A DNA stretch of 64,000 nucleotides from Deltaproteobacteria bacterium (GTDB taxonomy: Bacteria; Desulfobacterota; Binatia; HRBIN30; JACQVA1): NCBI GenBank assembly GCA_016178705.1, contig JACOST010000033.1, forward strand, positions 124,001 through 188,000. The letters run 5' to 3'. A program made the position numbers and the translations under genes. Under the pieces are notes generated by a model. That model was not told the origin of the DNA. It was given only the letters and a program-made list of their open reading frames with translations, and made no database searches. Positions 1 through 64,000 of the stretch are shown piece after piece; the first letter of the stretch is position 1; each line of letters opens with the position of its first letter.

Positions 1-1
1 C

Positions 2-592
2 CTCTTGATCGGCGGATCCATCACTGTCCCGTTCGTCTTGCCCGTGCTGCCGATCGAGACGCTGCCGAGGTACTTGGCGCTCCTGAAGACGAAGGAGGTC
101 CGGCCCGAGACCCGCAAGCAGGGAGAGATCCCGCAGCTCTTTGCCGACATGTTCGCGTGGCCGGAGACCGTGGCGGCAGTGGCGAAGGCGTACGAAGGCC
201 TAACCCCGGACGAGAAGTCTCGGTGCGCAATCTGGGGCGGCAGCTATGGCGACGCCAGCGCCGTCGACCTCCTCGGCCGCACCTTCGGCCTCCCCAAGGC
301 GATCAGCGGGCATCAAAACTACTACCTGTGGGGACCGCACGATTACTCCGGCGACGTGATGATCACGATAAACATTCCTGGCGAGTCGTTGAAACCATGG
401 TTCGAGCACGTCGATCTCGCCGCCATAGTGAGCTGCGAGTACTGCATGCCCGATCGGGCGCGCATCCCGATTCACGTCTGCCGCGGCTTGAAGCAGCCGC
501 TGAAGGAGTTCTGGCCCGAGGTGAAGTGTTGGACCTGCGATGCGCCTGCCTTTGCGCGTCACCCGCCCGATGCAAGCGACTCCATAAGATGA
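2..592 (+). CDS. Membrane glycosyltransferase (GT39/ArnT-like), C-terminal part only
   Basis: The reading frame is open to the left edge of the window, so only the C-terminal ~196 residues are present. The first ~20 residues are hydrophobic and look like the end of a last membrane segment. The rest is the soluble tail typical of dolichyl-phosphate-mannose-type transferases: a segment with GSYGDASAVDLLG, then LPKAISGHQNYYLWGP, which matches the usual pattern of an E/G-N-Y-G-x-A stretch followed by S-x-H-x-x-Y-x-x-W-G-P in this family. Such proteins move sugars from polyprenyl-phosphate donors on the outer face of the inner membrane. The last ~25 residues after KCW look unlike the family and may be read-through beyond an older end. 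Function is inferred from pattern memory only. Confidence 0.6.
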   Translation, partial: LLIGGSITVPFVLPVLPIETLPRYLALLKTKEVRPETRKQGEIPQLFADMFAWPETVAAVAKAYEGLTPDEKSRCAIWGGSYGDASAVDLLGRTFGLPKAISGHQNYYLWGPHDYSGDVMITINIPGESLKPWFEHVDLAAIVSCEYCMPDRARIPIHVCRGLKQPLKEFWPEVKCWTCDAPAFARHPPDASDSIR

Positions 593-617
593 TGGCGTGC
601 GTTTGATCCGCTCTGCC

Positions 618-1328
618 TCACCCCGCGAGCAGCCACGAGTAGCCCTGGCGCAGCGCTTCGCGGCCGCCGCTCTGCAACACATCACCGTGGGCGACGACGA
701 CGCGATCGAAATCCCAGGCGAGAATTTTTTCGAGGCTCTGTCGTGCGGCGTGACGATCCCGGATCAGCCACGGATCGAGCTTGGAGGGGCCGAAGTGGCC
801 ATAGCTGCGCAGCAGTCGCATCAGCCAGCGAGTCGGCGCCGCCACCCGCGGCCCGAAGTTGAAGGCGAGATCGCACATGATGAGCGTACGGCTGGCGCGG
901 TGAAAAAAGACGACTTCGTTCTCGTATGGGCGCCCGCGGAAGAAGACCTGATCCACCTGACCCCGCCACTCTAAGGGCGCTTCGTCATCGAGCACGGCGA
1001 CGAACACGAGGTCGGGGCGCTTGCGATCGAGTCCCGGCGCCACCCACAGTCGCGCCTCGGGATACGCTTCGGCGACCTTGCCGGCGTACAGATGATGGAC
1101 TCGATTCGGGGCGACGACGTAGCGAATGCGACCGATCGCGTCGAGCGCGCTCCGCAGTTCGGGTTTCAACGCAACCGGAGAGTGCAGCAAGAGGCTCCCG
1201 TCGGCGAGACGGATCACCGTCATGCTTGTCCCCACTTCGAGCCCATAGAAGCTCTGCCGCCGCTCGGCGATCCAGATGTCCTTGTCCAGCTCGTACATTG
1301 GGGGCCTATGTTGCTGCATGATTGCCAT
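618..1328 (-). CDS. DUF4336 domain-containing protein
   Basis: A 236-residue protein without signal peptide or membrane segment. It begins with a MYELDKDIWIAER-type strand and continues with SMTVIRLADGSLLLHSPVAL, YVVAPNRVHHLY and VFFHRASRTLIMCDLAFNF, the layout of DUF4336, a family that resembles a metallo-beta-lactamase fold but lacks most of its metal ligands. The C-terminal FDRVVVAHGDVLQSGG is the equivalent of the late MBL-fold His strand. Enzyme activity is not known for the family. It faces away from the cNMP-domain gene that starts 81 bases beyond its start codon, so the two probably share a divergent promoter region. The internal ATG at MYELDK (residue 11) is an alternative start. Confidence 0.75.
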   Translation of the reverse strand: MAIMQQHRPPMYELDKDIWIAERRQSFYGLEVGTSMTVIRLADGSLLLHSPVALKPELRSALDAIGRIRYVVAPNRVHHLYAGKVAEAYPEARLWVAPGLDRKRPDLVFVAVLDDEAPLEWRGQVDQVFFRGRPYENEVVFFHRASRTLIMCDLAFNFGPRVAAPTRWLMRLLRSYGHFGPSKLDPWLIRDRHAARQSLEKILAWDFDRVVVAHGDVLQSGGREALRQGYSWLLAG

Positions 1329-1409
1329 TGGCGCCGTGATACCTCGGGACTCGGCGCGTCTTCAAGTCGCGCGCTTGACCCCCATCCGGGCGGTCCCTAT
1401 GAAGGACGC

Positions 1410-1871
1410 GTGGATGTGCAATCGCTCAAGCGGGCCGGGTTGCTCGCGGATTTGACGGATGACGAGCTGCGAATCTTTGCGTCGTGCGCGCGCCTGATCC
1501 CGTTCAAGAAGGACGAGGAGGTTTTGCACCAAGGACAGCGTAACGCGTCGCTATTCATCGTCGAGACCGGGCTGCTGCACGTGCGTGCGCGTGGCAAAGG
1601 GCACGATGTATTACTCGGCCGCATGGAGCCCGGCAGCTTCTTCGGCGAGATCAGCTTGCTCGACCCCGGTCCGACCACGGCGGCGGTGTGCGCAGTGACC
1701 GATGGGCAGCTCTTGGAAGTTGGTCGAGCCGCGCTCGATCAGTTCATCACGCGCTGCCCGCCAGCCGGCGCGCGCCTGCTGCTCCACATCCTCGAAGGCA
1801 TGGCCAGTCGCCTGCGCCACACCGACGAGCATCTGGTCGATGCCATCATGTGGGGCGGGTTGCTGAAGTAA
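1410..1871 (+). CDS. Cyclic nucleotide-binding (CRP-like) domain protein
   Basis: A single cNMP-binding domain of 153 residues with no DNA-binding helix-turn-helix afterwards, so probably a stand-alone sensor or regulatory subunit. The beta-roll is clear: FKKDEEVLHQGQRNASLFIV, then GSFFGEISLLDPGPTTAAV as the phosphate-binding cassette. In cAMP-binding members the cassette carries an Arg at the position occupied here by Thr (GPTTAAV instead of P-R-T/S-A-x-V), so binding of a cyclic nucleotide is doubtful. I chose the GTG at 1410 because AAGGA lies four bases upstream and because the residues upstream of it show no similarity to the fold; the frame itself stays open much further upstream. Confidence 0.75.
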   Translation: MDVQSLKRAGLLADLTDDELRIFASCARLIPFKKDEEVLHQGQRNASLFIVETGLLHVRARGKGHDVLLGRMEPGSFFGEISLLDPGPTTAAVCAVTDGQLLEVGRAALDQFITRCPPAGARLLLHILEGMASRLRHTDEHLVDAIMWGGLLK

Positions 1872-2047
1872 CGAAGCGCGGGTCGGACGGCCCGTTGAAG
1901 GATCCATACGTGCTTCGAGACGCGCCTGTCGGCGCTCCTCAGCATCAGAGGTTCTCCCCCCTTCCTGTCACAACACTTTCCCGCTCGCCCTGACGCGCAG
2001 CGCCGTCTCGAAGGGGGCCGCGTCTCTTCAACAGGCAGCGAGCGGTG

Positions 2048-2743
2048 TCAACGACGCCGCGCCGCAATGATCAGACACTCACCCAGCCACACCGGCAGGA
2101 AGGGCCGCGCGCGTGGCCAGAAGACTTGTAGCGCGGCTGGCCAGCCGAAGAGCGCTCGCTGAATCACCGTGGGCAGCAGCGGAAGATACGGCGCGTCCCA
2201 CCAGCCGTCGCCGCGGACCCAGATGACATCGAGGCCCGCTTGCCGGACTACGCTCAGCCACTCGGCATGACTGAGCAAGCTGTGATGCGTCGGGTCGCGA
2301 TAGCCGAACCAGCGATCGCGCTTGAGCCGGCGCATCAGGCTGCCGGTGTTGGGGACGACGAACAGCAACACTCCGCCGATGTCGAGCAAGCTGGCGAGTT
2401 GAGGCACCACCGCGTGCGGCCGTTTCAGATGCTCCAACGTGTGCAACGACACCAGCGCGTCGAGGCTCTTTGGCCGCAGCGACGCCCATTCTTCGAGAAT
2501 CACCGCCTCGGGTGCGTTCAACCGGGCGCGACTGCGCGCGTAGGCCGAGCCGTCGTAGCCGAGTGTCTGAAATTGCGCCGTCAGTCGTTTGAGCAGATGG
2601 CCGGTGCCGCACCCGTAGTCGAGCAGCCGTCCGCCCTTCGGACACAGCCGCCGGACTACCCGCGCGTAGTACCACAGCGCGACGCGGTCCTCGTCCATGT
2701 GGCCGGTGTCGTAGTACTGCTCGTCGTAGGTGTGCGCGGTCAT
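2048..2743 (-). CDS. SAM-dependent methyltransferase (class I)
   Basis: A 231-residue methyltransferase of the Methyltransf_11/23 type. Motif I is RLLDYGCGTGHL at residues 39-50, followed by a motif II acidic strand near LGYDGSAYA and by LDALVSLHTLEHLKRPH, the usual post-II strand with the E-H pair. The start codon overlaps the stop codon of the upstream GT4 glycosyltransferase by four bases (ATGA), so the two are translationally coupled. With the DUF2298 protein further upstream this suggests modification of a cell-surface glycan or glycolipid, but the substrate cannot be read from sequence. Confidence 0.85.
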   Translation of the reverse strand: MTAHTYDEQYYDTGHMDEDRVALWYYARVVRRLCPKGGRLLDYGCGTGHLLKRLTAQFQTLGYDGSAYARSRARLNAPEAVILEEWASLRPKSLDALVSLHTLEHLKRPHAVVPQLASLLDIGGVLLFVVPNTGSLMRRLKRDRWFGYRDPTHHSLLSHAEWLSVVRQAGLDVIWVRGDGWWDAPYLPLLPTVIQRALFGWPAALQVFWPRARPFLPVWLGECLIIAARRR

Positions 2744-3894
2744 GCGCTCAGGCGACTCTGCGCGAACACCTGTTCGTACTGTTCGAGCGCGGCGTCGAGG
2801 TTGAACTCGGCGATGATCGCGGCGCGCGGGCGTTGGAACTGTGCGCGCTCGCGGATAACACGCACGAGCGCGTCAGCGAGCGCAGCGGGATCGCGCGGCG
2901 CAACGATCAGGCCCATGCCGGTTCGGCGCACGGCTTCACGCACACCCGGCAAATCCGTCGCCACCACCGGCGTGCCGCACAGCATCGACTCGACTTGCAC
3001 CAGGCCGAACGACTCGGTCGAGTTCAGACTGGTGACGGCGAGGACGTCGCAGACGGAGAAGAAATTTGCCATCTCGTCGTCGCTCAGCAGATCGAGAAAC
3101 ACCAGCCGCTCGCGCTGCGCGGCGATCAGCGGTTCGAGATGTTTCAAGTACGCCTGCTCGCCGACGGTGTACTTGTATGCACCGGTGAAGGCGATGCGAA
3201 CGTTGGGCACTTCACGCGCGACCCGTGGCAACGCTTCGAGCAAATACTCGACGCCCTTCTCGGCGGCGAAGCGCGCGGCGAAGCCGATGGTCACCGCGCC
3301 CTCGAGTCCCCACCGGCGTGCGAGCTGTTCGCTGCGCGCGGGCTCGGGAACCGGAGTGTTGATCAGCGTCGGGATCACTGCGAGCTTGGCCTGATGCCGA
3401 GTGAGGAACGGCGAGTGCTCGGCGTAGTCGGCGGTGGTGACGACGATCGAATGCGCGAGTCGCGCCGCCGCTTCGTTGAGTGGCGCCAAGCTGGTCTCGA
3501 CGACGCGATTGAGCCATCCGGGTGGCATGCTGAGGTCACACTGATAGGTCAGCACCACGCCGCGGCGCATCGTTCGGCCGAGGCCGGCGAGCAACGCGGC
3601 TTCGAACTGCGGCATGTGCGCGTTGACCACGTCGTGCCGCCGAATGAACGTGGCGGCGTAGAACGGGAACAGCGGCATGATGACGCCTTTGCTCACGCTC
3701 GCGGCCACCGGCACGCGGACGATCTCCACTCCGTCCATCTCACGCTCGCGCACCGGCAGCGTCGGATTGAAGCGCGACGTCAGCACGGTGACCGTGTGTC
3801 CGCGCTGCGCCAGTCCTTGCGCCAGCCGTTGCGCATAGATGGTCAGGCCGCTGACGTGCGGCCGATAGTAGGTGAGCGCGATCAAGATACGCAT
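2740..3894 (-). CDS. Glycosyltransferase family 4 protein
   Basis: A 384-residue retaining glycosyltransferase with the two-Rossmann GT-B fold. The N-terminal domain opens with MRILIALTYYRPHVSG and the glycine-rich acceptor loop; the C-terminal donor domain has GFAARFAAEKGVEYLLEAL and the E-x7-E signature in STESFGLVQVESMLCGTPVV. I prefer the ATG at 3894 over one nine codons upstream because family members begin right at MRIL. It overlaps the methyltransferase by four bases. A repeat element (3905-4014) separates it from the DUF2298 gene upstream on the same strand. Likely role: addition of a sugar to a surface polysaccharide or lipid. Confidence 0.85.
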   Translation of the reverse strand: MRILIALTYYRPHVSGLTIYAQRLAQGLAQRGHTVTVLTSRFNPTLPVREREMDGVEIVRVPVAASVSKGVIMPLFPFYAATFIRRHDVVNAHMPQFEAALLAGLGRTMRRGVVLTYQCDLSMPPGWLNRVVETSLAPLNEAAARLAHSIVVTTADYAEHSPFLTRHQAKLAVIPTLINTPVPEPARSEQLARRWGLEGAVTIGFAARFAAEKGVEYLLEALPRVAREVPNVRIAFTGAYKYTVGEQAYLKHLEPLIAAQRERLVFLDLLSDDEMANFFSVCDVLAVTSLNSTESFGLVQVESMLCGTPVVATDLPGVREAVRRTGMGLIVAPRDPAALADALVRVIRERAQFQRPRAAIIAEFNLDAALEQYEQVFAQSRLSA

Positions 3895-3904
3895 GGGCGA
3901 TCGT

Positions 3905-4014
3905 TGGGGTCGAAAGTCCAAAGATGAAAGCCTAAAGTTGAAAGTCTAAAGGCAAAAGCCGGAGGTCAGCACCAACGACCTTTCAGCTTCTCGCTTGTGC
4001 CTTCAGCTTCCTCG
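3905..4014. repeat. Intergenic repeat, CTAAAG/GAAAGT type, at the end of the DUF2298 gene
   Basis: The left part is a run of short near-repeats built on AAAGTCYAAAG and GATGAAAGCC; the right part (3979-4014) is built on TTTCAGCTTCTCGCTTGTGC and CTTCAGCTTCC. Both arms are low-complexity relatives of each other on opposite strands. The right arm includes the last codons of the DUF2298 gene and supplies its TGA stop (within GGAAGCTGAAGG on the minus strand). Confidence 0.55.
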
Positions 4015-6168
4015 TCGATAGACGACGGTGTTGCCCTGGCGGAACGCCACCGGCAATGCGCCGAACTTGTCGACGCCGCGCGGATGGTCCTTGCGCTCGA
4101 GTTCGCCGACGACGATGTACTGCGCGCCGTAGCTATCCAGCAGCGGCGTGATCTCGGCGAGCGTCGGGGCATCGTAGATGCGGCGAACCTCGCTCTTGCG
4201 CTGCTCGACATCGTGCTCGTGACTGCGCCACAGCCCTTCGTGATTGGCCCAGCCCATCAGCGTTGGCAGGCCGGTGTTGGCGGAGAAGCGCGCGTAGTAG
4301 GAATACGGATCGCCGGTGGCCTCGACGATGACGGGGAGGCCGCTGACGTTCTTGCGCAACCAATCGATGGCGGCGAAGTCGTCGGGATGCTCGCGCTGCA
4401 GATACGCGGTGCCGTCGAGCGTGGCGCGTCCCGCCGCTCCGTTGGCGTGGTTGGCGGTCAGGCCAAGCGGATAGGCGCAACAGGCTGCGACCAGAACGCT
4501 CATCGCGACCGCGATCACGCGCGGCGTCGGCGCCCACGCCCACGCGCGTTCGAACAACTTTTGCAAAGACCAGGGTGCGGCGATCGAGAGCAGAATCCAC
4601 GCCTGGAAGTACAGTTTGAACACCGTGTTCATGCGGTACAACTTCTCGCCGTACGGATCTTTCAGATAGAACAGCTCGCAAGCCAGCAGCGCGACGCCAG
4701 CGGCGAGCACCAGCAAGTAGCCGGCGCGGTCGGTGTCAATCGCAGTGTCAGTGTCGGGACCGTAGGCGCAGGCGAACGCGGCGATGACGAAGGCGGCGAG
4801 CAACACGATCACGGCGTTGCCGGCGAGTCCGGCGATTACCACGCCGAAGGCGACCGCGGCCAACAGCAGGTGCCGCGCTTCGCCCGCGGTCGGTAGCCGT
4901 AGGCTGCTGTGCACTATCAGTAGCAGCGCCGGCGCGAACAGCAGCATGCCGAAGACGGTGAGGAACTCCGCGAGCGAGGTCTGCGCCAACTTGATGCACG
5001 CCGCGCCGACGCACAGCTCGTTCGCGCCGGGCGACACCGTCGGCGCGGTGAAGTTGAGATAGAAGGGAAGGAACAGCACGTAGCCGCCAATCAACACGCC
5101 GACCGTCCGCAACGCCAGCGTCAGTCGCGGCCGTGCGAGCAGCGGCCGCAACGGCTGGTAGCGGCCGGCGAGCAGCACGGCGACCATCAACCCGACCGGT
5201 GCTTCCCACGTACTGATGGCGATCATCGAGCCGAGGACGAAGGCGAGCAAGCCGAAGGGTGCCAGCGCGGCGAACGAATTCGCGTCATCGCCCTCGCGGG
5301 GCGCAAACAGCTTGGTGTCGAGCAGCAATCCTAAGAGCAACATGGTGACCGGCAGCACGACGAAGTGCGGATGGAGGTCGCCGTGGATGGTGCTGAAGAA
5401 CGGAAACTCATTGATGGTGTCGCCCTTAGCGACCACGCGGGTCGAGCGCCAGTAGTCGAGCGTGGTGAGCGAGTTCTTCTCCCACACTTGGATGAAGCCA
5501 TCGAGGTTGCCGAGGATGACCGCCATCGCCCCGGCGAGTAGGGCAAACCCCCAGCGCCGCGTCAGTCGCCACGCCAGCGCGACGACGCCGCTGGCGAGCA
5601 AGCCGGCGACGGTGGCCACGCACAAGTTGTACGACACTTGCGTCGGCAGGCCCGGGGCGAGCCGGGCGAGATTGGCGAACATGAGATAGCCGAAGTAATA
5701 GTAGTTGAACGGCTTGCCCGCCATCCAGGGATCTTGCGGTGGCATCACGTCGGTGCGTACCAGAGTGTTGAAGAACGAGAAGTCCATGTACTTCTCGGCG
5801 CCGAAGATGTCGGGTGCCAGTGACCGTTGCCAGGCGAAGAAAAGGAATACCGCTGTCCACACCGCCATGAGGCGGAGCACTGCGCTGCGTCCGCCTCCGC
5901 TGAGCCAGGCTGCCATCGCCGATCCTTGCCGTGCGGCGAGGAAGCCGCTGGTGACCACCAACAGCCCCACGGCGACGATCAGGGCAAAATGAAACGGTAC
6001 GCCGAGAAACGCGATCACCCACGACACGTAGGTGATCAAGAGGATCGCCGTAATTTTGGCGAAAGGGTAGCCCCGGTCGTCAGCGGCGGCAAAGATGCGG
6101 AAGGTGATCGGCAACGCGAGTAGGCCGAGCCCTTCAAGCACGACCCACCAAAGCAGCAGCGACCCCAT
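4003..6168 (-). CDS. DUF2298 (YYY-type) multi-pass membrane protein
   Basis: A 721-residue inner-membrane protein with about 14 hydrophobic segments. The diagnostic stretch is DFSFFNTLVRTDVMPPQDPW followed by MAGKPFNYYYFGYLMF, the tyrosine-rich YYY block that names the family (PF10060). A second conserved block is FPFFSTIHGDLHPHFVVLP. The soluble C-terminal tail carries YSYYARFSANTGLPTLMGW and EITPLLDSYGAQYIVVGELE, the same tail architecture as GT39-like lipid-linked sugar transferases. The family is therefore thought to be membrane glycosyltransferase-related, though no activity is established. The stop codon is provided by the repeat at 3905-4014. Confidence 0.85.
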   Translation of the reverse strand: MGSLLLWWVVLEGLGLLALPITFRIFAAADDRGYPFAKITAILLITYVSWVIAFLGVPFHFALIVAVGLLVVTSGFLAARQGSAMAAWLSGGGRSAVLRLMAVWTAVFLFFAWQRSLAPDIFGAEKYMDFSFFNTLVRTDVMPPQDPWMAGKPFNYYYFGYLMFANLARLAPGLPTQVSYNLCVATVAGLLASGVVALAWRLTRRWGFALLAGAMAVILGNLDGFIQVWEKNSLTTLDYWRSTRVVAKGDTINEFPFFSTIHGDLHPHFVVLPVTMLLLGLLLDTKLFAPREGDDANSFAALAPFGLLAFVLGSMIAISTWEAPVGLMVAVLLAGRYQPLRPLLARPRLTLALRTVGVLIGGYVLFLPFYLNFTAPTVSPGANELCVGAACIKLAQTSLAEFLTVFGMLLFAPALLLIVHSSLRLPTAGEARHLLLAAVAFGVVIAGLAGNAVIVLLAAFVIAAFACAYGPDTDTAIDTDRAGYLLVLAAGVALLACELFYLKDPYGEKLYRMNTVFKLYFQAWILLSIAAPWSLQKLFERAWAWAPTPRVIAVAMSVLVAACCAYPLGLTANHANGAAGRATLDGTAYLQREHPDDFAAIDWLRKNVSGLPVIVEATGDPYSYYARFSANTGLPTLMGWANHEGLWRSHEHDVEQRKSEVRRIYDAPTLAEITPLLDSYGAQYIVVGELERKDHPRGVDKFGALPVAFRQGNTVVYRRGS

Positions 6169-6417
6169 CGGCGACGTTTGCGTGTCCGTTCTGAATTAAG
6201 GGCGCGAACGCTATAACGATCGCCTGACGATTGCAATGACATCGCCGCGCCCGAGCGGAATCGGAAGGGAATCATACGCCCGCCGTGGCGGGAGACTTCA
6301 TGCCGCTTGTCATTTGCCCATACCGCTTGCCATTTGAAGGTCCGTGCATCCTAGTCACGGTGCGTCGCACGTGATTCCGACTTGACAGATGTGGGTAGGC
6401 GATGGTCCAATTCAACC
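6169..6417. other. Intergenic region between divergent genes
   Basis: About 250 bases between the starts of the DUF2298 gene and the propeller gene. A short tandem near-repeat is visible (CCGCTTGTCATTTGCC and CCGCTTGCCATTTG around 6303-6337). Promoters for both genes should lie here but I cannot place boxes with confidence. Confidence 0.4.
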
Positions 6418-8310
6418 ATGCGTTACATCACCGTTGCGGCTGCAGCCCTTCTCGCTGTGGCCGGGGTCACGCCGGCTTCGGCCGATGTCGTTCAGATCAC
6501 CAATCTACCGGCGGCACGGACCACGAGCGTGCCGTCCCTCAGTGCCGACGGGCGTTACACGACGTTCAGCACCAACGGCAACGTCGCCGGCCTGAACCCG
6601 GGTGGCGTCAACGTCTTCGTCTACGAATCGCTCACCAACGCCTACACGCTGGTCACGACGCTCGGCGGACAGGATCCGTCGATCAGCGCCGATGGGCGTT
6701 GGATCGCGTTCACCACCAGCGCGGACTACGTGCGGACCAACGCCGATGGTAGCGATGAAATTGTCCGCTACGACCGCATTGGGCGGCACTTCTATCAAGT
6801 CACGCGTGATATCAATGGTGACGGCGCGAGTGCGCATCCATCGGTGAATGGTGACGGCAAGCGCATCGCCTTCGAAACCAATAGCAACTTGACGCGCCGC
6901 AATGCGGATTTCAGCAATGAAGTGATTCTGTACCGGCTGCCCTACAACTTGATGGTGACCAACGACCCGGATGGAAACGGCGAAAGCCTGCAACCTGCTA
7001 TCAGTGCGAACGGTCGCTTCGTCGTGTTTCAAAGCACCAGTGACCTGGTCGGCCACAATGCCGATTTCAGCCAAGAGTTGATGGTGTACGACTACCTGCA
7101 GCGTCGCGTGCTCCAGCTGACGAACGACCCGGCCGGCAATGGCGCCAGCGGTCCCGCTTCGATCAGTGCCGACGGCCAGTTCATTGCCTTCGTGTCATCG
7201 AGTAACATCGGCAACCTCAACCCCGACTTTGCCAGCGCCATCTTTCTGATGAACCGATTTCGCCCCTCGGTGATCAGCAAGACCGCGGCGGGTGTCTTCG
7301 ACGGCGACACGCCGACGGTGAGTGATGACGGCCGCTGGGTGGCCTTCTCCGCGACCTTCAATGCCACCGGCGGCAATCCCGATCACAACACCGAGATTCT
7401 GCTCTACGACTCGACGCGTAAGACGTTCACGCAGCTCACGGACACGACCACTTGCGCAAACACCAACCCGCGCATCAGCGCCGACGGCACTCACATCGCG
7501 TTCACTTCGACCTGTGACATCACGGGTGGTAACGCGGACAAGAGCCGCGAAGTCTTCCTCGCCGACAATCCAGCGCTGAAGTTGCAGGTACACTCGGAAG
7601 GTCCGGTGAATACCGAAGTGCGCGATCCGCTCGATCGCATCATCCGCAGCAATCTGAACCTGATTCCTGGCGCGACGTATGAGCAGGGCGATTTCGACAA
7701 CGACACGCAGCCCGAAGCGCGCGTCTCGATACCCAAGGCGCTCGATGGGGCGTATCGGATGACGCTGTTCCCCAACCTCGGTGCGGCGCTCAGCGACCCG
7801 GTCAGCTTGGACGTGTCGTTGAACGGGATCACTGTGTTCTTGGCGAGCGACACGGTCGGTACGCTGGCGGGGAACGAGTTTTCGTTCAACATCCAGGGCT
7901 TCAGTCGTCCGAGCGGGAGCATCGCACCGGTCAACGGGGTGCGCGGCCGAGTCAGTTTTGCGGGCGGGCTGATTCTGCCCCCGTCGAGTCTCACCGGCCC
8001 GGTGACGCTGCGCGTGACCGATGGCAACAACGAGGTCTTTTTCGATCTTGGCCTGTTGCAAAATTTCCCCGTGCTGGGGAGTCGAAGACTCTTCCGTGGG
8101 ACCGTGAACGGCTTCGCGGTCACGATGCTAATCTATCAACTACCCGACGGCTCGGTGCGGACGAGTTTCACCGCCCGCGGGGGCGATGCGACGATGTTTG
8201 CGGGGACCGATCACGTCGGCGTGACGGTTGTCCTGCAGATCGGTCCCGACGCCTATCTCTACCAGCGACGATTCATCCGCCTCGTGACCGGCGGTCTGGT
8301 TCTTCAATAG
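6418..8310 (+). CDS. Secreted seven-repeat PD40/TolB-like beta-propeller protein
   Basis: A 630-residue exported protein. The ATG at 6418 opens a clean signal peptide (MRYITVAAAALLAVAGVTP, cleavage after ASA). Residues ~25-390 hold seven repeats of about 50 residues, each with S-x-D/N-G-R/K-x-x-A/V-F followed ~15 residues later by N-P/A-D-x-S-x-E-I/V-x-x-Y, for example ISADGRWIAFTTSAD, ISANGRFVVFQSTSD and VSDDGRWVAFSATFN. Seven such units fit a closed seven-bladed propeller. The C-terminal ~240 residues are beta-rich, without a motif I recognise, and may be a binding or anchoring module. PD40 propellers usually act as protein-interaction scaffolds in the periplasm or outside the cell; the partner is unknown. 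Confidence 0.8.
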   Translation: MRYITVAAAALLAVAGVTPASADVVQITNLPAARTTSVPSLSADGRYTTFSTNGNVAGLNPGGVNVFVYESLTNAYTLVTTLGGQDPSISADGRWIAFTTSADYVRTNADGSDEIVRYDRIGRHFYQVTRDINGDGASAHPSVNGDGKRIAFETNSNLTRRNADFSNEVILYRLPYNLMVTNDPDGNGESLQPAISANGRFVVFQSTSDLVGHNADFSQELMVYDYLQRRVLQLTNDPAGNGASGPASISADGQFIAFVSSSNIGNLNPDFASAIFLMNRFRPSVISKTAAGVFDGDTPTVSDDGRWVAFSATFNATGGNPDHNTEILLYDSTRKTFTQLTDTTTCANTNPRISADGTHIAFTSTCDITGGNADKSREVFLADNPALKLQVHSEGPVNTEVRDPLDRIIRSNLNLIPGATYEQGDFDNDTQPEARVSIPKALDGAYRMTLFPNLGAALSDPVSLDVSLNGITVFLASDTVGTLAGNEFSFNIQGFSRPSGSIAPVNGVRGRVSFAGGLILPPSSLTGPVTLRVTDGNNEVFFDLGLLQNFPVLGSRRLFRGTVNGFAVTMLIYQLPDGSVRTSFTARGGDATMFAGTDHVGVTVVLQIGPDAYLYQRRFIRLVTGGLVLQ

Positions 8311-8421
8311 CTTGCCCCCCTCACTCGCACGGCGGCTCGCTAAACCGTTGGCGTGGCCGCCGTGGCTTTGGTACACCTGCGCGCGCTGCGTTGTTGACTC
8401 AACCGAGAAGGGGGAGAAGTG

Positions 8422-8544
8422 ATGAAGCGCCTCGCACTGATTCTTGCCGCCGCGGCTCTGCTGGCCGCCTGTGGTGGCGACGGCCCGAGCCAAAGCTGTC
8501 CCTTGGTATGTAACAACGGCAACTGCGTGCAGAAGTGTAACTGA
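8422..8544 (+). CDS. Very small lipoprotein (40 residues)
   Basis: A 40-codon gene with a strong ribosome-binding site (AGGGGGAG, eight bases before the ATG). It encodes MKRLALILAAAALLAAC, a textbook lipoprotein signal with lipobox LAAC, so the mature peptide would be a lipid-anchored chain of only 24 residues with four further cysteines (CPLVCNNGNCVQKC). Cysteine spacing suggests two disulfides or a metal site. It lies 111 bases after the propeller gene and may be cotranscribed with it. No family recognised; size makes the call less certain, but start signal and lipobox together argue for a real gene. Confidence 0.55.
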   Translation: MKRLALILAAAALLAACGGDGPSQSCPLVCNNGNCVQKCN

Positions 8545-8560
8545 GCGCCGGCGCGCGACC

Positions 8561-8935
8561 TCACTGGATCGCGCCGATCGTGCTGTCGTACGCCAGGGTG
8601 CGCGAGCCTTTCGATGAATGAGCCGTGCCGCTGAAGCCGGCGCTGCCGTTGGCTGTCATAACCAGAGTGACCGTGGGGGAGATTCGCAATCCATCAAGGA
8701 ACGAGCTGCTCCCCGGCGCGGCGTCGGTGCCCGTCTTGTACAGTTGCGCGGTTGCAAAGTACGCTTCCTCCGCCGTGACGGCATTGCGCAGATCCGAGTG
8801 CGCTTGCGCGTCGTAGCCACGCTTCTGGTAGGAGGTGAACTGTTGGATCGCGATGGCGGATAGGATTCCGATGACCGCCACGATGACCAGCAGCTCGATG
8901 AGAGTGAAACCGTTCGACCTCTTCGCGTCGTGCAT
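8561..8935 (-). CDS. Type IV pilin-like / GspG-like prepilin
   Basis: A 124-residue prepilin. The class III signal is GFTLIELLVIVAVIGILSAI (residues 9-28), with the Gly-Phe cleavage site for prepilin peptidase and Glu at mature position 5. The following helix ends in AIQQFTSYQKRGYDAQAHSD, as in major pilins and pseudopilins. The mature protein is short (about 115 residues) and lacks the C-terminal disulfide pair of many type IVa pilins, closer to GspG-like or geobacter-type short pilins. GGAG eight bases upstream supports the ATG at 8935 over one ten codons upstream. No other pilus genes are in this window, so it is an orphan minor pilin or a surface filament subunit. Confidence 0.85.
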   Translation of the reverse strand: MHDAKRSNGFTLIELLVIVAVIGILSAIAIQQFTSYQKRGYDAQAHSDLRNAVTAEEAYFATAQLYKTGTDAAPGSSSFLDGLRISPTVTLVMTANGSAGFSGTAHSSKGSRTLAYDSTIGAIQ

Positions 8936-9238
8936 CGCGTTCTCCTCGAACAATCCAACGAGCAATGGCAGTGCCAGCTAGGCGATCGATCCGCGCTGTG
9001 GAGCGCTCCGCCCCGCGATCACGGTCTCGCCGCGCTCATTCGGTTCGTGATGTGCGCGGTACAATGCGGCGACACATCCCGCGCGCGAGCGTTTCGCCGC
9101 TTCTGGTGATACTGACGACGACGGCACGCGGCGCGCGCAACTGTATGGTGTGCCGGGTGCGATGCGACCTCGCCGTGGGTCTTCTGCGGCGGGGCGCGGC
9201 GATAGATGATCTGCTCGTGGTGTGAAGGGAGCGACGCG
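8936..9238. other. Non-coding gap, nothing recognised
   Basis: Roughly 300 bases between the divergent pilin and DUF1214 genes. No RNA gene, repeat or convincing coding segment is visible. It must contain both promoters. Confidence 0.4.
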
Positions 9239-10336
9239 ATGCCATCGACGTCCGTGACACAGAGCGGTGCGGCCTTCCGTGAGTTGCTGGATGTCTTGCG
9301 GGATGCCGACCAGAGCTTTCTCGCCGGCCCCCGCGGTGGCTTGGACGCGCTCGGGGTGGTGGAAGGCTATCGCCACCTCACCCATCTGCTCAGCTACGCG
9401 TTCGATCTCTATCTCGAAGGCGACCCGGAACGCCCGAGCTTCACCCCACTGGCGTCACCGACGCGCAAGATTCTCGGCGACAACGTCGACTCGCGCTATT
9501 TCTTTGCGCCGATCAATGGCGCGCGCGCCTATCGTATCCACGGTCGGCGAGGCAACGACGTGTATCTTGCCTTCTGCATCTACGGCGGCAAGCCCGACGG
9601 TGAATGGTCGGAGCGAGTGGTGGCGAACGTGTCGCAGCGCGAGATCACGTTCGCGACCGACGGCAGCTTTGAGCTGATCCTGAGCCCGACGGCACCGCGT
9701 GCGGGCGCGGCGAACTGGGTCGCGCTGGAACCCGACGCGGTGTGTGTCATCTCGCGCGAGTACTACACCGACCTCACCGCCGCGCAGCCGGCGCGCTTCG
9801 CCATCGAGGCGATCGATGCGCTGCCGCCGCCCGCGCCCCTCAGCGACGCGCTGCTGGCGGCGCGCTTGCGCGCGGTCGCGACGTTTGTTCGCCAGACCAT
9901 CGAGTTCGCGCCCATTCCTCCGCTGCCGGCGACCAACATGCTGATGCCGCCGATGCCATGGAGCCCGACCGTGCGCGGTTGGGGCACGCCGGACAACATC
10001 TACGCACTCGGCGCTTTCGAACTCGAAGCGGATCAGGCGCTGGTGATCACCGGCCGCTCACCACAGTGCGTGTATTGGGGCGTGCAGTTGTGGAATCGCT
10101 ACATGCAATCGCTCGACTACCGCTACCACCGCGTGTCGCTCAACGGGATGCAAGCCGCATTGGAAGCCGACGGGTCGTTTCGCGTCGTGATCGCGCAGCG
10201 TGACCCCGGCGTGCCCAACTGGCTCGAGACCACCGGCCACCGCGACGGGCTCTTCTTCTGCCGCTGGCTGCAAGCCGAGGAGTTACCCGCGCATCCGACC
10301 TGTGAGGTCGTGCCGCTCGCCACTCTACGCGGATGA
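9239..10336 (+). CDS. DUF1214 domain-containing protein
   Basis: A 365-residue protein starting at ATG 9239 with GGGAG ten bases upstream. The middle has NVDSRYFFAPINGARAYRIH and GKPDGEWSERVVANVSQREI, and the end has YWGVQLWNRYMQSLDYRYHR, QRDPGVPNWLETTGHRDG and LFFCRW, the conserved C-terminal block of DUF1214 (PF06742). The function of this family is not established; members are often next to sulfotransferases and acyl-CoA genes in actinobacterial and deltaproteobacterial genomes, and a sulfotransferase is indeed two genes away. No signal peptide is seen. Confidence 0.8.
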   Translation: MPSTSVTQSGAAFRELLDVLRDADQSFLAGPRGGLDALGVVEGYRHLTHLLSYAFDLYLEGDPERPSFTPLASPTRKILGDNVDSRYFFAPINGARAYRIHGRRGNDVYLAFCIYGGKPDGEWSERVVANVSQREITFATDGSFELILSPTAPRAGAANWVALEPDAVCVISREYYTDLTAAQPARFAIEAIDALPPPAPLSDALLAARLRAVATFVRQTIEFAPIPPLPATNMLMPPMPWSPTVRGWGTPDNIYALGAFELEADQALVITGRSPQCVYWGVQLWNRYMQSLDYRYHRVSLNGMQAALEADGSFRVVIAQRDPGVPNWLETTGHRDGLFFCRWLQAEELPAHPTCEVVPLATLRG

Positions 10337-10370
10337 GCGGCTGGACACGTGAAGCGATGCGAGACGCGAC

Positions 10371-11474
10371 TTGAGATTCACACTGAAAGGACGGCGCGGC
10401 CCGAAGGCGGGCGGATCCTGGGGAGCGCTGCGACCGGACGAAGTGTCGCGCTCGACTGAGCCTCGCCGCGTGGAACCCGGCCGGGCGCGCGGGTTCGCGA
10501 TCGGCCTCTTCATCGTGGCCGTTGTTGGACTCGTCGTTGCCCTGGTCGGCTTCAGCCCGCGCCTGTTGACGTCGACGATCCGCAAGCCGCTCACCCGCAC
10601 GCCGCAAGATGTCGGTGTGGCGTTCAAGCCGGTCGAGTTCGCGCCGCCCGACGTGCCGATCACGTTGCGGGCGTGGTGGATGCCGGCGCCGCACGCCACC
10701 GCGGCGCTGATCCTGGTGCACGGCGGTGGCGGCAACAAGAGTTTAGAATGGATCGATGGTCTCGAACTTGCCCGCGACTTGGTCGCCGGAGGCTACTCGG
10801 TGCTGGCGCTCGATTTGCGCAATCACGGCGAATCGGATGCCGCGCCCGACAGCCGGGTGACGACGGGCAATGCGGAAGCGAACGATGTGCTTGGCGCGAT
10901 TGCGTATCTGACGCAGCAGGGCCTCGCCCAGCGCTTCGGCATCGTCGGCTTCTCGCTGGGTGGCGCGGTGGCGCTGTACGCGGCGGCGCGTGATCCGCGC
11001 GTCGAGGCGGTGGTCACCGACGGGGTGTACGTCGATGCGCGCGGCGCCGCCTTGCGCAACGCGCAGGCGGCGACCGGCTGGCCGGCGTCCATCATTGATT
11101 TGATCCTGTGGAGCGCCGAAACCTTTCACGGTTACTCGTTCAAGCGCGATAGTACCCTCGACGCGATGTCGCACATTCAGTTGCTACCGGTGCTGCTCAT
11201 CCACAACGAAGCCGACCCGATCGTGCCGGTGGATGATGCGCGGCATCTCTTGAGCGACTCACTCGCCGCGCAACTCTGGGTGACCCCGGCGCCTCCGCGT
11301 GATGCCCCGTTCTGGCGCGAGGCCGGGCCATGGGGCACGCACGTGCGCTGCTACCATCTCTACCCCAAGGAGTTCGCGACGCGTGTGCTCGCGTTCTTCG
11401 ACCGTGTCTTTACTGGTCCGCCCGCATCGACGGGGAAGCGGTCGCCGCACCGGCGCGCCCGTGGAGTACGCTGA
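10371..11474 (+). CDS. Membrane-anchored alpha/beta hydrolase
   Basis: A 367-residue serine hydrolase. One hydrophobic segment (about residues 41-62, FAIGLFIVAVVGLVVALVGF) anchors it; the catalytic domain follows with oxyanion motif LVHGGGGNKS, nucleophile GFSLGGAVAL, acid in LIHNEADPIVP and a late His in VRCYHLYPKEF. This is the layout of the BAAT/prolyl-oligopeptidase-like esterase group. The start is uncertain: I use the TTG at 10371 because it gives the longest frame that begins after the previous gene, but a GTG at 10443 is in frame and would still keep the membrane segment. Substrate unknown. Confidence 0.75.
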   Translation: MRFTLKGRRGPKAGGSWGALRPDEVSRSTEPRRVEPGRARGFAIGLFIVAVVGLVVALVGFSPRLLTSTIRKPLTRTPQDVGVAFKPVEFAPPDVPITLRAWWMPAPHATAALILVHGGGGNKSLEWIDGLELARDLVAGGYSVLALDLRNHGESDAAPDSRVTTGNAEANDVLGAIAYLTQQGLAQRFGIVGFSLGGAVALYAAARDPRVEAVVTDGVYVDARGAALRNAQAATGWPASIIDLILWSAETFHGYSFKRDSTLDAMSHIQLLPVLLIHNEADPIVPVDDARHLLSDSLAAQLWVTPAPPRDAPFWREAGPWGTHVRCYHLYPKEFATRVLAFFDRVFTGPPASTGKRSPHRRARGVR

Positions 11475-11504
11475 GTCATCGGGCTGCGCTTTCCCGGTGT
11501 TTGT

Positions 11505-12755
11505 CTAGTTGAGTGGCTCCGACTTGATTGCGTGTCGGGATTGATATGCGGCGTAGCGCTGACGCTCCGCTGTAGGATCGAGTCCCGCGTCGGCGATGGT
11601 GTAGCGATGCGCGCCGTGCTTGTCCTTGGGGTTCGCTACGAGAAAACGGCGCATGCGAGTCTCGGCGGCCTCGGTGAACGGCAGGTCGAAGTGTTGATAG
11701 ATGCGCCGCACCATCGCGATCTCGTCGGCGATGAATTCGGCGAACTGCATGTCGAAGACGCGATCGTCCGGCAGGGCGCCGCTGTCGCGCACGGTCATGG
11801 TTTTCTGCAGGCCCGTCGCAAGCCGCGCGGTCCAGTCGGCGCCGATCGCGACCGGATCGATGCGATCGCTCGACATGCCGCGCAGCAACTTGACCAAGCT
11901 GGCGAGCGACGCGATCACCTTGAGCGGATCGCGATGGGTCTGGACGATGCGTGCGTCGGGATAAATCGCGAGCAGCGCGTCGAGCGCCCACAGGTGTGCG
12001 GGCGACTTGAGCACCCAGCGCTCGGCGGGACAGCGCCATTGCAGATACTGCAGCTGCCGGCGATGCGACGTATACACCGGTCGCATGTCCGTCTGTTCGA
12101 GCCAGCGCTGGTAGCTCGGGACGTTGTGCGTCGTATGGTAGATCATCGTCGCGAAATCATGCTGCGTGAGCGCGGCGCACTCCTGCGGCAGCTGCGCGCC
12201 CATCGGGTGCATCGACTTGAAGCCGGGGATGAGCTTGTCGACGCCGCTGAAGTGTTTCTCCACCTGCGCGATGCGCAGATCAGTCTCGTAGGTTGCGCGC
12301 TCCGGCGGCGGCCAGGGGTGCATGACCTCCCACGTCATCGGCACGCGGGTGGCCGGGTCTTGCGCGAGTAGTTCGTGCAGGATCGTCGTGCCCGTGCGAG
12401 GCAGACCAAGGATGAACAGCGGCCGCTCGATCGGTCGCTCGCCGATCTCCGGATGACGCTTATGCGTATCGATCATGCGCAGACGGTTTTCCAGCGTGCG
12501 AACGGCGTCGCTGCGGGCGATCACACGGCCGAGCATGGTAAGCGCGGCCTCATGCTCGAAGGCGTCGAGCAGGATGCGCAGCGGCTCGCGGAAGCGCTCG
12601 TCGCCGAAGTCAGAGAGGCCGGTGTTCCTTGCGGCCTGGTCCAACAGCGAGCGCTTGTCGAGGCGCACCAGCGGCAGGCCGGCCGCGCGTAGCGCTCCGC
12701 CGGCGGCGTTGAACAGCCTGAGTCCAAGTGGACGATAGGGTCGATAGGCACTCAT
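11505..12755 (-). CDS. Sulfotransferase family protein
   Basis: A 416-residue PAPS-dependent sulfotransferase-like protein (Sulfotransfer_3 type). The 5'-phosphosulfate loop is FILGLPRTGTTILHELLAQD around residues 114-133, and the 3'-phosphate strand is RIVQTHRDPLKVIASLASLV around residue 265-285. The Glu/His-containing stretch PTWEVMHPWPPPE-like (MTWEVMHPWPPPERAT) matches the family region that contacts acceptor substrate. Proteins of this group are abundant in mycobacteria and uncultured soil bacteria and are thought to sulfate hydrophobic acceptors such as lipids or sterols; the acceptor here is unknown. It is convergent with the hydrolase gene. Confidence 0.85.
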   Translation of the reverse strand: MSAYRPYRPLGLRLFNAAGGALRAAGLPLVRLDKRSLLDQAARNTGLSDFGDERFREPLRILLDAFEHEAALTMLGRVIARSDAVRTLENRLRMIDTHKRHPEIGERPIERPLFILGLPRTGTTILHELLAQDPATRVPMTWEVMHPWPPPERATYETDLRIAQVEKHFSGVDKLIPGFKSMHPMGAQLPQECAALTQHDFATMIYHTTHNVPSYQRWLEQTDMRPVYTSHRRQLQYLQWRCPAERWVLKSPAHLWALDALLAIYPDARIVQTHRDPLKVIASLASLVKLLRGMSSDRIDPVAIGADWTARLATGLQKTMTVRDSGALPDDRVFDMQFAEFIADEIAMVRRIYQHFDLPFTEAAETRMRRFLVANPKDKHGAHRYTIADAGLDPTAERQRYAAYQSRHAIKSEPLN

Positions 12756-12883
12756 CGGCGATTGGAACGCATCGGATGGGCTCCTACCCTTGGCCAGAAA
12801 GGATGTCCAGCGTGCCTCACCGCCGCGAAGTTGATGCGGCGAAGGGCTCGATGTCGTCGCTGAGCAAATTGAATCCTTGACGG

Positions 12884-13873
12884 TTACGTATGCTCCAGTT
12901 CGGCGAGGAAGGCTTCCCAGAAGCGCTTCGGCTGAGCGTCGGGGAAGAACCGCTGGATGAATGCGTACCCTGCGCTCGACAATTGTTGGCGTAGCTGCGG
13001 ATCCTCAATTGCCCGCAGCGCGGTGGCGGCCGCGTCGGGCGTGTTGGCGACGAGAGCGGTTTCGCGGTTGCGCATGTAGAAGCTGGCGCCGCGGGCGTTG
13101 CTGCCAATGACGACGATCCCGGCGGCCATCGCCTCCATTCCAGGGAGTCCACAACCTTCGATCTCCGACGCGACCAGCAAGGCCTGCGGCCCGCGGAAGC
13201 GGGCGGCGAATTCGCTGAAGGGCACACCGTCGATCAGATCGAGCTTCCAGTAGCGGCCTCCGTCGTCGCGGTACCGGCGATACGCCGCTTGGATGAACTC
13301 CATGCCGTTCTTCCGCGGCAGGGCCGCGAGGCGGCCCGCGTCGCGTTGCTCCTGCTGGATGAGCGGAAAGCTCTCCGGATCGACGATGTTGGGTGCGAAC
13401 GTTGGCTCCTTCCCCGGAAGGACGCGTCGGCAGCATTCGCTCATCAGCGGCGAGCAAGTCCACAGGCGGAGATCAGGACGTGCATGAACGAAGTCCGGGC
13501 GAACCAGGTTCGGATGCTGCATGTATACGACGACCCGGCCGACGACCTCGTCTGCAAGGCGCGAGTAAACGTCGGGAACGATGCAGACATCGTCGCGACG
13601 GCGGTCCGCCCACGCGACGAACGGGAGCTGTCCGATACCTCGCGAACGGTAGGTATCTCGTCCACTTCGCGTTGCCATCACTGCGGCGGCGCCGAGTGAG
13701 CGGGCGAGGGCGCACTGCCGCATGATGTTCAGCGTCCCGCCGAAGACCTCGGTGGTCCACAGGCCCCGCTCGTCCCCAAATCGCGATCCGAAACCGCCGC
13801 GGTGGTGCAAGCGCTCGCGGCTGCGAGCGACAATCCCGGTGCGAAGATCGGGAATCAAAAACAAGATTCGCAT
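12884..13873 (-). CDS. Glycosyltransferase family 4-like protein
   Basis: A 329-residue protein with a GT-B-like C-terminal domain. It starts MRILFLIPDLRTGI, has a mid-domain NIVDPESFPLIQQEQRDAGR, and ends with LLVASEIEGCGLPGMEAMAA and GIVVIGSNARGASFYMRNRE, which is the E-x7-E nucleotide-sugar region plus the following strand. It is shorter than typical GT4 enzymes (350-400 residues) and the glycine-rich N-terminal acceptor loop is not obvious, so the acceptor side is atypical. It is 102 bases downstream of the phosphodiesterase gene on the same strand and may share its transcript. Confidence 0.7.
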   Translation of the reverse strand: MRILFLIPDLRTGIVARSRERLHHRGGFGSRFGDERGLWTTEVFGGTLNIMRQCALARSLGAAAVMATRSGRDTYRSRGIGQLPFVAWADRRRDDVCIVPDVYSRLADEVVGRVVVYMQHPNLVRPDFVHARPDLRLWTCSPLMSECCRRVLPGKEPTFAPNIVDPESFPLIQQEQRDAGRLAALPRKNGMEFIQAAYRRYRDDGGRYWKLDLIDGVPFSEFAARFRGPQALLVASEIEGCGLPGMEAMAAGIVVIGSNARGASFYMRNRETALVANTPDAAATALRAIEDPQLRQQLSSAGYAFIQRFFPDAQPKRFWEAFLAELEHT

Positions 13874-13975
13874 ACAGCCGCCGCGAGGTTGTGCGGGCTG
13901 TCCTGAGGACAGCGCAGGTCGTGCGTCTCTCTGCTCAAGGCGTCTCCGATCGCGAGGTAGCCGGCTGCGTAGGAC

Positions 13976-15508
13976 TCAGTGCGCGGGCGGTCCAACCGCC
14001 GGAATCGCTCGCCCTTCCGTATCCGGCAGCTGGATACCCAGCAGACTGGATATCGTCGGCGCGAAGTCCTCGAGGCGAACCGGGTCTGGAAGCAGCCCCG
14101 GAGTGACGTGTGGTCCGGCAGCGAAGAATATTCCTCGCATGGAAGGATCGTGATCGCCGCTGCGACCACTGACGACTACGGGCTCGATCCGGCCGATCTT
14201 CGGGGATTCGATCCACGACAACGATGCCTTCGACCAGCGCACGATCAGATCGGGAAATTCGCCGACGTAACCGGTGAAATCCATGTCCGCCGAGCTCACG
14301 ATCTCGGCGACGATCGGGTCTCCGGATCGGCCATCCCGCAGTTGGTGTAGATCGTACGTGAGTTGCTCGATGAGTTCCGCGCACTGGCGGCCGGGTTGTA
14401 CCATGCCGGTCGTTTCTCGACCGGCCAGATTGATTCGGATTCCGCCACACGTATCGTGAGTCGGAAGCCAAAAATATCTTCGGTTCCTGCGCTCCGCGTC
14501 AACTCGATCCCTCAAGTGTCCGCGACCAAAGCGCTGTCGAACTGGCGCCAACCCACGTCGGAGAACGTTCGGCATGAAATCAGAAATGGCTCGCGCCGTC
14601 GCCAACCGCCGCGCGCGTCTTTCTTCGTACTGAGGATGGCGCCCGGTGAAGCCATCCAAGCGCCGGAGGATCTCGTCGAAAACGGGGAGCGCGTCGAAGG
14701 CGGGCCCCATGCCATGGCTGGAGAGGAATAGAACGGTCGAATCAATGTCCACGAAGCGGAGAGTGGCACCCAATGCGCGATCGATCGCTACATAAATTTC
14801 CTTGATTGTTCCACCCAGAGTTGCTGCCGCATCGGGATCATGCCGAGAATTTGTGACGTCGTACAAATGCCAGAACCGGTGGCCGGCGCAATGAGTCTCG
14901 TCGAATACGGAGAGAAAGAGATCCCAATCTTCGCCAGCGAGATAGTGAGAAGTCATGTCACGCTTCCGCTGAACACGACGGATCAGGCGTTGTCGAAGGT
15001 CACTCAAAGCGGATGTCGTACACTCGAAGCCCTCGCAGTCCCCGACCGGGTCGCAACCAAACCGGGAAAGGAGATCCTCTGCGACCTCATGGGGGAGTGT
15101 GCTGAGGTCGTTCTGACTATCGTGCTGGCCCCAGTCGGCCACGTGCAGGCCGTTGATGGTTTCATCGAGACCGCAGTAAGGTACGTTGAGGATCGCAGCT
15201 CTCTTCCTCTGCCAGTCAGGGCCTGACCAGAATGGATTCGTTTGGCAGGCGGGCCGAAGAGGTCGATGGACACAGGTGGTCGGGTCGTAGAGAGTGCGCA
15301 AGTATTGCCCGTGACGAGCAGGGCTCACGCCGGTGTAGAAGTTTGGCCACGATGCGCCGCTGAAGAACCGGGGCGGGTTGAGCACGTGGCCCCAAGCACC
15401 GCGAGCCCGTAGCCGCGCGAGATTCGGGAGGTCTCCCGATTCAATCCAGTCGTGGATGAGCTTGGGCTCCATCGCGTCGACACCAAAGACAAGGATCTTT
15501 GCCGGCAC
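13976..15508 (-). CDS. Alkaline phosphatase superfamily protein (type I phosphodiesterase)
   Basis: A 510-residue protein of the phosphodiesterase/nucleotide pyrophosphatase group. The metal-binding N-terminus KILVFGVDAMEPKLIHDW provides the first Asp, FFSGASWPNFYTGVSPARHG the catalytic Ser/Thr region and third ligand, VFDETHCAGHRFWHLYD the D-x3-H pair, and TVLFLSSHGMGP the second D/S-H site (Asp replaced by Ser in SSHG), with a late H in SGDHDPSMRGIFFAAGP. The GTG start at 15508 has AAGGAG six bases upstream. No signal peptide, so cytoplasmic. Neighbouring glycosyltransferase and aminotransferase hint at glycan or glycolipid metabolism, but the substrate is not evident. Confidence 0.8.
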   Translation of the reverse strand: MPAKILVFGVDAMEPKLIHDWIESGDLPNLARLRARGAWGHVLNPPRFFSGASWPNFYTGVSPARHGQYLRTLYDPTTCVHRPLRPACQTNPFWSGPDWQRKRAAILNVPYCGLDETINGLHVADWGQHDSQNDLSTLPHEVAEDLLSRFGCDPVGDCEGFECTTSALSDLRQRLIRRVQRKRDMTSHYLAGEDWDLFLSVFDETHCAGHRFWHLYDVTNSRHDPDAAATLGGTIKEIYVAIDRALGATLRFVDIDSTVLFLSSHGMGPAFDALPVFDEILRRLDGFTGRHPQYEERRARRLATARAISDFMPNVLRRGLAPVRQRFGRGHLRDRVDAERRNRRYFWLPTHDTCGGIRINLAGRETTGMVQPGRQCAELIEQLTYDLHQLRDGRSGDPIVAEIVSSADMDFTGYVGEFPDLIVRWSKASLSWIESPKIGRIEPVVVSGRSGDHDPSMRGIFFAAGPHVTPGLLPDPVRLEDFAPTISSLLGIQLPDTEGRAIPAVGPPAH

Positions 15509-15637
15509 TCGTGCTCCTTCTCAACCGCGGGACGCAGCAACCTTACGAGATTGAGCGCACCGGACTCAAGGCCCTCCGGTAAAGTCTACCGACACTTGGT
15601 ACGATGGTCGGCACGGTTGAAGGTAAGGCGTCGGGTC

Positions 15638-16978
15638 TCACGTCACGCGCGCGACGGCGCTGCTGATCGCTGCTTCGAGGCTGGTGACGAGGTGCTCGAT
15701 GTCCTCGTCCGTGATGATGAACGGCGGGCCGAGAGTAATGACATCGCGTGCCGGGTCGCTTCCGCCAGGGTAGAAGAAGCTGCCGTGCGCGAGTCCCGCC
15801 GCGACGACCTTGGTGGTGAGATGCACCTCGCGGGGAAACGGCTCGAGGGTGGTACGGTCCTTCACGAGTTCCACGCCCAGCAGCAAACCGCGACCGCGGA
15901 TGTCGGCGACGTGGGGATGCGATTCGAGCGTGGAGAGCCGCTCGCGCAACTTGCGTCCCATCTCGGCGGCGCGTTCGACGAGATGCTCGCGTTCGAGAAT
16001 GTCGAGCACCGTGTCGGCGACGGCACAGCACGCGGGATGGGCGGAGTAGGTGTAGAACATCAACTCGTCGCCGCGGGCCGCGATCGGGGCAACGATGTCG
16101 TCGCGCGTGAAGATGGCGCCCATCGGCGCGTAGCCGCTGGTGAGGCCTTTGCCGCCAACGAGAATGTCGGGCGTGACGTTCCAGTGCTCGACCGCAAAGC
16201 GCCGGCCGGTACGACCGAAGCCGGTCATCACTTCGTCGGCGATCAGCAGGATGCCGTGACGGCGGCAAATGTCGGCGATCTTCGGCCAGTACTCGTCCGG
16301 CGGCACAACGGCGCCGATGGTCGAGCCGACGATCGGCTCGGCGACGAACGCGGCGATGGTGTCGGCGCCTTCACGCTCGATGATGCGTTCAAGCTCGTCG
16401 GCGCAGGCGACGCCACAATCGGGATAGCGCATGCCGAGCGGGCAGCGCAGGCAGTAGCACGCCGGGGCTTTGGGAACATCGGCGAGCCACGGCTCGAAGC
16501 CGACGCGGCGCTTGGTATTGCCGCCTATGGAAAGCGTCGCCAGCGTGGTGCCGTGGTAGGAAAGATCGCGCCCGATGACTTTCCAACGGCTCGGCCGCCC
16601 GGCACTCACGTGATGCTGACGCGCCAGGCGAATCGCCGCGTCCATGGACTCCGAGCCGCCACTGGTGAAGAACATACGGGTCAATTCAGGGGGCAACCAG
16701 CGCGCGTGTAAGCGCTCGACGAGTTGCACGCGACTGTCGGTGGCAAACGTCGGGACGACGTAACTCACTTCCATGCAGGCGCGGGCGTAGGCCTCTGCGA
16801 CTTCGCGGCGGCCGTGGCCGATGTTGACGACGATGGCGCCGCCGGCGGCATCGAGAATGCGGCGGCCGTCGGGCGTGATCAGATACGCCCCCTCCGCGCG
16901 AGCGATCGCAAAGGGTGTCGAGCCGGGACGAGAAATGAACGGGTAGGCTTGGCTACGTTCGGAGTTCATGCCGGGCAT
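15638..16978 (-). CDS. Class III PLP-dependent aminotransferase
   Basis: A 446-residue enzyme of the glutamate-1-semialdehyde/omega-aminotransferase fold. Visible are GGAIVVNIGHGRREVAEAYA, the PLP-phosphate loop FFTSGGSESMDAAIRLARQH, the Asp that pairs with the pyridine nitrogen in LLIADEVMTGFGRTGR, and the Schiff-base lysine in ILVGGKGLTSGYAPMGAIF (about residue 276). A central cysteine cluster, CYCLRCPLGMRYPDCGVAC, is characteristic of a subgroup of adenosylmethionine/beta-alanine-type transaminases annotated broadly as aspartate aminotransferase family. An in-frame ATG three codons in (16969) is an equal start choice; neither has a clear ribosome-binding site. Confidence 0.85.
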   Translation of the reverse strand: MPGMNSERSQAYPFISRPGSTPFAIARAEGAYLITPDGRRILDAAGGAIVVNIGHGRREVAEAYARACMEVSYVVPTFATDSRVQLVERLHARWLPPELTRMFFTSGGSESMDAAIRLARQHHVSAGRPSRWKVIGRDLSYHGTTLATLSIGGNTKRRVGFEPWLADVPKAPACYCLRCPLGMRYPDCGVACADELERIIEREGADTIAAFVAEPIVGSTIGAVVPPDEYWPKIADICRRHGILLIADEVMTGFGRTGRRFAVEHWNVTPDILVGGKGLTSGYAPMGAIFTRDDIVAPIAARGDELMFYTYSAHPACCAVADTVLDILEREHLVERAAEMGRKLRERLSTLESHPHVADIRGRGLLLGVELVKDRTTLEPFPREVHLTTKVVAAGLAHGSFFYPGGSDPARDVITLGPPFIITDEDIEHLVTSLEAAISSAVARVT

Positions 16979-17033
16979 GCTGCGCGAGCAGCGTGCCGCG
17001 TGTCAAGGTTACTTGAGCGGCGACGGCGATCGC

Positions 17034-17783
17034 TCACGCCGCGCGGCGCTGGCGATACAACCCCCAGCCGAGGAGCGCGATGGTCAACACCAGCATCCCT
17101 TGCCAGCCGGCAACCGGTGCGGTGTCGGCGCGGATGACTCCCTCGTGCACAATGAGGTTCGCGACCCGCTGTCCATCGATGGCCAGCGTCATGAACTGTC
17201 CCGACGTGGGCATCGTGAAATTTGAGTGTGATGTGCTGTGCCAATTCGACAGACCCGCGTTCGTGAGTCCCGCCATGATGGGATGAAGCGAGTCGACGAT
17301 GAACTCCGTGTTGCTGCCGTCACCGGTCAGACCAATCGCATTGCCCAACGGTGCCCAGGCCAACGAGCTGGTGCCACCTTCGGTGACGAGGCCGCCGCCC
17401 ATGTTGACGAACTTGAAGACGGCGCCGGCGGAACTGGTGAAATTTTCCGCTCCCAAGAAACCCGTGATATAAATCACATCGAAGTTGCTCAGTGTCTGGC
17501 TGAAGAACTGTGACTGACCAATCGCCGTGATCTGAGTGAACCCGGCGTTCTGCAGCATGGTCAATCCGCCGCAGCCAGCGTTGACGAGCAGGATGCGCGG
17601 ATCGTTGCCGTTGCCGGCCCAGCGTACCGCGTTGGCGGCCAACTGCGGCGCTTGCGGATGAGAAGTGTGGCAGGCCGGGTCCAGTCCCATGTAGACGAGC
17701 CGTCCCGCGTGCGCCGTTGTCGCACTGGCGAGCGTCAACCCCACCACCGTCACCACCCCGAGAATCGCTTGCCGCATATGCAT
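17034..17783 (-). CDS. Exported protein with C-terminal membrane/sorting tail
   Basis: A 249-residue exported protein. GGAGG lies before the ATG at 17783, and the signal peptide is MRQAILGVVTVVGLTLASAT ending at AHA. The core begins RLVYMGLDPACHTSHPQAPQ and contains ILLVNAGCGG, FDVIYITGFLGAENFTSSAG and NMGGGLVTEGG, reminiscent of a ThuA/DUF4159-like glutamine-amidotransferase-like fold in which a putative gas- or sugar-binding protein lost catalysis. The C-terminus is APVAGWQGMLVLTIALLGWG followed by LYRQRRAA: a short Pro-rich stop, one membrane helix and a basic tail, the design of PEP-CTERM/IPTL-CTERM sorting signals although the exact PEP or IPTL letters are missing. Confidence 0.65.
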   Translation of the reverse strand: MHMRQAILGVVTVVGLTLASATTAHAGRLVYMGLDPACHTSHPQAPQLAANAVRWAGNGNDPRILLVNAGCGGLTMLQNAGFTQITAIGQSQFFSQTLSNFDVIYITGFLGAENFTSSAGAVFKFVNMGGGLVTEGGTSSLAWAPLGNAIGLTGDGSNTEFIVDSLHPIMAGLTNAGLSNWHSTSHSNFTMPTSGQFMTLAIDGQRVANLIVHEGVIRADTAPVAGWQGMLVLTIALLGWGLYRQRRAA

Positions 17784-17966
17784 CGTCCTCCAGCATGTGG
17801 CCCGTAGCGTGTCCGAGCGGCGCTTGTCAACCTATCGCTCCAAATGTCTCGCCCACGCATGACCAAGATCAGTGCGCTCTCCGCTGTTCATCGTTAACAA
17901 AGACATGGTTTCCGCTGCCCATCGCCAGCGAACGGGGCTACGCGGATGCCAGAGGGAGAGCGCGAG

Positions 17967-19214
17967 ATGAATCCTTATCTTCCGCATTTGCACCGATCGA
18001 CGTTGTGGCCTTACCTCACGCTCGTCGTCCTTGTGTTTTGCGCAGTCGCTGCCGGTTCGGGGGTTGCTCAAACGACTTTCGGATCGTTGAGCAACTTCGA
18101 CGTCTTCAACACCACCGGGCAAGAATGCCACGGCTTCGAAATCGAGGTGGACGGCGTCTCGAGCGCGGACGTTTCCTTTACCTTCGGCAGCCCTTACCAG
18201 CGCTATGGAGACCCGACGAAGTTGGACTTCGCGGGCGGGGTCTATATCCGCTACGAGAGCCCTTACGATGCGGTGAACCACGTGTTCACCCAGGCCACTC
18301 CGCTGGCGCCCAGTGTGATTACGCCCACCGGCGGTCACGCCTGCTGGACGGGTGGGTCGGCCAACTATCTCACGAGCGGCTGCGAACACTTCGGTTTGGG
18401 CACCACTCGCAATCCGACCAACACCGTCTATCGATGGCTGATCGCCGATCCCAACAACCCCGGTGCCTTGCAACCGGCTGGCACCAAGGTGAGCATTCCG
18501 GCGCCGATTTGGAACGTATCGCCGCCGCCGCAACTTGGCGGCAATCCGGTCGTGCAAGCGGTCCTTCCCGCTGAACCACCGGAGGCGAACGCGCAATACG
18601 GTGATGCACATTGGGTCAAGGTCTTCGTGACCGAGTCGGCGGACCCGGTCGAGCTGCATCATCTCGTCACTGATGATCCGCTGGTGCCGCAGGAGGCGGG
18701 TGAAACGGAAATCGAATGGGCGCTCTTGCAGGCCGGGCCGAAGGCGAACAATGAACTGGTGAACGAGGGACAGATCGGCGCCGGCCACGAGTCGGTCACG
18801 CGCCGGTACGAGTTCTACGAGTACACGGGAGCCTATGACGCCGAATCGCACGAGGCGTTGCCGGAAAACGAATCCAACCCGGTGGCTGGCGATATCGGCA
18901 ACTACATCGGCGCGCAGATGGCGGCAGTGAATTTGGCGCCGATGGGGCTCGCGACACCGACACCCACTATGACCCTGGCGACGACCCCGACGCCGTCCGT
19001 GTCGCCGACCAAAACCCCACGTCCCTGTACTGGCGACTGCAATGACAGCTACAGCGTGACGGTGGAGGAACTCGTCATTGGGGTGAACATCGCGCTCGGC
19101 GCTTCACCGATGAGCGACTGCCCGCCGTTCGACACCGACAACAGCGGCACCGTCACCGTCGATGAACTGGTGATCGCGGTGAACCTGGCGCTCGGCACGT
19201 GTCCCGCAAACTGA
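17967..19214 (+). CDS. Secreted protein with paired dockerin/EF-hand-like C-terminal repeats
   Basis: A 415-residue exported protein. ATG 17967 follows GAGGGAGAG; the signal segment is LTLVVLVFCAVAAGSGVAQ. The body (residues ~40-325) has no family I recognise. A Thr/Pro linker (TPTPTMTLATTPTPSVSPTK) leads to two units of about 28 residues: GDCNDSYSVTVEELVIGVNI and FDTDNSGTVTVDELVIAVNL. Each has a 12-residue calcium loop (D-x-D/N-x-S-x-x-V-T-x-x-E) and a following helix, as in dockerin type I repeats. The cysteines at the edges probably pin the module. Such tails tether proteins to partners in a calcium-dependent way; no cohesin is visible in the window. Confidence 0.75.
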   Translation: MNPYLPHLHRSTLWPYLTLVVLVFCAVAAGSGVAQTTFGSLSNFDVFNTTGQECHGFEIEVDGVSSADVSFTFGSPYQRYGDPTKLDFAGGVYIRYESPYDAVNHVFTQATPLAPSVITPTGGHACWTGGSANYLTSGCEHFGLGTTRNPTNTVYRWLIADPNNPGALQPAGTKVSIPAPIWNVSPPPQLGGNPVVQAVLPAEPPEANAQYGDAHWVKVFVTESADPVELHHLVTDDPLVPQEAGETEIEWALLQAGPKANNELVNEGQIGAGHESVTRRYEFYEYTGAYDAESHEALPENESNPVAGDIGNYIGAQMAAVNLAPMGLATPTPTMTLATTPTPSVSPTKTPRPCTGDCNDSYSVTVEELVIGVNIALGASPMSDCPPFDTDNSGTVTVDELVIAVNLALGTCPAN

Positions 19215-19428
19215 GTCGGAGAGCCGGGTTGCCCTCGTAGCGATCTCATCCGTCAGCTCCGCTGGCAGTTGGGCACTGTCGTAGTAAGTAGGAACCCCAT
19301 GACGGTGAATCGCGCGTCGGGGTCTCTCGGACAAGGCGTGGCAACGCCTTCTGAATCGTGCTATCGAGCCTGCACCCTTCGGCTGACTTTGGGCGAGAGG
19401 GCGCACCGGTAGCTCGGAGGGAGGCGAT

Positions 19429-19935
19429 ATGCTGTCGACCAAGTTGACCGCCGCAGTGACGGTGATCCTGCTATCCCTGGCCGCACTCGCTTCGGCGCAG
19501 GTCCCGCCGTTTACCGTGTCAAAAACGGTAAGCCGCACTAGCAGCCCCGATATTGATGTGGGGTGCGCCGGTACCGCCACCAGCATCAAGGTGCGTGCGG
19601 GCACCGATCTGGTCTTTTGCTATCAGATCATCGACAACCGCACGTCCGGTGGTTGCCTCCCGTTATCCGTCAGCGACGTCATCGACGGTCAGTCGAATCC
19701 GGTCGGTAATAGCGGCGTATGCCCGGGCTCGACTGCCAGGTTTGAACAGGGCCATTCCGTCGAGAAGACCGAGGTCGACACCGGAGTTTTCACGGTTCCA
19801 GGCTTTCTGCCGCTCACCGCGCAAGCGACCGTATTCGTCGAAGATCTGAAGGCGCCCACGCTCTCATCGGCCGGAACCGGCGCCACGATCGCGCTACTTC
19901 TCGCCCTCGGAGCCTTTGCGCTTCGGCGCGCGTAG
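19429..19935 (+). CDS. Exported protein with PTLS-type C-terminal sorting signal
   Basis: A 168-residue secreted protein, start supported by GGAGGGAGGCGAT just upstream. Signal peptide residues 1-23 (cleavage after ASA). The middle is a single beta-sandwich-like region with four cysteines (VGCAG, VFCYQI, GGCLPL, GVCPGS) and looks like a DUF11-type or Ig-like adhesion domain. The end is APTLSSAGTGATIALLLALG followed by AFALRRA: PTLS-x-x-G, one membrane helix, then a basic tail. That order matches the IPTL-CTERM class of protein-sorting signals (I-P-T-L-S-x-x-G), with Ala in the first position. No exosortase-like enzyme is in the window. Confidence 0.7.
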   Translation: MLSTKLTAAVTVILLSLAALASAQVPPFTVSKTVSRTSSPDIDVGCAGTATSIKVRAGTDLVFCYQIIDNRTSGGCLPLSVSDVIDGQSNPVGNSGVCPGSTARFEQGHSVEKTEVDTGVFTVPGFLPLTAQATVFVEDLKAPTLSSAGTGATIALLLALGAFALRRA

Positions 19936-20024
19936 CTTGCTATTGCACGTCGCTCGCCCGACATCACCGGCGAGGTCTACGCGTGGACCACTTGTGCGGA
20001 TGCGCGTCAGTGCGCAGCGCGCAC

Positions 20025-20288
20025 TCACCCGCCAGCGGCGGCCTTGAGGAAGGTGACGGTGTCGCCATCGGCGAGCGGGGTGCTCATGCCGCGCTTGTGG
20101 TTGATCAGTACGCCGTTGACCGAGACCGCCGCGATGCGGGTGAGTTTCTCGAACGCATCGCCGCGCTCGCCGAATTTGTCACGCGTGATGCGCACGACAT
20201 CTTGGACCGTCGGCGCCGCTTCCACTTCGAACCGCCGCGTGCCCAACGCCTTGCTCATGTCGTAGGTGAGTTCGATCGTGATGCTCAT
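20025..20288 (-). CDS. MoaD/ThiS family ubiquitin-like sulfur carrier
   Basis: An 87-residue beta-grasp protein ending in the obligatory Gly-Gly (TFLKAAAGG), the end that is adenylated and thiocarboxylated. Body features are TVQDVVRITRDKFGERGDAF, VSVNGVLINHKRGM and TPLADGDTVTFL, as in MoaD. It starts 30 bases after the stop of the aldehyde ferredoxin oxidoreductase gene with GGGAG seven bases before the ATG, so it is cotranscribed. MoaD supplies sulfur to the dithiolene of the pterin cofactor, and dedicated MoaD homologues next to tungsten-dependent oxidoreductases are common, so a role in making the tungstopterin of this enzyme is a sound inference. Confidence 0.85.
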   Translation of the reverse strand: MSITIELTYDMSKALGTRRFEVEAAPTVQDVVRITRDKFGERGDAFEKLTRIAAVSVNGVLINHKRGMSTPLADGDTVTFLKAAAGG

Positions 20289-20318
20289 GGTGCGCTCCCT
20301 CGCGGAAGGATTCTCGAA

Positions 20319-22202
20319 CTACACTCTGACCTGCAATCGCTCCAGCGTGCGCACGGTGGGGACACCGTCGGCGCTCCAGCCGCGATTCTTGTAGTAGCGC
20401 GGCAACAGTTGCGGCAGCGGATGGCCGCTGGTCATGTCCTTGAACGTCGACTCGTGCAGCATGCGCGGCGGCAACGTGTCGTCGCCGGTCGTCATACCTT
20501 CGCGCAGGTTGTACATCCGCTCCAGGTTGAAGATGCGGCCGCCGATCTCCTGCAAATGTCCCGACGAGAACGTCTCGCCGGTGATGTACGTCAACCACTT
20601 CTCGAACCACATCATCGGCCGGCCCTTGATCCGCATCACCATCGGCAACAGCGGTCCGCTGTTCTCGAACAGCGTGGTCGCGAGTTTGTAAGTGAAAGAG
20701 TTCGGACTCAAGTTGTGCACGGCCTTGGGAATCATGCCGTAGGTGGTGAAGATGCATAGCACCATCGAGTTGATGGCGCAGGCCAGGTTCTGTTGCACCA
20801 CCGGAATCTCCGCCTTGAGTTTCAAATTCTGCGGATTGATCGTCAGCGGCCCCGTCGATTCCATGTACATGCTCGCGCCTTGCACGTGGCATCCGCCGCG
20901 ATTGGTGGTGGCGTACTCGACCCCCTGTGCGAACGAGCCGCGCGGATCGTACGCGGAAAGTTCGAGGCCTTTCACGTGCATCGCGAAGTCATGGCCGCCG
21001 TACTTCGCGCTCATGCGTTTCACACCGTCGGCCAAGTCGTTCCCCAGTCCGCGGCGATGGCCGATGTCTTTGATCATGTCGCTGATGCCGCTGGGATCGC
21101 CGAAGCGCAGACCGGCGTCGAGCATGCCGCGCTCCTGCAACTCCATCGCGAAGCCCAGCGTGCAACCGAGACTGATGGTGTCCATGCCGAGATCGTCGGC
21201 GAGGTAGCTCCACTCCGAGACCTTCTTCAGATCCGGAATTTCCAAATTGCTCCCCATCAGCCCGACGGTCTCGTACTCCGGCCCTTTCGCGCGCCCGACG
21301 CCCTCGACCATCACGTCGCGTCCGCACGTCACCGGGCAATGAATGCAGCTCGACTTCACTCCGACCAGCTCGTGCTCCTCCATGTGCTCGCCGGAGATAC
21401 ACATCGCGTCTTTGAAATGACCGTACTTGAAATTGTGTGTCGGGATGATGTTGCGCGCGTTGGTGGTGTTGACGATGCCGGCGGTTCCAAAACGCTTGAG
21501 CGACTCGCCCAGCACCGGGTGATCGCGGAACAGTACGCGCACCGTTTTGGTGTACTCCTTGAACTTCTCCTCGTCGTCCATCTCCAACTTGCGCGAGCCA
21601 GTGGCGGAGATGGCTTTGAGGCGCTTCGATCCCATCACCGCGCCGACCCCCGTGCGCCCCGCGATGCGCTCGTTGGAGACGATGCCGGCATAGAGCACCA
21701 GGTTCTCACCCGCCGGTCCGATTACAGCGTGATGCTTTTTCTTGCCGAGAACTTCCTGCGTCGCGTACGTGCCCTTGCCCCAGAGATCCGCCGCGTCGAT
21801 GAACTTCACCTCGTCGCGATCGCCGTCGATGTCGAGGCGCACCGGCTTGGCGGACTGATGCTTAACGATGACGATGTCGATCCCGGCGCGCTTCAAACCG
21901 TAGGCGAACGAGCCGCCGCACGCGGCGTTGCCGATGCCGCCGGTGAGCGGGCTCTTGCACACCACGGCGAAGCGGTTGGACTGCGGTGCCACCGAGCCGT
22001 TGAGCGGGCCGGTGGCGAAGATGAGCGGATTCTCCGGACCGAGTGGATCGATGCCGGGCGCGGTCAGGTCGTAGAGCAAGCGCGTGCCGTACCCCTTGCC
22101 GCCGATGTAGAGGCGGGCGATGTCCTCGTCGAGCGGTTTGAAGACGAAGGTCTGATTCGCCAGGTCAACTTCGAGCACGCGGCCCGCGTATCCTTTGATC
22201 AT
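20319..22202 (-). CDS. aor: Aldehyde ferredoxin oxidoreductase family protein
   Basis: A 627-residue tungsten/molybdenum-pterin enzyme. GGAGGTG four bases before the ATG at 22202 and the family-typical N-terminus MIKGYAGRVLEVDLANQTF decide this start. The N-terminal pterin-binding domain includes YIGGKGYGTRLLYDLTAPGI and PLTGGIGNAACGGSF; three cluster cysteines are in SCIHCPVTCGRD (about residues 285-292) and the fourth is in INSMVLCIFTTYG (~481). The conserved acid-rich stretch GPEYETVGLMGSNLEI is also present. The family oxidises aldehydes to acids, or runs the reverse with ferredoxin; here an aryl- or short-chain aldehyde cannot be told apart. Cotranscribed with a MoaD-like carrier. Confidence 0.92.
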   Translation of the reverse strand: MIKGYAGRVLEVDLANQTFVFKPLDEDIARLYIGGKGYGTRLLYDLTAPGIDPLGPENPLIFATGPLNGSVAPQSNRFAVVCKSPLTGGIGNAACGGSFAYGLKRAGIDIVIVKHQSAKPVRLDIDGDRDEVKFIDAADLWGKGTYATQEVLGKKKHHAVIGPAGENLVLYAGIVSNERIAGRTGVGAVMGSKRLKAISATGSRKLEMDDEEKFKEYTKTVRVLFRDHPVLGESLKRFGTAGIVNTTNARNIIPTHNFKYGHFKDAMCISGEHMEEHELVGVKSSCIHCPVTCGRDVMVEGVGRAKGPEYETVGLMGSNLEIPDLKKVSEWSYLADDLGMDTISLGCTLGFAMELQERGMLDAGLRFGDPSGISDMIKDIGHRRGLGNDLADGVKRMSAKYGGHDFAMHVKGLELSAYDPRGSFAQGVEYATTNRGGCHVQGASMYMESTGPLTINPQNLKLKAEIPVVQQNLACAINSMVLCIFTTYGMIPKAVHNLSPNSFTYKLATTLFENSGPLLPMVMRIKGRPMMWFEKWLTYITGETFSSGHLQEIGGRIFNLERMYNLREGMTTGDDTLPPRMLHESTFKDMTSGHPLPQLLPRYYKNRGWSADGVPTVRTLERLQVRV

Positions 22203-22508
22203 GCACACCTCCGGCGTCTCCGTTTGTACTCGCTCCGCCGCGGCAATCAACCCGGACGATTGAGTGGTAGGGGGTCAGTTTGAACGTACGCGAAGTCGTC
22301 ATTGCGAGGAACGGAGTGACGAAGCAATCTGGTCGCGTGGGTGCAGTCCTACTCCTGAGCGCGATACCTGGAGCATCGAGATTGCTTCGTCCCTTGTGGG
22401 ACTCGCAATGACCGAGCGAACGGGTTGCGCTAGACTTCAAAGTGACTCGCTACTGGACGTGACCTGGGTGCGTTGACTTGCCACCGCCGAGCAGGAAGCG
22501 TGTGATCA
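22203..22508. other. Intergenic region dominated by a palindromic repeat
   Basis: Between the aor start and the lipoprotein gene. Most of it is the dispersed repeat described at 22274-22417. The rest should carry both promoters, which I cannot localise. Confidence 0.5.
22274..22417. repeat. Dispersed palindromic element, copy A (CATTGCGA / TCGCAATG ends)
   Basis: The left arm starts CATTGCGAGGAACGGAGTGA and runs into CGAAGCAATCT (22300-22330); the right arm AGATTGCTTCG...CTCGCAATG (22379-22410) is its inverse, with mismatches only in the centre of the arm. Sequence outside the arms is also shared with copy B at 30357-30505, so the whole ~145-base unit is the repeat. It is non-coding and MITE-like. 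I know similar CGAAGCAATCT palindromes from many environmental genomes. Confidence 0.85.
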
Positions 22509-22823
22509 ATGAAGACTGCGCTGGTTGCGCTGTTGATGTTCGCAGTGGTCGCCTGCGGCGACGGCTCGTTCATCGTGCAGTTCAACAGCGGGACGATCGC
22601 GTCCGATCCGTTGTGCCGTAACGGCGGCGGACGATTCCAACTGCTCGACCAAGGCGGGCTGACGATCTTGGTCATCATCAAGACCGACACCGTGATCTTC
22701 GTCTCGAGTGGCGCCGCCGGCGCGTGTACGGACCTTGCAGCCGGCGCCCACGTCCAAGTCAGCGGCCGGCAAACCGGCGCAACAATCACGGCGCAATCGG
22801 TTCGCGTGCAGTCGGGTGCGTAG
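22509..22823 (+). CDS. Small lipoprotein with OB-like (DUF5666-type) domain
   Basis: A 104-residue protein with lipoprotein signal MKTALVALLMFAVVAC and Gly-Asp after the lipidated Cys. The mature part has alternating strands: FNSGTIASDPLCRNGGGRF, TILVIIKTDTVIF and HVQVSGRQTGATITAQSVRV. The order strand - Thr-Asp-Thr-x-Ile/Val - small helix - Gly-x-x-V-x-V-x-G resembles DUF5666/OB-fold modules of secreted bacterial proteins. Position +2 after Cys is Gly and +3 is Asp; an Asp directly after Cys, which would retain it in the inner membrane, is absent, so outer-membrane sorting is expected. No operon partner is evident. Confidence 0.6.
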   Translation: MKTALVALLMFAVVACGDGSFIVQFNSGTIASDPLCRNGGGRFQLLDQGGLTILVIIKTDTVIFVSSGAAGACTDLAAGAHVQVSGRQTGATITAQSVRVQSGA

Positions 22824-22845
22824 AATCCGCGTCCGCATAGCAAGA

Positions 22846-22888
22846 CCCTACGCGACCTTGGTCCGCAACGCGTTCTGTAGGGTCCGCG
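22846..22888. repeat. Short inverted repeat upstream of brnT
   Basis: GACCCTAC near 22850 and GTAGGGTC near 22877 form a stem with a ~20-base loop, both flanked by GCG/CGC-rich stretches (ACGCG and AACGCG). It could be a weak terminator for the lipoprotein gene or half of a small repeat. There is no T-run. Confidence 0.35.
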
Positions 22889-22905
22889 CCCCTCGGCCGT
22901 CGAGC

Positions 22906-22942
22906 TGGACAGCCTCACCGCAATTGCCGTATATACAGCAGT
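22906..22942 (+). promoter_or_regulatory. Probable brnTA promoter
   Basis: TGGACA (22906-22911) matches the -35 consensus at five of six positions, and TATATA (22930-22935) lies 18 bases downstream as the -10 box. Transcription would begin around 22941-22943, which is at the GTG proposed as the brnT start, so the first gene may be read from a leaderless message. The -10 overlaps the palindrome GTATATAC, a natural place for autorepression by a BrnA-type antitoxin. Confidence 0.45.
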
Positions 22943-23222
22943 GTTCCTCTGGGACGTGCAGAAGGCGGTGAGCAACCGGGCGAAGCATGGTGTGTCCTTC
23001 GACGAAGCGTCAACGGTCTTTCGCGACCCGGATGGTCTTGACTGGCAAGACTGGCAGCACTCCCGCGGCGAGCCGCGGTTCAAGCGCCTCGGCGTTTCTA
23101 ACCAGGGGCGGATGCTGCTCGTAGTGTACACACCGAGAAGGATGAGAGATGGCAACGAAGCGATTAGGATCATCAGCGCGCGGCGCGCGAGCCGCAAGGA
23201 GCGTGCGGCGTACTTCGGATGA
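22941..23222 (+). CDS. brnT: BrnT family toxin (ribonuclease)
   Basis: A 93-residue toxin. The family start F/L-W-D-x-x-K-A-x-x-N-x-x-K-H-G-V-S-F-x-E-A is present as FLWDVQKAVSNRAKHGVSFD, followed by VFRDPDGLDWQD, R-F-K-R-L-G at EPRFKRLGVS, LLVVYTPR and the C-terminal IRIISARRASRKERAAYF. BrnT is a small RelE-fold ribonuclease that blocks growth and is neutralised by BrnA. The start is GTG; there is no ribosome-binding site, but a promoter-like pair of boxes suggests a leaderless transcript. Its last 74 bases overlap the start of brnA in another frame. Confidence 0.88.
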   Translation: MFLWDVQKAVSNRAKHGVSFDEASTVFRDPDGLDWQDWQHSRGEPRFKRLGVSNQGRMLLVVYTPRRMRDGNEAIRIISARRASRKERAAYFG

Positions 23223-23448
23223 CGGCATCGACTTCTCCGACATCCCCGAGTCGACCGATGAAGAGCTGAAGCGAGCGCGTCGAGTTGGGCGGCCGAAGTC
23301 GAGTCACGGACCGAAGCAGCTCATCGCGATCCGCATCCGTCCCGCGCTGTTGGCCAAGCTGCGTCAGCTCGCGGCACAGCGCGACAAGCCGTATCAGACC
23401 CTGATCCACGAGCTGCTGGAGAAGGCGGCGAAGTCGCGGGCGGCGTGA
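23149..23448 (+). CDS. brnA: BrnA family antitoxin
   Basis: A 99-residue antitoxin. IDFSDIPESTDEELKRARRV followed by GRP is the BrnA N-terminal block; IAIRIRPALLAKLRQLAAQR and YQTLIHELLEKAA form the ribbon-helix-helix DNA-binding domain. BrnA dimers bind BrnT and repress the operon. AAGGA lies six bases before the ATG at 23149, which makes this start likely even though it lies 74 bases inside brnT; the extra N-terminal ~24 residues are basic and not usual for the family. A GTG at 23203 is a possible shorter start but its SD-like AAGGAG is too close. Confidence 0.85.
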   Translation: MATKRLGSSARGARAARSVRRTSDDGIDFSDIPESTDEELKRARRVGRPKSSHGPKQLIAIRIRPALLAKLRQLAAQRDKPYQTLIHELLEKAAKSRAA

Positions 23449-23458
23449 GGCACACCGC

Positions 23459-24184
23459 TTACGCTGGCAGCAGCCGGAGCAGTTCGCTTAGTTCCTTGAT
23501 GCGCGGGCAATCGACGCGTCCGGGATAGCGGTCGAGCGTGTCGACCAACACGGCGTCGAGTCCCGCCTTGCGGGCGCCGAGCACGTCGATCGCGAACACG
23601 TCGCCGACGTAGACGGCTTCGTTGGCCGCGGCGCCGATGCGATCGAGCGTGAGGTGGAAGATCGCCGGGTTTGGCTTCTCCACGCCGACGACATGCGAGT
23701 CGACCACCGTCGCGAAGTGACGCTTCAATCCCGCCCGCTCGAGATCGCCCTCGATGCGGCCGTCGGCGTTGGAGATCACCGCGAGGGTCAAGCCGCGCGC
23801 CTGCAACGCGCTGAGCACGTCAGTGGTGCCCGGCAACACCACGCGCCACAGGCAGCTCGTCGCGTTGTGTTCGCGCAGGGCTTCGAGCATCGGTTTCATC
23901 GCGGTGCGCGGAACGCCGAGGTAATGCAGCGCGACGGCGAAGTACGACGGCCGCTCTCCCGACTCGTCCGGCCACAACAGTCCCTCCACATTTTCCGCCA
24001 CGCTTTCCGGTGCCGCCATCTCGGGTGCCAACTCGCGATCGATGGCCGCCTTGGCGCCGTACTCCGCGATGCGAATCGCCATCGGGGTCGTCGGGTGGCC
24101 ATGCTGCGCCAACACCTCGGCGATGAACTCGTAGTCGAGGTGCATCAGCGTGTTGCCGGCGTCGAACAGGACGGCGCGGATCAT
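23459..24184 (-). CDS. HAD family hydrolase
   Basis: A 241-residue phosphatase-type HAD protein. Motif I is VLFDAGNTLMH (nucleophile Asp, with Gly in place of the general-acid Asp, as in some phosphoglycolate phosphatase-like and YjjG-like members), motif II VISNADG, motif III Lys in GVEKPNPAIF, motif IV AVYVGDVFAIDVLGARKAG. The start overlaps the metalloprotease stop by four bases (ATGA), so it is the third gene of a coupled trio. Replacement of the second Asp makes phosphatase activity uncertain; members with D-x-G-N-T are known as HAD-IA hydrolases of unknown substrate. Confidence 0.85.
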   Translation of the reverse strand: MIRAVLFDAGNTLMHLDYEFIAEVLAQHGHPTTPMAIRIAEYGAKAAIDRELAPEMAAPESVAENVEGLLWPDESGERPSYFAVALHYLGVPRTAMKPMLEALREHNATSCLWRVVLPGTTDVLSALQARGLTLAVISNADGRIEGDLERAGLKRHFATVVDSHVVGVEKPNPAIFHLTLDRIGAAANEAVYVGDVFAIDVLGARKAGLDAVLVDTLDRYPGRVDCPRIKELSELLRLLPA

Positions 24185-24945
24185 GATCGTGACTCGTGCT
24201 CGTGAGTCGTGAGTGGCCGCGCGCACAGCGCGCGAGCGAGCAAGGCAATGACCGCGCCAGCCAGGAGTTCCAACGGTGGCCGCCATGGCTGATTCGGCGG
24301 GCTCAGTGCGCAGCCCGGGTTAGTGGCCGGCGCGTCGCTGCCGTTGTTGGGATAAATCGCCAGCGCACCGGCCACGTCGTCGGCTTGCGGACTGCTCAGC
24401 CGCGGCTCGTTCAATGGCGTCACCGCTTGCATCAGCGTGCCCTGTCCCGATCCGCCGCACGCGTCGGAGTGTGCCAGCCCCAACACGTGCCCGAGTTCGT
24501 GCATCGCGATCTGCGTGAACAACGCGGCGTCGGTGGTGAGGAATGAATCGCTCGAGTCGAAGGAAACGTCGGCATCAAGCATCTCGCCGCTATTCGTATT
24601 GAAGCGGTAGACGGTGATGCTCACGGCATCGCCGAATCCGCCGCCACCACATACGGTCCGCGACAAGGCCATCGAGGTGATCCCGTCGGACGGGTCGCAG
24701 AGATTGCCGATACCGCCGACGAACTGAAAGCTGCCGATGGCGCCGTTCCAGCGCTCGCGCGCGGTGGTCGCGTACGTCGCGAACTGCGACGGCAAGAAGT
24801 GGGTGTCGACCGCAGCGCGGCGACTCGGCCAGAACAGGTGCTGCGCGGTGCTGCACGGGTTGTTGCTGGTGCGCAGTAGCTCGAACGCGAACGACGAGCC
24901 GGCGGTGAGGAGCAGCACGACCGCGATCAAAGGCGCATACCTCAT
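24181..24945 (-). CDS. Matrixin-like zinc metalloprotease, exported
   Basis: A 254-residue secreted protease. Signal peptide residues 1-20 (cleavage after SFA). The zinc site is HELGHVLGLAH with the three His and catalytic Glu of the metzincin motif, followed ~20 residues on by a Met (GTLMQAV) that fits the Met-turn. After the catalytic domain come PNNGSDAPATNPGCALSPPN and a hydrophobic segment PPLELLAGAVIALLARAL with a basic tail, probably a C-terminal membrane or sorting anchor. Both flanking genes overlap it by four bases, so the three are translated together. Confidence 0.85.
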   Translation of the reverse strand: MRYAPLIAVVLLLTAGSSFAFELLRTSNNPCSTAQHLFWPSRRAAVDTHFLPSQFATYATTARERWNGAIGSFQFVGGIGNLCDPSDGITSMALSRTVCGGGGFGDAVSITVYRFNTNSGEMLDADVSFDSSDSFLTTDAALFTQIAMHELGHVLGLAHSDACGGSGQGTLMQAVTPLNEPRLSSPQADDVAGALAIYPNNGSDAPATNPGCALSPPNQPWRPPLELLAGAVIALLARALCARPLTTHEHESRS

Positions 24946-25523
24946 TTGATCGCTCCGCGCGTTGCGAGGCGCCGGCGCACGTCGGCAAGGAACTCGGACA
25001 GCGGCATGGCGACTTCACCGCTCGCCGCGTCGGCGAGCACGGCGCGTCCGTCGCGCATCGTACCCAATCGGGCGCGCGTCGTTAGGGTGACCGACGCGGC
25101 ATCCCCGCTTCCTTCGATGCGCATGCAGCCCTGATTGAAACCGACGATCGGACTGACTGCCCGCTGATTGCTGGCGAAGACCACCACGCGTTCGCCGACC
25201 GTGAACGTCGGCACACCGGCAATCATCTCGGTGACATCACCCACGCTTCCACCGCCGAAGCGCAGCTCGATCTCTGATGTATCGACACCGAACAACGGAT
25301 CGAGATTGGTGAAGGTCACCATCGTTTCGATATGGTGCTGTTCCGGGTCGGCCCAATGCGATCGCACCGAGGCGACCGTACCGACGAATACGCGATCGGC
25401 CTCGGCGGCCAGCGCGTCGAGGTCCTTCTCAACGATGGTGGTCGCGACCGCAACACGGACGACCGCGAACAACACCAATGGCAAGACCGCACACAGCGCG
25501 CGGCGACATTGAACGACATCCAT
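24942..25523 (-). CDS. Exported protein of unknown function, coupled to the metalloprotease
   Basis: A 193-residue protein starting MDVVQCRRALCAVLPLVLFA, with a signal peptide ending near AVA/TTI. The mature part begins TIVEKDLDALAAEADRVFVG, then TVASVRSHW, TMVTFTNLDPLFGVD and EMIAGVPTFTVGERVVVFAS, a pattern I associate with small secreted proteins that accompany matrixin proteases in deltaproteobacterial genomes. The ATGA overlap with the protease gene makes it a likely partner, for instance a chaperone, inhibitor or substrate. The residues VFVGTV and GERVVVFA suggest an OB- or NTF-like beta fold, but I name no family. Confidence 0.65.
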   Translation of the reverse strand: MDVVQCRRALCAVLPLVLFAVVRVAVATTIVEKDLDALAAEADRVFVGTVASVRSHWADPEQHHIETMVTFTNLDPLFGVDTSEIELRFGGGSVGDVTEMIAGVPTFTVGERVVVFASNQRAVSPIVGFNQGCMRIEGSGDAASVTLTTRARLGTMRDGRAVLADAASGEVAMPLSEFLADVRRRLATRGAIK

Positions 25524-25604
25524 GGCGGAGAGTTGTAGCAGGCAAAACAAGCCGGGTCAGCACCGAGGAGCATTTGTTGAGCGATGAACTAACCTTGGTC
25601 AGAC

Positions 25605-25762
25605 AGAAAGCTCACCGCCGAGAACGCGGAGAGCGCAGAGAGTCGCCACGAGACCCACGAAGCCATTTTGGACAGCCTCATTGGCGATGAGCTTTCGTTC
25701 GGCTCCTTGATGTTCTCCCGCTCCATTGGCTCGGCGGTCTCGGCGTGCTCTGCGGTGAATCC
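25605..25762. repeat. Intergenic inverted repeat (GAACGCGGAGAGCGCAGAG type)
   Basis: Left arm CTCACCGCCGAGAACGCGGA running into GAGCGCAGAGAG (25608-25641); right arm around CGGTCTCGGCGTGCTCTGCG, then GTGAAT (25733-25759). The right arm read in reverse is ATTCACCGCAGAGCACGCCG followed by AGACCGC, an imperfect copy of the left. The middle is unrelated. This is a dispersed palindrome of a type widely seen in environmental genomes; a half-copy occurs at 57700-57735 (CTCTGCGCCTATGTGTCTCT then GCGGTG). Confidence 0.6.
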
Positions 25763-25779
25763 GCTCTGTCAGGTCGAGG

Positions 25780-28700
25780 CTAGCCGCGCTGCATGCGGCT
25801 GAGGACGGCGCCGCGTTCGCCGACGTCGGCGGGCACGCCGTCGCGATAGAGGATCATCTGGCTCGAGAACGGCGAGACGCGTGTTCCCGGCGTCAGGATG
25901 CCGACGAGATTGAGCGGATCGGATGCGGCGATCAGTGCCGTCTCCCCGCCGGCGGCAGTGCGCCGGACGGCGCGCAAGGTATCGACCGCTTCCGCCAATG
26001 CAAACTGCTCGCCGATGAATCCGCCGACGAAGCGCCCGCCGCGGATCTCGCCGCGCGCTTCCATGCGGCGGTAGAGTCCGAGCAGCACGCGCCAGGCTGG
26101 TGCGCGCACTTCGCGCGCGAGCAGTTCGCGAAACACCACGCCGTAACGGCGCAGCAGTTGCCGCGCGATCAAATCGTGCGACACATCGTCGGCGCTCGAC
26201 GGCAGGCCGGGCGGCCGCAGCAGCGCCCAACGTCCGACGGGCATCAGGCGGCGCGCGGAACCGCCGCGCAGCGCGCGCAGTCGCCGCTGCGGTTGTCGTC
26301 GCTTCACATCGGGGAGCAGCAGCGTGCGCAAACCGGCAATGCCGTCGCCGGTGACCAGGCCGCGCGCGACCAGTTCCCACAACGCGTCTTCCGTCTGGGT
26401 TGGCAGCAAGCCGGTAGCTCGCGCGATGTCGGCGAGAAACGCCGCGCCGTAGCGTTCGAGGTGCGCGATCACGTCGCGCGCCGCCGACGACAGCTCGCGG
26501 AAAAGATCGACATCAGACGCGGCTGGCTCCAGCAGGGCGGGCAGCGCTTCGCGCAGGACCAACGCCAAGGGCGCGGCACGCGTCGGCGCAGCGCGCCGCC
26601 GGCCGCGCACGGGAGCGACAACGCCAGTGAGATGATCGGCGGGATCGTCGGTGTCGACGCCATTGCCAACGGGCGCGAGCCGCAACCGGCCCCACGCGAC
26701 TTCGCCGGCAAGGCAGAGCTGTTCGAGATCGGCGGGATTGTAGAGATCGACGCGCGCGGTGAGCACGTCGCGCTCCCACGCCGGCGCCGGCAGTTCGAGA
26801 CCTTGCAACTGCCCGATGATCTGCGCCACGCCATCGCGCCCGTGCAGTTGCGTGCCCGCGTGCACGTGCTGCCAGCGCATGAGGAAACGAATGAAGTCGG
26901 CCGCTGACACGGCTTCGATCTCACGCCGCAATCGGTTGATCGTGAGTCGATGAATGCGCGCCAGCAGTCGCCGCTCGCACCACTCTTCGGAAGGCTTCGA
27001 GGGTGTTACTGTGAAGCGTCCGCGCAGTACGACGCCTTCCGATTCGAGTCGCAGCAGCGCCGCGTCGATCTTGGACTCCGGTAAACCCAGAAGCGCGGCA
27101 AGCGCGGCACCGGTAGTCGGGCCGAGGCATTCCATCCAACCGTGAACGATCGCGCGCAGCGCGTCTTCGGGCTCGCAGTGAGGTGTGTCGGCGAAGGCCG
27201 CTAGGTGCGGATCGAACTGCACGTCCGGAACCGCGGCGGTGACGAGTGCGACGCGCTCGGCGGCGACCAGTGCCCGGTACTCGCCCCAGCGTGCGCAGGT
27301 GGCGCGGCGCTCGGCGATGAGTTCATCAACAAAGGCTGCCCACCGCGCGGCGTCGGCTCCGCGCTCTCCCGTTGAGACTGTCGATGAATTGATTGAAGAC
27401 GGGTCGGCGGAACCTTCCCCCTTTGAAAAAGGGGGATCGAGGGGGATTTGTTTGACTGATTCTTCGACAAATCCCTCCTGACCTCCCTTTTTCAAAGGGA
27501 GGGACCTGTTGCCCAAACGAAAGTCGACCTTGTCCTTGGAGGTAGGGAGCAGCACAACACTCAGCAACAGATCGTGCAACTCGTCGGCGTCGCGCACATC
27601 GGGCCAGGCTTGCGCCCGCACTTCGTCGATGGCCGCTGGATCGAGTGCGCCGATGCCGTTGGCGAGATCGGGATCAACGCGCCTTAGCGATACGGCGCGG
27701 GCGCGGCGCTCTTCCAGCGGCGCGTCGTCGAGGAACGCGTACGGGTTGGCGTTGAGGATCTCGTGCGACATCGGCGATGGCGCGGCGGTGTCGATCGACA
27801 CCGTGCGGATGTCACCGGCGATGATCGCGTCGAGCAGAGTCCGCAGGCCGTCGACGTCCATCGCTTCGCGCAGGCAGTTGTCGATCGTCTCGTTGACCAG
27901 CGGATGATCGGGCAACTCGATCGGGCCGCCGGGGTGATTGTCGCCACACGCGAGCTGCGCCGGGAACACCGCCGCGAGGAGATCTTCGGCGCGCATGCGC
28001 TGGATCGGCATCGGCACGCGCCGGCCGCCGGTGTGGCGCAGCAGTGCCAGCGCGCGAGTGGTGTTCCAGCGCCAGCGCGTGCCGAACATCGGCGCGGCGA
28101 GGGCGGCCTGCGTCAGATCTTCCTCGACCATGGCCGGGCGCACCATCTCGAAGACGTTTTCGAGCGGAAAACTGTGTTGCTCGCCGAGCGACAGCACGAT
28201 GCCATCGTCGGTGGCCGCCGCCTGCAACTCGAAGTCGAACGTGCGGCAAAACCGTTTGCGCAGCGCGAGGCCCCAGGCGCGATTGATGCGGCCGCCAAAC
28301 GGCGCGTGCACGACCAACTGCATGCCGCCGCTCTCGTCGAAAAACCGCTCGGCGATCACCGTGTCACGCGTCGGCACGGTGCCGAGCGCGGCCTGGGTCT
28401 CGGCGATGTAGGCGACGATCTGCTCGGCGCCGGGGCGATCGACGCCGCACGCCGCGACGGTCCACTCGGTCGCGCTCGCCGCGTCGGGCAGGCGCGTCGC
28501 GACTTGCCGGCGCAGATCGGCGACCGCCGCCGACAGTTCAGCGGTGCGCGACGGCGCTTCGCCCATCCAGAACGGAATCGTCGGCGGTGCCCCCTGCGCG
28601 TCTTCGACGCGCAGCCGGCCGGCTTCGACGCGTCGGATGCGCCACGAGCGATTACCGAGCAGGAAGATGTCACCGGCCATACTCTCGATGGCGAAGTCTT

Positions 28701-30276
28701 CGTTGACCTTGCCGACGAAGGTGCTGCTCGGTTCCTCGATCACGTCGTAGTCGGCGGTGTCGGGGATCGCGCCGCCGCTGGTGATGGCGGCCAGCCGCGC
28801 GCCGCGCCGCGGACGCAGGCGATGATTCACGCGGTCGCGGTGCAAGTGCGCCGAGCGCCGGCCGCGTGAAGTCGCCACGCCCTCGGAGAGCATCTCGACC
28901 ACCGCCTCGAAGTCGCTGCGCTCGAGGTTGCGAAATGGATACGCGCGGTGAACCAGTTGCCACAGTTCCGCTTCGCTCAGTCCGTCCGTCGTCGCCGTGG
29001 CCACCGTGGCGACGATCTGCTGCGCCAGGATGTCGAGCGGGTTTTCGGGCAGGAACAAACGGTCGAGATCGCCGGCACGCACGGCCCGAATCGCGGCGGC
29101 GCACTGCACCAGATCGTCGCGCGTGAGCGGAAACAGAATGCCCTTGGGAATAGCGCCCAGCCAGTGGCCGGAACGGCCGACGCGCTGCAGCAGTGTTGCC
29201 AGCGCGCGCGGCGCGCCGAGGTGGCAGACGAGATCCACATGGCCGACGTCGATGCCGAGTTCGAGCGACGCGGTGGCGACGACGACGGGAATCGCACCGC
29301 TCTTCAGTCCTTCCTCCGCCGCCAGCCGCGTGCGGCGCGACAGACTGCCGTGATGAGCGGCGACCTTGTCGGTGCCGAGCCGTTCCGCCAGTTGATGCGA
29401 CACGCGCTCGACCAAGCGCCGGGTGTTGACGAATACGATGGTGGTGCGGTGCGTCGTGGTGTGCGCGGCGATGCGGTCGAAGATATCGGCGTACAGTTCG
29501 TGCGTCACCATCGGGCCGAGTTCGTGCTCCGTCACTTCGGCGCGGAGATCGAGCGCGCGCGAGTGGCCGACGTCGACGATGGCGCAGTCGGGCAGGTCGT
29601 TGAGGATGAGCCGCTCGCTGCCGACCAGCAGCCGGGCGATGTCCGCGATCGGTTTCTGCGTCGCGCTCAAGCCGATGCGTTGCAAGCGGCGGCCGACGAG
29701 GGCGTCGAGCCGTTCGAGCGAGAGCGCGAGGTGGGCGCCGCGCTTGTCGCCGGCGACCGCATGGATCTCGTCGACAATGACCGTCTCCGCTTGCGCCAGC
29801 ATCTTCCGACTGCGGTCGGCGGTGAGCAGAATGTAGAGCGACTCCGGCGTGGTGATCAGAATCTGCGGCGGCTTGCGGATCATCGCTTGGCGTTCGTGTG
29901 CCGGCGTGTCGCCGGAGCGAACGAGCACGCGCACATCAGGCAGCGTCACGCCGCTGCTGGCGGCGAGTTGCTGAATCTCGGCGAGCGGTTGCTGCAGGTT
30001 CTTCTGAATGTCGTTGCCGAGCGCCTTGAGAGGCGAGATGTAAACGACGCGGGTGTGGTCTTGCAGAGGCGCCGCCGGCTGTGCGCCATCAGCGACGAGC
30101 CGGTTCAGCGCCCACAGGAATGCGGCGAGCGTCTTGCCCGATCCGGTCGGCGCGGCGATGAGCGTATCGCGTCCCGCCGCGATCTGTTGCCAGCCCGCCG
30201 CTTGCGCTGCCGTCGGCTCACCGAACTTGTCGGTGAACCAGCGAGCAACGAGCGGATGGAAGAGTTCCGATTCCAT
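25780..30276 (-). CDS. lhr: Lhr-type large ATP-dependent helicase
   Basis: A 1498-residue superfamily 2 helicase, close to the ~1500 of bacterial Lhr. Walker A is AAPTGSGKT (residues 41-49), motif II VDEIHAVAGDKRG (~167-179), SAT in IGLSATQKPI, motif IV-VI with TTIVFVNTRRLVERVSHQLA and VGRSGHW. After the two RecA domains come the DUF4145-like winged-helix and the Lhr core (residues ~430-880) with PFGGRINRAW and FGTRWRWNTTRA, then the long C-terminal domain of full-length Lhr. Residues ~922-956 (RSLPLKKGG to PPFSKGEGS) are encoded by a dispersed repeat that inserted without shifting the frame. Lhr is a 3'-5' helicase involved in DNA repair and nucleic-acid remodelling; it has no operon partner here. 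Confidence 0.93.
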   Translation of the reverse strand: MESELFHPLVARWFTDKFGEPTAAQAAGWQQIAAGRDTLIAAPTGSGKTLAAFLWALNRLVADGAQPAAPLQDHTRVVYISPLKALGNDIQKNLQQPLAEIQQLAASSGVTLPDVRVLVRSGDTPAHERQAMIRKPPQILITTPESLYILLTADRSRKMLAQAETVIVDEIHAVAGDKRGAHLALSLERLDALVGRRLQRIGLSATQKPIADIARLLVGSERLILNDLPDCAIVDVGHSRALDLRAEVTEHELGPMVTHELYADIFDRIAAHTTTHRTTIVFVNTRRLVERVSHQLAERLGTDKVAAHHGSLSRRTRLAAEEGLKSGAIPVVVATASLELGIDVGHVDLVCHLGAPRALATLLQRVGRSGHWLGAIPKGILFPLTRDDLVQCAAAIRAVRAGDLDRLFLPENPLDILAQQIVATVATATTDGLSEAELWQLVHRAYPFRNLERSDFEAVVEMLSEGVATSRGRRSAHLHRDRVNHRLRPRRGARLAAITSGGAIPDTADYDVIEEPSSTFVGKVNEDFAIESMAGDIFLLGNRSWRIRRVEAGRLRVEDAQGAPPTIPFWMGEAPSRTAELSAAVADLRRQVATRLPDAASATEWTVAACGVDRPGAEQIVAYIAETQAALGTVPTRDTVIAERFFDESGGMQLVVHAPFGGRINRAWGLALRKRFCRTFDFELQAAATDDGIVLSLGEQHSFPLENVFEMVRPAMVEEDLTQAALAAPMFGTRWRWNTTRALALLRHTGGRRVPMPIQRMRAEDLLAAVFPAQLACGDNHPGGPIELPDHPLVNETIDNCLREAMDVDGLRTLLDAIIAGDIRTVSIDTAAPSPMSHEILNANPYAFLDDAPLEERRARAVSLRRVDPDLANGIGALDPAAIDEVRAQAWPDVRDADELHDLLLSVVLLPTSKDKVDFRLGNRSLPLKKGGQEGFVEESVKQIPLDPPFSKGEGSADPSSINSSTVSTGERGADAARWAAFVDELIAERRATCARWGEYRALVAAERVALVTAAVPDVQFDPHLAAFADTPHCEPEDALRAIVHGWMECLGPTTGAALAALLGLPESKIDAALLRLESEGVVLRGRFTVTPSKPSEEWCERRLLARIHRLTINRLRREIEAVSAADFIRFLMRWQHVHAGTQLHGRDGVAQIIGQLQGLELPAPAWERDVLTARVDLYNPADLEQLCLAGEVAWGRLRLAPVGNGVDTDDPADHLTGVVAPVRGRRRAAPTRAAPLALVLREALPALLEPAASDVDLFRELSSAARDVIAHLERYGAAFLADIARATGLLPTQTEDALWELVARGLVTGDGIAGLRTLLLPDVKRRQPQRRLRALRGGSARRLMPVGRWALLRPPGLPSSADDVSHDLIARQLLRRYGVVFRELLAREVRAPAWRVLLGLYRRMEARGEIRGGRFVGGFIGEQFALAEAVDTLRAVRRTAAGGETALIAASDPLNLVGILTPGTRVSPFSSQMILYRDGVPADVGERGAVLSRMQRG
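27409..27510. repeat. Palindromic repeat inserted inside lhr
   Basis: Ends are CCTTCCCCCTTTGAAAAAGG and CCTCCCTTTTTCAAAGGGAG, which are inverse of each other apart from a few bases; the middle GATCGAGGGGGATTTG is mirrored by CAAATCCCTCC. This GAAAAAGGGGGATCGAGGG family is widespread between genes in other bacteria. Here it is within coding sequence and its length (about 102 bases, a multiple of three) keeps the frame open. Confidence 0.85.
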
Positions 30277-30356
30277 GATCGAGCCTCGGGGCGAACGTCA
30301 GGCGAAAGCGATAGCAGCATCTGCGGGGAGCGTCCAGTGTCGGCGCGGCGGGTAAT

Positions 30357-30505
30357 GTCTCAGTTTGAGCGCAACGGAAGTTGTCATTGCGAAGAACGGA
30401 GTGGCGAAGCAATCTCGTTGCGTGGGGTGCAGATCGATCTCCGTGCGCGCCACGAAGCGCATCGAGATTGCTTCGCCCCTTGCGGAACTCGCAATGACCT
30501 CACCG
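30357..30505. repeat. Dispersed palindromic element, copy B
   Basis: Same unit as at 22274-22417: GTCTCAGTTTGAGCG, then CATTGCGAAGAACGGAGTGG, CGAAGCAATCTCG, a variable centre, and GAGATTGCTTCGCCCCTTGC, GGAACTCGCAATGACC. Outer flank GTTTGAGCGC also matches copy A (GTTTGAACGT). By eye the two copies agree at most arm positions and differ mainly in the centre. Confidence 0.85.
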
Positions 30506-30536
30506 TGAAGTGATGGTATCGATTGCAAGCTGAGTC

Positions 30537-30605
30537 TGTAGGGTGGGCACTGCCCACCATGCATCGACTGGAATCGGACCGGATGGTGGGCGATGCCCAC
30601 CCTAC
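30537..30605. repeat. Palindrome with GTAGGGTGGGC arms
   Basis: Arms TGTAGGGTGGGCACTGCCCA then CCAT (30537-30560) and ATGGTGGGCGATGCCCACCC then TACA (30582-30605) are inverted copies with one mismatch each side of the centre; each arm itself contains the small palindrome TGGGCACTGCCCA. A non-coding hairpin element of a type common in environmental genomes. Confidence 0.8.
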
Positions 30606-30621
30606 ATTCGTAGCTCTCAGC

Positions 30622-31752
30622 TCACCAGGCGCTGAGCGCCGCCACGCGTTCGCGGTGGAACGCCGGGTCGCCGTAGGCGAGTTCGTTCCACTTCGCGCGT
30701 TTGAAAAACAGATGCATGTCGTGCTCCCAAGTGAAGCCGATGCCGCCGTGTATCTGCAGCCCGCGATCGGCCGCGCGCATGTACACGTCGCTCAGCCGCG
30801 CCTTGGCCATCGCGGCGGCGCGGGAGGCATCGCGCGGTTTGGCGTCGTAGGCATAGGCGGCGAACCAGACCAGCGAGCGCGCCGGTTCGATTTCGCTGAC
30901 GATCTCGGCGGCCATGTGCTTGACGGCTTGGAACGAACCGATCGGGCGGCCGAACTGCTCGCGAACCTTCGAGTAATCCACCGCCATGGCCAGCGCCTGC
31001 TGCGCGCCGCCGAGCGAGTCGGCCGCGAGCAGAATGCCGGCGGCGTCGAGTACGCGCGCCAGCCGCTTCCATCCGTCGCCGGCTTTGCCGACGACGGCAC
31101 CGGCCGGCACCTCCACATCATTGAATGTGAGCTCGCAGACGCGGCGCGTCTGATCGATCGTGGGCAGCGGTGCGATGGCAAGTCCTGGCGCGTCGCGCGG
31201 CACTAGAAAGAGCGTGACGCCTTGCTCGCCTTTGCCCGCGGTGCGGAAGGCGGCGACGATCGTGTCGGCCACGTGCGCGTCGGTGACGAACAACTTGGTG
31301 CCGTTCAAATGATAGACACCGCGCGCGAGTTTGGCGCGCGTAGTGATGCCTTCAGCGTCGAGGCGGTCGCCTTCCTCGATGAAGGCGATCGTTCCCAGCG
31401 CGTCTCCGCTCGCCAGGCGAGGCAGCCATCGTTTCTTCTGTGTGGCGGTGCCGGCTTGCGCTATCGCCAGCGTCGCCAACGTTGACGAGAAGAACGGGCC
31501 GGGCATCACGGCGCGGCCGATCTCTTCCATCAACACCGCCAGATCGAGCATGCCGAGGCCCAACCCTCCAAAACTCTCCGGCACGATCAGACCAGGCCAG
31601 CCGAGCTTAGCGAGCTTCTGGTAGAAGCCGCGGGGAAGGCCGTCGGCGTCGCGCATCACCTCGCGCACGAACACGGGTGGACACTCGCGGCTGAGAAACT
31701 CGCGCGCGCTCTGCTGCAGTTGTTCCTGTTCTTCCGACAGACCAAAATCCAT
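30622..31752 (-). CDS. Acyl-CoA dehydrogenase
   Basis: A 376-residue flavoprotein of the acyl-CoA dehydrogenase family, shorter than fatty-acid types (380-400). MDFGLSEEQEQLQQSAREFL is the standard N-terminal helix; TGAGCGAG-like GGAG precedes the ATG at 31752. FAD-binding and substrate loops are visible in GTIAFIEEGD, YHLNGTKLFVTDAHVADTI and GGAQQALAMAVDYSKVREQF, followed by QIHGGIGFTWEHDMHLFFKR. The catalytic Glu near the C-terminus (usually Y-E-G) is not recognisable in the YGDPAFHRERVAAL end, so this is one of the actinobacterial-like FadE subunits that lack it and work as heteromers, as in steroid degradation. No partner subunit is adjacent. Confidence 0.85.
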   Translation of the reverse strand: MDFGLSEEQEQLQQSAREFLSRECPPVFVREVMRDADGLPRGFYQKLAKLGWPGLIVPESFGGLGLGMLDLAVLMEEIGRAVMPGPFFSSTLATLAIAQAGTATQKKRWLPRLASGDALGTIAFIEEGDRLDAEGITTRAKLARGVYHLNGTKLFVTDAHVADTIVAAFRTAGKGEQGVTLFLVPRDAPGLAIAPLPTIDQTRRVCELTFNDVEVPAGAVVGKAGDGWKRLARVLDAAGILLAADSLGGAQQALAMAVDYSKVREQFGRPIGSFQAVKHMAAEIVSEIEPARSLVWFAAYAYDAKPRDASRAAAMAKARLSDVYMRAADRGLQIHGGIGFTWEHDMHLFFKRAKWNELAYGDPAFHRERVAALSAW

Positions 31753-32091
31753 GCTCGCTCCAGGTTGAGAGTTCGTCGTCCGCATACAGAGTCGCGTCGT
31801 GAAAGTCCAAACCGGCCCGATCCGCGTGGCCAGCTGGCACGTGATAGGCTGCGACCTCGCGCGTTCAGGGCGCGGTGATAGGCTGCGGAATTCTTGCGGG
31901 AGTTGCAGCGGCAGTGATATACGCCGCGCGATCGTAAGCGGCGGGATCAAGAGGAGAAGATCCACAACACGCGCGCCGCGTGACAGGTGCAAGATCGTGT
32001 CAGTTCAGCGCGCAGCGAACGAGAGTGGTTCAAGTAGGTCAGCAGATGGTTCGGCTGCTGGACTGACGACGGCATCCCGTAGGGAGCACGC
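31753..32091. other. Intergenic region, nothing recognised
   Basis: About 340 bases between the divergent acyl-CoA dehydrogenase and the membrane coiled-coil gene. A tandem near-repeat CACGTGATAGGCTGCG / GCGGTGATAGGCTGCG is visible at 31839-31886. An open frame across it has no family features and is probably spurious. GC content begins to fall towards the right. Confidence 0.4.
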
Positions 32092-32955
32092 ATGGAGTGG
32101 GTAGCCCTCTTTATTCTCTTTGTCGTCATCGTCGCAGCAATCCAGTATTGGCAGATAACGTTGTCGATCGCGGCCCTTGCCGCAATCATCTGGATGCTGG
32201 TGAAGTGGAACGAGATCCAGAAGAATCGCGACGCCGAGCGGAAGGCACACGAGGCGTCGCAAACTCAACTCGGCGAGCGCATCAGGAACGTTTGTTCTCA
32301 GACACTGAGTACTTTCGAGGCCATGCCGCAGCAGTTGCTCGCCGCTGAGGACCACTTGGATAAGGCCGAGACAGACTTTGCGGAAGGCGTGTTCGCGCCG
32401 TTTTGGGACTCTATCGAGAAGGCCGCGATTTGCCTCGGCAGGTTCGATGGTGGCGTCCAATACATATCTACGAGTGCGCAACAGCACGCCGAGTTGGCGA
32501 AGAGTCTCGATATAGCCCCACCGACGTTTCCGGTGCGCGCAAATTCTGTCCGGGCGTTGACGGCGGCAAGTACAACAAATGATCGGATGCGAGGCATTGT
32601 GCGGAGAGCACAAAAGGATTTTCATTTTGCAACAATCTACGAACAACGAAGGACGAATCAAATCCTTATAGCTGGCTTCCAGAACCTGGCGCAGGCAATG
32701 GAGGGGTTGGGCGATCGCATCGTGTCGTCCATAGAGACCCTGGAGGGTCAACTTTCTGGCCAACTCTCCGAGATGTCCTCTTCATTGGAGGGAATGCGAA
32801 CGACCGTCGACGATTTGCGATCTTCGATCGACGCGAGATCGTCGGAACAAGCTGAACGTTATGACAAGGCATTGGAGATACTTAACAGTATCCAGAGGCG
32901 TCGCAGGCCTATGGGTTCTCGGGGGCTGAAGGATCTCGGCACTGAGCGGTACTGA
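32092..32955 (+). CDS. Membrane protein with coiled coil, unknown function
   Basis: A 287-residue protein. GGGAG six bases before the ATG supports the start. The first 37 residues (VALFILFVVIVAAIQYWQIT and LSIAALAAIIWMLVKW) form one long or two short membrane segments; the rest is soluble and strongly helical, with a coiled-coil-like stretch near the end (SGQLSEMSSSLEGMRTTVDD, then LRSSIDARSSEQAERYDKAL). No family recognised. The gene is GC-poorer than its surroundings and opens a three-gene plus-strand block with a HEPN-like and a GNAT gene, which suggests import. Confidence 0.55.
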   Translation: MEWVALFILFVVIVAAIQYWQITLSIAALAAIIWMLVKWNEIQKNRDAERKAHEASQTQLGERIRNVCSQTLSTFEAMPQQLLAAEDHLDKAETDFAEGVFAPFWDSIEKAAICLGRFDGGVQYISTSAQQHAELAKSLDIAPPTFPVRANSVRALTAASTTNDRMRGIVRRAQKDFHFATIYEQRRTNQILIAGFQNLAQAMEGLGDRIVSSIETLEGQLSGQLSEMSSSLEGMRTTVDDLRSSIDARSSEQAERYDKALEILNSIQRRRRPMGSRGLKDLGTERY

Positions 32956-33116
32956 GTCTCATGGCATTCGCTATTGTAGTGCGCGGCAGCCGTTGCAGCA
33001 GCTTGGAAGACCACCGAAATGGAAGTCTCCATTGAGAGTGCCGAATGACGCGCATCATGCGACGCGCGGAAGAGCACCGGGCGCGCATAAGCTGTTAGAC
33101 CGCTCACGGACATCAC

Positions 33117-33698
33117 ATGCCGAAGAAGAAGTCGCTGAAGAAGACCGCTGATCGGTTTATCGCGGAGAGCACCGCTATCGACGAGTACGTGGCTCGGCAT
33201 GCAGGAGGCGAGGACGCCTCGTGGACGCATGAGTACGCGGTCCTCCGACTGTACCGCGCATTCGAGCAGTTCGTGCTTGAGATCCTTGTCGGGGCAGTGA
33301 ACAACGACACCACGACCCTTTCGTCGCGGACCGGCATTGCCTTCCCGAAGCACCTCACGGATGAGGTGTGCGAATACCTAGTCGTAGGCGACGGCTACTT
33401 CGATTTTCGCGGTCGAGACGGTCTGATCAAGACAATCAAGGAATTCGTTCCGGACGGCCATTACCTCGTGATCGCTATCAAGGACGCCAAGTACAAGGAT
33501 GCACTCGAACGACTGTCGGCGCTCCGCAACTATGCGGCTCATGGGAGCTATCGAGCCAAGGCGGCGGCGAGGCGGGTTGTTGGCCAGAAGAAGATCATGT
33601 GCGCCGGCGACTGGCTCAGCACCCAGAACCGGTTCTCCCAGATTAACGCCAAGTGCCGCGAACTCGCTGGGGAGGTCAAGGAAGCAGCCCCGTATTGA
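33117..33698 (+). CDS. HEPN-like (RiboL-PSP type) protein
   Basis: A 193-residue, all-helical soluble protein. Residues ~30-60 (WTHEYAVLRLYRAFEQFVLE) and ~125-150 (ALERLSALRNYAAHGSYRAK) resemble the RiboL-PSP-HEPN fold, and RNYAAH is the R-x4-H signature of catalytically competent HEPN ribonucleases, which occur in toxin-antitoxin and phage-defence systems. N-terminal MPKKKSLKKTADRF is very basic. No ribosome-binding site is evident at the ATG. An adjacent small antitoxin or MNT partner is not found, so the defence role is inference. Confidence 0.6.
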   Translation: MPKKKSLKKTADRFIAESTAIDEYVARHAGGEDASWTHEYAVLRLYRAFEQFVLEILVGAVNNDTTTLSSRTGIAFPKHLTDEVCEYLVVGDGYFDFRGRDGLIKTIKEFVPDGHYLVIAIKDAKYKDALERLSALRNYAAHGSYRAKAAARRVVGQKKIMCAGDWLSTQNRFSQINAKCRELAGEVKEAAPY

Positions 33699-33837
33699 GC
33701 GCTCTAGGACGAACATGAAGACTGACGAGGCCGTCCAGCGGTTGGTAGCCAGGGTTGGCGGCGGCGGTCTCGCAGCTTATGCTATTAGCCGTTGAGGGTG
33801 TAGAAAAACTACGCAGGCCCAGACAAACAAAGGGTAG

Positions 33838-34296
33838 GTGGGTGCGGGGGTGAGCGTGACAATCCGCGAAGCCAGTTCGGGCGATCTGGGCGTCATTCAC
33901 GACATCCGCCGCGATGCGATCCTTGGAATCGAGTCCGACGATCTTGGAGCGATCGATCGACAGGCGTGGGCAGACAGACGGTCAGCAGAATTCTTCGCAG
34001 AGCGGGTTGGCGCTGGCGAAGTTGTGCTTGCCGTTTCTGGGAGTCGTGCGCTTGGTTGGGGAAGTAGTTCAGGAGACTGCATCACAGCAGTCTACGTCCG
34101 TTCGTCGTCAACTCGCATGGGAGTTGGTCGAGCCGTCATGGGAAGTCTCGAAACTGATATCGAGAATCGCGGACACGAATGCGTGACGCTCGAAGCCAGT
34201 CCCAATGCGGTCGGTTTCTACACCAAGCTCGGCTACACGTCGGTGGGACGTCCGGGCGATGATGGGGCTGTGCCGATGAGGAAAGCTCTTCGTTGA
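33838..34296 (+). CDS. GNAT family N-acetyltransferase
   Basis: A ~152-residue GNAT protein starting at one of three GTG codons (33838, 33850 or 33856). The last is preceded by GGGGGTGA and yields TIREASSGDLGVIHDIRRDA, the usual N-terminal strand; I report the longest. The acetyl-CoA loop is VRSSSTRMGVGRAVMGSLET, which is the R-x-x-G-x-G/A motif, followed by VTLEASPNAVGFYTKLGYTS, the classic motif B. Substrate unknown. The gene closes the lower-GC block. Confidence 0.75.
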   Translation: MGAGVSVTIREASSGDLGVIHDIRRDAILGIESDDLGAIDRQAWADRRSAEFFAERVGAGEVVLAVSGSRALGWGSSSGDCITAVYVRSSSTRMGVGRAVMGSLETDIENRGHECVTLEASPNAVGFYTKLGYTSVGRPGDDGAVPMRKALR

Positions 34297-34340
34297 TCTG
34301 ACAGAGAAAGGATCAACGCCGAGACGCAGGGGGTCGCGAT

Positions 34341-35156
34341 TCAGAATAGCGACTCTCGCTGCGCCAGCATCTCGTGCAGCATGGCTTGAATGCGGCGGCG
34401 GACGCGCTCGGCGAGGCGCGCGCTGGTTTGTTTGCGCGCGGCGCGCAACTTCGGATCGCGATAAAAGTGAATCGGCTCACCGAACCGGATGTGCCACTTG
34501 GTCGGTAGCGGTACGACCCCGAGCACGCCGAACAGCGGGAACAACGGGGTCACCGGGACGTATGGGACGTTGAGCAGTTCCTTCAGTGGCCCCAAGCGCG
34601 TCCACTTGCCGATGACCGGATAGATCTCCTCCGCGCCAACCACCGCAACCGGAACGATGGGCACCTGCAAGCTCAGACTGAGCCGGATGAAGCCGGTGTG
34701 GAAGCGCTGCAAGCGGTACCGTTGTCCGATGCCTTTCGCCACGCCGGCGACGCCCTCGGGAAAAATGCCGACCAGCGCACCAGTTTGCAACACGCGGTAG
34801 GCGCTGAGATACGACGCCGGCACTGCCCCGAGTCGATTGTACGCACCACCGACGTACGGCATGTCGGCGACAAAACGGTCGTAGAGAAAACGCACCAGCC
34901 GATGCTGCGGATGATCGAGATCGACCGCGGTGGCGATCATGCTGGCATCGAACGGAATGCCGCCGGAGTGATTGCCGACGAGCAGCGCCGCGCCGTCGGC
35001 GGGCACATGATCGAGCCCCTCGATCTCGATGCGCCAATAGCGACGATAGAGAAACTCCATCACCGGCCGCACGCGTGCATGGAACGCCGGGTCGTAACCA
35101 AACGGATCGGCCCGTTGACGTCGTCGGCGGGTAGACGCAGCGGCGGTGGCAACCAT
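34341..35156 (-). CDS. Lysophospholipid/glycerolipid acyltransferase (PlsC-like)
   Basis: A 271-residue acyltransferase. LLVGNHSGGIPFDASMIATA carries the H-x4-D catalytic motif in the form NHSGGIPFD used by a branch common in actinobacteria and deltaproteobacteria; FPEGVAGVAKG is the F-P-E-G/F-x-S-like second motif, and VPIVPVAVVGAEEIYPVIGK the third block. The enzyme transfers an acyl chain to a glycerol or lysophospholipid acceptor at the membrane. The C-terminus is basic and amphipathic. The start is ambiguous; MEFLYRRYWRIEIEG (residue 33) would also give a complete domain. Confidence 0.85.
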   Translation of the reverse strand: MVATAAASTRRRRQRADPFGYDPAFHARVRPVMEFLYRRYWRIEIEGLDHVPADGAALLVGNHSGGIPFDASMIATAVDLDHPQHRLVRFLYDRFVADMPYVGGAYNRLGAVPASYLSAYRVLQTGALVGIFPEGVAGVAKGIGQRYRLQRFHTGFIRLSLSLQVPIVPVAVVGAEEIYPVIGKWTRLGPLKELLNVPYVPVTPLFPLFGVLGVVPLPTKWHIRFGEPIHFYRDPKLRAARKQTSARLAERVRRRIQAMLHEMLAQRESLF

Positions 35157-35378
35157 CGCGGGAGATGTTGGCTGAGAGTAGTCCCGCGAGCAAGTGTGGC
35201 GGAGAATTGAAACCGCCGATTCACGCCGATCGACGCCGATGCGGAATTAGACGTAACTCAGCGCTTGATCCGCAAACGCCCTTCGATGAGGTTTGCGGAT
35301 TAACCCTCTTTTTTGCAGGAATCTCGGATCGGCGTGTATCGGCGTCCATCGGCGGTTCCATGTATTTTCGGATTGGAG
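35157..35378. other. Intergenic region with palindromic repeat
   Basis: Contains the repeat listed at 35200-35362. Nothing else was recognised. Confidence 0.5.
35200..35362. repeat. Inverted repeat of AACCGCCGAT/ATCGGCGGTT type
   Basis: Left arm GAAACCGCCGATTCACGCCG running into ATCGACGCCGATGCGG; right arm CTCGGATCGGCGTGTATCGG into CGTCCATCGGCGGTTCC. They are mutual inverses with scattered mismatches. The inner arm region ATCCGCAAA around 35270 and TTTGCGGAT around 35290 forms a second, smaller stem. Non-coding. Confidence 0.75.
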
Positions 35379-36464
35379 CTAGCTGCTCAGTTCCAAGTCA
35401 CCATCGCCCATGGTTACAAACCAGTTTGCGGGATCGACGAACAACCCCGAGGCGTGATCCGGCGATCCCCCCTCCGGGCGATACGTCCGCAAGTACCCTC
35501 CGGCGCTCTGGACGACCGGTACGAAGCCGAGGCGGTGCAGGGCACGTCGAAAAGGTGGCACCACCACACGACAGGTCAGCCACTTCGCGCCGCCCTGTTC
35601 CAGACTCGTGAGGGCATGCCTCACAAGCAGTGAGAAAATCTCCGTCGAACGCTCGGCAACCAAGAAGTCAACCAAATAGCCACGTCGAACGCCCTCCTGC
35701 TCCACCTCGCGAAGCACGAGGTAGCCGACCACTGCGGTGCCGCGCGTCGCCACCAAGATGCGGTAGTGCGCGTCCGGACGCTGCGCGAATCGCCACTGCA
35801 GGTAGCGCTGATCACGTACGAGAATGACTCGATAGTCCCGCCTCACGCGTTGCCAGAAGTCATCGAAGCGATCGTCGAATCCGTTGATCTCGGCGACATT
35901 GACTCCGGGCACGGTCGCTCGTCGAGTCAGCAGGCCAGCCAACGGCCCTTGAGTGAGCATCGCGGCAACGTGCCCAAGCAGCCGGCTGCCGGTTGTGTGC
36001 TGGACGACGTCGCCGACTTTCAACGGTCTGGCTACCGGCTCGACGCGGAGAATGCCGCTGGAGTCACCAATCATGCCCGGCGAAAGTTTGCGGGAAATTT
36101 CGTTCTGCCATGCAAAGCGGACCGGCCAATCTGGCCGCTGTCGATCGAGCATGCGCCGCGCCATCCGCTGTCCGCGGTGATCGGGTCGCACGGCCCAATC
36201 GCAGAGGTGGCCGACCACATGCTCGGCGCCGTCGATGCAGACGCGTACGGTCAACGCTCCCAGCATCCCGACGATCTCTCCCGCGTCGCGCCACAACAAC
36301 ACGTACGGCTCCGAGTCGCGGTTGAACGGATTGGCGTCGTACTTCCAATCCCATTGACGCATCAGTCGCGCGCTGTCGGCAGCGGACGCCGCGGCAGCCA
36401 AGAATACAAAGACCTGCGGCCGATCGGCGCGAGTGTAGCGTACGATTTCAGATGGTTCGCTCAC
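35379..36464 (-). CDS. GNAT superfamily protein, two-domain
   Basis: A 361-residue double-GNAT protein (two tandem acetyltransferase folds). N-terminal half: YVLLWRDAGEIVGMLGALTV, VRPDHRGQRMARRMLDRQRP (acetyl-CoA loop R-x-x-G-x-A). C-terminal half: RDQRYLQWRFAQRPDAHYRI, VGYLVLREVEQEGVRRGYLV. The QRYLQWRF-type stretch is typical of FemAB/BioF2-like GNATs that transfer to sugar nucleotides or peptides in polysaccharide gene sets. GTG start at 36464, seven bases after the stop of the GT4 gene, so it is the third gene of the deacetylase-glycosyltransferase operon. Confidence 0.8.
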   Translation of the reverse strand: MSEPSEIVRYTRADRPQVFVFLAAAASAADSARLMRQWDWKYDANPFNRDSEPYVLLWRDAGEIVGMLGALTVRVCIDGAEHVVGHLCDWAVRPDHRGQRMARRMLDRQRPDWPVRFAWQNEISRKLSPGMIGDSSGILRVEPVARPLKVGDVVQHTTGSRLLGHVAAMLTQGPLAGLLTRRATVPGVNVAEINGFDDRFDDFWQRVRRDYRVILVRDQRYLQWRFAQRPDAHYRILVATRGTAVVGYLVLREVEQEGVRRGYLVDFLVAERSTEIFSLLVRHALTSLEQGGAKWLTCRVVVPPFRRALHRLGFVPVVQSAGGYLRTYRPEGGSPDHASGLFVDPANWFVTMGDGDLELSS

Positions 36465-36471
36465 AGACTGC

Positions 36472-37605
36472 TCAAGCTCTTGGCTGATCTGCGACGGGTT
36501 GCGCCCGCTGGCTGATGACGCTGGCGTACAGATTGGCTAGCCCACTCATCACTCGATCGGGACTGTGCGGGGCGAGCGGATACGCCGGCGAGTCGGTGCG
36601 GTTCCACGCCGCGTCCAATGCTCGAGCGATCGCCGCCGCGTTCACCACGGGCAACACCGAGTCCGCTAGATAGCGTTCGTACTCCGGGATGTCGGGCGGG
36701 CAGATGACTTTGATGCCAAGCGCGATGGCTTCGAGGATGACGTACGAGATCGCCTCGCTGTGCGATGGCATGACGACGACCGCGGCGCCGCGTATCAGTT
36801 GCAACGCCTCGGCACGTGGCACCGGTCCGACGTACATCGCCCCCGGTGTGCGCTGCACCTGGCGGAGGAAGCGCACGCCTTCCCAATTGGCGCCGGCGAA
36901 GACCAGTTGCGCCGGCGGCTCGGCGTGCCACTGCTGGTAGCCTTGCAGGAGATCGTACACACCTTTGCGCGCCGTGATGTCGCCGACGAAGAGAACGTAC
37001 GGCGCCGACTTCAGTCCGTAGCCCCGGTGCGTGTCGGCTACACTCTCGCCGGATTGCGCCAGCCGAACATCGAGCGGCAGCGGTAGCGACACGCACCGAT
37101 GCGTCGGATAACCGCTGCGCAAGACGAACTGGTGCACGCTGTCAGCGCAACACAGGAGTCGATCGGCGACGGCCATCAGGCCACGCGGCTCGGTCAACTT
37201 GTCGTGGAGATTGGCGATGACGGGAATGTTGCTGCGCCGGAGCGCCGCGAACAGCGCGCGCCCGTGATAACGCGTGTGGAGATGAATCACGTCGATGCTG
37301 AGTTGCCGGGCTAACGCGACGAAATGTGCGTTGAACCACCATTGCGTGAGCGCGTAGCTTTGCGCCCGCACCGCCCAACTCCGATGCGCGACACTCACGC
37401 GTGTCGGCAGCCGGCGCAGGACGCGCAGCTTGCCGTCGCTCCACTCGGCCGGCTCGCCCGGCAGACACTCGGTCAACACGGTCACCTGGTCAATCTCGGG
37501 TCGCGCGGCCAGCCCCGGAGCCACCATGCTGAAGTAGGTCGCCGCGCCGCCAATCGCGGGCGGGTAGAGCGGCGTGACGATCAGTGGATGCATATCGGGG
37601 TGCAT
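36472..37605 (-). CDS. Glycosyltransferase family 4 (polysaccharide operon)
   Basis: A 377-residue GT-B glycosyltransferase. MHPLIVTPLYPPAIGGAATY is the N-terminal strand plus GG loop; donor domain: SAPYVLFVGDITARKGVYDL, then VVVMPSHSEAISYVILEAIA with the E-x7-E pair. The reading frame continues upstream, but the overlap with the deacetylase would then be implausibly long, so I start at the first ATG inside the deacetylase end (37605; 37593 is the alternative). It overlaps the deacetylase by 25 bases (or 13). The gene reads on into the GNAT gene with a 7-base gap. Confidence 0.8.
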   Translation of the reverse strand: MHPDMHPLIVTPLYPPAIGGAATYFSMVAPGLAARPEIDQVTVLTECLPGEPAEWSDGKLRVLRRLPTRVSVAHRSWAVRAQSYALTQWWFNAHFVALARQLSIDVIHLHTRYHGRALFAALRRSNIPVIANLHDKLTEPRGLMAVADRLLCCADSVHQFVLRSGYPTHRCVSLPLPLDVRLAQSGESVADTHRGYGLKSAPYVLFVGDITARKGVYDLLQGYQQWHAEPPAQLVFAGANWEGVRFLRQVQRTPGAMYVGPVPRAEALQLIRGAAVVVMPSHSEAISYVILEAIALGIKVICPPDIPEYERYLADSVLPVVNAAAIARALDAAWNRTDSPAYPLAPHSPDRVMSGLANLYASVISQRAQPVADQPRA

Positions 37606-38396
37606 CCCGGGGTGCCTAGCGGCGCGACCGCCTCGTCGGCGTGTAAGCTCGGATGGTTCCTCAGCGCGGCGCACAAGCGCTCGAAGGTCGCCCAGTTGTC
37701 GACGATCTTCATGCACATCGGGTGTGCCAGCACCGTCGCCACTCCGCCGGCGCGCGTGATCGCCTCCACCTGCGTCGCGACGCGCGCGCACCACTCGGCG
37801 GCATCGTACGCCGGGCCGCCCCATTGCAGCGCCGCCGATTCTCGCGGCCACGCGCCGTGCCGCAGGTACTCATGATCGGGAGTGGTGTTGATGGGCAAGA
37901 CGGCCACACCGCCGGGGTCGCGATAGGGTCGCAAGCGATCGGGATTCACCTCATCGGACCACGCGTGGATGCCGGCGCTCGCGAGCAAGCGCCCAGTATG
38001 GCGGTCGTGCCGATAGGCGTGGTTGCGCCAGCTGCGCACCGGCTGCCCGGTGCCGCGTTCCACCGTCGTGCAGGTGCGCGCGATCATGTGGCGTTGCATC
38101 CACGGTAGCCCGTGCGGCGAGCCGACTAGGCGCCGCAGTCCGCCGTGCCACAGGCGGGGCGTGAAGGCGTTCCAGCCGTGCCCGCCGATCTCCACGTGCG
38201 GCATGGTGAGCAGCGGGCGTACATCGTCGATGTCCTCGATCATCAGACGGCCGGTGATGAACAGCGTAACTTTGAGTCCGTAGTGCGCGGCGATGTTGGC
38301 ATACTCGACGGCGAGGGCCGCCTCGCTGTGGTGGGTATGCGCTTGATCGGCGTTGCCGATGGCGTGGTGCACATCGCCGGTCAGGACGACGCTCAT
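37581..38396 (-). CDS. Polysaccharide deacetylase-like protein
   Basis: A 271-residue protein of the NodB/polysaccharide deacetylase fold, starting MSVVLTGDVHHAIG. The family's D-D pair would be T-G-D-V-H-H here: Asp followed by His-His instead of Asp, then H-T-H-H-S. HVEIGGHGWNAF supplies the H-x3-H-type motif (EIGGHGWNAF) and RSWRNHAYRHD the R-x-P-like block (usually R-P-P/R-x-G). VATVLAHPMCMKI is the C-terminal H. The metal ligands are thus partly altered, so activity is uncertain. It heads a three-gene operon with a GT4 and a GNAT protein, in line with surface-polysaccharide trimming. Confidence 0.75.
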   Translation of the reverse strand: MSVVLTGDVHHAIGNADQAHTHHSEAALAVEYANIAAHYGLKVTLFITGRLMIEDIDDVRPLLTMPHVEIGGHGWNAFTPRLWHGGLRRLVGSPHGLPWMQRHMIARTCTTVERGTGQPVRSWRNHAYRHDRHTGRLLASAGIHAWSDEVNPDRLRPYRDPGGVAVLPINTTPDHEYLRHGAWPRESAALQWGGPAYDAAEWCARVATQVEAITRAGGVATVLAHPMCMKIVDNWATFERLCAALRNHPSLHADEAVAPLGTPGCTPICIH

Positions 38397-38496
38397 TGCC
38401 CGCGCCGCACGCGCGTGGAGTGAAGGTGCGAAAGGGCCACGGCCGCCTTGTCGCAACTCGGCGGCAAGGATTCAAGCGGCGGCGTCTGGCGAAGAT

Positions 38497-38904
38497 TCAG
38501 TCGGCGCTGGGGGTGCGGGTTGTGCGCCGCCGCGCTGGTGGCACGGCAACCGACACGATATGGACGTGGCCGCCGCGCACGGCACTGCGAATGCCGAGGG
38601 TTTCGAGCAGGGTTTCGAGGTCGGGGCGATCGGATTCGGCGACGCCCACAAAGAAGAGGATGCTGCTGCGGTGACGGGTACGGCGCTGCGAGAAGAAGAG
38701 CAACCGTTCGTGGCAACTGCGCCGGCGCAAGTCGGCGCGCAGCACGGTTTCGCCATATGCAAGCCGCCCGCGCACCGGGCTGCGCCGCGCGATCTCGGCC
38801 ACGGGCGTACCGGTGCGGGGCTCGCGCTCCACCGAGTAGCCCAGCTCGTTGAGGTGTGCGGTGAGGCCGCGCCGCAGGTACGCGCGCGTAATCGATTGAG
38901 TCAT
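38497..38904 (-). CDS. Conserved hypothetical small protein
   Basis: A 135-residue protein with no signal peptide. It starts MTQSITRAYLRRGLTAHLNE and ends in an Arg/Pro tail (PPARRRTTRTPSAD). The middle SCHERLLFFSQRRTRHRSSI, LFFVGVAESDRPDLETLLET and GGHVHIVSVAVP reads as alternating strands with a helix, maybe a small ferredoxin-like or ACT-like fold. I know no family name. It is 64 bases downstream of the RRM gene on the same strand, separated by a strong stem-loop. Confidence 0.5.
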   Translation of the reverse strand: MTQSITRAYLRRGLTAHLNELGYSVEREPRTGTPVAEIARRSPVRGRLAYGETVLRADLRRRSCHERLLFFSQRRTRHRSSILFFVGVAESDRPDLETLLETLGIRSAVRGGHVHIVSVAVPPARRRTTRTPSAD

Positions 38905-38925
38905 GCCCGCGGACCGTGGAGGAAG

Positions 38926-38958
38926 GCGAGCGCCGCTCCGGATCGGAGGGGCGCTCGC
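38926..38958 (-). terminator. Strong stem-loop after the RRM gene
   Basis: GCGAGCGCC (38926-38934) pairs with GGCGCTCGC (38950-38958), and inside it CTCCG pairs with CGGAG with a three-base loop. On the minus strand it follows the RRM stop codon closely. No clear T-run follows (CTTCCTCC on that strand), so it could be a Rho-independent terminator without U-tract or an mRNA-stabilising hairpin. Confidence 0.5.
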
Positions 38959-38968
38959 GCTCGCTCGA

Positions 38969-39304
38969 CTAGCGACGATTCCACCCACCGCGGCCGCCCC
39001 CCCCGCCGCCGCCACCGCCACCGTAGCCACCACCGCCTCCACCACCGCGGGTGTTTTCACGCTCGCGCGCTTCGTTGACCTTCAGCGCACGGCCCTTGAA
39101 CTCTTGCCCGTCGAACTGCTGGATCGCGCTCTGCGCTTCTGCGTTCGAACTCATCTCGACGAAGCCGAAGCCGCGCGACTGGCCCGTGGCCCGATCGGTG
39201 ATAACGCTGGCCGACTCGCAGGTGCCGGCCTGCGCGAACAGCTCCTCCAACTCCTTCTGCGTGACGTCAAAGGCGAGATTCCCGACGTACAGCTTCCGTC
39301 CCAT
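38969..39304 (-). CDS. Glycine-rich RNA-binding (RRM) protein
   Basis: A 111-residue protein: one RNA recognition motif (RNP2 KLYVGNLAF, RNP1 RGFGFVEM) and a glycine-rich tail with G-rich runs interrupted by Tyr (residues ~86-111). AAGGAG is eight bases before the ATG. This domain order is that of the cold-responsive Rbp/GRP-type RNA chaperones known from cyanobacteria and many proteobacteria. Likely role: binding single-stranded RNA under cold or stress. The 5' region upstream (39305-39500) is long for this genome and may fold, but I cannot call a thermosensor. Confidence 0.9.
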   Translation of the reverse strand: MGRKLYVGNLAFDVTQKELEELFAQAGTCESASVITDRATGQSRGFGFVEMSSNAEAQSAIQQFDGQEFKGRALKVNEARERENTRGGGGGGGYGGGGGGGGGGRGGWNRR

Positions 39305-39651
39305 TGCACGAACTCCTTGCCGTGGGCCGCCGTAGCGGCCAGTTGAAATTCCCCTCCGGCCGGTGGCACCTGTTGCCGCGGCCATATCTGCCTGAGTGTT
39401 GGTGCGGGAGGCGTACGGAACGCCACAAGGACAGAGCGAGGCTCTCGCGCCTGACAGTCAGAAAGAGTGAGGCGGACCTTATCAGCTGTGGCGATTGGGT
39501 ACAACCCGGCGCGTGATCAGGCAGAAGACGCCCGGCACCGAGGCTTGCGCCGCCAAGCACGAAGAAGAGTTCATGCGGACGCGCTGGTGTCTCTAGCGCT
39601 GATGATGTTTGCCGCTTGATCTTTGGCCGGCGCGATGGCCAGACTAGCGGT

Positions 39652-41787
39652 ATGACGCGGCGGGACGTGCAACTCCCCGTATCTGGTCGAGCGGGTCCGG
39701 CGCCGCAACGGACCAACGCGGTACTCGATGAATTGGTCGAGAACGCCAGCGATATCGTTGTGCTCAACGATCGCGCCGGATGGATCGTGGCCGCCAATCG
39801 CGCTGCCCGCGAGCTCGGCGGCTACACAAATGACGACGTCGCACGTGGAGTCCATCTTCGCGAAGTATTGGCCCCACATGAAGTGGCCATAGCCATGGAG
39901 ATCAGCGAGCGGGCGTTCCAAGGCCTGCCGATCCCACCGATGTACGAGCGCGAGGTGGTATTGCGAGGCGAGCGCCGCCGCATTCTCGAACTTCGCAGCA
40001 ACCTGCTCTGCCGGGATGGATTCGAACCGGTGATCTGCACGGTCGGGCGAGACATTACCGAGCGCCGAGCGGCCGGAGATTTTCAGTCCGGCCTGGTACA
40101 GGTCGCGCAAGCGTTGCTCAGCGCCAAGGGGTTGGACGAGTTGGCCGCGATCTCCTGCGCCGAGGTGCAACGGATGCTGCATCTCGACGGGGTGTACATT
40201 TGGCTGCTCCGTGACGACGCATTGGTAGGGTACGCCGCGGCGGGCCGCTATGCGGCGGACTTTTCCAATGTACGTTTTCCGTTGGCGGAGGCGGTCCGTC
40301 GCGGTCTTGAGAGCGCGGGAGAAGTCGTGATTCTCAACCACTACGCGGAGTCTGGGTTCGCCGATGAGAGCGCGCGCGCGGCCGGGGTGCGCGCGTTGCT
40401 GATCGTGCCGCTGCGTCGGCAGGGTGCCGTGTTGGGGTTGCTCTCCTTCGCTGACTACACCGACCCAGAGCGGTTTACAGCGAGTCTCGGCGAGAAGGGC
40501 ATGATTTTCGGCGCTCAGATCGCGGTGGCGATCGAGTCGGCACTGGCACGCGAGGGGCAAGAAGAGGAGGGGCGAGTCTCGACCGCACTTCTCCACGTGG
40601 CGCGCGCCATCCGTGAGGCGGAGACCGAGGCGGCTGTATTGCCGCAGATCACTTTCAGTGCACGGGAAGTGATCGGGTGCGATTGGGCAGCCCTTGCGCT
40701 GTGGGATCCGGCGCGTGAGGTCTTCCGTCTGGCGGCGATCGAGGGCGTTGCAGCGGAGATGGCCGACGAATTGCGCACCGTCGAGCTTGGGCCGATGTCG
40801 CTCGGGCGATTGATCGGCCGGGTCCTGGCCGGCGAAATCGTGGAGATTCCAGAGCCCCGTGGACCGTTCGAGCTGTGGGAGCGCTGGCAGCTCAGCTCGC
40901 TGCTGGTGGTGCCGATGCTGCGAGTGGGCCGCATCGTCGGCGCGCTGGTCGTCGGCTACCGCACACGGCGAGGCGCGTTTTCCATCCGCGAGCGCCGGTT
41001 GAGCGAGGGCATCGCGGCGCAAGCGGCGGCCGCAGTGGAGAATGCCCGCCTAGTCGAGGATCTCAGGCGCGCGAATCAGCTCAAGTCCGAGTTTCTCGCC
41101 ACCATGTCACACGAGCTCCGGACGCCGCTGAGCGCAATTCTGGGGTATGCCGACCTCATGCATGATGGCGCCATGGGGCCGTTGACGGAGAACCAGCACG
41201 AAGCGCTGGCTCGAATGCGCCTGAACGGTCGCGGGCTCTTCGAACTCATCAACACTACGCTCGATGCCGGGCGGCTCGAATCCGGTCGCGTGGAGTTGGA
41301 GCCGTCCTCATTCCAATTGGGCGAACTCCTGGACGAGTTGCGGCATGAGTTCGCGGTCCAAGCCGCCCACCGCAAGCTCACGTTGCAGTGGCCGGCGGAC
41401 GGCCCGATCGCGTCGTTGTACACCGATCGCGGCAAACTCAAGATGGTGGTGCGCAATCTGGTGGACAACGCGGTCAAGTTTACTGCTGTGGGGAGTGTGG
41501 CTGTGACGACCACGGGTAGTGATGCCGAGCCGTCGATTACCATTGCGGTACGCGACACGGGAGCCGGCATTCCGCTCGCGGAACTGCCGTCGTTGTTTGA
41601 AATGTTTCGCCAGGGCGATGGAACACACCAGGGCGCGCGTTCGGGCGTCGGGCTCGGTCTGTACCTGGTACGACGCTACACCGAACTCATCGGCGGCCGC
41701 GTGCGGGCGGAAAGCCGCTTAGCCGAGGGCTCGACCTTTTATGTGGAGATCCCTCGCCGGCTTGGTGGCGAGTTCCGCAATCAGTAG
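39652..41787 (+). CDS. Sensor histidine kinase (PAS-GAF-GAF-HisKA-HATPase)
   Basis: A 711-residue cytoplasmic kinase without transmembrane segments. Order: PAS-like domain (residues ~25-130, ENASDIVVLNDRAGWIVAAN), GAF domain 1 (~145-290), GAF domain 2 (~310-460), HisKA with the phosphorylated His in ATMSHELRTPLSAILGYADL (His487), HATPase N box VVRNLVDNAVKFT, D box VRDTGAGIP and G box GVGLGLYLVRRYTELIGG. The GAF domains imply that it senses a small molecule or light via a bound cofactor; I see no conserved bilin Cys. It is an orphan, with no response regulator next to it. The start at ATG 39652 has no obvious ribosome-binding site. Confidence 0.88.
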   Translation: MTRRDVQLPVSGRAGPAPQRTNAVLDELVENASDIVVLNDRAGWIVAANRAARELGGYTNDDVARGVHLREVLAPHEVAIAMEISERAFQGLPIPPMYEREVVLRGERRRILELRSNLLCRDGFEPVICTVGRDITERRAAGDFQSGLVQVAQALLSAKGLDELAAISCAEVQRMLHLDGVYIWLLRDDALVGYAAAGRYAADFSNVRFPLAEAVRRGLESAGEVVILNHYAESGFADESARAAGVRALLIVPLRRQGAVLGLLSFADYTDPERFTASLGEKGMIFGAQIAVAIESALAREGQEEEGRVSTALLHVARAIREAETEAAVLPQITFSAREVIGCDWAALALWDPAREVFRLAAIEGVAAEMADELRTVELGPMSLGRLIGRVLAGEIVEIPEPRGPFELWERWQLSSLLVVPMLRVGRIVGALVVGYRTRRGAFSIRERRLSEGIAAQAAAAVENARLVEDLRRANQLKSEFLATMSHELRTPLSAILGYADLMHDGAMGPLTENQHEALARMRLNGRGLFELINTTLDAGRLESGRVELEPSSFQLGELLDELRHEFAVQAAHRKLTLQWPADGPIASLYTDRGKLKMVVRNLVDNAVKFTAVGSVAVTTTGSDAEPSITIAVRDTGAGIPLAELPSLFEMFRQGDGTHQGARSGVGLGLYLVRRYTELIGGRVRAESRLAEGSTFYVEIPRRLGGEFRNQ

Positions 41788-41790
41788 AGG

Positions 41791-43071
41791 TCACGCGTTC
41801 GAGCCACGCGTCGTGGTACGAACGCGATGTCTGGATGATTCTCCTGGTGAACGTCCGTCGCTACTGCGCCAGCGTGGCCCGGCCGTATCGCGCACTGGCG
41901 TTGGTGAGATCGGGTAGGCCAGCAAGCGACACTCGATGGCGCCGTTGAACAGTACGTGACGGCGGGCGGCGCGCAGGCCGATGTGGCGGGTGAGATCGAC
42001 GTTGCCGCTGAGCACATAGCCGGTCCAGCCGGGGAACTGACGCCGCAAGGTGTCGCCGATTGATCGATACAGCTCGACCAGACGTTCCTGATCGCCCAAT
42101 CGTTCGCCGTACGGCGGGTTGGTGACGAGCAGACCGCGCACGCCGTCGGTGATGGACGTCGGCAACGGCGCGCAGTCCGCCCACGCGCGCCGCTCGATGT
42201 GGACCCGGCCGTGCAACCCCGCGCGCTCGACGTTGGCCAGCGCGCTGCGCACCGTGCGCGCATCGGCGTCGTAGCCGCAAATGCGCGGCAGGTGCTTCGA
42301 ATCGCGGATCTCGCGTCCAGCCGCCTCTTGCTGCAAGCGCGCCCAGACGCGCGGCTCGTGGCCGCGCCAGCCGAGGAATCCGAAGTACGTGCGCGTATGG
42401 CCGGGCGCGACGTCCGCCGCGATCAGCGCGGCCTCGATCGGGATCGTGCCCGAGCCGCACATCGGGTCGAGCAGAGGTGCGCCGAGCCGCGCCAGCCGTG
42501 GCCACTCGGCGAGCAATAAGATTGCCGCCGCCAGGTTCTCCTTGAGCGGCGCTACTCCACGGTCCTGCCGATAGCCGCGGCGGTGCAGACTGTCACCCGA
42601 CAAATCGAGACTGACCACCGCTCGGTTGCGGTGGATGTGCACGTTGACTCGTACGTCCGGTCGTTCGACGTTGACTGAAGGCCGGGCGCCGGTCTGATCG
42701 CGCAACTGATCGACGATGGCGTCCTTCGCCTTCAACGCGATGTAGTGCGAGTGCGTGAGCAACGATTGCGACGTCGTCCCGTCGACGGCGAGCGTCTGGT
42801 GCGCCAACAAGTGCTCCCACCAGCGGATGGTGCGCACCCCGTCATAGAGCGCCTGCGGCGTCTCCGCCGCAAACGACGCAAGCGGTAGCAAGATGCGATT
42901 GGCCACGCGCGACCACAAACAGGCGCGATACGCGACCTCCAACGCCCCGCGAAACGCCACGCCCGCCCGCTCCGCCGTGACCGCCGCCGCACCGAACTCG
43001 CGCAGCTCAGCCGCAACGAGTTCCTCCATACCTTTGGCGGTCGTGGCGTAGAATGAAAAGGCTGTGGGCAT
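41791..43071 (-). CDS. THUMP-domain RNA methyltransferase (RlmL N-half-like)
   Basis: A 426-residue methyltransferase of the m2G2445 RlmL-type. N-terminal FSFYATTAKGMEELVAAELR and the THUMP-like region (residues ~45-150), then SAM-binding LLDPMCGSGTIPIEAALIAA and the N-P-P-Y motif LLVTNPPYGERLG. Only the N-terminal half of the E. coli RlmL fusion is present; the second methyltransferase half (RlmK) is missing, as in many bacteria. It would methylate a guanine in 23S rRNA. The C-terminal 30 residues are Arg/Ser-rich and of no family. The GT87 gene precedes it by 30 bases on the same strand. Confidence 0.85.
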   Translation of the reverse strand: MPTAFSFYATTAKGMEELVAAELREFGAAAVTAERAGVAFRGALEVAYRACLWSRVANRILLPLASFAAETPQALYDGVRTIRWWEHLLAHQTLAVDGTTSQSLLTHSHYIALKAKDAIVDQLRDQTGARPSVNVERPDVRVNVHIHRNRAVVSLDLSGDSLHRRGYRQDRGVAPLKENLAAAILLLAEWPRLARLGAPLLDPMCGSGTIPIEAALIAADVAPGHTRTYFGFLGWRGHEPRVWARLQQEAAGREIRDSKHLPRICGYDADARTVRSALANVERAGLHGRVHIERRAWADCAPLPTSITDGVRGLLVTNPPYGERLGDQERLVELYRSIGDTLRRQFPGWTGYVLSGNVDLTRHIGLRAARRHVLFNGAIECRLLAYPISPTPVRDTAGPRWRSSDGRSPGESSRHRVRTTTRGSNA

Positions 43072-43101
43072 GAGGGCAGCGCGCTCTACCGTCTGCGCTC
43101 A

Positions 43102-44367
43102 TCAGAAGCTCGGGAGGGTGTCAATCGGTGGATCGCCGCGCCGCAGGTTGATGAGCATTGCCGTACCAAGCACGAGGACCGAGGCCAGGCCCACGCCGGA
43201 CGCCAGCGGTCCCCAAGGAGCAGGCAAGAGCGCCCACAGATGCGTGAGTCGGGCAAAGCCCGCCAACGTATACGCGATGATCGTGCTGCGTCGCGCCGTC
43301 CCACCGCGCGCCCACAGCCACGCCATCGCCGGCAGCATCACGACGTGGTCGTAGCGCTGCGCGTGTGGAATCGCGACCAGCCCGCAGAGCACCCAGAGAT
43401 AGAAGGCGCCATCGCTCGCGGCGGCTGGCGTACGCCACATCACGACACTCACGAGCGCGCCGATGCCGATGCTCAGCACGATCGCCGCGCCACGCAAGAT
43501 GTCGCGATCGACCGACCACGGGGGCGACCAACTCGTGTGCTGTAGTTGATCCACGGAGAGGCCTTGGATGTCTAGTTCCTGCGGTCTGCCGATGCGCTCG
43601 AACCAAGCCGTCAGCGATTGATCGTCTACGGTCGGTTGGTGCAAATAGCCAGTCAGCCGAAGTGGCAGGAGATCACCCCAATACTCGCGACTCGCGGTGG
43701 GCGTCAGCGCCGTACTGATCCCGAATGCTGTGATCAGGATCGTTGTGGTGCTCAATAGGAGTCGCCACCGTTGCAATAGCGGCAACGCTCCCAGCCACAG
43801 CAGAGGGAACAATTTGAATCCGACCGGTGGAACGAACAGCAGCGCGGCACGCATCGTCGCGCGCGGTGTCGGCGTCTTCAGCGCCTGCGCCACCGCGAGT
43901 ACCGCGACGAGCAGGAAGAGACTGTTTTGCCCCAGCGTGAGCGTGAGAAACACGGGACCGAAGGTCAAGACGAGAACGAAGACGGCCCACGTGTGTTTCG
44001 TATCGGCAATGCGTGCGAGTTCTCGCGCGCTCCACGCGGTGAGACCGAGCGACAGCAACAGCCACGCGGTTGCGGCCGCCGGGTAGTTGACGAACGTGAA
44101 CGGTTGCACGAGCCACGGAACAATGGGTGCGCTGGCGAGGAACGGCAGATCGAGGGCCAGCGCCGTGTTGGCGCGCAGCGTGGCGAGAAACTCCGGTGGC
44201 GGCTGGTAGGGCGACACTCCGACACGGATCGCCCACGCCCCGACATAGTCGCACACGAAGTCGAGCTGCTTGGGGTATGGCCAGAACGCGTCGAGGCGCA
44301 GCATCGCGGTGGCGACATGGATGATGACGCCCACCGCTGCGATTTCGGCTATTGCCCCGCGCTTCAT
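43102..44367 (-). CDS. DUF2029/GT87 family membrane glycosyltransferase
   Basis: A 421-residue inner-membrane protein with about ten hydrophobic segments. FVCDYVGAWAIRVGVSPYQP is the start of the DUF2029 core; LTLGQNSLFLLVAVLAVAQA and GFKLFPLLWLGALPLLQRW are its two signature blocks (G-Q-x-S and K-x-x-P). Members of GT87 transfer mannose or arabinose from polyprenyl-phosphate donors to periplasmic glycans. AGGAAG six bases before the ATG supports the start at 44367. Cotranscribed with the RNA methyltransferase gene downstream. Confidence 0.85.
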   Translation of the reverse strand: MKRGAIAEIAAVGVIIHVATAMLRLDAFWPYPKQLDFVCDYVGAWAIRVGVSPYQPPPEFLATLRANTALALDLPFLASAPIVPWLVQPFTFVNYPAAATAWLLLSLGLTAWSARELARIADTKHTWAVFVLVLTFGPVFLTLTLGQNSLFLLVAVLAVAQALKTPTPRATMRAALLFVPPVGFKLFPLLWLGALPLLQRWRLLLSTTTILITAFGISTALTPTASREYWGDLLPLRLTGYLHQPTVDDQSLTAWFERIGRPQELDIQGLSVDQLQHTSWSPPWSVDRDILRGAAIVLSIGIGALVSVVMWRTPAAASDGAFYLWVLCGLVAIPHAQRYDHVVMLPAMAWLWARGGTARRSTIIAYTLAGFARLTHLWALLPAPWGPLASGVGLASVLVLGTAMLINLRRGDPPIDTLPSF

Positions 44368-44512
44368 CGCGTCTTCCTATGCGCCTTCGGCGTGGTGGTG
44401 ACAAACAGAGTCGCCGTCCGGTGCGACGGGCGGTTCGGTTGACTGCCGCGGCGCGGGACCCTAAAGATTGCGCCGCAGTTCATCATGCCTGCATGCCTGC
44501 GAGGAGATGCTT

Positions 44513-46336
44513 GTGAGTACTGAACCCCTCAGCTTCGCCGCCCCGTTCACCGTGCGTGCCCAGATCGAGGCGCGCGCCGAACACCCGGTCGCTGCCGACA
44601 AGGTAGTGCTGATGCACGGCGACCGTTCGTGGACCTATCGCCAGCTCCGCGACGAGTCGGTGCGCACCGCGCACTTCCTCCTGCGCCGCCTCGGTCGCAT
44701 CGATGATGCGCATCCGGGCCACGTTGCCATGGTGTTGGAGAACCACCTCGAACTGCTCGCGCTCTTCGGGGGCTGTGCCTTTGGCGGCCTGACGCTGTTC
44801 GGCGTCAACACCGGCTTGCGCGGTGACGTGCTCACCGGCGTGCTCAATCAGTCCCGTTCACGCTTGCTGGTGGTCGACGAGAAATTCTTCCCCGAGATAG
44901 AGCGCGTGCGCGGCGATCTGAAGCACATTGCAGCGGAGAACATCCTCGTCTTGCCGACGCAGGGCGGGAAGATTCCAGCGAGCGCGGATTTGCACGCCCG
45001 CATAGCGGCGGAGATCGGCGGCCCCGACAAGTCACTCGATGCGCCGGGCATCGATGTCGAGCCCGAGCGCAATCTCATGGTGATCTACACCTCGGGCACG
45101 ACCGGCCTACCCAAAGGCATCAACAACAATCATCTCAAGCTGTGCGCAACCGGCTTTGGAGTGTCCACGAACATGGGCCTGGGGCAGGACGACGTTGGCT
45201 ACGCCTGCATGCCGCTGTTTCACTCGAACGCGATGTTCGTCGGCTTCATGCCGGCGTTCTGGGTTGGCGGAAGCATGGGCTTGCGCGAGCGCTTCAGCGC
45301 CAGTCAGTTCGTTCCCGACATCCTGCGCTACGGCGTCACCTTCTGGAACTACGTCGGCGAGCCGGTGCACTACGTGCTCGCCGCGATCGAGAAGGAGTAT
45401 GGCGGTGACGAGGCGCGCATTGCGACCGCGGTTACTAACGACCCGCGCAACAAGTTCCGCTACGCCGTCGGCAACGGCGCGGCACCGCCCGACATCGACC
45501 GCTTCATGAAGTGGATGGGGCTGGACGAAATGTTCGAGCTGTACGGCTCGACCGAGGCGGCGATCAGCACCTTCCGCCGCAAGGGAGATCCGCGCGGCAG
45601 CGTTGGCGAGATCACCGACGCCGCCGTCAAGATCCTCGATCCGGGCGGCAACGAATGCCCGCCCGCGCAACTCGGCGCTGACGGCAAGCTGCTCAACTAC
45701 GAGCAATGTGTCGGCGAGATCTGTCGCGCCGCATCCGACGCCGGTCTGTTCCAAGGATACTTCGACAACCCCAAGGCCAACACCGACAAGTTCCGCGACG
45801 GCGTCTACCACTCGGGGGATCTCGGCCACGTCTTGGTGCGCGACGGGCAACGCTTCCTGTACTTCGATGGCCGCACCGACGATTGGATCCGCAAGGACGG
45901 AGAGAACTTCTCCGCTGGTCAGGTCGGCCGCATTGTTTCCGAACATCCCGATGTCGCGCTCGCCGTTGCCTACGGCGTCCCGTGTTCGGTCTCAGACGAG
46001 TTGGTGATGGCGGCGGTGAAGCTACGCGACGGCGTGGCGTTCGATCCGAAGGGCTTCTTCGAATGGTGCGAGGCGCAAGTGAACGGTGCCAGCATGGACC
46101 GCAAGTGGTTTCCCGACTTCGTCCTGTTGGTTAAAGACTTCGAGTACACGCAGACGCAGAAGGTACTGGTGCGCAATCTCAAGAAGGTCCACTTCGATCT
46201 CAACCGGCTGGCTGGCGAAGCGATCTACTGGCGCCAGCGCGGCGACACCGCGTTTCGGCCGTTCGCCCGCGCCGACTACGAGCAGGTACGTCAGGAGTTC
46301 GCGGCGCGTGAGAAGCTGGAACTGCTCGATCGCTGA
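44513..46336 (+). CDS. Acyl-CoA synthetase, FATP/long-chain type
   Basis: A 607-residue ANL-superfamily enzyme. AMP/ATP loop VIYTSGTTGLPKGI (A3), motif ELYGSTEAAIS (A5), YHSGDLGHVL (A7), FDGRTDDWIRKDGENFSAGQ (A8) and the C-terminal catalytic Lys region YTQTQKVLVRNLKK. The A8 layout with F-D-R/G-x-D-D-x-x-R-x-x-G-E-N is that of the FATP/FadD6-like very-long-chain acyl-CoA synthetases used also for steroid side chains. I chose the GTG at 44513 because GAGGAG lies six bases upstream; the ATG at 44507 would overlap this SD closely. Its end overlaps the rlmN gene on the other strand by 46 bases. Confidence 0.9.
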   Translation: MSTEPLSFAAPFTVRAQIEARAEHPVAADKVVLMHGDRSWTYRQLRDESVRTAHFLLRRLGRIDDAHPGHVAMVLENHLELLALFGGCAFGGLTLFGVNTGLRGDVLTGVLNQSRSRLLVVDEKFFPEIERVRGDLKHIAAENILVLPTQGGKIPASADLHARIAAEIGGPDKSLDAPGIDVEPERNLMVIYTSGTTGLPKGINNNHLKLCATGFGVSTNMGLGQDDVGYACMPLFHSNAMFVGFMPAFWVGGSMGLRERFSASQFVPDILRYGVTFWNYVGEPVHYVLAAIEKEYGGDEARIATAVTNDPRNKFRYAVGNGAAPPDIDRFMKWMGLDEMFELYGSTEAAISTFRRKGDPRGSVGEITDAAVKILDPGGNECPPAQLGADGKLLNYEQCVGEICRAASDAGLFQGYFDNPKANTDKFRDGVYHSGDLGHVLVRDGQRFLYFDGRTDDWIRKDGENFSAGQVGRIVSEHPDVALAVAYGVPCSVSDELVMAAVKLRDGVAFDPKGFFEWCEAQVNGASMDRKWFPDFVLLVKDFEYTQTQKVLVRNLKKVHFDLNRLAGEAIYWRQRGDTAFRPFARADYEQVRQEFAAREKLELLDR

Positions 46337-47385
46337 ACTCGCCGCAGGTCGGGATTTCCGAGCTGGCCGCACGCACCCATCAAATCGCGGCCGTGTGTGA
46401 TGCGGCGCTTGACGAAGACGCCCTGCGACCGCAGCCGCGCGCAGAACCGCACGATGGCGTCGTCCGACGGCGTCGCGTAGCTCGCATCGCGTTGCGGGTT
46501 GTACGGAATGACGTTGACGACGCAGCGCAGCGGACGGCACCACGCGGCAACCTCGTCGGCAAGAGCCGGCGCATCGTTCACGTCCTTAATCAGTACGTAC
46601 TCGATGAGAAACAGCCCGCGCCGCGGCAGCGGATAGTCCAGTAGCGCAAGCTGCAGATCCGCCAACGGCATGCCCTTGTTGATCGGCATCAGCTCATCAC
46701 GCAGCCGATCGTTCGGCGCGTTGAGGGAGATCGCCAGCCGCAAGTTCGGCCAGTTGAGTTGCGCCAGCTTGCGGATGCCGTCGATGCGGCCAACGGTGGA
46801 GATGGTGACTTGCGTGAGCGGAATGTCCAGGCCGCGCGGGTCGTTGAAAACACGGATCGCTTGGACGACCGCGTCGAAGTTGTCGAGCGGTTCGCCCATC
46901 CCCATGAACACCAGGTTGCGGATGCCGTCCGAGAAGTAGCGAAACGGGCGCGTAGCGGCGAGTGGGTCCTGATCGAGCATGAGCTGGCGAGCTACCAACC
47001 GTTGGCGCACGATCTCGGCGCTGCTGAGATTGCGCAGCAACCCCATGCGCCCAGTCTCGCAGAACGTACAGCCCATGCGGCAACCGACCTGTGATGACAG
47101 ACAGAGCGTGTACCAATCCATGCCGCTGTAGTTGCGCATCGGGATGATCACCGACTCGGTTTCCAGCGCCATACCGGGGTGCGTGCCGACTGGCAGGCAA
47201 AACTTTGTGAGGCCGTCGTTCCGTTCGACGCGCGTCACCGCGGGCAGTATCGCGCCGTCACCCTCGCGCATGAGTCGCGCGTACTGCGAGCGCGCGTGCT
47301 GCGGATGCGTCGCATGCGCCGCCGCGTACTCGGCGAGCGTCATGCCGAGCAAATCGGCGCCGCGTGGGACGGTCGAGGGAATCAC
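46291..47385 (-). CDS. rlmN: 23S rRNA adenine-C2 methyltransferase RlmN (radical SAM)
   Basis: A 364-residue radical SAM methyltransferase. The cluster motif is CRMGCTFCETGRMG (C-x3-C-x2-C), followed by VFMGMGEPLDNFDAV, TISTVGRIDGIRKLAQ and LAISLNAPNDRLRDELMPIN, all diagnostic of RlmN/Cfr. The C-terminal methyl-transfer Cys is in LMGACGQLGN. RlmN methylates A2503 of 23S rRNA and A37 of some tRNAs; Cfr, the resistance variant, cannot be excluded from motif alone but is rare. Ends in a Ser/Arg tail that overlaps the acyl-CoA synthetase gene. The GTG start at 47385 has no clear ribosome-binding site. Confidence 0.9.
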   Translation of the reverse strand: MIPSTVPRGADLLGMTLAEYAAAHATHPQHARSQYARLMREGDGAILPAVTRVERNDGLTKFCLPVGTHPGMALETESVIIPMRNYSGMDWYTLCLSSQVGCRMGCTFCETGRMGLLRNLSSAEIVRQRLVARQLMLDQDPLAATRPFRYFSDGIRNLVFMGMGEPLDNFDAVVQAIRVFNDPRGLDIPLTQVTISTVGRIDGIRKLAQLNWPNLRLAISLNAPNDRLRDELMPINKGMPLADLQLALLDYPLPRRGLFLIEYVLIKDVNDAPALADEVAAWCRPLRCVVNVIPYNPQRDASYATPSDDAIVRFCARLRSQGVFVKRRITHGRDLMGACGQLGNPDLRRVQRSSSSSFSRAANS

Positions 47386-47518
47386 GTGCGACAGAGTACC
47401 AAGGGTCGATCCAGAACACTATGCCGGGGCCTCTACGGCGATTCCCAGAACGGTTGCCGAATCGACCACAGTGTCTCACAAGTGTCTGCGACATGGCCTC
47501 GACCGGATGTCCCGTTCC

Positions 47519-47604
47519 CTGTAGGGGCGACGCATGCGTCGCCCGCGAATTGATGCAGTTCATTGCGGAGAAGACGGAGGGCGATGCATGCATCGCCCCT
47601 ACGC
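47519..47604. repeat. Palindrome with GTAGGGGCGACGCATGCGTC arms
   Basis: Arms GTAGGGGCGACGCATGCGTC then GCCC (47521-47544) and GGGCGATGCATGCATCGCCC then CTAC (47579-47602) are inverses with a few mismatches. Each arm holds the full palindrome GGGCGACGCATGCGTCGCCC, so it can form two hairpins or one long one. Non-coding; yet another repeat family. Confidence 0.8.
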
Positions 47605-47720
47605 CTCTGAGAAGCCGCGGTGACTGACCTTGGCGGGATACGACCTTCGTAGCCAAGGTGCACGCTGCTGGACGCGCAGCGCCTTGGACTTTGAATCCCC
47701 GACTCGGTACTCAAGAGGGC

Positions 47721-48713
47721 ATGCGCCTGTTGACGACCGAGCGGTTTGTGCGCGACTACGGCGAGGCCTATCGCCGCATCTGCGAAGCGACCCGGCTCGA
47801 ACTCGACCCGTTGACGCTGCCGCCAGGCGACCGGCGCTTCACTCCAACAGAGTTGGAACAGATTGCGGTCGCTTGCTTCACCGGTAACTTCGAGACCGAC
47901 GCGGTCTTCACGCGACGCTTCCTCGGCAGCGCGCTGCACGCACCGAACCTGCGCTGGATGCACCTGCCGAACGCGGGTGTCGATCATCCGGTGTTCGGCC
48001 AATTGCTCGCGCGCGGCGTACGGCTGACGAACTCGTCGGGGGCGGCGGCGGAGCCGATCGCACAAACCGCCATCGGCGGGTTGCTGGCCCTGGCGCGCGG
48101 CTTTCCGCGCTGGAGTGCGGCGCAACGCCGCCACGAGTGGGCGCCGCACCGCGCCGATCACACCCCGCGCGATCTGCGCGGACAAACGATAGTGATCGTC
48201 GGCGTCGGTGCCATCGGCAATCAGATCGGACGGCTGGCGCAGGCGCTCGGCATAACCGTCGTCGGCGTGCGCCGCCGTCCGCTGACGGATCAGGACTACG
48301 TCGACGAGATGTACCAGCCGAGCGCGTTGCGCGATCTGTTGCCGCGCGCGGACTGGCTCGTCGTGACCTGTCCGCTCACCGATGAGACGCGCGGACTCAT
48401 CGGCGCCGATGCGTTGGCGCGCCTGCCCGCCAACGCCCATGTCATCAACGTCGCGCGCGGGCCGATCGTCGACGAATCGGCGTTGATCGCCGCGTTGCAA
48501 TCGGGTCGCGTGGCGGGCGCCTATCTCGATGTGTTCGAGCAGGAGCCGCTGCCGGCCGACTCGCCGCTGTGGGATTTGCCGAACGTGATCATCTCCCCGC
48601 ACAACTCCGCCGCATCGACGGGCAATGCTGCGCGAGTGAGCGAGTTGTTCCTGCGCAACCTCGAACACTGGGGCCGCGGCGATCCGCTCGAGAACGAAGT
48701 GCGCGACCGGTGA
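47721..48713 (+). CDS. D-isomer 2-hydroxyacid dehydrogenase (NAD-binding)
   Basis: A 330-residue dehydrogenase. Start ATG 47721 has AGAGGG just upstream; the frame extends further up without family features. NAD fold: TIVIVGVGAIGNQIGRLAQA (G-x-G-x-x-G), then hydrophobic ITVVGVRRRPL with Arg-Arg in place of the NAD-selecting acidic residue, which would favour NADP(H). Catalytic Arg in NVARGPIVDESAL, Glu/Asp in LDVFEQEPLPADSPLW and His in VIISPHNSAAS. This GxGxxG with R-R-x-P is typical of GhrA/hydroxypyruvate reductase relatives. Stands alone. Confidence 0.88.
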   Translation: MRLLTTERFVRDYGEAYRRICEATRLELDPLTLPPGDRRFTPTELEQIAVACFTGNFETDAVFTRRFLGSALHAPNLRWMHLPNAGVDHPVFGQLLARGVRLTNSSGAAAEPIAQTAIGGLLALARGFPRWSAAQRRHEWAPHRADHTPRDLRGQTIVIVGVGAIGNQIGRLAQALGITVVGVRRRPLTDQDYVDEMYQPSALRDLLPRADWLVVTCPLTDETRGLIGADALARLPANAHVINVARGPIVDESALIAALQSGRVAGAYLDVFEQEPLPADSPLWDLPNVIISPHNSAASTGNAARVSELFLRNLEHWGRGDPLENEVRDR

Positions 48714-48721
48714 GCAGCGCG

Positions 48722-50860
48722 CTATTCTTCATCCTTGGCAAAGTTGCACTTGTCGAGATCGGCAACGTACGGCAAGTACGTCTTCGCCATCTGGAAGCCC
48801 AGCATGCGATAGGCGTCGAACGTCTCCCAGTCGTAACTTTGGACTAGCGTCGAGGTATGCGGAAAGTCGGTGGCGGCTTTGGTCCGCTGGTACCATTCGA
48901 TTTTCTTGATCTTGTCGACGGCGTCCGTGTCCCCCTTGTCACTCCACCATTGTGCGTCCAAGTGGTGGGGGATGCGGTCGCGGTGCTCAGGGTGTTTGTC
49001 TCGGTCCGACATGTCTACTGGGTTCGCGAGTGGCTTGAGATACAAGATCGTGGAGACGATGGTGGTCGAGTCGCTCGACTTGGTCACGGTCAGCCGCACG
49101 TGACCTCGCGCGCGCGCCTGGTCGAAGGTGGCGGCATCGAGTTTGAGAGTCAGTCCAAGCTCCCTGAGCCGATCCGCGAGGACCTTCAGGTCGTCGAACC
49201 CCCACTTCGGATCGGCGCCGGCATCGACCGCGATGATGCATGACACCCCGCGACGCACCAACGAGGCGATACCGAGATCTTCGTAGTGCCCGCCGTCGGT
49301 GACCTTTATCCAGCGGGCATCGGTTGAGGGTTCCCAGAGACGCTGCGCAGTCAACATCCGGAAGTAGTCGTATCCCGTGCCGAAGAATCCGTTGTACTCG
49401 CGGGCAAAGTTCCAGGTCTCGTAGCCCAAGTTGAGATTGACGGGGCTGGCCAGGTATTCGATAGGCCAGGTCCACCACTCCCCTCCGCTCACCGCACCGA
49501 AGTAGCCGTCGGGATCGAATGCCGCTCCCGACGCGGCGACCGCGTGCGCCAAAGGGAATGAACCTCCGTCGTTCATATCGCCGTCAACCCAAACCTTCAC
49601 CGGCTTACCGTGGTCCATTTCGACGTGTTGTACGTGGCGATCAAACGCTTCGGACTTGATATATCCGAGTCCATCCGAACCCGTGAAGTCGCGAGTGAAT
49701 TCGAAGTTGTAGTGGTTGCACGTGTCATCGGAAAACGTTCTCCTCGGATATCCGAAAAGCGAGAAGACCTCTGCCACAGGCGTGCTCACCCAGCGGCTAA
49801 AGGTGGTCGGCTCCTTCTTCCGCAGGGCGGGACATTCGTAGCTTCCACGGCCATCGCGCGGCGCGCCCATGTTCACGAGGTTGCCGTTGATGATGAGGTA
49901 CGGCGTCGTCGCAGGATCGGCGTTTGCTTCACTGACTTTGAGCGCACGCTTCGGCGGGGCGCTGCTGTGGGCGGGCTGCTCGCCGCGGAAGTACGTATTC
50001 TCAATCCGGTCCTCGTAAATGGCGATCGGGTGAAATCGGTTGATGCCGACTTTGACGTGGGCCAGCACATCGAGGACGAAGTTGAACGGCCACCGCCACG
50101 CGTAGGCGAACGCGAGACGCGAACCTTCCCAGTACCCACCCTTGCTGAGGAACCCCGCATGCGTGCGCAACTGTTCGACGTTGTCGCCGCGGTCGTCCAG
50201 CAGATCGGGAAAGTCCGTGGCGGCAACCTTGTAGTACAGACTGTCACGATAGACGTCGTGCTGATCGCCGCCGAGATGCGCCTGCACCCAGCTCGCCATG
50301 TACGCCCCGCCCGAGACCGCGCTCATGTAGTCCACTTGCGACAAGAGATGGAGCGCATCGAGCGCTTGCAGCACGCCAAGGCTGAAGCTGGCTGAGCGGA
50401 TACCCCCGCCGGAAAAGGTGAGACCAGTGAGCGTTGGGATTGGTTTGTCGGAAGGCGTTGCAATTGCCGCGTGGGCACGAGCGCACAGGGCATCGCGCTC
50501 CGCTGCATCAGCCTTGCACTGCTGAGTGAACTGCTGAATGTCCCATCGGAGCAGAGCGGCTTGCACCGGTGCTTGTCCGTCGCAGGCCGCGATGTGGCAC
50601 GAGGATTGACCGTATTCCGTATCAACGTCGCCAGTCCGCTGGGTGCACAACTTGTCGCGTCGATTACGCACGTATTTCATCTCCTCTTTGTAGTCGCTGG
50701 AGAGCAACGACGCGTCGTAAGAAAGCGCCCGGTGACGGATCTCATACGTCGCGTGTTTCGTGGCGCAGCCGATTGCCAGTGCTGACATGACGAGCAGGTA
50801 CGGCAGTCGCCGAACAGCCATGCACAGCGTTGGCTGGTTGCAGAAGGTTCCAGTCTTCAT
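48722..50860 (-). CDS. Patatin-like phospholipase, lipoprotein
   Basis: A 712-residue patatin-family protein. The oxyanion loop is TFSGGGIRSASFSLGVLQAL (~147-166), the nucleophile segment MSAVSGGAYMASWV (~176) and the D-G dyad motif VTDGGHYEDLGIASLVRRGV (~520). The N-terminus holds a lipobox: MSALAIGC, so it is anchored to a membrane as a lipoprotein if translation begins upstream of MAVRR. GGGGGGAGGG five bases before ATG 50860 supports the first ATG, giving a 31-residue signal region; an internal ATG at 50821 yields a more usual signal. Insertion-rich middle part (residues ~230-480) has no family. It would hydrolyse lipid acyl esters at the envelope. Confidence 0.85.
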   Translation of the reverse strand: MKTGTFCNQPTLCMAVRRLPYLLVMSALAIGCATKHATYEIRHRALSYDASLLSSDYKEEMKYVRNRRDKLCTQRTGDVDTEYGQSSCHIAACDGQAPVQAALLRWDIQQFTQQCKADAAERDALCARAHAAIATPSDKPIPTLTGLTFSGGGIRSASFSLGVLQALDALHLLSQVDYMSAVSGGAYMASWVQAHLGGDQHDVYRDSLYYKVAATDFPDLLDDRGDNVEQLRTHAGFLSKGGYWEGSRLAFAYAWRWPFNFVLDVLAHVKVGINRFHPIAIYEDRIENTYFRGEQPAHSSAPPKRALKVSEANADPATTPYLIINGNLVNMGAPRDGRGSYECPALRKKEPTTFSRWVSTPVAEVFSLFGYPRRTFSDDTCNHYNFEFTRDFTGSDGLGYIKSEAFDRHVQHVEMDHGKPVKVWVDGDMNDGGSFPLAHAVAASGAAFDPDGYFGAVSGGEWWTWPIEYLASPVNLNLGYETWNFAREYNGFFGTGYDYFRMLTAQRLWEPSTDARWIKVTDGGHYEDLGIASLVRRGVSCIIAVDAGADPKWGFDDLKVLADRLRELGLTLKLDAATFDQARARGHVRLTVTKSSDSTTIVSTILYLKPLANPVDMSDRDKHPEHRDRIPHHLDAQWWSDKGDTDAVDKIKKIEWYQRTKAATDFPHTSTLVQSYDWETFDAYRMLGFQMAKTYLPYVADLDKCNFAKDEE

Positions 50861-51001
50861 GACACCCTCCCCCCTGGCAATCTCTGATGATGTCTCGATA
50901 GAACATCAGAGAAGCCGATCGTGTCAATCAACCGATCTAGGCCCCCCATTAGGTGTGGGGCGTGGCTCGACGGGAGTGCGCGAGCGGCGACGCGCTGATA
51001 G

Positions 51002-52213
51002 ATGCTTGCGGCAATGGAGTCCGATCACACGCGCGCTTTGCGCATCCTGTTTCTTTGCCTCGTCTGCATCGGCCTCGGTCAGTCGATGCTGTTCGCGATC
51101 TTGCCGCCGGCGGCGCGCGAGATTGGACTGTCGCCGTTTCAAGTGTCGACCATCTTCGCGAGCTCGGCGGCGATCTGGGTGTTCGTCAGTCCGTGGTGGG
51201 GGCGGCGCAGCGACGCCGTTGGGCGACGGCCGATCATCCTCATCGGCTTGCTCGGTTACGCGCTGTCGATGGCGCTGTTGGCAACTATGATCAAGGTCGG
51301 CGTTGCCAAGTTGCTGCCGGTGATGGCGGTGTATCCACTGATGGTGGCCTCGCGCTGTCTGTTTGCGCTCTTCGGTTCCGGCACCGGCCCGGCGTCGCAA
51401 GCCTACGTCGCTGATCGCACCACGCGCAGCGAGCGCACCGCCGGCGTCGCCCTGGTCAACGCGGCAATGGGCTTGGGCGAAACCGTCGGCCCGGGAATCG
51501 GCGCGGCGCTCGCCGCCTTCGGTCTGCTCACGCCACTGTACCTATCGGCCGGCCTCGCGGTCGTCAGCGCGGCGATGATCTGGTTCTACTTGCCCGAGGA
51601 CAGCGCCCCGCACGCGCATGCCGTCGAGCGCCCGCGCAAGCTCAAGCTTCGCGATCCGCGTGTGTGGCCGTTCCTGCTGGTGGCAACGTCGATGCAAGCG
51701 GTGCGCGCAACGACGGTCATCACCCTCGCGTTCTTCTTGCAAGACACGCTGAAGCTGACGTCGCAGCAAACCGTGCAGTACTCGGGCATCGGCTTCGTCA
51801 CGCTCGCAGTGTCGGGGCTGTTCGCGCAGCTCGTCCTCGTGCAGCGCTTCCGGCCGTCGGCGCGAGTGATGGTTCGCGTCGGCCTGCCGCTCATGCTCGC
51901 CGCGTTCATGCTGTTCGTCGCGGGCAGTAGCTTCGTCACCTATCTGCTCGCACTGGTGCTCTTGGGGCTCGGCATCGGCCTGGTGCGCCCTGGCAATGCG
52001 GCCGCCGCTTCGCTGGCCGTCGAGCCCAACGAGCAAGGCGCGGCCGCCGGTCTCGTCGGCGGCGTGTCCGTCATCGGTAACGTGTTCGGTCCGATGCTGG
52101 GTACGCAACTCTATCAACGGTGGCCGATTGGTCCCTACTTGTTGAACGCGGCCATCATGGCTGGCGTCTTCGTCTACCTGCTCTCGAATCGGCGGCTGCG
52201 AGTGGTTCGCTAG
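51002..52213 (+). CDS. MFS transporter
   Basis: A 403-residue major facilitator with 12 predicted membrane helices. Signature between helices 2 and 3: VSPWWGRRSDAVGRRPIILI (G-x3-D-x2-G-R-R/K), and R-T-A-G at SERTAGVALVNAAMG. The mid loop PEDSAPHAHAVERPRKLKLR carries basic residues as usual. The GTVGPGIG-like ETVGPGIGAALAAFGLLTPL after helix 5 is the drug-antiporter motif C, so drug or small-molecule export is a fair guess. The two ATGs at 51002 and 51014 cannot be separated. Its TAG stop shares CTAG with the stop of the next gene on the other strand. Confidence 0.85.
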   Translation: MLAAMESDHTRALRILFLCLVCIGLGQSMLFAILPPAAREIGLSPFQVSTIFASSAAIWVFVSPWWGRRSDAVGRRPIILIGLLGYALSMALLATMIKVGVAKLLPVMAVYPLMVASRCLFALFGSGTGPASQAYVADRTTRSERTAGVALVNAAMGLGETVGPGIGAALAAFGLLTPLYLSAGLAVVSAAMIWFYLPEDSAPHAHAVERPRKLKLRDPRVWPFLLVATSMQAVRATTVITLAFFLQDTLKLTSQQTVQYSGIGFVTLAVSGLFAQLVLVQRFRPSARVMVRVGLPLMLAAFMLFVAGSSFVTYLLALVLLGLGIGLVRPGNAAAASLAVEPNEQGAAAGLVGGVSVIGNVFGPMLGTQLYQRWPIGPYLLNAAIMAGVFVYLLSNRRLRVVR

Positions 52214-53223
52214 CCCGCGAGTGCCGGCAGCACGTCGCTGGCCAGCGATCGAATCGACGCGAGCGCGACGTCGCGCGGAATGTTCGCGGAGCCGGGAACA
52301 ATGTGACAGAAGTCGAGGTTGAGCGCTGCGAGTTGTTTGAATCGGGCGATGGCGATCTCCGGCGGGCCGGTGATCGCGTACCAATCGATGAACGTGTCTT
52401 CGAGTGCCCGGGCGTGCTCGGCCGAGGCTTCGGTGTGATGGCGCATGTCGTAGTGTTCGCGCAGGAAGCGCGCCGCGTTCTGCAGCGGTAACGGGAGGCG
52501 GGCGAGCTTCGACCCGGCAAACGCCGAGAAGCGGGCAAAGGTGGCCACCGCGCCGCGCGCGGCGTCGCGGGCCACGGCGCGGTCGGCGTGGACCACGCAG
52601 TTGACGAAGGCGCCGAATCGTAGCGCCGCGGGATCGCGTCTGGCCGCCCGCGCGGCGTTGCGGGCAATCTCGATCGCGCCGGCGAGGTGTTCGATATCTG
52701 CGCCGACGGCGAAGGCGATGCGATCGGCGTGGCGCGCGGCGACTTCGATGACGCGCACGCCGGTGGCGGCGACTTCGACCGGAACCTTGGGTACGTTCAC
52801 CGCGCGCAGCCACTCGATGCGACTCGCGAACCCATCGCGATCGACCGTTCCGCCGCTCAAATAAATTTGCAGCGACGCCAGGTAGCGCTCGAAGTTGGCG
52901 AGCCGGTCGGGTTGCTTGCCGATGCGTTGCACCGACGAGTCGCCACGCCCGATGCCGCACAGCGCGCGGCCGCCACTTTGCACTTGCAGCGCCAGCGCGG
53001 CCGACGCGGTCACCGCCGGATCGCGGGTGACCGAGTTACTGACGCCGGGGCCGAGCCGAATCTTCGTCGTCGCGGTCGCCGCGAGCATGAGTTGGCCCCA
53101 CACTTCCGGCGCCATGTTCTGACTGTCGGGAAACAGCAACGTGGCGAAGCCCAGGCTCTCGGCCAAGCGCGCCAAGTTGATCGCACGCCCCGGCAGCGGC
53201 GGCATTAGGATTCCGAGTTCCAT
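52210..53223 (-). CDS. LLM class flavin/F420-dependent oxidoreductase
   Basis: A 337-residue luciferase-like TIM-barrel protein. MELGILMPPLPGRAINLARL is the N-terminal strand; GGAGGG seven bases upstream fixes the ATG at 53223. LGPGVSNSVTRDPAVTASAA and ALQVQSGGRALCGIGRGDSS are the characteristic cofactor-binding stretches (the nonprolyl cis-peptide region and G-x-G-x-G-D). VEVAATGVRVIEVAARHADR is the next barrel block. Members use F420 or FMN for oxidation of hydride-donating substrates, in actinobacteria as well as uncultured soil phyla. Convergent with the MFS gene, with a four-base overlap. Confidence 0.85.
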   Translation of the reverse strand: MELGILMPPLPGRAINLARLAESLGFATLLFPDSQNMAPEVWGQLMLAATATTKIRLGPGVSNSVTRDPAVTASAALALQVQSGGRALCGIGRGDSSVQRIGKQPDRLANFERYLASLQIYLSGGTVDRDGFASRIEWLRAVNVPKVPVEVAATGVRVIEVAARHADRIAFAVGADIEHLAGAIEIARNAARAARRDPAALRFGAFVNCVVHADRAVARDAARGAVATFARFSAFAGSKLARLPLPLQNAARFLREHYDMRHHTEASAEHARALEDTFIDWYAITGPPEIAIARFKQLAALNLDFCHIVPGSANIPRDVALASIRSLASDVLPALAG

Positions 53224-53296
53224 GGCTAACCCTCCATCCTTTGCAGACTTCACCCTACTTCTGCCGCAACACGCGAGGCAATGGCTCGGATGAAGC

Positions 53297-56089
53297 GTGG
53301 ATGAAGCGCCGCGGCGCATCGAACCGCGCAGGCAGGGGGTTGAGACCCAGCGCACGACGCTGACGGTCGATGCCCACGACTACCTCGCCAGCCTCGTCAA
53401 TCCGGCCAACGAGTCGCGCTTGTTCACGTCCACCGACGATGGTCTACTGACGAGTATGACCGATCCGCGCAACCACACGTACCAGTTCACGTACGATGCC
53501 AAAGGCCGCTTGATTCGCGACGACGATCCGGCCGGCGGGTTCAAGACGCTGACTCGCATGGAGCAGAGCAACGGCTTCACGGTCACCCTCGGTACCGCCA
53601 TGAACCGCTCGACGAGCTATCAGGTGACGCGCACGACCACGGGCGCGGAGGATCGGGTGAACACCTTCCCCGACGGTTCACAAACCACGACCGACATCAG
53701 CGTCGACGGAACGCGCACGAGCGCCTTCCCCGACGGAACGATCACCACGGACACGCAGGGTCCCGATCCGCGCTTCGGCATGCAAGCGCCGGTCACGAGC
53801 AGCTCGACGCTTTCAACGCCGCTCCGGCTGACGCGCAGTCAATCGAGCGCTCGCACGGTGGTGCTGGCGAATCCTGACGATCCGCTCAGCCTCACGTCGT
53901 TGACTGACACTGCGACACTCAATGGTCGTACGTCGACGACGGTATACAACAGTGCAGCGCGCACGTTGACGACAACCACTGCGGCGGGCCGCCAAACCAT
54001 CACCACACTCGACGCGTTGGGGCGCGTGATCGGTCTACACGTGGGGAACCTCTCGCCGGTGCAATTCGCACTCGACAGCCGCGGCCGCATCGCCGCGATC
54101 ACGCAGGGTACGGGCGCGGACACGCGCACGCAGACGTTCGGCTACCGCACCGACGGCTACCTCGGGAGCATTCTCGACGCGCTCGGTCGCACCTTCGGCT
54201 TCGAGCCTGATCCCGCCGGACGGCTGTTGCGCGAGACCTTCCCCGACGGGCGTGTGCTCGCGATGACCTACGATGCCAACGGCAACCTCGCGTCGTTGAT
54301 TCCACCCGGTCGTCCCACGCACGCCTTCGACTACACCGCGGTGGATCTCGAATCCGAGTATCTTCCCCCTAACCCCCAACCCCCAGTCGCGAACCCCCGC
54401 ACTTCGTACTCGTACAACTTGGATCGCCAACTCGATCTCATCACGCGGCCCGATGGCCAGACTATCGACTTCGTCTACGACAGTGCGGGGCACCTGAGTC
54501 AGCAACTCTTGCCCGGCAACCGGACCATCACCTACGCGTACGACGCGAACACGAAGAACCTCACCTCGATCACCGGCCCAGACACGGAGACGTTGGCGTT
54601 CACGTACGACGGCTCGCTGATGCTGAGCGAAACGTGGAGCGGGCCCGTCACCGGCTCGGTGAGTCGCACCTACGACACCGACTTCCGCGTCGCGAGCCAG
54701 AGCGTCAACGGGGCGAACTCAGCAAGCTTCGGTTACGATCCCGACAGTCTGCTTACCAGCGCGGGCAGCATGACGCTGACGCGCCACCCACAGAACGGGC
54801 TCCTCACTGGGACGATGCTCGGCGTCGTCAGCGATACGATCGGGTACGACACGTTCGGGCAGCCGGCGACCTACAGTGCGAGTGTAAGCGGTAGTGCGGT
54901 GCTCTTCGATCAGTACACTCCCGATCCGCTAGGCCGCATCACCGAGAAGACCGAAACGATTCAGGGCGTCACCGACACCTATGCCTACGACTACGATCTG
55001 GCCGGCCGACTGAGCGATGTGCACCGTAACGGCGATCACATCAGCCACTATGACTACGACGCCAACGGTAACCGCACCGGCGGCTACAACCAACAGTGTT
55101 CATCCTTCGCGAACGTCATCGTCGACAACCAAGACCGGCTGTTGACCATCGACTGCGGCGTTTCGACTTTCAGCTACAGCTACTCGGCGAATGGAGAGCG
55201 CTCGAGCAAGGCCACCGGCACCAGTCCAACGACGTACGACTACGACGCCGTCGGGAATCTCCGCAGCGCCACGCTGCCAGACCTCACGTTCATTGAGTAC
55301 ATCGTCGACGGTAAGGGACGGCGAGTTGGGAAGAAGGTCAATGGTCAGCTGACTCAGGGCTTCCTATACGACGGGCAACTGCGCATCGTTGCCGAGCTCG
55401 ACGGTAGCGGGACCGTGGTCAGTCGTTTTGTCTACGGCGAGAAGGCCAACGTTCCCCAGTACCTGATCCGCGGTGGGGTAGCCTATCGGTTGATCTCCGA
55501 TCACCTCGGTTCACCTCGGCTCGTTGTGAATTCCGCCGACGGCAGCATCGCGCAGCGGATGGACTACGACGAGTTCGGAACCGTTACTAACGATACCAAC
55601 CCCGGCTTCCAACCGTTCGGCTTCGCGAGTGGACTCTACGACCGCGACACCAAGCTTGTGCGCTTCGGCGCGCGCGACTACGACCCAGAGACCGGGCGGT
55701 GGACCGCGAGAGATCCGATCCGGTTCGCTGGAGGCGACGCGAATCTGTACGGATACGTCCTCAATGATCCGATCAATGGCATTGACCCGAATGGTTTGTG
55801 GAATGGGAACATCTTGCCACTCGATTTTAGAGATCAGGACAACGAGTGCTCCCCACCGGTCCGGGCCCTCAATGGTAACAGCTGCATGAAGGAATGCTGC
55901 CAAGCCCACGATGACTGTTATAGGGAGAACCAGTGCTATTCGTCATGGATCGGAAACATACTCGTAATCCCCAATCTGTTTCCGTGCGAACAGTGCAACC
56001 TGAAAGCCGCCGCGTGCATTCTTTCTAGTATTGGCCAATCTGGATGCCAGCCGCCTCCGCCCCCACCTCCGGATCCGTGCAACCCATGA
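53297..56089 (+). CDS. RHS/YD-repeat protein with C-terminal phospholipase A2-like toxin domain
   Basis: A 930-residue polymorphic-toxin-like protein. It begins abruptly with YD/RHS repeats (LFTSTDDGLLTSMTDPRNHT, then FTYDAKGRLIRDD) and has no signal peptide, PAAR or other N-terminal delivery domain, so the 5' part is missing or the gene is an orphan cassette. ~20 RHS repeats follow. The RHS core motif DHLGSPRLV then FGARDYDPETGRWTARDPIR ends at residues 830-834 in DPNGL, the usual cleavage boundary. The last ~95 residues hold CMKECCQAHDDCYRENQC (CCxxHDxCY, Cys867-Tyr875), the phospholipase A2 motif with the catalytic His-Asp pair, plus a further four cysteines and a proline tail. Two lipoprotein genes follow as candidate immunity. 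Confidence 0.85.
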   Translation: MDEAPRRIEPRRQGVETQRTTLTVDAHDYLASLVNPANESRLFTSTDDGLLTSMTDPRNHTYQFTYDAKGRLIRDDDPAGGFKTLTRMEQSNGFTVTLGTAMNRSTSYQVTRTTTGAEDRVNTFPDGSQTTTDISVDGTRTSAFPDGTITTDTQGPDPRFGMQAPVTSSSTLSTPLRLTRSQSSARTVVLANPDDPLSLTSLTDTATLNGRTSTTVYNSAARTLTTTTAAGRQTITTLDALGRVIGLHVGNLSPVQFALDSRGRIAAITQGTGADTRTQTFGYRTDGYLGSILDALGRTFGFEPDPAGRLLRETFPDGRVLAMTYDANGNLASLIPPGRPTHAFDYTAVDLESEYLPPNPQPPVANPRTSYSYNLDRQLDLITRPDGQTIDFVYDSAGHLSQQLLPGNRTITYAYDANTKNLTSITGPDTETLAFTYDGSLMLSETWSGPVTGSVSRTYDTDFRVASQSVNGANSASFGYDPDSLLTSAGSMTLTRHPQNGLLTGTMLGVVSDTIGYDTFGQPATYSASVSGSAVLFDQYTPDPLGRITEKTETIQGVTDTYAYDYDLAGRLSDVHRNGDHISHYDYDANGNRTGGYNQQCSSFANVIVDNQDRLLTIDCGVSTFSYSYSANGERSSKATGTSPTTYDYDAVGNLRSATLPDLTFIEYIVDGKGRRVGKKVNGQLTQGFLYDGQLRIVAELDGSGTVVSRFVYGEKANVPQYLIRGGVAYRLISDHLGSPRLVVNSADGSIAQRMDYDEFGTVTNDTNPGFQPFGFASGLYDRDTKLVRFGARDYDPETGRWTARDPIRFAGGDANLYGYVLNDPINGIDPNGLWNGNILPLDFRDQDNECSPPVRALNGNSCMKECCQAHDDCYRENQCYSSWIGNILVIPNLFPCEQCNLKAAACILSSIGQSGCQPPPPPPPDPCNP
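53346..53430 (+). repeat. Direct repeat L in the RHS locus
   Basis: About 84 bases that recur at 57602-57686 with a handful of silent-type differences (e.g. GACTACCTCGCCAGCCTCGT versus GACTATCTTGCGAGTCTCGT). They encode the same RTTLTVDAHDYLASLVNPAN stretch. The junction of the two copies with unique sequence is sharp on the left. Confidence 0.85.
54364..54400. repeat. Low-complexity C-rich insert inside the RHS gene
   Basis: CCCCCTAACCCCCAACCCCC followed by AGTCGCGAACCCCC encodes LPPNPQPPVANP within the RHS repeats. The CCCTAACCCCC-type repeat is a known dispersed intergenic unit in other genomes. RHS proteins normally have no such proline stretch at this site. Confidence 0.4.
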
Positions 56090-56123
56090 TGGACGCCTTT
56101 CGCGGTTGTCTGTGCGTCGGAGT

Positions 56124-56588
56124 ATGATGATTCCAATGAAGCCAATTTCGCGGCTCTATCACGTGGTGATTGGCAGCGTCTGCGCTCTGGCGTTCCTTTC
56201 TTCGGCGTGCAATCAGCGCATATACTGGCTCCCAGAATCAAGCTTCACCCTATCGCCTGATTCGAGACTCCCGCGGTGGTTTGCAATCCCAACTGGATAC
56301 GAGCGAAAGGACGTGACTGTCCGGATCTACTACTATTTGCCGCCGTTTGGGAAGTATGATTTCGAGGCAGTGCTTCTCGGGCCCGTTCCTGAGTGCCTCC
56401 AACTTGAGCACAAGCTGGGGACGGCCCGATGGCATCCCGAGAGTGAGCGGAAGGGGATTACCACATACCCTGGCTACTACATCGCATCGGTGGATGGCAT
56501 CGAGGAAGTTATAGAACATAGAAAGCAGGAGCCGATCTTCTACATTTCTGATGACCCAGCGCTGACGCGAGAACTCAAACGGCCGTAA
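56124..56588 (+). CDS. Lipoprotein, candidate immunity to the PLA2-like toxin (copy 1)
   Basis: A 154-residue lipoprotein: signal SVCALAFLSSAC with a lipobox SSAC, mature chain starting CNQRIYWLPESSFTLSPDSR. The rest is one domain (RWFAIPTGYERKDVTVRIYY, KYDFEAVLLGP, YYIASVDGIEEVIEHR, FYISDDP) with no family known to me. It lies 34 bases after the RHS toxin gene, on the same strand. A periplasm-facing lipoprotein beside a PLA2-like toxin fits an immunity protein that protects the envelope. It has a close copy at 56970-57431 and a decayed relative between. ATGATG at 56124/56127 and ATG 56136 are all possible starts. Confidence 0.7.
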   Translation: MMIPMKPISRLYHVVIGSVCALAFLSSACNQRIYWLPESSFTLSPDSRLPRWFAIPTGYERKDVTVRIYYYLPPFGKYDFEAVLLGPVPECLQLEHKLGTARWHPESERKGITTYPGYYIASVDGIEEVIEHRKQEPIFYISDDPALTRELKRP

Positions 56589-56640
56589 TTCCATCGATCC
56601 GCAACCGGGCGCTCACTGTTGAGTGTATGGCGACGCGGCT
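56586..56640. repeat. Duplicated downstream flank of the lipoprotein genes, copy 1
   Basis: TTCCATCGATCCGCAACCGG followed by GCGCTCACTGTTGAGTGTAT is matched at 57431-57478 with TTCCATCGATCCGCAACCGG and GCGCACTATCGAGTGTGTGG. The unit repeated in tandem thus covers gene plus ~50 bases downstream. Confidence 0.75.
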
Positions 56641-56699
56641 GGCGATGGCGACGTGGCCAACGCGAGTGAAGGCAGCCCCCGCCTCCACCGAAGCCGAAT

Positions 56700-56873
56700 G
56701 ACTGTACGGAGGAGAAATTCAAAGAGCGCGGGAACTACGAAGTCTACCCGAACTACTCGATCATTGCGGTGGACGGAGTTGATGAAATATTTGAGCATCG
56801 ACAACGCGGACCAATTCTCTACGTCGTGGACAGAGAGGCAGCGGAAGCAGGGTGTCGCACGGCGGGCAAGTGA
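56700..56873 (+). pseudogene. Decayed third lipoprotein copy (C-terminal remnant)
   Basis: In frame from 56700, KFKERGNYEVYPNYSIIAVD and DEIFEHRQRGPILYVVD align with ERKGITTYPGYYIASVDG, EEVIEHRKQEPIFYISD of the neighbouring lipoproteins and the frame ends at TGA 56871-56873. No start, signal or N-terminal domain remains. It is more divergent than the two intact copies. Confidence 0.75.
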
Positions 56874-56969
56874 CCTTTGGCCTGTCCGGTGCAGTCGCCA
56901 CCAACGGCACCCGGTCGCGAATCTCCAGACCTTCTCTGAATGCCACGGTTGTTTACCGGCCAAGGGGGC

Positions 56970-57431
56970 ATGATGTCGATGAAGCCCACTTCGATGTTGC
57001 ATCGCGCGGTGCTTGGCAGCGTCTGTACCCTGGCAATCCTGTCGACGGCATGCAGTCAGCGCATATACTGGCTCCCGGAATCAAACTTCACTCTGTCGCC
57101 TGACTCGAGGCTTCCGAGGTGGTTTGCGCTTCCGACTGGATACGAGCGAAAAGACGTGACTGTCGAGATCTACTACTATCTGCCACCGTTCGGGAAGTAT
57201 GATTTCGAGGCGGTGCTTGTTGGACCCGCTCCTGACTGCCTCCAGCTGGAGCACAAGCTAGGGACACACAGATGGCATCCCGAAACTGAACGGAAGGGCA
57301 TTACCAAAGACCCTGGCTACATCATTGCATCGGTGGATGGCATCGAGGAAGTGATCGAACATAGGGAGCGGGGGGATGTTTTCTACATTTCCGATGACCC
57401 TGAGCTGACGCGAGAACTCAAACGGCCGTGA
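56970..57431 (+). CDS. Lipoprotein, candidate immunity (copy 2)
   Basis: A 153-residue lipoprotein, about 17 differences from copy 1 over 124 aligned residues (roughly 86 percent identity by eye). Signal VLGSVCTLAILSTAC with lipobox STAC; mature CSQRIYWLPESNFTLSPDSR. AAGGGGGC is directly before the ATGATG start. Differences cluster in the C-terminal third (HRERGDVFY versus HRKQEPIFY), the part where binding specificity may have changed. Same orientation as the toxin gene. Confidence 0.7.
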   Translation: MMSMKPTSMLHRAVLGSVCTLAILSTACSQRIYWLPESNFTLSPDSRLPRWFALPTGYERKDVTVEIYYYLPPFGKYDFEAVLVGPAPDCLQLEHKLGTHRWHPETERKGITKDPGYIIASVDGIEEVIEHRERGDVFYISDDPELTRELKRP

Positions 57432-57522
57432 TTCCATCGATCCGCAACCGGGCGCACTATCGAGTGTGTGGCGACGTGGATACAGACGGGGTCAGCCCTT
57501 GAAATGAGAAGTATGCTGGCGG

Positions 57523-57687
57523 GTGCGCTCAGATCGAGCGGTGACCATCATCGAACATGACGGTAGCGGCAATCCGAGCGCGATCGTCAGTCCCTATGGC
57601 CAACGCACGACGCTGACGGTCGACGCCCACGACTATCTTGCGAGTCTCGTCAATCCGGCCAACGAGTCGCGCTTGTTCACGTCCATC
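57523..57687 (+). pseudogene. RHS gene fragment (orphan tip)
   Basis: Frame from 57535 reads RAVTIIEHDGSGNPSAIVSP and YGQRTTLTVDAHDYLASLV, then NPANESRLFTS, which is RHS-repeat sequence; the end repeats the start of the main RHS gene. It breaks off at 57687 where unrelated sequence of another repeat type begins. It is therefore a duplicated 5' portion, not a gene. Confidence 0.85.
57602..57686 (+). repeat. Direct repeat R in the RHS locus
   Basis: Second copy of the repeat at 53346-53430. The two copies bracket the toxin and lipoprotein genes, so recombination between them could excise or exchange the whole 4.25-kb segment. Confidence 0.85.
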
Positions 57688-57776
57688 TGTTCTTCTCCAC
57701 GATTCCTCTGCGCCTATGTGTCTCTGCGGTGATCCTTCTTCTGTTGGTGATCAATCCTACAGTAGGATCTCGCGTC

Positions 57777-58202
57777 CTAGGATTTCGCGGGCAAGCGCAC
57801 GGTGGCGGTGCCGGTGACCCAGCGATCGCCCTCGGCGCTTTGCAGGATCAGATCGCACTCGATGAAATTGCCGTGATCGCTGGAGTGCTTCTCGGTGATC
57901 ACGCCGTGCACGGTGAGCGCGCGATTGGGGTACACCATGCCGCGAAACGTCGCGCTCAGCCGCACCAGCGCCGCGTCGGGATTCCAGTCGGTGATCATGC
58001 GCGAGAACAGCGCCATGCTCAGGTTCCCCGGCACGATCTGCCCGGGCAAGCCTTCCTGCTTCGCGTCCTCGTCGCTCATGAAGCGCCGGCCGGGCATATC
58101 GGCGGCGAGCGCGTAGCGCTTCACCTGTTCGCCCGCGAACGTCACTGAGAAGCCCGGGATCTCGTCGCCGACTTCCACTGTGTCGAAATTCGCCCCGCTC
58201 AT
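57777..58202 (-). CDS. MaoC-like hotdog protein (second of pair)
   Basis: A 141-residue hotdog-fold protein. DEIPGFSVTFAGEQVKRYAL is the N-terminal MaoC block, MSDEDAKQEGLPGQIVPGNL the central helix, FRGMVYPNRALTVHGVITEK the later strand pair. Family enzymes hydrate enoyl-CoA with a D-x4-H dyad; here the region reads DMPGRRFMSDEDAK, so the His is not present where expected. It overlaps the other hotdog gene by four bases (ATGA), so the two probably form one heterodimer, as ChsH1/ChsH2 do in steroid side-chain degradation. Confidence 0.75.
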   Translation of the reverse strand: MSGANFDTVEVGDEIPGFSVTFAGEQVKRYALAADMPGRRFMSDEDAKQEGLPGQIVPGNLSMALFSRMITDWNPDAALVRLSATFRGMVYPNRALTVHGVITEKHSSDHGNFIECDLILQSAEGDRWVTGTATVRLPAKS

Positions 58203-58624
58203 CGAAACATCATCTTCTGATCGATGGTGGCCACCGACTCGCCGTGTTGATTGGTGATGACCGAGCGCAAGACGAGGAACACCATGCTGCCGGTGCGACC
58301 GGTCTTCTCGTAGATGTCATGCACCGTGCTCGACGCGGTCAGCACGTCGCCGACGCGCACCGGAGCGCCGAAGTCGATGTCTTTGCCGGCATCGAAGCCG
58401 TTGCGCCCGAGGTTCGGCATGTTGGACGGCATGAAGTGCTTGCCGCGCAGCGCGACGACGAACGTCGGCGCGCCAACCAGCTCGGCGTCGCTCGCGGTCG
58501 TGTAGCGCGGATTGGTTTCGCCCACCGCTTCCGCGTACTCGCGCAGCTGCGCGGCGGTCACCGGCCTGAAAACCGTGTGGTCAAACTCGTTGCCGATGAT
58601 TTTCTTGTCGAAGGTGAGCGGCAT
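58199..58624 (-). CDS. MaoC-N / FAS1-like dehydratase hotdog protein (first of pair)
   Basis: A 141-residue hotdog protein of the MaoC_dehydrat_N type. FDHTVFRPVTAAQLREYAEA and GETNPRYTTASDAELVGAPT are the signature; GKDIDFGAPVRVGDVLTASS with TGRTGSMVFLVLRSVITNQH follows. The canonical Asp/His dyad of the catalytic partner is replaced by Glu and Tyr (GETNPRYT), as in the non-catalytic or structural halves of this family. Coupled to the second hotdog gene by a four-base overlap. Confidence 0.75.
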   Translation of the reverse strand: MPLTFDKKIIGNEFDHTVFRPVTAAQLREYAEAVGETNPRYTTASDAELVGAPTFVVALRGKHFMPSNMPNLGRNGFDAGKDIDFGAPVRVGDVLTASSTVHDIYEKTGRTGSMVFLVLRSVITNQHGESVATIDQKMMFR

Positions 58625-58666
58625 GATCGTGAGGCGTGAATCGTGAGTCGTGAGCCGTGAGTCGGG
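58622..58666. repeat. Short tandem repeats (CGTGAGTCGTGAG type) upstream of the hotdog gene pair
   Basis: GATCGTGAGGCGTGAATCGT followed by GAGTCGTGAGCCGTGAGTCG: five 7-base units GTGAGYC. A relative occurs at 24183-24214 (GATCGTGACTCGTGCTCGTG, then AGTCGTGAGTGG), overlapping the end of the matrixin gene. Confidence 0.6.
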
Positions 58667-58667
58667 G

Positions 58668-59324
58668 CTATGACGCTTTTCGGGCTAGGTTGGCGCGGAA
58701 GTCGATCGGGCGATACGAGCCGTGGCGCAGCTCGTGGACCAGATCATCTATAGAGCGGATGTCGCGGTCGAACTCGGTGGCGCAGATGCCGATGAAGCTG
58801 ACCAGATGCGAGTCACTGCCGCCGAACGATTTGTAGCCGTAGCGGTCGATGATCGCTTGCACCCGTTCGTTCTCACCGCGCCGGCTGCCGCCGTTGAGCG
58901 CCTCGACGGCGACGACACCATCGATCGGTCCCTTGGTTTCATAGTGTTCGCACAAGCCGATGGTCGGTCGACCCGGATGGCAGGGCAGGGCGAGACCGCC
59001 CATCTCGCTCACCGCGGGGATGAGTTCGCGCGCGTTCAGCCGCACGTTGGTGAAATCAAAACGGTGCGTGATGTCGTCGTTGACGCCGTACACCAACACG
59101 TGGCCGTAGTCGGTCTCGACCTCGGCGCCGCGTAGGATCAAACAGCCATACTGGTCTTCGAGCGCGCGATAATCGGTGTCGGGATTCCACTGCCGGTGTT
59201 CGGTGAGCACGAGACCGTCGATCGGCACCTCGGCGCGCTTGCGCTGCAGCCACTTGAGATAGGTTTCGACCGGAGCGCGGCTGTCCTCGGATGCTTCGGA
59301 GTGGGTGTGGAGATCGAGAATCAT
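58668..59324 (-). CDS. PHP-domain metal-dependent hydrolase
   Basis: A 218-residue PHP protein. The metal ligands are in ILDLHTHSEASEDSRAPVET (H-x-H), VLTEHRQWNPDTDY (E-H), ALPCHPGRPTIGL (C-H-P) and SFGGSDSHLVSFIG (D-x-H), in the order of the trinuclear PHP site. The family ranges from histidinol-phosphate phosphatase to nuclease and PHP polymerase domains; this short type is a predicted phosphoesterase. It is located between the hotdog and DUF35 genes on the same strand, 47 bases from the latter. Confidence 0.85.
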   Translation of the reverse strand: MILDLHTHSEASEDSRAPVETYLKWLQRKRAEVPIDGLVLTEHRQWNPDTDYRALEDQYGCLILRGAEVETDYGHVLVYGVNDDITHRFDFTNVRLNARELIPAVSEMGGLALPCHPGRPTIGLCEHYETKGPIDGVVAVEALNGGSRRGENERVQAIIDRYGYKSFGGSDSHLVSFIGICATEFDRDIRSIDDLVHELRHGSYRPIDFRANLARKAS

Positions 59325-59325
59325 C

Positions 59326-59371
59326 TTGAAGACAGTTGGCAGTAGGCAGAGGGCAGTCGGCAGTTTGGAAT
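59326..59371. repeat. Short repeats GGCAGTAGGCAGAGGGCAG
   Basis: AGTTGGCAGTAGGCAGAGGG followed by CAGTCGGCAGTTTGG: five copies of a GGCAG unit in the gap between the PHP gene and the DUF35 gene. Low-complexity, non-coding. Confidence 0.5.
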
Positions 59372-59784
59372 CAGAGGGGTTTGAACTTTGGGATGGTGAC
59401 TTCGGGTGTCACGTCTTCGAAGATGACTTGCACGGGCATGCCGATCTTCACCTGCGCCGGATCGCAGTCGACGATGTTGGTCAGCATGCGCACGCCTTCG
59501 TCGAGTTCGACGTATGCCATCACGTACGGCAGCGCGTCGCGAAAGCCGGGGGCTTGGTTCTGATGCGTCACGGTAAAGGTGTACACCGTGCCCCGCCCGG
59601 ACGAAAGTACCCACTCGGTGCGATCGGACAGGCAGTGCGGGCAGAGCGCGCGCGGATAGTAGCGGAAGGCGCCGCAGTCGTGACACTTTTGCACCCGCAA
59701 CTCGTGGCGCTGACAGGCTTCCCAGAATCCCTTCGACTCTTCGTCGATGCGTGGCAGCGGCTTCGCGTATTTCTTCTCAGCCAT
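59371..59784 (-). CDS. DUF35 Zn-ribbon/OB-fold protein
   Basis: A 137-residue protein with a rubredoxin-like Zn-ribbon (Cys34, Cys37, Cys48, Cys51 in KCHDCGAFRYYPRALCPHC) and an OB-fold: GTVYTFTVTHQNQAPGF, YVMAYVELDEGVRMLTNIVD, KIGMPVQVIFEDV. DUF35 proteins are obligate partners of acetyl-CoA acetyltransferase or Ltp-type thiolases, where they present the acyl-CoA. The partner here is the thiolase-like gene 14 bases upstream in transcription. Start at ATG 59784 (MAEKKYAKPL) rather than the longer frame, which has no domain sequence. Confidence 0.85.
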   Translation of the reverse strand: MAEKKYAKPLPRIDEESKGFWEACQRHELRVQKCHDCGAFRYYPRALCPHCLSDRTEWVLSSGRGTVYTFTVTHQNQAPGFRDALPYVMAYVELDEGVRMLTNIVDCDPAQVKIGMPVQVIFEDVTPEVTIPKFKPL

Positions 59785-59798
59785 CGGTCTCGCCTCAA

Positions 59799-60953
59799 TC
59801 AGTCTCGCCCCAAGATGAGAGTCGCGCCACTGTGGCGCAGACCGAGCATGCCGCCGGTGCCGTGACAGAGCGCGATCGCGCAGTCCTTCACTTGGCGTGC
59901 GCCGCACTCGCCGCGCAATTGTTTGGTGGCTTCGATCACCAGGAACATGCCGCGCATGCCGGGATGATTCGACGACAGGCCGCCGCCATCGGTGTTGATC
60001 GGCAACTCACCGCCGAGGCCGATGCGGCCGTCTTGTACGAACGCACCACCTTCGCCCTTCCTGCAGAAGCCGAGATTCTCTAGCGTCTCGAGCACGGTGA
60101 TGGTGAACGAGTCGTACACCATGCACATGTCGATGTCCTTGTGCGCGACGCCCGCCATTGAGAGTGCGCGTGGGCCAGACTGCTTCGCTGCCATATCGGT
60201 GAGATCGCGCACGCCGGCCGCCGTGTGGCACAGCGCTTCCGACGCACCGAGGATTTGCACCGGCTTCTTCCTGAGATCGCGCGCGCGCGCCGCGCTGGTG
60301 ACAACGAGCGCGCCGCCACCGTCGCTGATGATGCAGCAATCCAGCAGGTGCAACGGCGACGATACGATGCGCGACGCAAGCACGTCGTCGACAGTGATCA
60401 GGTCACGGAACTTCGCCGCCGGATTGAGTGACGCATGGCGGCGAATGGTGACGGCGATCTCGGCGAGTTGCTCTGACGTGGTCCCGAACTCGTGCATGTG
60501 GCGCTGCGCGCACATGGCGTACGAGCCGACGACGGTGGGTCCGTAGGAACTCTCGAAATGATCGGGCGGATCGCCAGTGAAGCCACCACCGGTGCCGACG
60601 GCGAAGCGTTCCGACGATGCGGTGCTGCCGTAGGTGATCAACGCGACGTCGCACAGGCCGGCGGCAATCGCGGCGGCGGCGTGGCTGACGTGCGCGACGA
60701 ACGACGAGCCGCCGATCGAAGTCGAGTCGAGAAAGCGCGGATTGATGTTCAGATGCTCGCACAGCGACATGATCCCGATCGGCCCGACACCCGACGTGAA
60801 GAAACCGTCGACATCCTTGATCGTCAGCCCGGCGTCGGCGAGCACGCCGCGCGCGCTCTCGGCGTGGATCTGGAACATGGTCTTGTCCGGCGCCCAGCGG
60901 GTGGGGTGCTCGTAGACGCCGGCGATCACGGCTTTGCGCTCGAAGCCGCTCAT
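59799..60953 (-). CDS. Thiolase-like protein (SCP-x/Ltp2-type, no nucleophilic Cys)
   Basis: A 384-residue thiolase-fold protein, start fixed by GAGGGGG nine bases before the ATG. Pieces: VIAGVYEHPTRWAPDKTMFQ, VDGFFTSGVGPIGIMSLCEH, LDSTSIGGSSFVAHVSHAAA, CMVYDSFTITVLETLENLGF and the C-terminal NHPGMRG with LCHGTGGMLG. The nucleophilic Cys of thiolases would lie in the GGSS segment (SIGGSSF); no Cys is present, as in Ltp2-type retro-aldolases that cleave the C22 acyl side chain of steroids together with DUF35 and MaoC partners. It stands at the head of exactly those partners, except that the MaoC genes lie past the PHP gene. Confidence 0.88.
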   Translation of the reverse strand: MSGFERKAVIAGVYEHPTRWAPDKTMFQIHAESARGVLADAGLTIKDVDGFFTSGVGPIGIMSLCEHLNINPRFLDSTSIGGSSFVAHVSHAAAAIAAGLCDVALITYGSTASSERFAVGTGGGFTGDPPDHFESSYGPTVVGSYAMCAQRHMHEFGTTSEQLAEIAVTIRRHASLNPAAKFRDLITVDDVLASRIVSSPLHLLDCCIISDGGGALVVTSAARARDLRKKPVQILGASEALCHTAAGVRDLTDMAAKQSGPRALSMAGVAHKDIDMCMVYDSFTITVLETLENLGFCRKGEGGAFVQDGRIGLGGELPINTDGGGLSSNHPGMRGMFLVIEATKQLRGECGARQVKDCAIALCHGTGGMLGLRHSGATLILGRD

Positions 60954-60959
60954 GCGATC

Positions 60960-61088
60960 GGCCCCCTCTCTGACTCTCCCCCGTTGCCAGAAGTGGCAAC
61001 AGGGGAGAGGACCCACGCGTGACCTCCGGTCCCCTCCCCTGTGAGCACTTCCGCGAACGGGGGAGGGCTAGGGTGGAGGCCGCCCAGC
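60960..61088. repeat. Intergenic repeat CTCTCCCCCGTTGCC / GGGGGAGGG type
   Basis: CCCCTCTCTGACTCTCCCCC, GAGAGGACCC then CCCCTCCCCTGTGAGCACTT and CGAACGGGGGAGGGCTAGGG: arms CTCTCCCCCGTT and AACGGGGGAGGG pair, and a central stem GCCAGAAGTGGC is visible. Located between the thiolase and hydrolase genes. Confidence 0.6.
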
Positions 61089-61101
61089 ACGGCAATGGTG
61101 C

Positions 61102-61911
61102 TCACTGCGCCAACCTCGCCAGAAACTCGTCGACGGCGGCGTTGAATTCCGCCGGCTTCTCGCTCGTGACCGTATGGCCGGTGTCTTCGATGACGACGAG
61201 CTGCGAGCCGGCAATGCCGCGCTGCAGCTCCTCCGACTTCGTCACCGGCGTGATGCCGTCGTCGCGCCCGGCGATGATCAACGTCGGTACTCTGATCTGC
61301 GCGAGCCGTGTCGTGATGTCGAACGCGTTGCACGCGAGGAAGTCGAAGTAGCGCACGCGCGGATCGGTCTTCACCTGCTCCATCCAGGCTTCGCGCATGA
61401 TCGCGAAGTCGGTTTTCGGCGAGAAGGCTTCGGTGGTGAACGGCTGCTGCGCGCGCCCGCGCATGACGTTGTGCCAGGTCTCGATCCGCTCGGCGGACAA
61501 CTCAAACTTCGCCGCGGTGGCAACCAATACCAATGCCTTGACCTGCTTTGGATGCGCGATCGCGAACTCCATCGCGATCGCGCCGCCCATTGACCGGCCG
61601 ATGAGGACGAACGGACGCAGCTTCAGCGTGTCCGCGAACGCTTTGGTGAAGTCGCGGTACGCGGCGATGCTGCGCAACCCTTCGGTGCTGCCGGAGCGGC
61701 CGTGACCGGGGAAATCGAAGGCAATGGGGCTGTGCGCGGCGCTGAAGTGATCGAGCTGTCGGTTCCAGGTATTGGCGTTCGAACCGGCGGCGTGGATGAA
61801 GAGCAGCGTGGCGCCGCGGTCGAGGTCCGGTACCTCCCCGGGAACCGTCGTGGCGCCAGCGTGGAAGTAATTGACGGCGAGTCCGTCGATGTAGGTGTAC
61901 TTACTCGGCAT
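61102..61911 (-). CDS. Alpha/beta hydrolase
   Basis: A 269-residue hydrolase starting MPSKYTYIDGLAVNYFHAGA. Oxyanion region LLFIHAAGSNANTWNRQLDH, nucleophile IGRSMGGAIAMEFA (G-x-S-M-G), acid IIAGRDDGITPV, His IEDTGHTVTSEKPAE. It resembles meta-cleavage-product or epoxide hydrolases, that is C-C or ester cleavage in ring degradation, which agrees with the acyl-CoA genes on both sides. Same strand as the thiolase gene; a repeat separates them. Confidence 0.88.
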   Translation of the reverse strand: MPSKYTYIDGLAVNYFHAGATTVPGEVPDLDRGATLLFIHAAGSNANTWNRQLDHFSAAHSPIAFDFPGHGRSGSTEGLRSIAAYRDFTKAFADTLKLRPFVLIGRSMGGAIAMEFAIAHPKQVKALVLVATAAKFELSAERIETWHNVMRGRAQQPFTTEAFSPKTDFAIMREAWMEQVKTDPRVRYFDFLACNAFDITTRLAQIRVPTLIIAGRDDGITPVTKSEELQRGIAGSQLVVIEDTGHTVTSEKPAEFNAAVDEFLARLAQ

Positions 61912-62184
61912 CGAACGTCTGGGAGAGCGCAACGACCCGCGCCGGTATCGCAACCGCATTCCGGGTTGTCAAGCAAACGAGCACCCGATCGTCTTTGCAC
62001 AAAAGAGGTTTCCGCCCCTCGATACGCCGCCCTTCGATACGAAGCCTTCGGCTTCTACTCAGTGCGGCTACTCGGGGAAGCGGTATTTTCTCGGACAGCC
62101 GAATGCCCGCTTGCCCGAGTAGATCGCGAAGCGATCGTATCGAGGGCCTTCTTGTGCAAAGCCAACCAGGCAACCAGGCACGTA
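61912..62184. other. Intergenic region with palindromic repeat
   Basis: Contains the repeat at 62010-62150; nothing else seen. Confidence 0.5.
62010..62150. repeat. Inverted repeat CTTCGATACG...CGTATCGAGG type
   Basis: Left part CCCTCGATACGCCGCCCTTC, GATACGAAGCCTTCGGCTTC, TACTC; right part GCCCGAGTAGATCGCGAAGC then GATCGTATCGAGGG. Arms are inverses (CCCTCGATACG / CGTATCGAGGG; CTTCGGCTTCTACTC / GAGTAGATCGCGAAG). A repeat of a type common near genes in environmental bacteria. Confidence 0.7.
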
Positions 62185-62835
62185 TCAACCGCGCATGCCC
62201 ATCGAGGCGGCGGCTTCGTGCAAACTCGCGTTCGCGCTTGGGCGTGCGGCGACGCGGGTCATCCACGCGGCGAGGTTGCCGAGCGCGGGATCTGCCGGCT
62301 GGCCCACAGTCGCGCCGAAGTCGAGCGCGCAGTAGAGAATGATGTCGGCGATAGTGAAGCGCTTGCCGGCGACGAACGACTTGCCCGCCATCAATCCGTC
62401 GAGCCACACCAGCTTGTCGCGTACGATCGCCTTCAAGCCGTCGGCGGCCTCCGGCAGGCAACGCATGCGCGACTGAAACAGCCCGAGCCCTTCGGCGTAG
62501 CGGAAGGCGTTGTAGAGATTCTCGGTAATGTTGAGTTCCACACGGCGCTGCCACATGCGGGTTTCGGCCCGCTCTTCCGCCGTCGTGCCGATGAGCGCCG
62601 GCGTCGGATGTTTCTCTTCGAGATATTCGAAGATCACGACGGTCTCGCCGAGCACCCGGCCGTCGTCGAGTTCGAGCGCCGGGATCTGCCCACCGGGATT
62701 GCGATCGGTGTACGGAGGCTGCCGGTTTTCCGCGCCGAGCAAGTCGACGGGCGCTGTCGCGATTTTGATTCCCTTTTCGAGCAAGAACATGCGCAGCGCG
62801 CGTGGATTTGGCCCCATCGAATCGTAGATTTTCAT
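62185..62835 (-). CDS. Glutathione S-transferase family protein
   Basis: A 216-residue GST. N-terminal thioredoxin-like fold KIYDSMGPNPRALRMFLLEK, the cis-Pro G-site NPGGQIPALELDDGRVLGET (Glu-Thr/Ser binding the gamma-Glu), then the helical domain with FVAGKRFTIADIILYCALDF. GGAGG six bases before the ATG at 62835 selects this start. Closest in type to beta or zeta-like GSTs. Likely detoxification or isomerase work in the surrounding degradation cluster. Confidence 0.88.
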   Translation of the reverse strand: MKIYDSMGPNPRALRMFLLEKGIKIATAPVDLLGAENRQPPYTDRNPGGQIPALELDDGRVLGETVVIFEYLEEKHPTPALIGTTAEERAETRMWQRRVELNITENLYNAFRYAEGLGLFQSRMRCLPEAADGLKAIVRDKLVWLDGLMAGKSFVAGKRFTIADIILYCALDFGATVGQPADPALGNLAAWMTRVAARPSANASLHEAAASMGMRG

Positions 62836-63000
62836 CGTCGCCTCCAGTGCCGGTAGTGATCGTAAGAGCGCCGCACGCGGCGATGCTCGAGTGCGTGCAT
62901 GGTCGATGATTGGCAGCGCAAACACAAGTACCCGGCTAGTGTGCCGGCGGGCACCGGACTATTTTGAACCGGCAACGATTGCCGCCCGGAGGGTTTCGCG

Positions 63001-63666
63001 ATGGAGACGATCAAATTCTACTTCAGCTTTCGCAGTCCGTATGCGTGGCTCGCCTTTCACCGGCTGGAGCGCGCCTTCGCCGGATTGCCGGTGACGGTTC
63101 GGCGCATCCCGGTATTTCCGCCGCCGGAGTTTCCCAACGATCCGGCTGCGCTCCCCGTGAAACTTGCGTACATCGTACACGACATCACGCGGATCGCGGC
63201 GGCGTACGGCTTGCGGATCAAGTGGCCGAAGGTCGGGGGCACCGACTGGATCGTTCCGCACGCAGCGTATGTGTTTGCGAGCGATTGCGACAAGGGCGAT
63301 GCATTCGCGTTGGCGGCGTTCGCGGCGCGCTTCAGCGAAGGCCGCAACCTCGGCGATCACGAGGTGCTCAGTGATGTCGCTCGCGCATGTGGACTCGATG
63401 CCGCCGCGACGTTGCGCGCGAGTGCTGACGCCACCTTTCATGAGCGGGTCATGCAGGGTCTCATGGAAGGGTTCGGCGAGGGCATCTTCGGCGTGCCGTT
63501 CTTTGTCTACGGCGAGCAGAAATTCTGGGGCAACGATCGGCTGGAATGGGTGCGACGCGCAGTGTGCGAACGTCTCGGTCAAACCGTGCCGGCGCTCGAC
63601 GCGGACCTCATGGCGTCACCTGCCCATGGACCGAACCTTCCAATCCGTCATGCCGGCGATCTCTAA
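63001..63666 (+). CDS. DsbA-family / 2-hydroxychromene-2-carboxylate isomerase-like protein
   Basis: A 221-residue kappa-GST/HCCA isomerase-like protein. KFYFSFRSPYAWLAFHRLER carries the S-P-Y motif in place of the thioredoxin CxxC; FGEGIFGVPFFVYGEQKFWG with the cis-Pro G-V-P-F motif and NDRLEWVRRA end the fold. GGAGGG is eight bases before the ATG. HCCA isomerase acts in naphthalene degradation; the sequence is not specific enough for that substrate. The last residues RHAGDL and the stop come from a dispersed repeat (63650-63775), so the true older C-terminus may be different. Confidence 0.85.
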   Translation: METIKFYFSFRSPYAWLAFHRLERAFAGLPVTVRRIPVFPPPEFPNDPAALPVKLAYIVHDITRIAAAYGLRIKWPKVGGTDWIVPHAAYVFASDCDKGDAFALAAFAARFSEGRNLGDHEVLSDVARACGLDAAATLRASADATFHERVMQGLMEGFGEGIFGVPFFVYGEQKFWGNDRLEWVRRAVCERLGQTVPALDADLMASPAHGPNLPIRHAGDL

Positions 63667-63775
63667 GCCGGCATCCAGGGGAGATGTGGGGAGTGGATTC
63701 GCTTGAAGATTGCGGGAATGACGGACGGGCTGAGATCTCGTTGACCGGTTCATCGGCACTCCAAGCCGGCGTCCC
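63650..63775. repeat. Intergenic repeat CGTCATGCCGGC / GCCGGCGTCCC at the isomerase 3' end
   Basis: CCGTCATGCCGGCGATCTCT then AAGCCGGCATCCAGG, TGCGGGAATGACGG, and CCAAGCCGGCGTCCCGTCGG form several nested short inversions (GCCGGC, TGACGG/CCGTCA). It spans the stop codon of the isomerase gene, which therefore lies inside the repeat. Confidence 0.6.
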
Positions 63776-63880
63776 GTCGGTTGGGCCTCTCAGGGGTAAG
63801 CAGGTACGCGCGCGGTCGCATCGCTTGTGCGGCGCATACGACCCGCGCTAAGCGTTGGCCATTTCGCGCAGGAGGACAGC

Positions 63881-64000
63881 ATGGACCCAGCTATGAAGAA
63901 GACGGCGCTCCGCATGATCCCGTACGGACTCTATGTGTTGACGGCGGAGACGTCCGACGGCCGCTTCGCGGCCGCCACGGTGAATTGGGTGACGCAGGCA
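63881..64000 (+). CDS. Flavin reductase-like protein, N-terminal start only
   Basis: The first 40 codons of a gene cut by the window end. GGAGGACAGC precedes the ATG at 63881. KKTALRMIPYGLYVLTAETS and DGRFAAATVNWVTQA match the flavin reductase-like (FMN-binding split barrel) N-terminus, G-x-x-V-L-T-x-x-x-x-D-G-x-x-x-x-x-T-V-x-W. Such proteins serve diiron or flavin monooxygenases. Call limited by the short visible part. Confidence 0.65.
   Translation, partial: MDPAMKKTALRMIPYGLYVLTAETSDGRFAAATVNWVTQA

Follow-up and report, generated by a model that had tools for sequence, protein, structure and literature searches.

An expanded linker of an Lhr-type helicase from the Binatia holds a dispersed palindromic repeat read in frame

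How does a dispersed palindromic repeat come to be read as part of a helicase? The question is raised by lhr, a gene in the window (the whole 64,000-nucleotide stretch that was analysed, from the Deltaproteobacteria bacterium assembly GCA_016178705.1 of the Binatia). The first-pass annotation had described such a repeat inside this gene, in frame and without a stop or shift. We observed that the open reading frame was unbroken over all 1498 residues and that the palindrome was read through in frame, with neither a stop nor a shift. The protein contained the Pfam domains DEAD, Helicase_C, WH_Lhr, DEAD_assoc, WH3_Lhr and WH4_Lhr above cut-off, and its relatives in the PDB were 7lhl (E 2.6e-193) and 5v9x (E 2.7e-161). 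With the intact frame and the Lhr domains, this description of the locus was borne out. The coordinates of the features are collected in Table 1.

Table 1. Features of the lhr locus, in window positions.
Feature	Residues	Position	Strand	Basis or limits
lhr, Lhr-type helicase, 1498 aa		25780..30276	minus	ORF list, Pfam, PDB relatives
Expanded linker, 67 aa	912-978	27343..27543	minus	between ...LLLSVVLLP and WAAFVDEL; limits derived by hand from residue numbers
Repeat unit, 157 nt	914-966	27379..27535	minus	common to G000:C30:79880-80035
Palindromic core, 81 nt	926-953 (LPLKKGGQEGFVEESVKQIPLDPPFSKG)	27419..27499	no strand	inverted-repeat search, folding, translation

The same features would be read differently if lhr were decaying, or if the locus were an assembly artefact. 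The host genome (G000) is a draft assembly in 33 contigs, and a cyclase-type gene on another of its contigs, C31, looks split. The best two NCBIfam helicase models scored 686.8/1496 and 674.7/849 bits against the Lhr protein, both under their curated cut-offs. Against this stand the unbroken frame, the Lhr domains above cut-off in Pfam, and a contig of 300 kb around the gene. A codon model also gave a coding score in the same frame on either flank of the palindrome, and the 6.1-Mb genome is 98% complete with 1.7% contamination. We therefore regard decay or artefact as very improbable.

Other repeats were seen upstream of lhr. An inverted repeat of the GCGAAGCAATCTCG type lies at 30400-30480, and an inverted pair of GTAGGGTGGGCACTGCCCACC-type repeats lies at 30528-30615. 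Since the GTAGGGTGGGCACTGCCCACC-type repeat also flanks a Y1 transposase gene elsewhere in the genome (G000:C28:765422, L332), this pair may be a RAYT-mobilised REP pair.

The palindrome within lhr has two arms of 33 nt (27419-27451 and 27467-27499), which are 85% complementary and have 15 nt between them. With up to two mismatches allowed, the 14-mer CCCTTTGAAAAAGG was matched twice in the window, without a mismatch each time, once in either arm and on opposite strands; the mean in 100 shuffles was 0.19 matches, and none reached two. The predicted fold of the coding strand was -58.4 kcal/mol, compared to -38.1 (SD 3.7) in 200 shuffles, of which not one was as stable (z -5.45). These properties, along with the other copies in the genome, confirm a dispersed palindromic repeat. 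Its placement at 27409-27510 was right insofar as this interval lies within lhr, where it encodes residues 923-956 (~922-956 had been given), but the palindrome proper has only 81 nt. The ends assigned to a ~102-base element could not be kept, since the duplicated unit is 157 nt long and the core of the family ~90 nt.

The 157-nt unit is shared with a copy on contig C30, which is intergenic and has another dispersed repeat upstream. The lhr and C30 copies were 87% identical (E 1.1e-47), a figure that describes identity only and implies no direction of copying, and in the joint alignment the likeness extended ~30 nt beyond the palindrome on each side. They differed at 24 of 158 positions (one of them a gap), with 11, 4 and 9 differences at codon positions 1, 2 and 3; as there was no excess at third positions, these few sites did not indicate that the peptide is under selection. 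Neither Pfam nor NCBIfam had a family that matched the 43-aa peptide of the insert. We also evaluated the interval 27300-27620 with Rfam, which returned 13 matches up to E 1, all far under the gathering score and mostly to microRNA hairpin families. A known Rfam family was dropped as a candidate, since no gathering score was reached and the matches were hairpin lookalikes only.

When the Lhr protein was compared with 30 homologues, the stretch between ...LLP and W was 6-9 residues long in 28 of them, as against 67 in the window's protein, the longest linker of the 31 sequences. The element's peptide was found in 0/30 homologue linkers. This alignment had been set as the refutation test of an insertion, and the insertion withstood it. 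The homologues were 29 non-own loci from 57 matching genomes (among them the host's own genome and many with a weak match to some other helicase), to which one region of G013 was added; the rows were selected by best BLAST match. Three homologues from the same order as the host (G002, G007 and G009; L022, L041 and L044) had a linker of 6. Against the structure 7lhl, query residues 904 to 980 aligned to chain residues 925 to 946, which leaves ~55 residues more in the window's protein. The excess over most homologues is ~60 residues, and not the ~34 first proposed; the 157-nt unit accounts for most of it. As judged from the aligned proteins, the Lhr segment is an insertion.

The two exceptions, G013 and G014, both come from another family in the host's order; their linkers of 36 and 46 residues lacked the element's peptide and were unrelated to it. 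By these lengths, the site is a linker that has grown in one neighbouring family too. In G014 the linker spans L098:925-1062; the query L098:1000-1250, which covers less than half of it, had one match besides itself, in G008, over 46 nt at 81%. Such linkers would be expected if this stretch simply grew by drift or slippage and in our protein merely resembles a repeat, as G013 and G014 show that it expands anyway. Drift or slippage would have to account, however, for 157 nt held at 87% identity in common with an intergenic site, for an 81-nt core in common with further copies, and for a CCCTTTGAAAAAGG motif that shuffles do not yield. We consider it hardly credible.

Among the genomes searched, no Lhr orthologue with an empty site was found from the same genus or the same family. 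G001, the host's sole family member among the 118 listed genomes, gave nothing better than 1.3e-11 to the Lhr protein. Neither the precise junction nor a target duplication can therefore be read at this locus.

The copy count proposed in the first-pass annotation gave four near-complete copies in the host genome at E <= 2e-16, plus weaker or partial ones. DNA matches to the palindrome family were obtained in 21 of the 118 genomes, the host's own included, and related elements are present in other families of the class. Many of these matches span one arm only (~36 nt), a pattern also known from REP and paired-REP families. In the 63 copies with a recognisable core (of 90 sites), conservation stopped 3-4 nt beyond CCC...GGG. 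A strict pattern run over the 118 relatives had its only matches in G000 (3 places) and G001 (1). A similar pattern gave a single match in genome_contigs, to an Elusimicrobia record, and a single one in viral_contigs. These palindrome variants, on an IMG/VR contig and an Elusimicrobia groundwater contig (L334, L093), hint at a broader spread.

Embedding in a protein had been called rare. We observed four protein-embedded copies in G000 alone (Lhr, C20, C31 and C15), the last of them partial, which does not agree with rarity. The C20 copy lies in frame at residues 2045-2075 of a 2973-aa ORF with cyclase, AAA_16 and SnoaL domains, the C31 copy in frame from residue 217 of a 677-aa ORF with SnoaL_2 and DUF4440 domains, and the partial C15 copy in a 1121-aa ORF with AAA_16. 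The copy at G001:C262 lies between two CoA_transf_3 stretches of an 880-aa ORF. Here the linker has 47 residues, compared to 19-49 in 14 homologues; an insertion is not proved by such a length alone, but the peptide is the one that the element encodes. Elsewhere in the class, a full copy was found in a multihaem cytochrome/TPR-type protein of G146 and a half copy in a UvrD-type helicase of G056. The copies in lhr, C20, C31, G001, G146 and G056 all use one frame (LPLxKGGxxGF...IPLxPPxSKGE, frame A). Other frames are used by the C15 copy and by a copy in a methylase-like ORF of G012.

Several of these loci had further features. The ORF at G012:C1 (L097:1330-4500) is 1057 aa long, has N6_N4_Mtase and DUF559 matches, and carries two copies of the LPVRGEGQGGGF repeat in addition to the palindrome; it possibly contains an intein. 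At G000:C31 (L100:470-7001), three adjacent same-strand ORFs in different frames jointly resemble one C20-like protein, and the gene may be broken. Both C20 (L099:4400-13318) and C31 (L100) have other in-frame repeat families in the linkers between their tandem SnoaL/DUF4440 units. These are a CTCCCCTTGGYAAGGGGAG palindrome (PSVSPLGKGRTKEG type) in 3 copies, a repeat read as SPLPLGEGEG...HPTPLPSGEG, and EGEPSGEPWAARSGSAGASPSQ. The two CoA-transferase domains form a single ORF in G001 (L106) and adjacent separate ORFs in G008:C14 and G014:C447.

We further examined the reading frame with a peptide search of stop-free ORFs in 148 genomes of the class. Among ORFs of at least 600 aa, frame A gave 5 matches, frame B 2 and frame C 0. 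One of the frame-B pair was scored intergenic, and the other, in a G109 ORF, was rejected as a chance match. With ORFs of at least 400 aa the numbers were 8, 6 and 3, most of the added ones being uninspected or N-terminal. The family copies matched in this search were stop-free in frame A in 6/6 cases, including two outside long ORFs. As the Lhr and C31 copies have a stop in one other frame, the preference for one frame is partly forced. The mean number of open frames per copy was 3.1 and 4.0 of 6 in G000 and G001, compared to 2.2-2.5 in relatives; this comparison is rough, since partial copies were counted for G000 and G001 only.

Copies inside and outside genes were counted with the codon model, which scores 180-nt flanks on both sides. 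In G000 and G001, 5/10 copies lay within long ORFs that code for Lhr, for two cyclase/SnoaL-type proteins, for an AAA/STAND-type ATPase and for the CoA-transferase; four of these five copies share a frame. In three copy-rich relatives (G011, G029 and G049), 2/81 were scored embedded and 79/81 outside genes (Fisher p 1.0e-4). The relatives thus keep the repeat almost wholly outside genes, and the host's small family has it half inside. The description of the family as usually intergenic holds for these three relatives. The sample from the host's family is 10 copies in two genomes, and includes the Lhr copy that prompted the study; C15, C22 and C11 entered the G000 table through DNA and pattern searches that were run differently from those in other genomes, and C28, a weak partial match, was scored not embedded and is among the ten. 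Without the partial, pattern-only copies C15 and C28 the comparison was 4/8 against 2/81 (p 4.0e-4), and without Lhr as well it was 3/7 against 2/81 (p 0.003). The copies scored in the relatives (41 in G011, 24 in G029, 16 in G049) are 81 of the 83 distinct copies listed, two listed G049 copies and two further G049 places from the DNA search being left out, and the copy numbers of all three genomes are lower bounds, since no more than 54 first-look candidates were scored in them.

The two embedded calls in the relatives were checked by eye. Both sit at the very start of their ORF in G049, L261 ahead of a plausible start and L265 at a signal peptide. When these two N-terminal copies were counted outside genes, p was 5.4e-6 (5/10), 2.9e-5 (4/8) and 3.2e-4 (3/7). 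At G029:C73 (L138/L241), G049:C47 (L265) and G082:C113 (L115), the palindrome lies directly ahead of the hydrophobic stretch of a signal peptide, in ORFs that look like solute-binding proteins. In these ORFs the palindrome may belong to the signal peptide or may not be translated at all.

The search for a parent transposase covered PF01797 only. In 8 genomes, 0/25 Y1 transposase loci had palindrome arms by pattern in the fetched flank, which was short at some contig ends. A RAYT was rejected as the mobiliser of the palindrome, since none of the 25 loci showed arms nearby. When 63 copies were scanned for target duplications, four had a repeat of at least 6, at inconsistent offsets, and no consistent duplication was seen across the 63.

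Together, these observations have led us to favour, with a probability of about four in five, the reading that a REP/MITE-like dispersed palindrome was inserted in a permissive linker of Lhr and was kept there as stop-free, in-phase, neutral filler. A palindrome with a ~90-nt core would have landed in the linker as a 157-nt unit, together with ~65 nt of flank, presumably by transposition. Copies of this subfamily lack stops in the frame named above, and the net change in length is a multiple of three, for which reasons the insert would have been retained. With no stop and no change of phase, the helicase core and the C-terminal domains would be left untouched, and the segment would probably be translated as a neutral peptide in a helicase that is still active. 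That the insertion is tolerated, as had been claimed, is suggested by the intact ORF. The repeat itself would be a palindrome, selfish or copied passively, that allows read-through and is retained when it falls in linkers, and like insertions would have occurred in other multi-domain proteins of the host lineage.

The insert might instead be functional, with an mRNA hairpin or a Pro/Lys/Gly-rich linker that tunes the translation of Lhr, its mRNA processing or the coupling of its domains. The strength of the in-frame hairpin (z -5.45) would fit this, and the hairpin might play a regulatory part. A half copy also lies in a UvrD-type helicase, and Di Nocera et al. 2013 (PMC3733652) speculate that REP insertions have altered replication and repair proteins. 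More of the embedded copies, however, lie in proteins not known for a part in repair (the two cyclase/SnoaL-type proteins, the ATPase, the CoA-transferase and the cytochrome), and the 11/4/9 distribution gives no hint of constraint on the peptide, over few sites. A functional insert is therefore unlikely in our judgement, and the reading as neutral filler is preferred. A wider reading, which we hold only tentatively and think rather doubtful, is that in the host lineage inter-domain linkers are general landing pads for palindromic repeats: with four repeat families in frame in linkers of the tandem-SnoaL proteins of C20 and C31 and with CCCCCTTTTTCAAAGGGGG as a stop-free coding insert in mostly one frame, linker length would evolve largely by the capture of repeats. 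If so, the CCCCCTTTTTCAAAGGGGG family would have spread through Lhr, the cyclase-type proteins and the CoA-transferase.

Protein-embedded palindromes are already in print for other bacteria, which also argues against rarity. Rickettsia palindromic elements (RPE; Ogata et al. 2000/2002) are palindromes of ~105-150 bp that are inserted in frame into unrelated protein genes and also occur between genes, according to PMC10969869 and PMC2229807. The lhr element has the same in-frame mode and the same palindromic form, the likeness being one of description, with no claim of RPE membership. In size and stem it falls near the RPEs (81-nt core, 157-nt unit, -58.4 kcal/mol), and it too lies in frame in unrelated proteins (Lhr, C20, C31, C15 and G001:C262). 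The hosts differ, as RPEs occur in Rickettsia and the relatives of the lhr element in other families of the class and in one Elusimicrobia record. Rickettsia are obligate intracellular bacteria, in contrast to a host with a genome of 6.1 Mb.

GTAG/CGTC REPs, as described by Di Nocera et al. 2013 (PMC3733652), occur in coding regions as palindromes and palindrome pairs; many of the intragenic ones lie in genes of DNA synthesis and repair, including a UvrD/REP helicase, and the repair genes concerned belong to several species. They were proposed to be neutral where they lie in flexible linkers or loops, and REP insertions were speculated to have altered replication and repair proteins. The main text of that paper does not mention Lhr. 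The lhr element resembles these REPs in being a palindrome within a coding region. It differs in its tags: GTAG is absent from both strands of 27379-27535, the sole CGTC (minus strand, 27398-27401) lies outside the palindrome, and no unpaired tag stands at the end of the hairpin. No Y1 gene was found beside a copy, and the arms are far longer than the 5-13 bp stems given in Table 1 of PMC3733652. Terminal inverted repeats, a trait of MITEs, are present in the form of the 33-nt arms. The enterobacterial RU-1/2/3 (ERIC-like) MITEs are units of 103-168 bp that keep the reading frame in annotated genes, as Delihas 2007 (PMC2759123) reports. By that description, they and the lhr element are alike in unit size and in-frame state.

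A text search of the accessible papers for six DNA and peptide strings of the element gave no match. The lhr element brings a new repeat family, and a lineage whose genome measures 6.1 Mb, to the protein-embedded palindromes already known. What it offers beyond the known systems is a testable contrast between lineages, with the repeat outside genes in three relatives and half inside, with one preferred frame, in one family. It suggests, too, that new protein linkers can arise by the capture of repeats.
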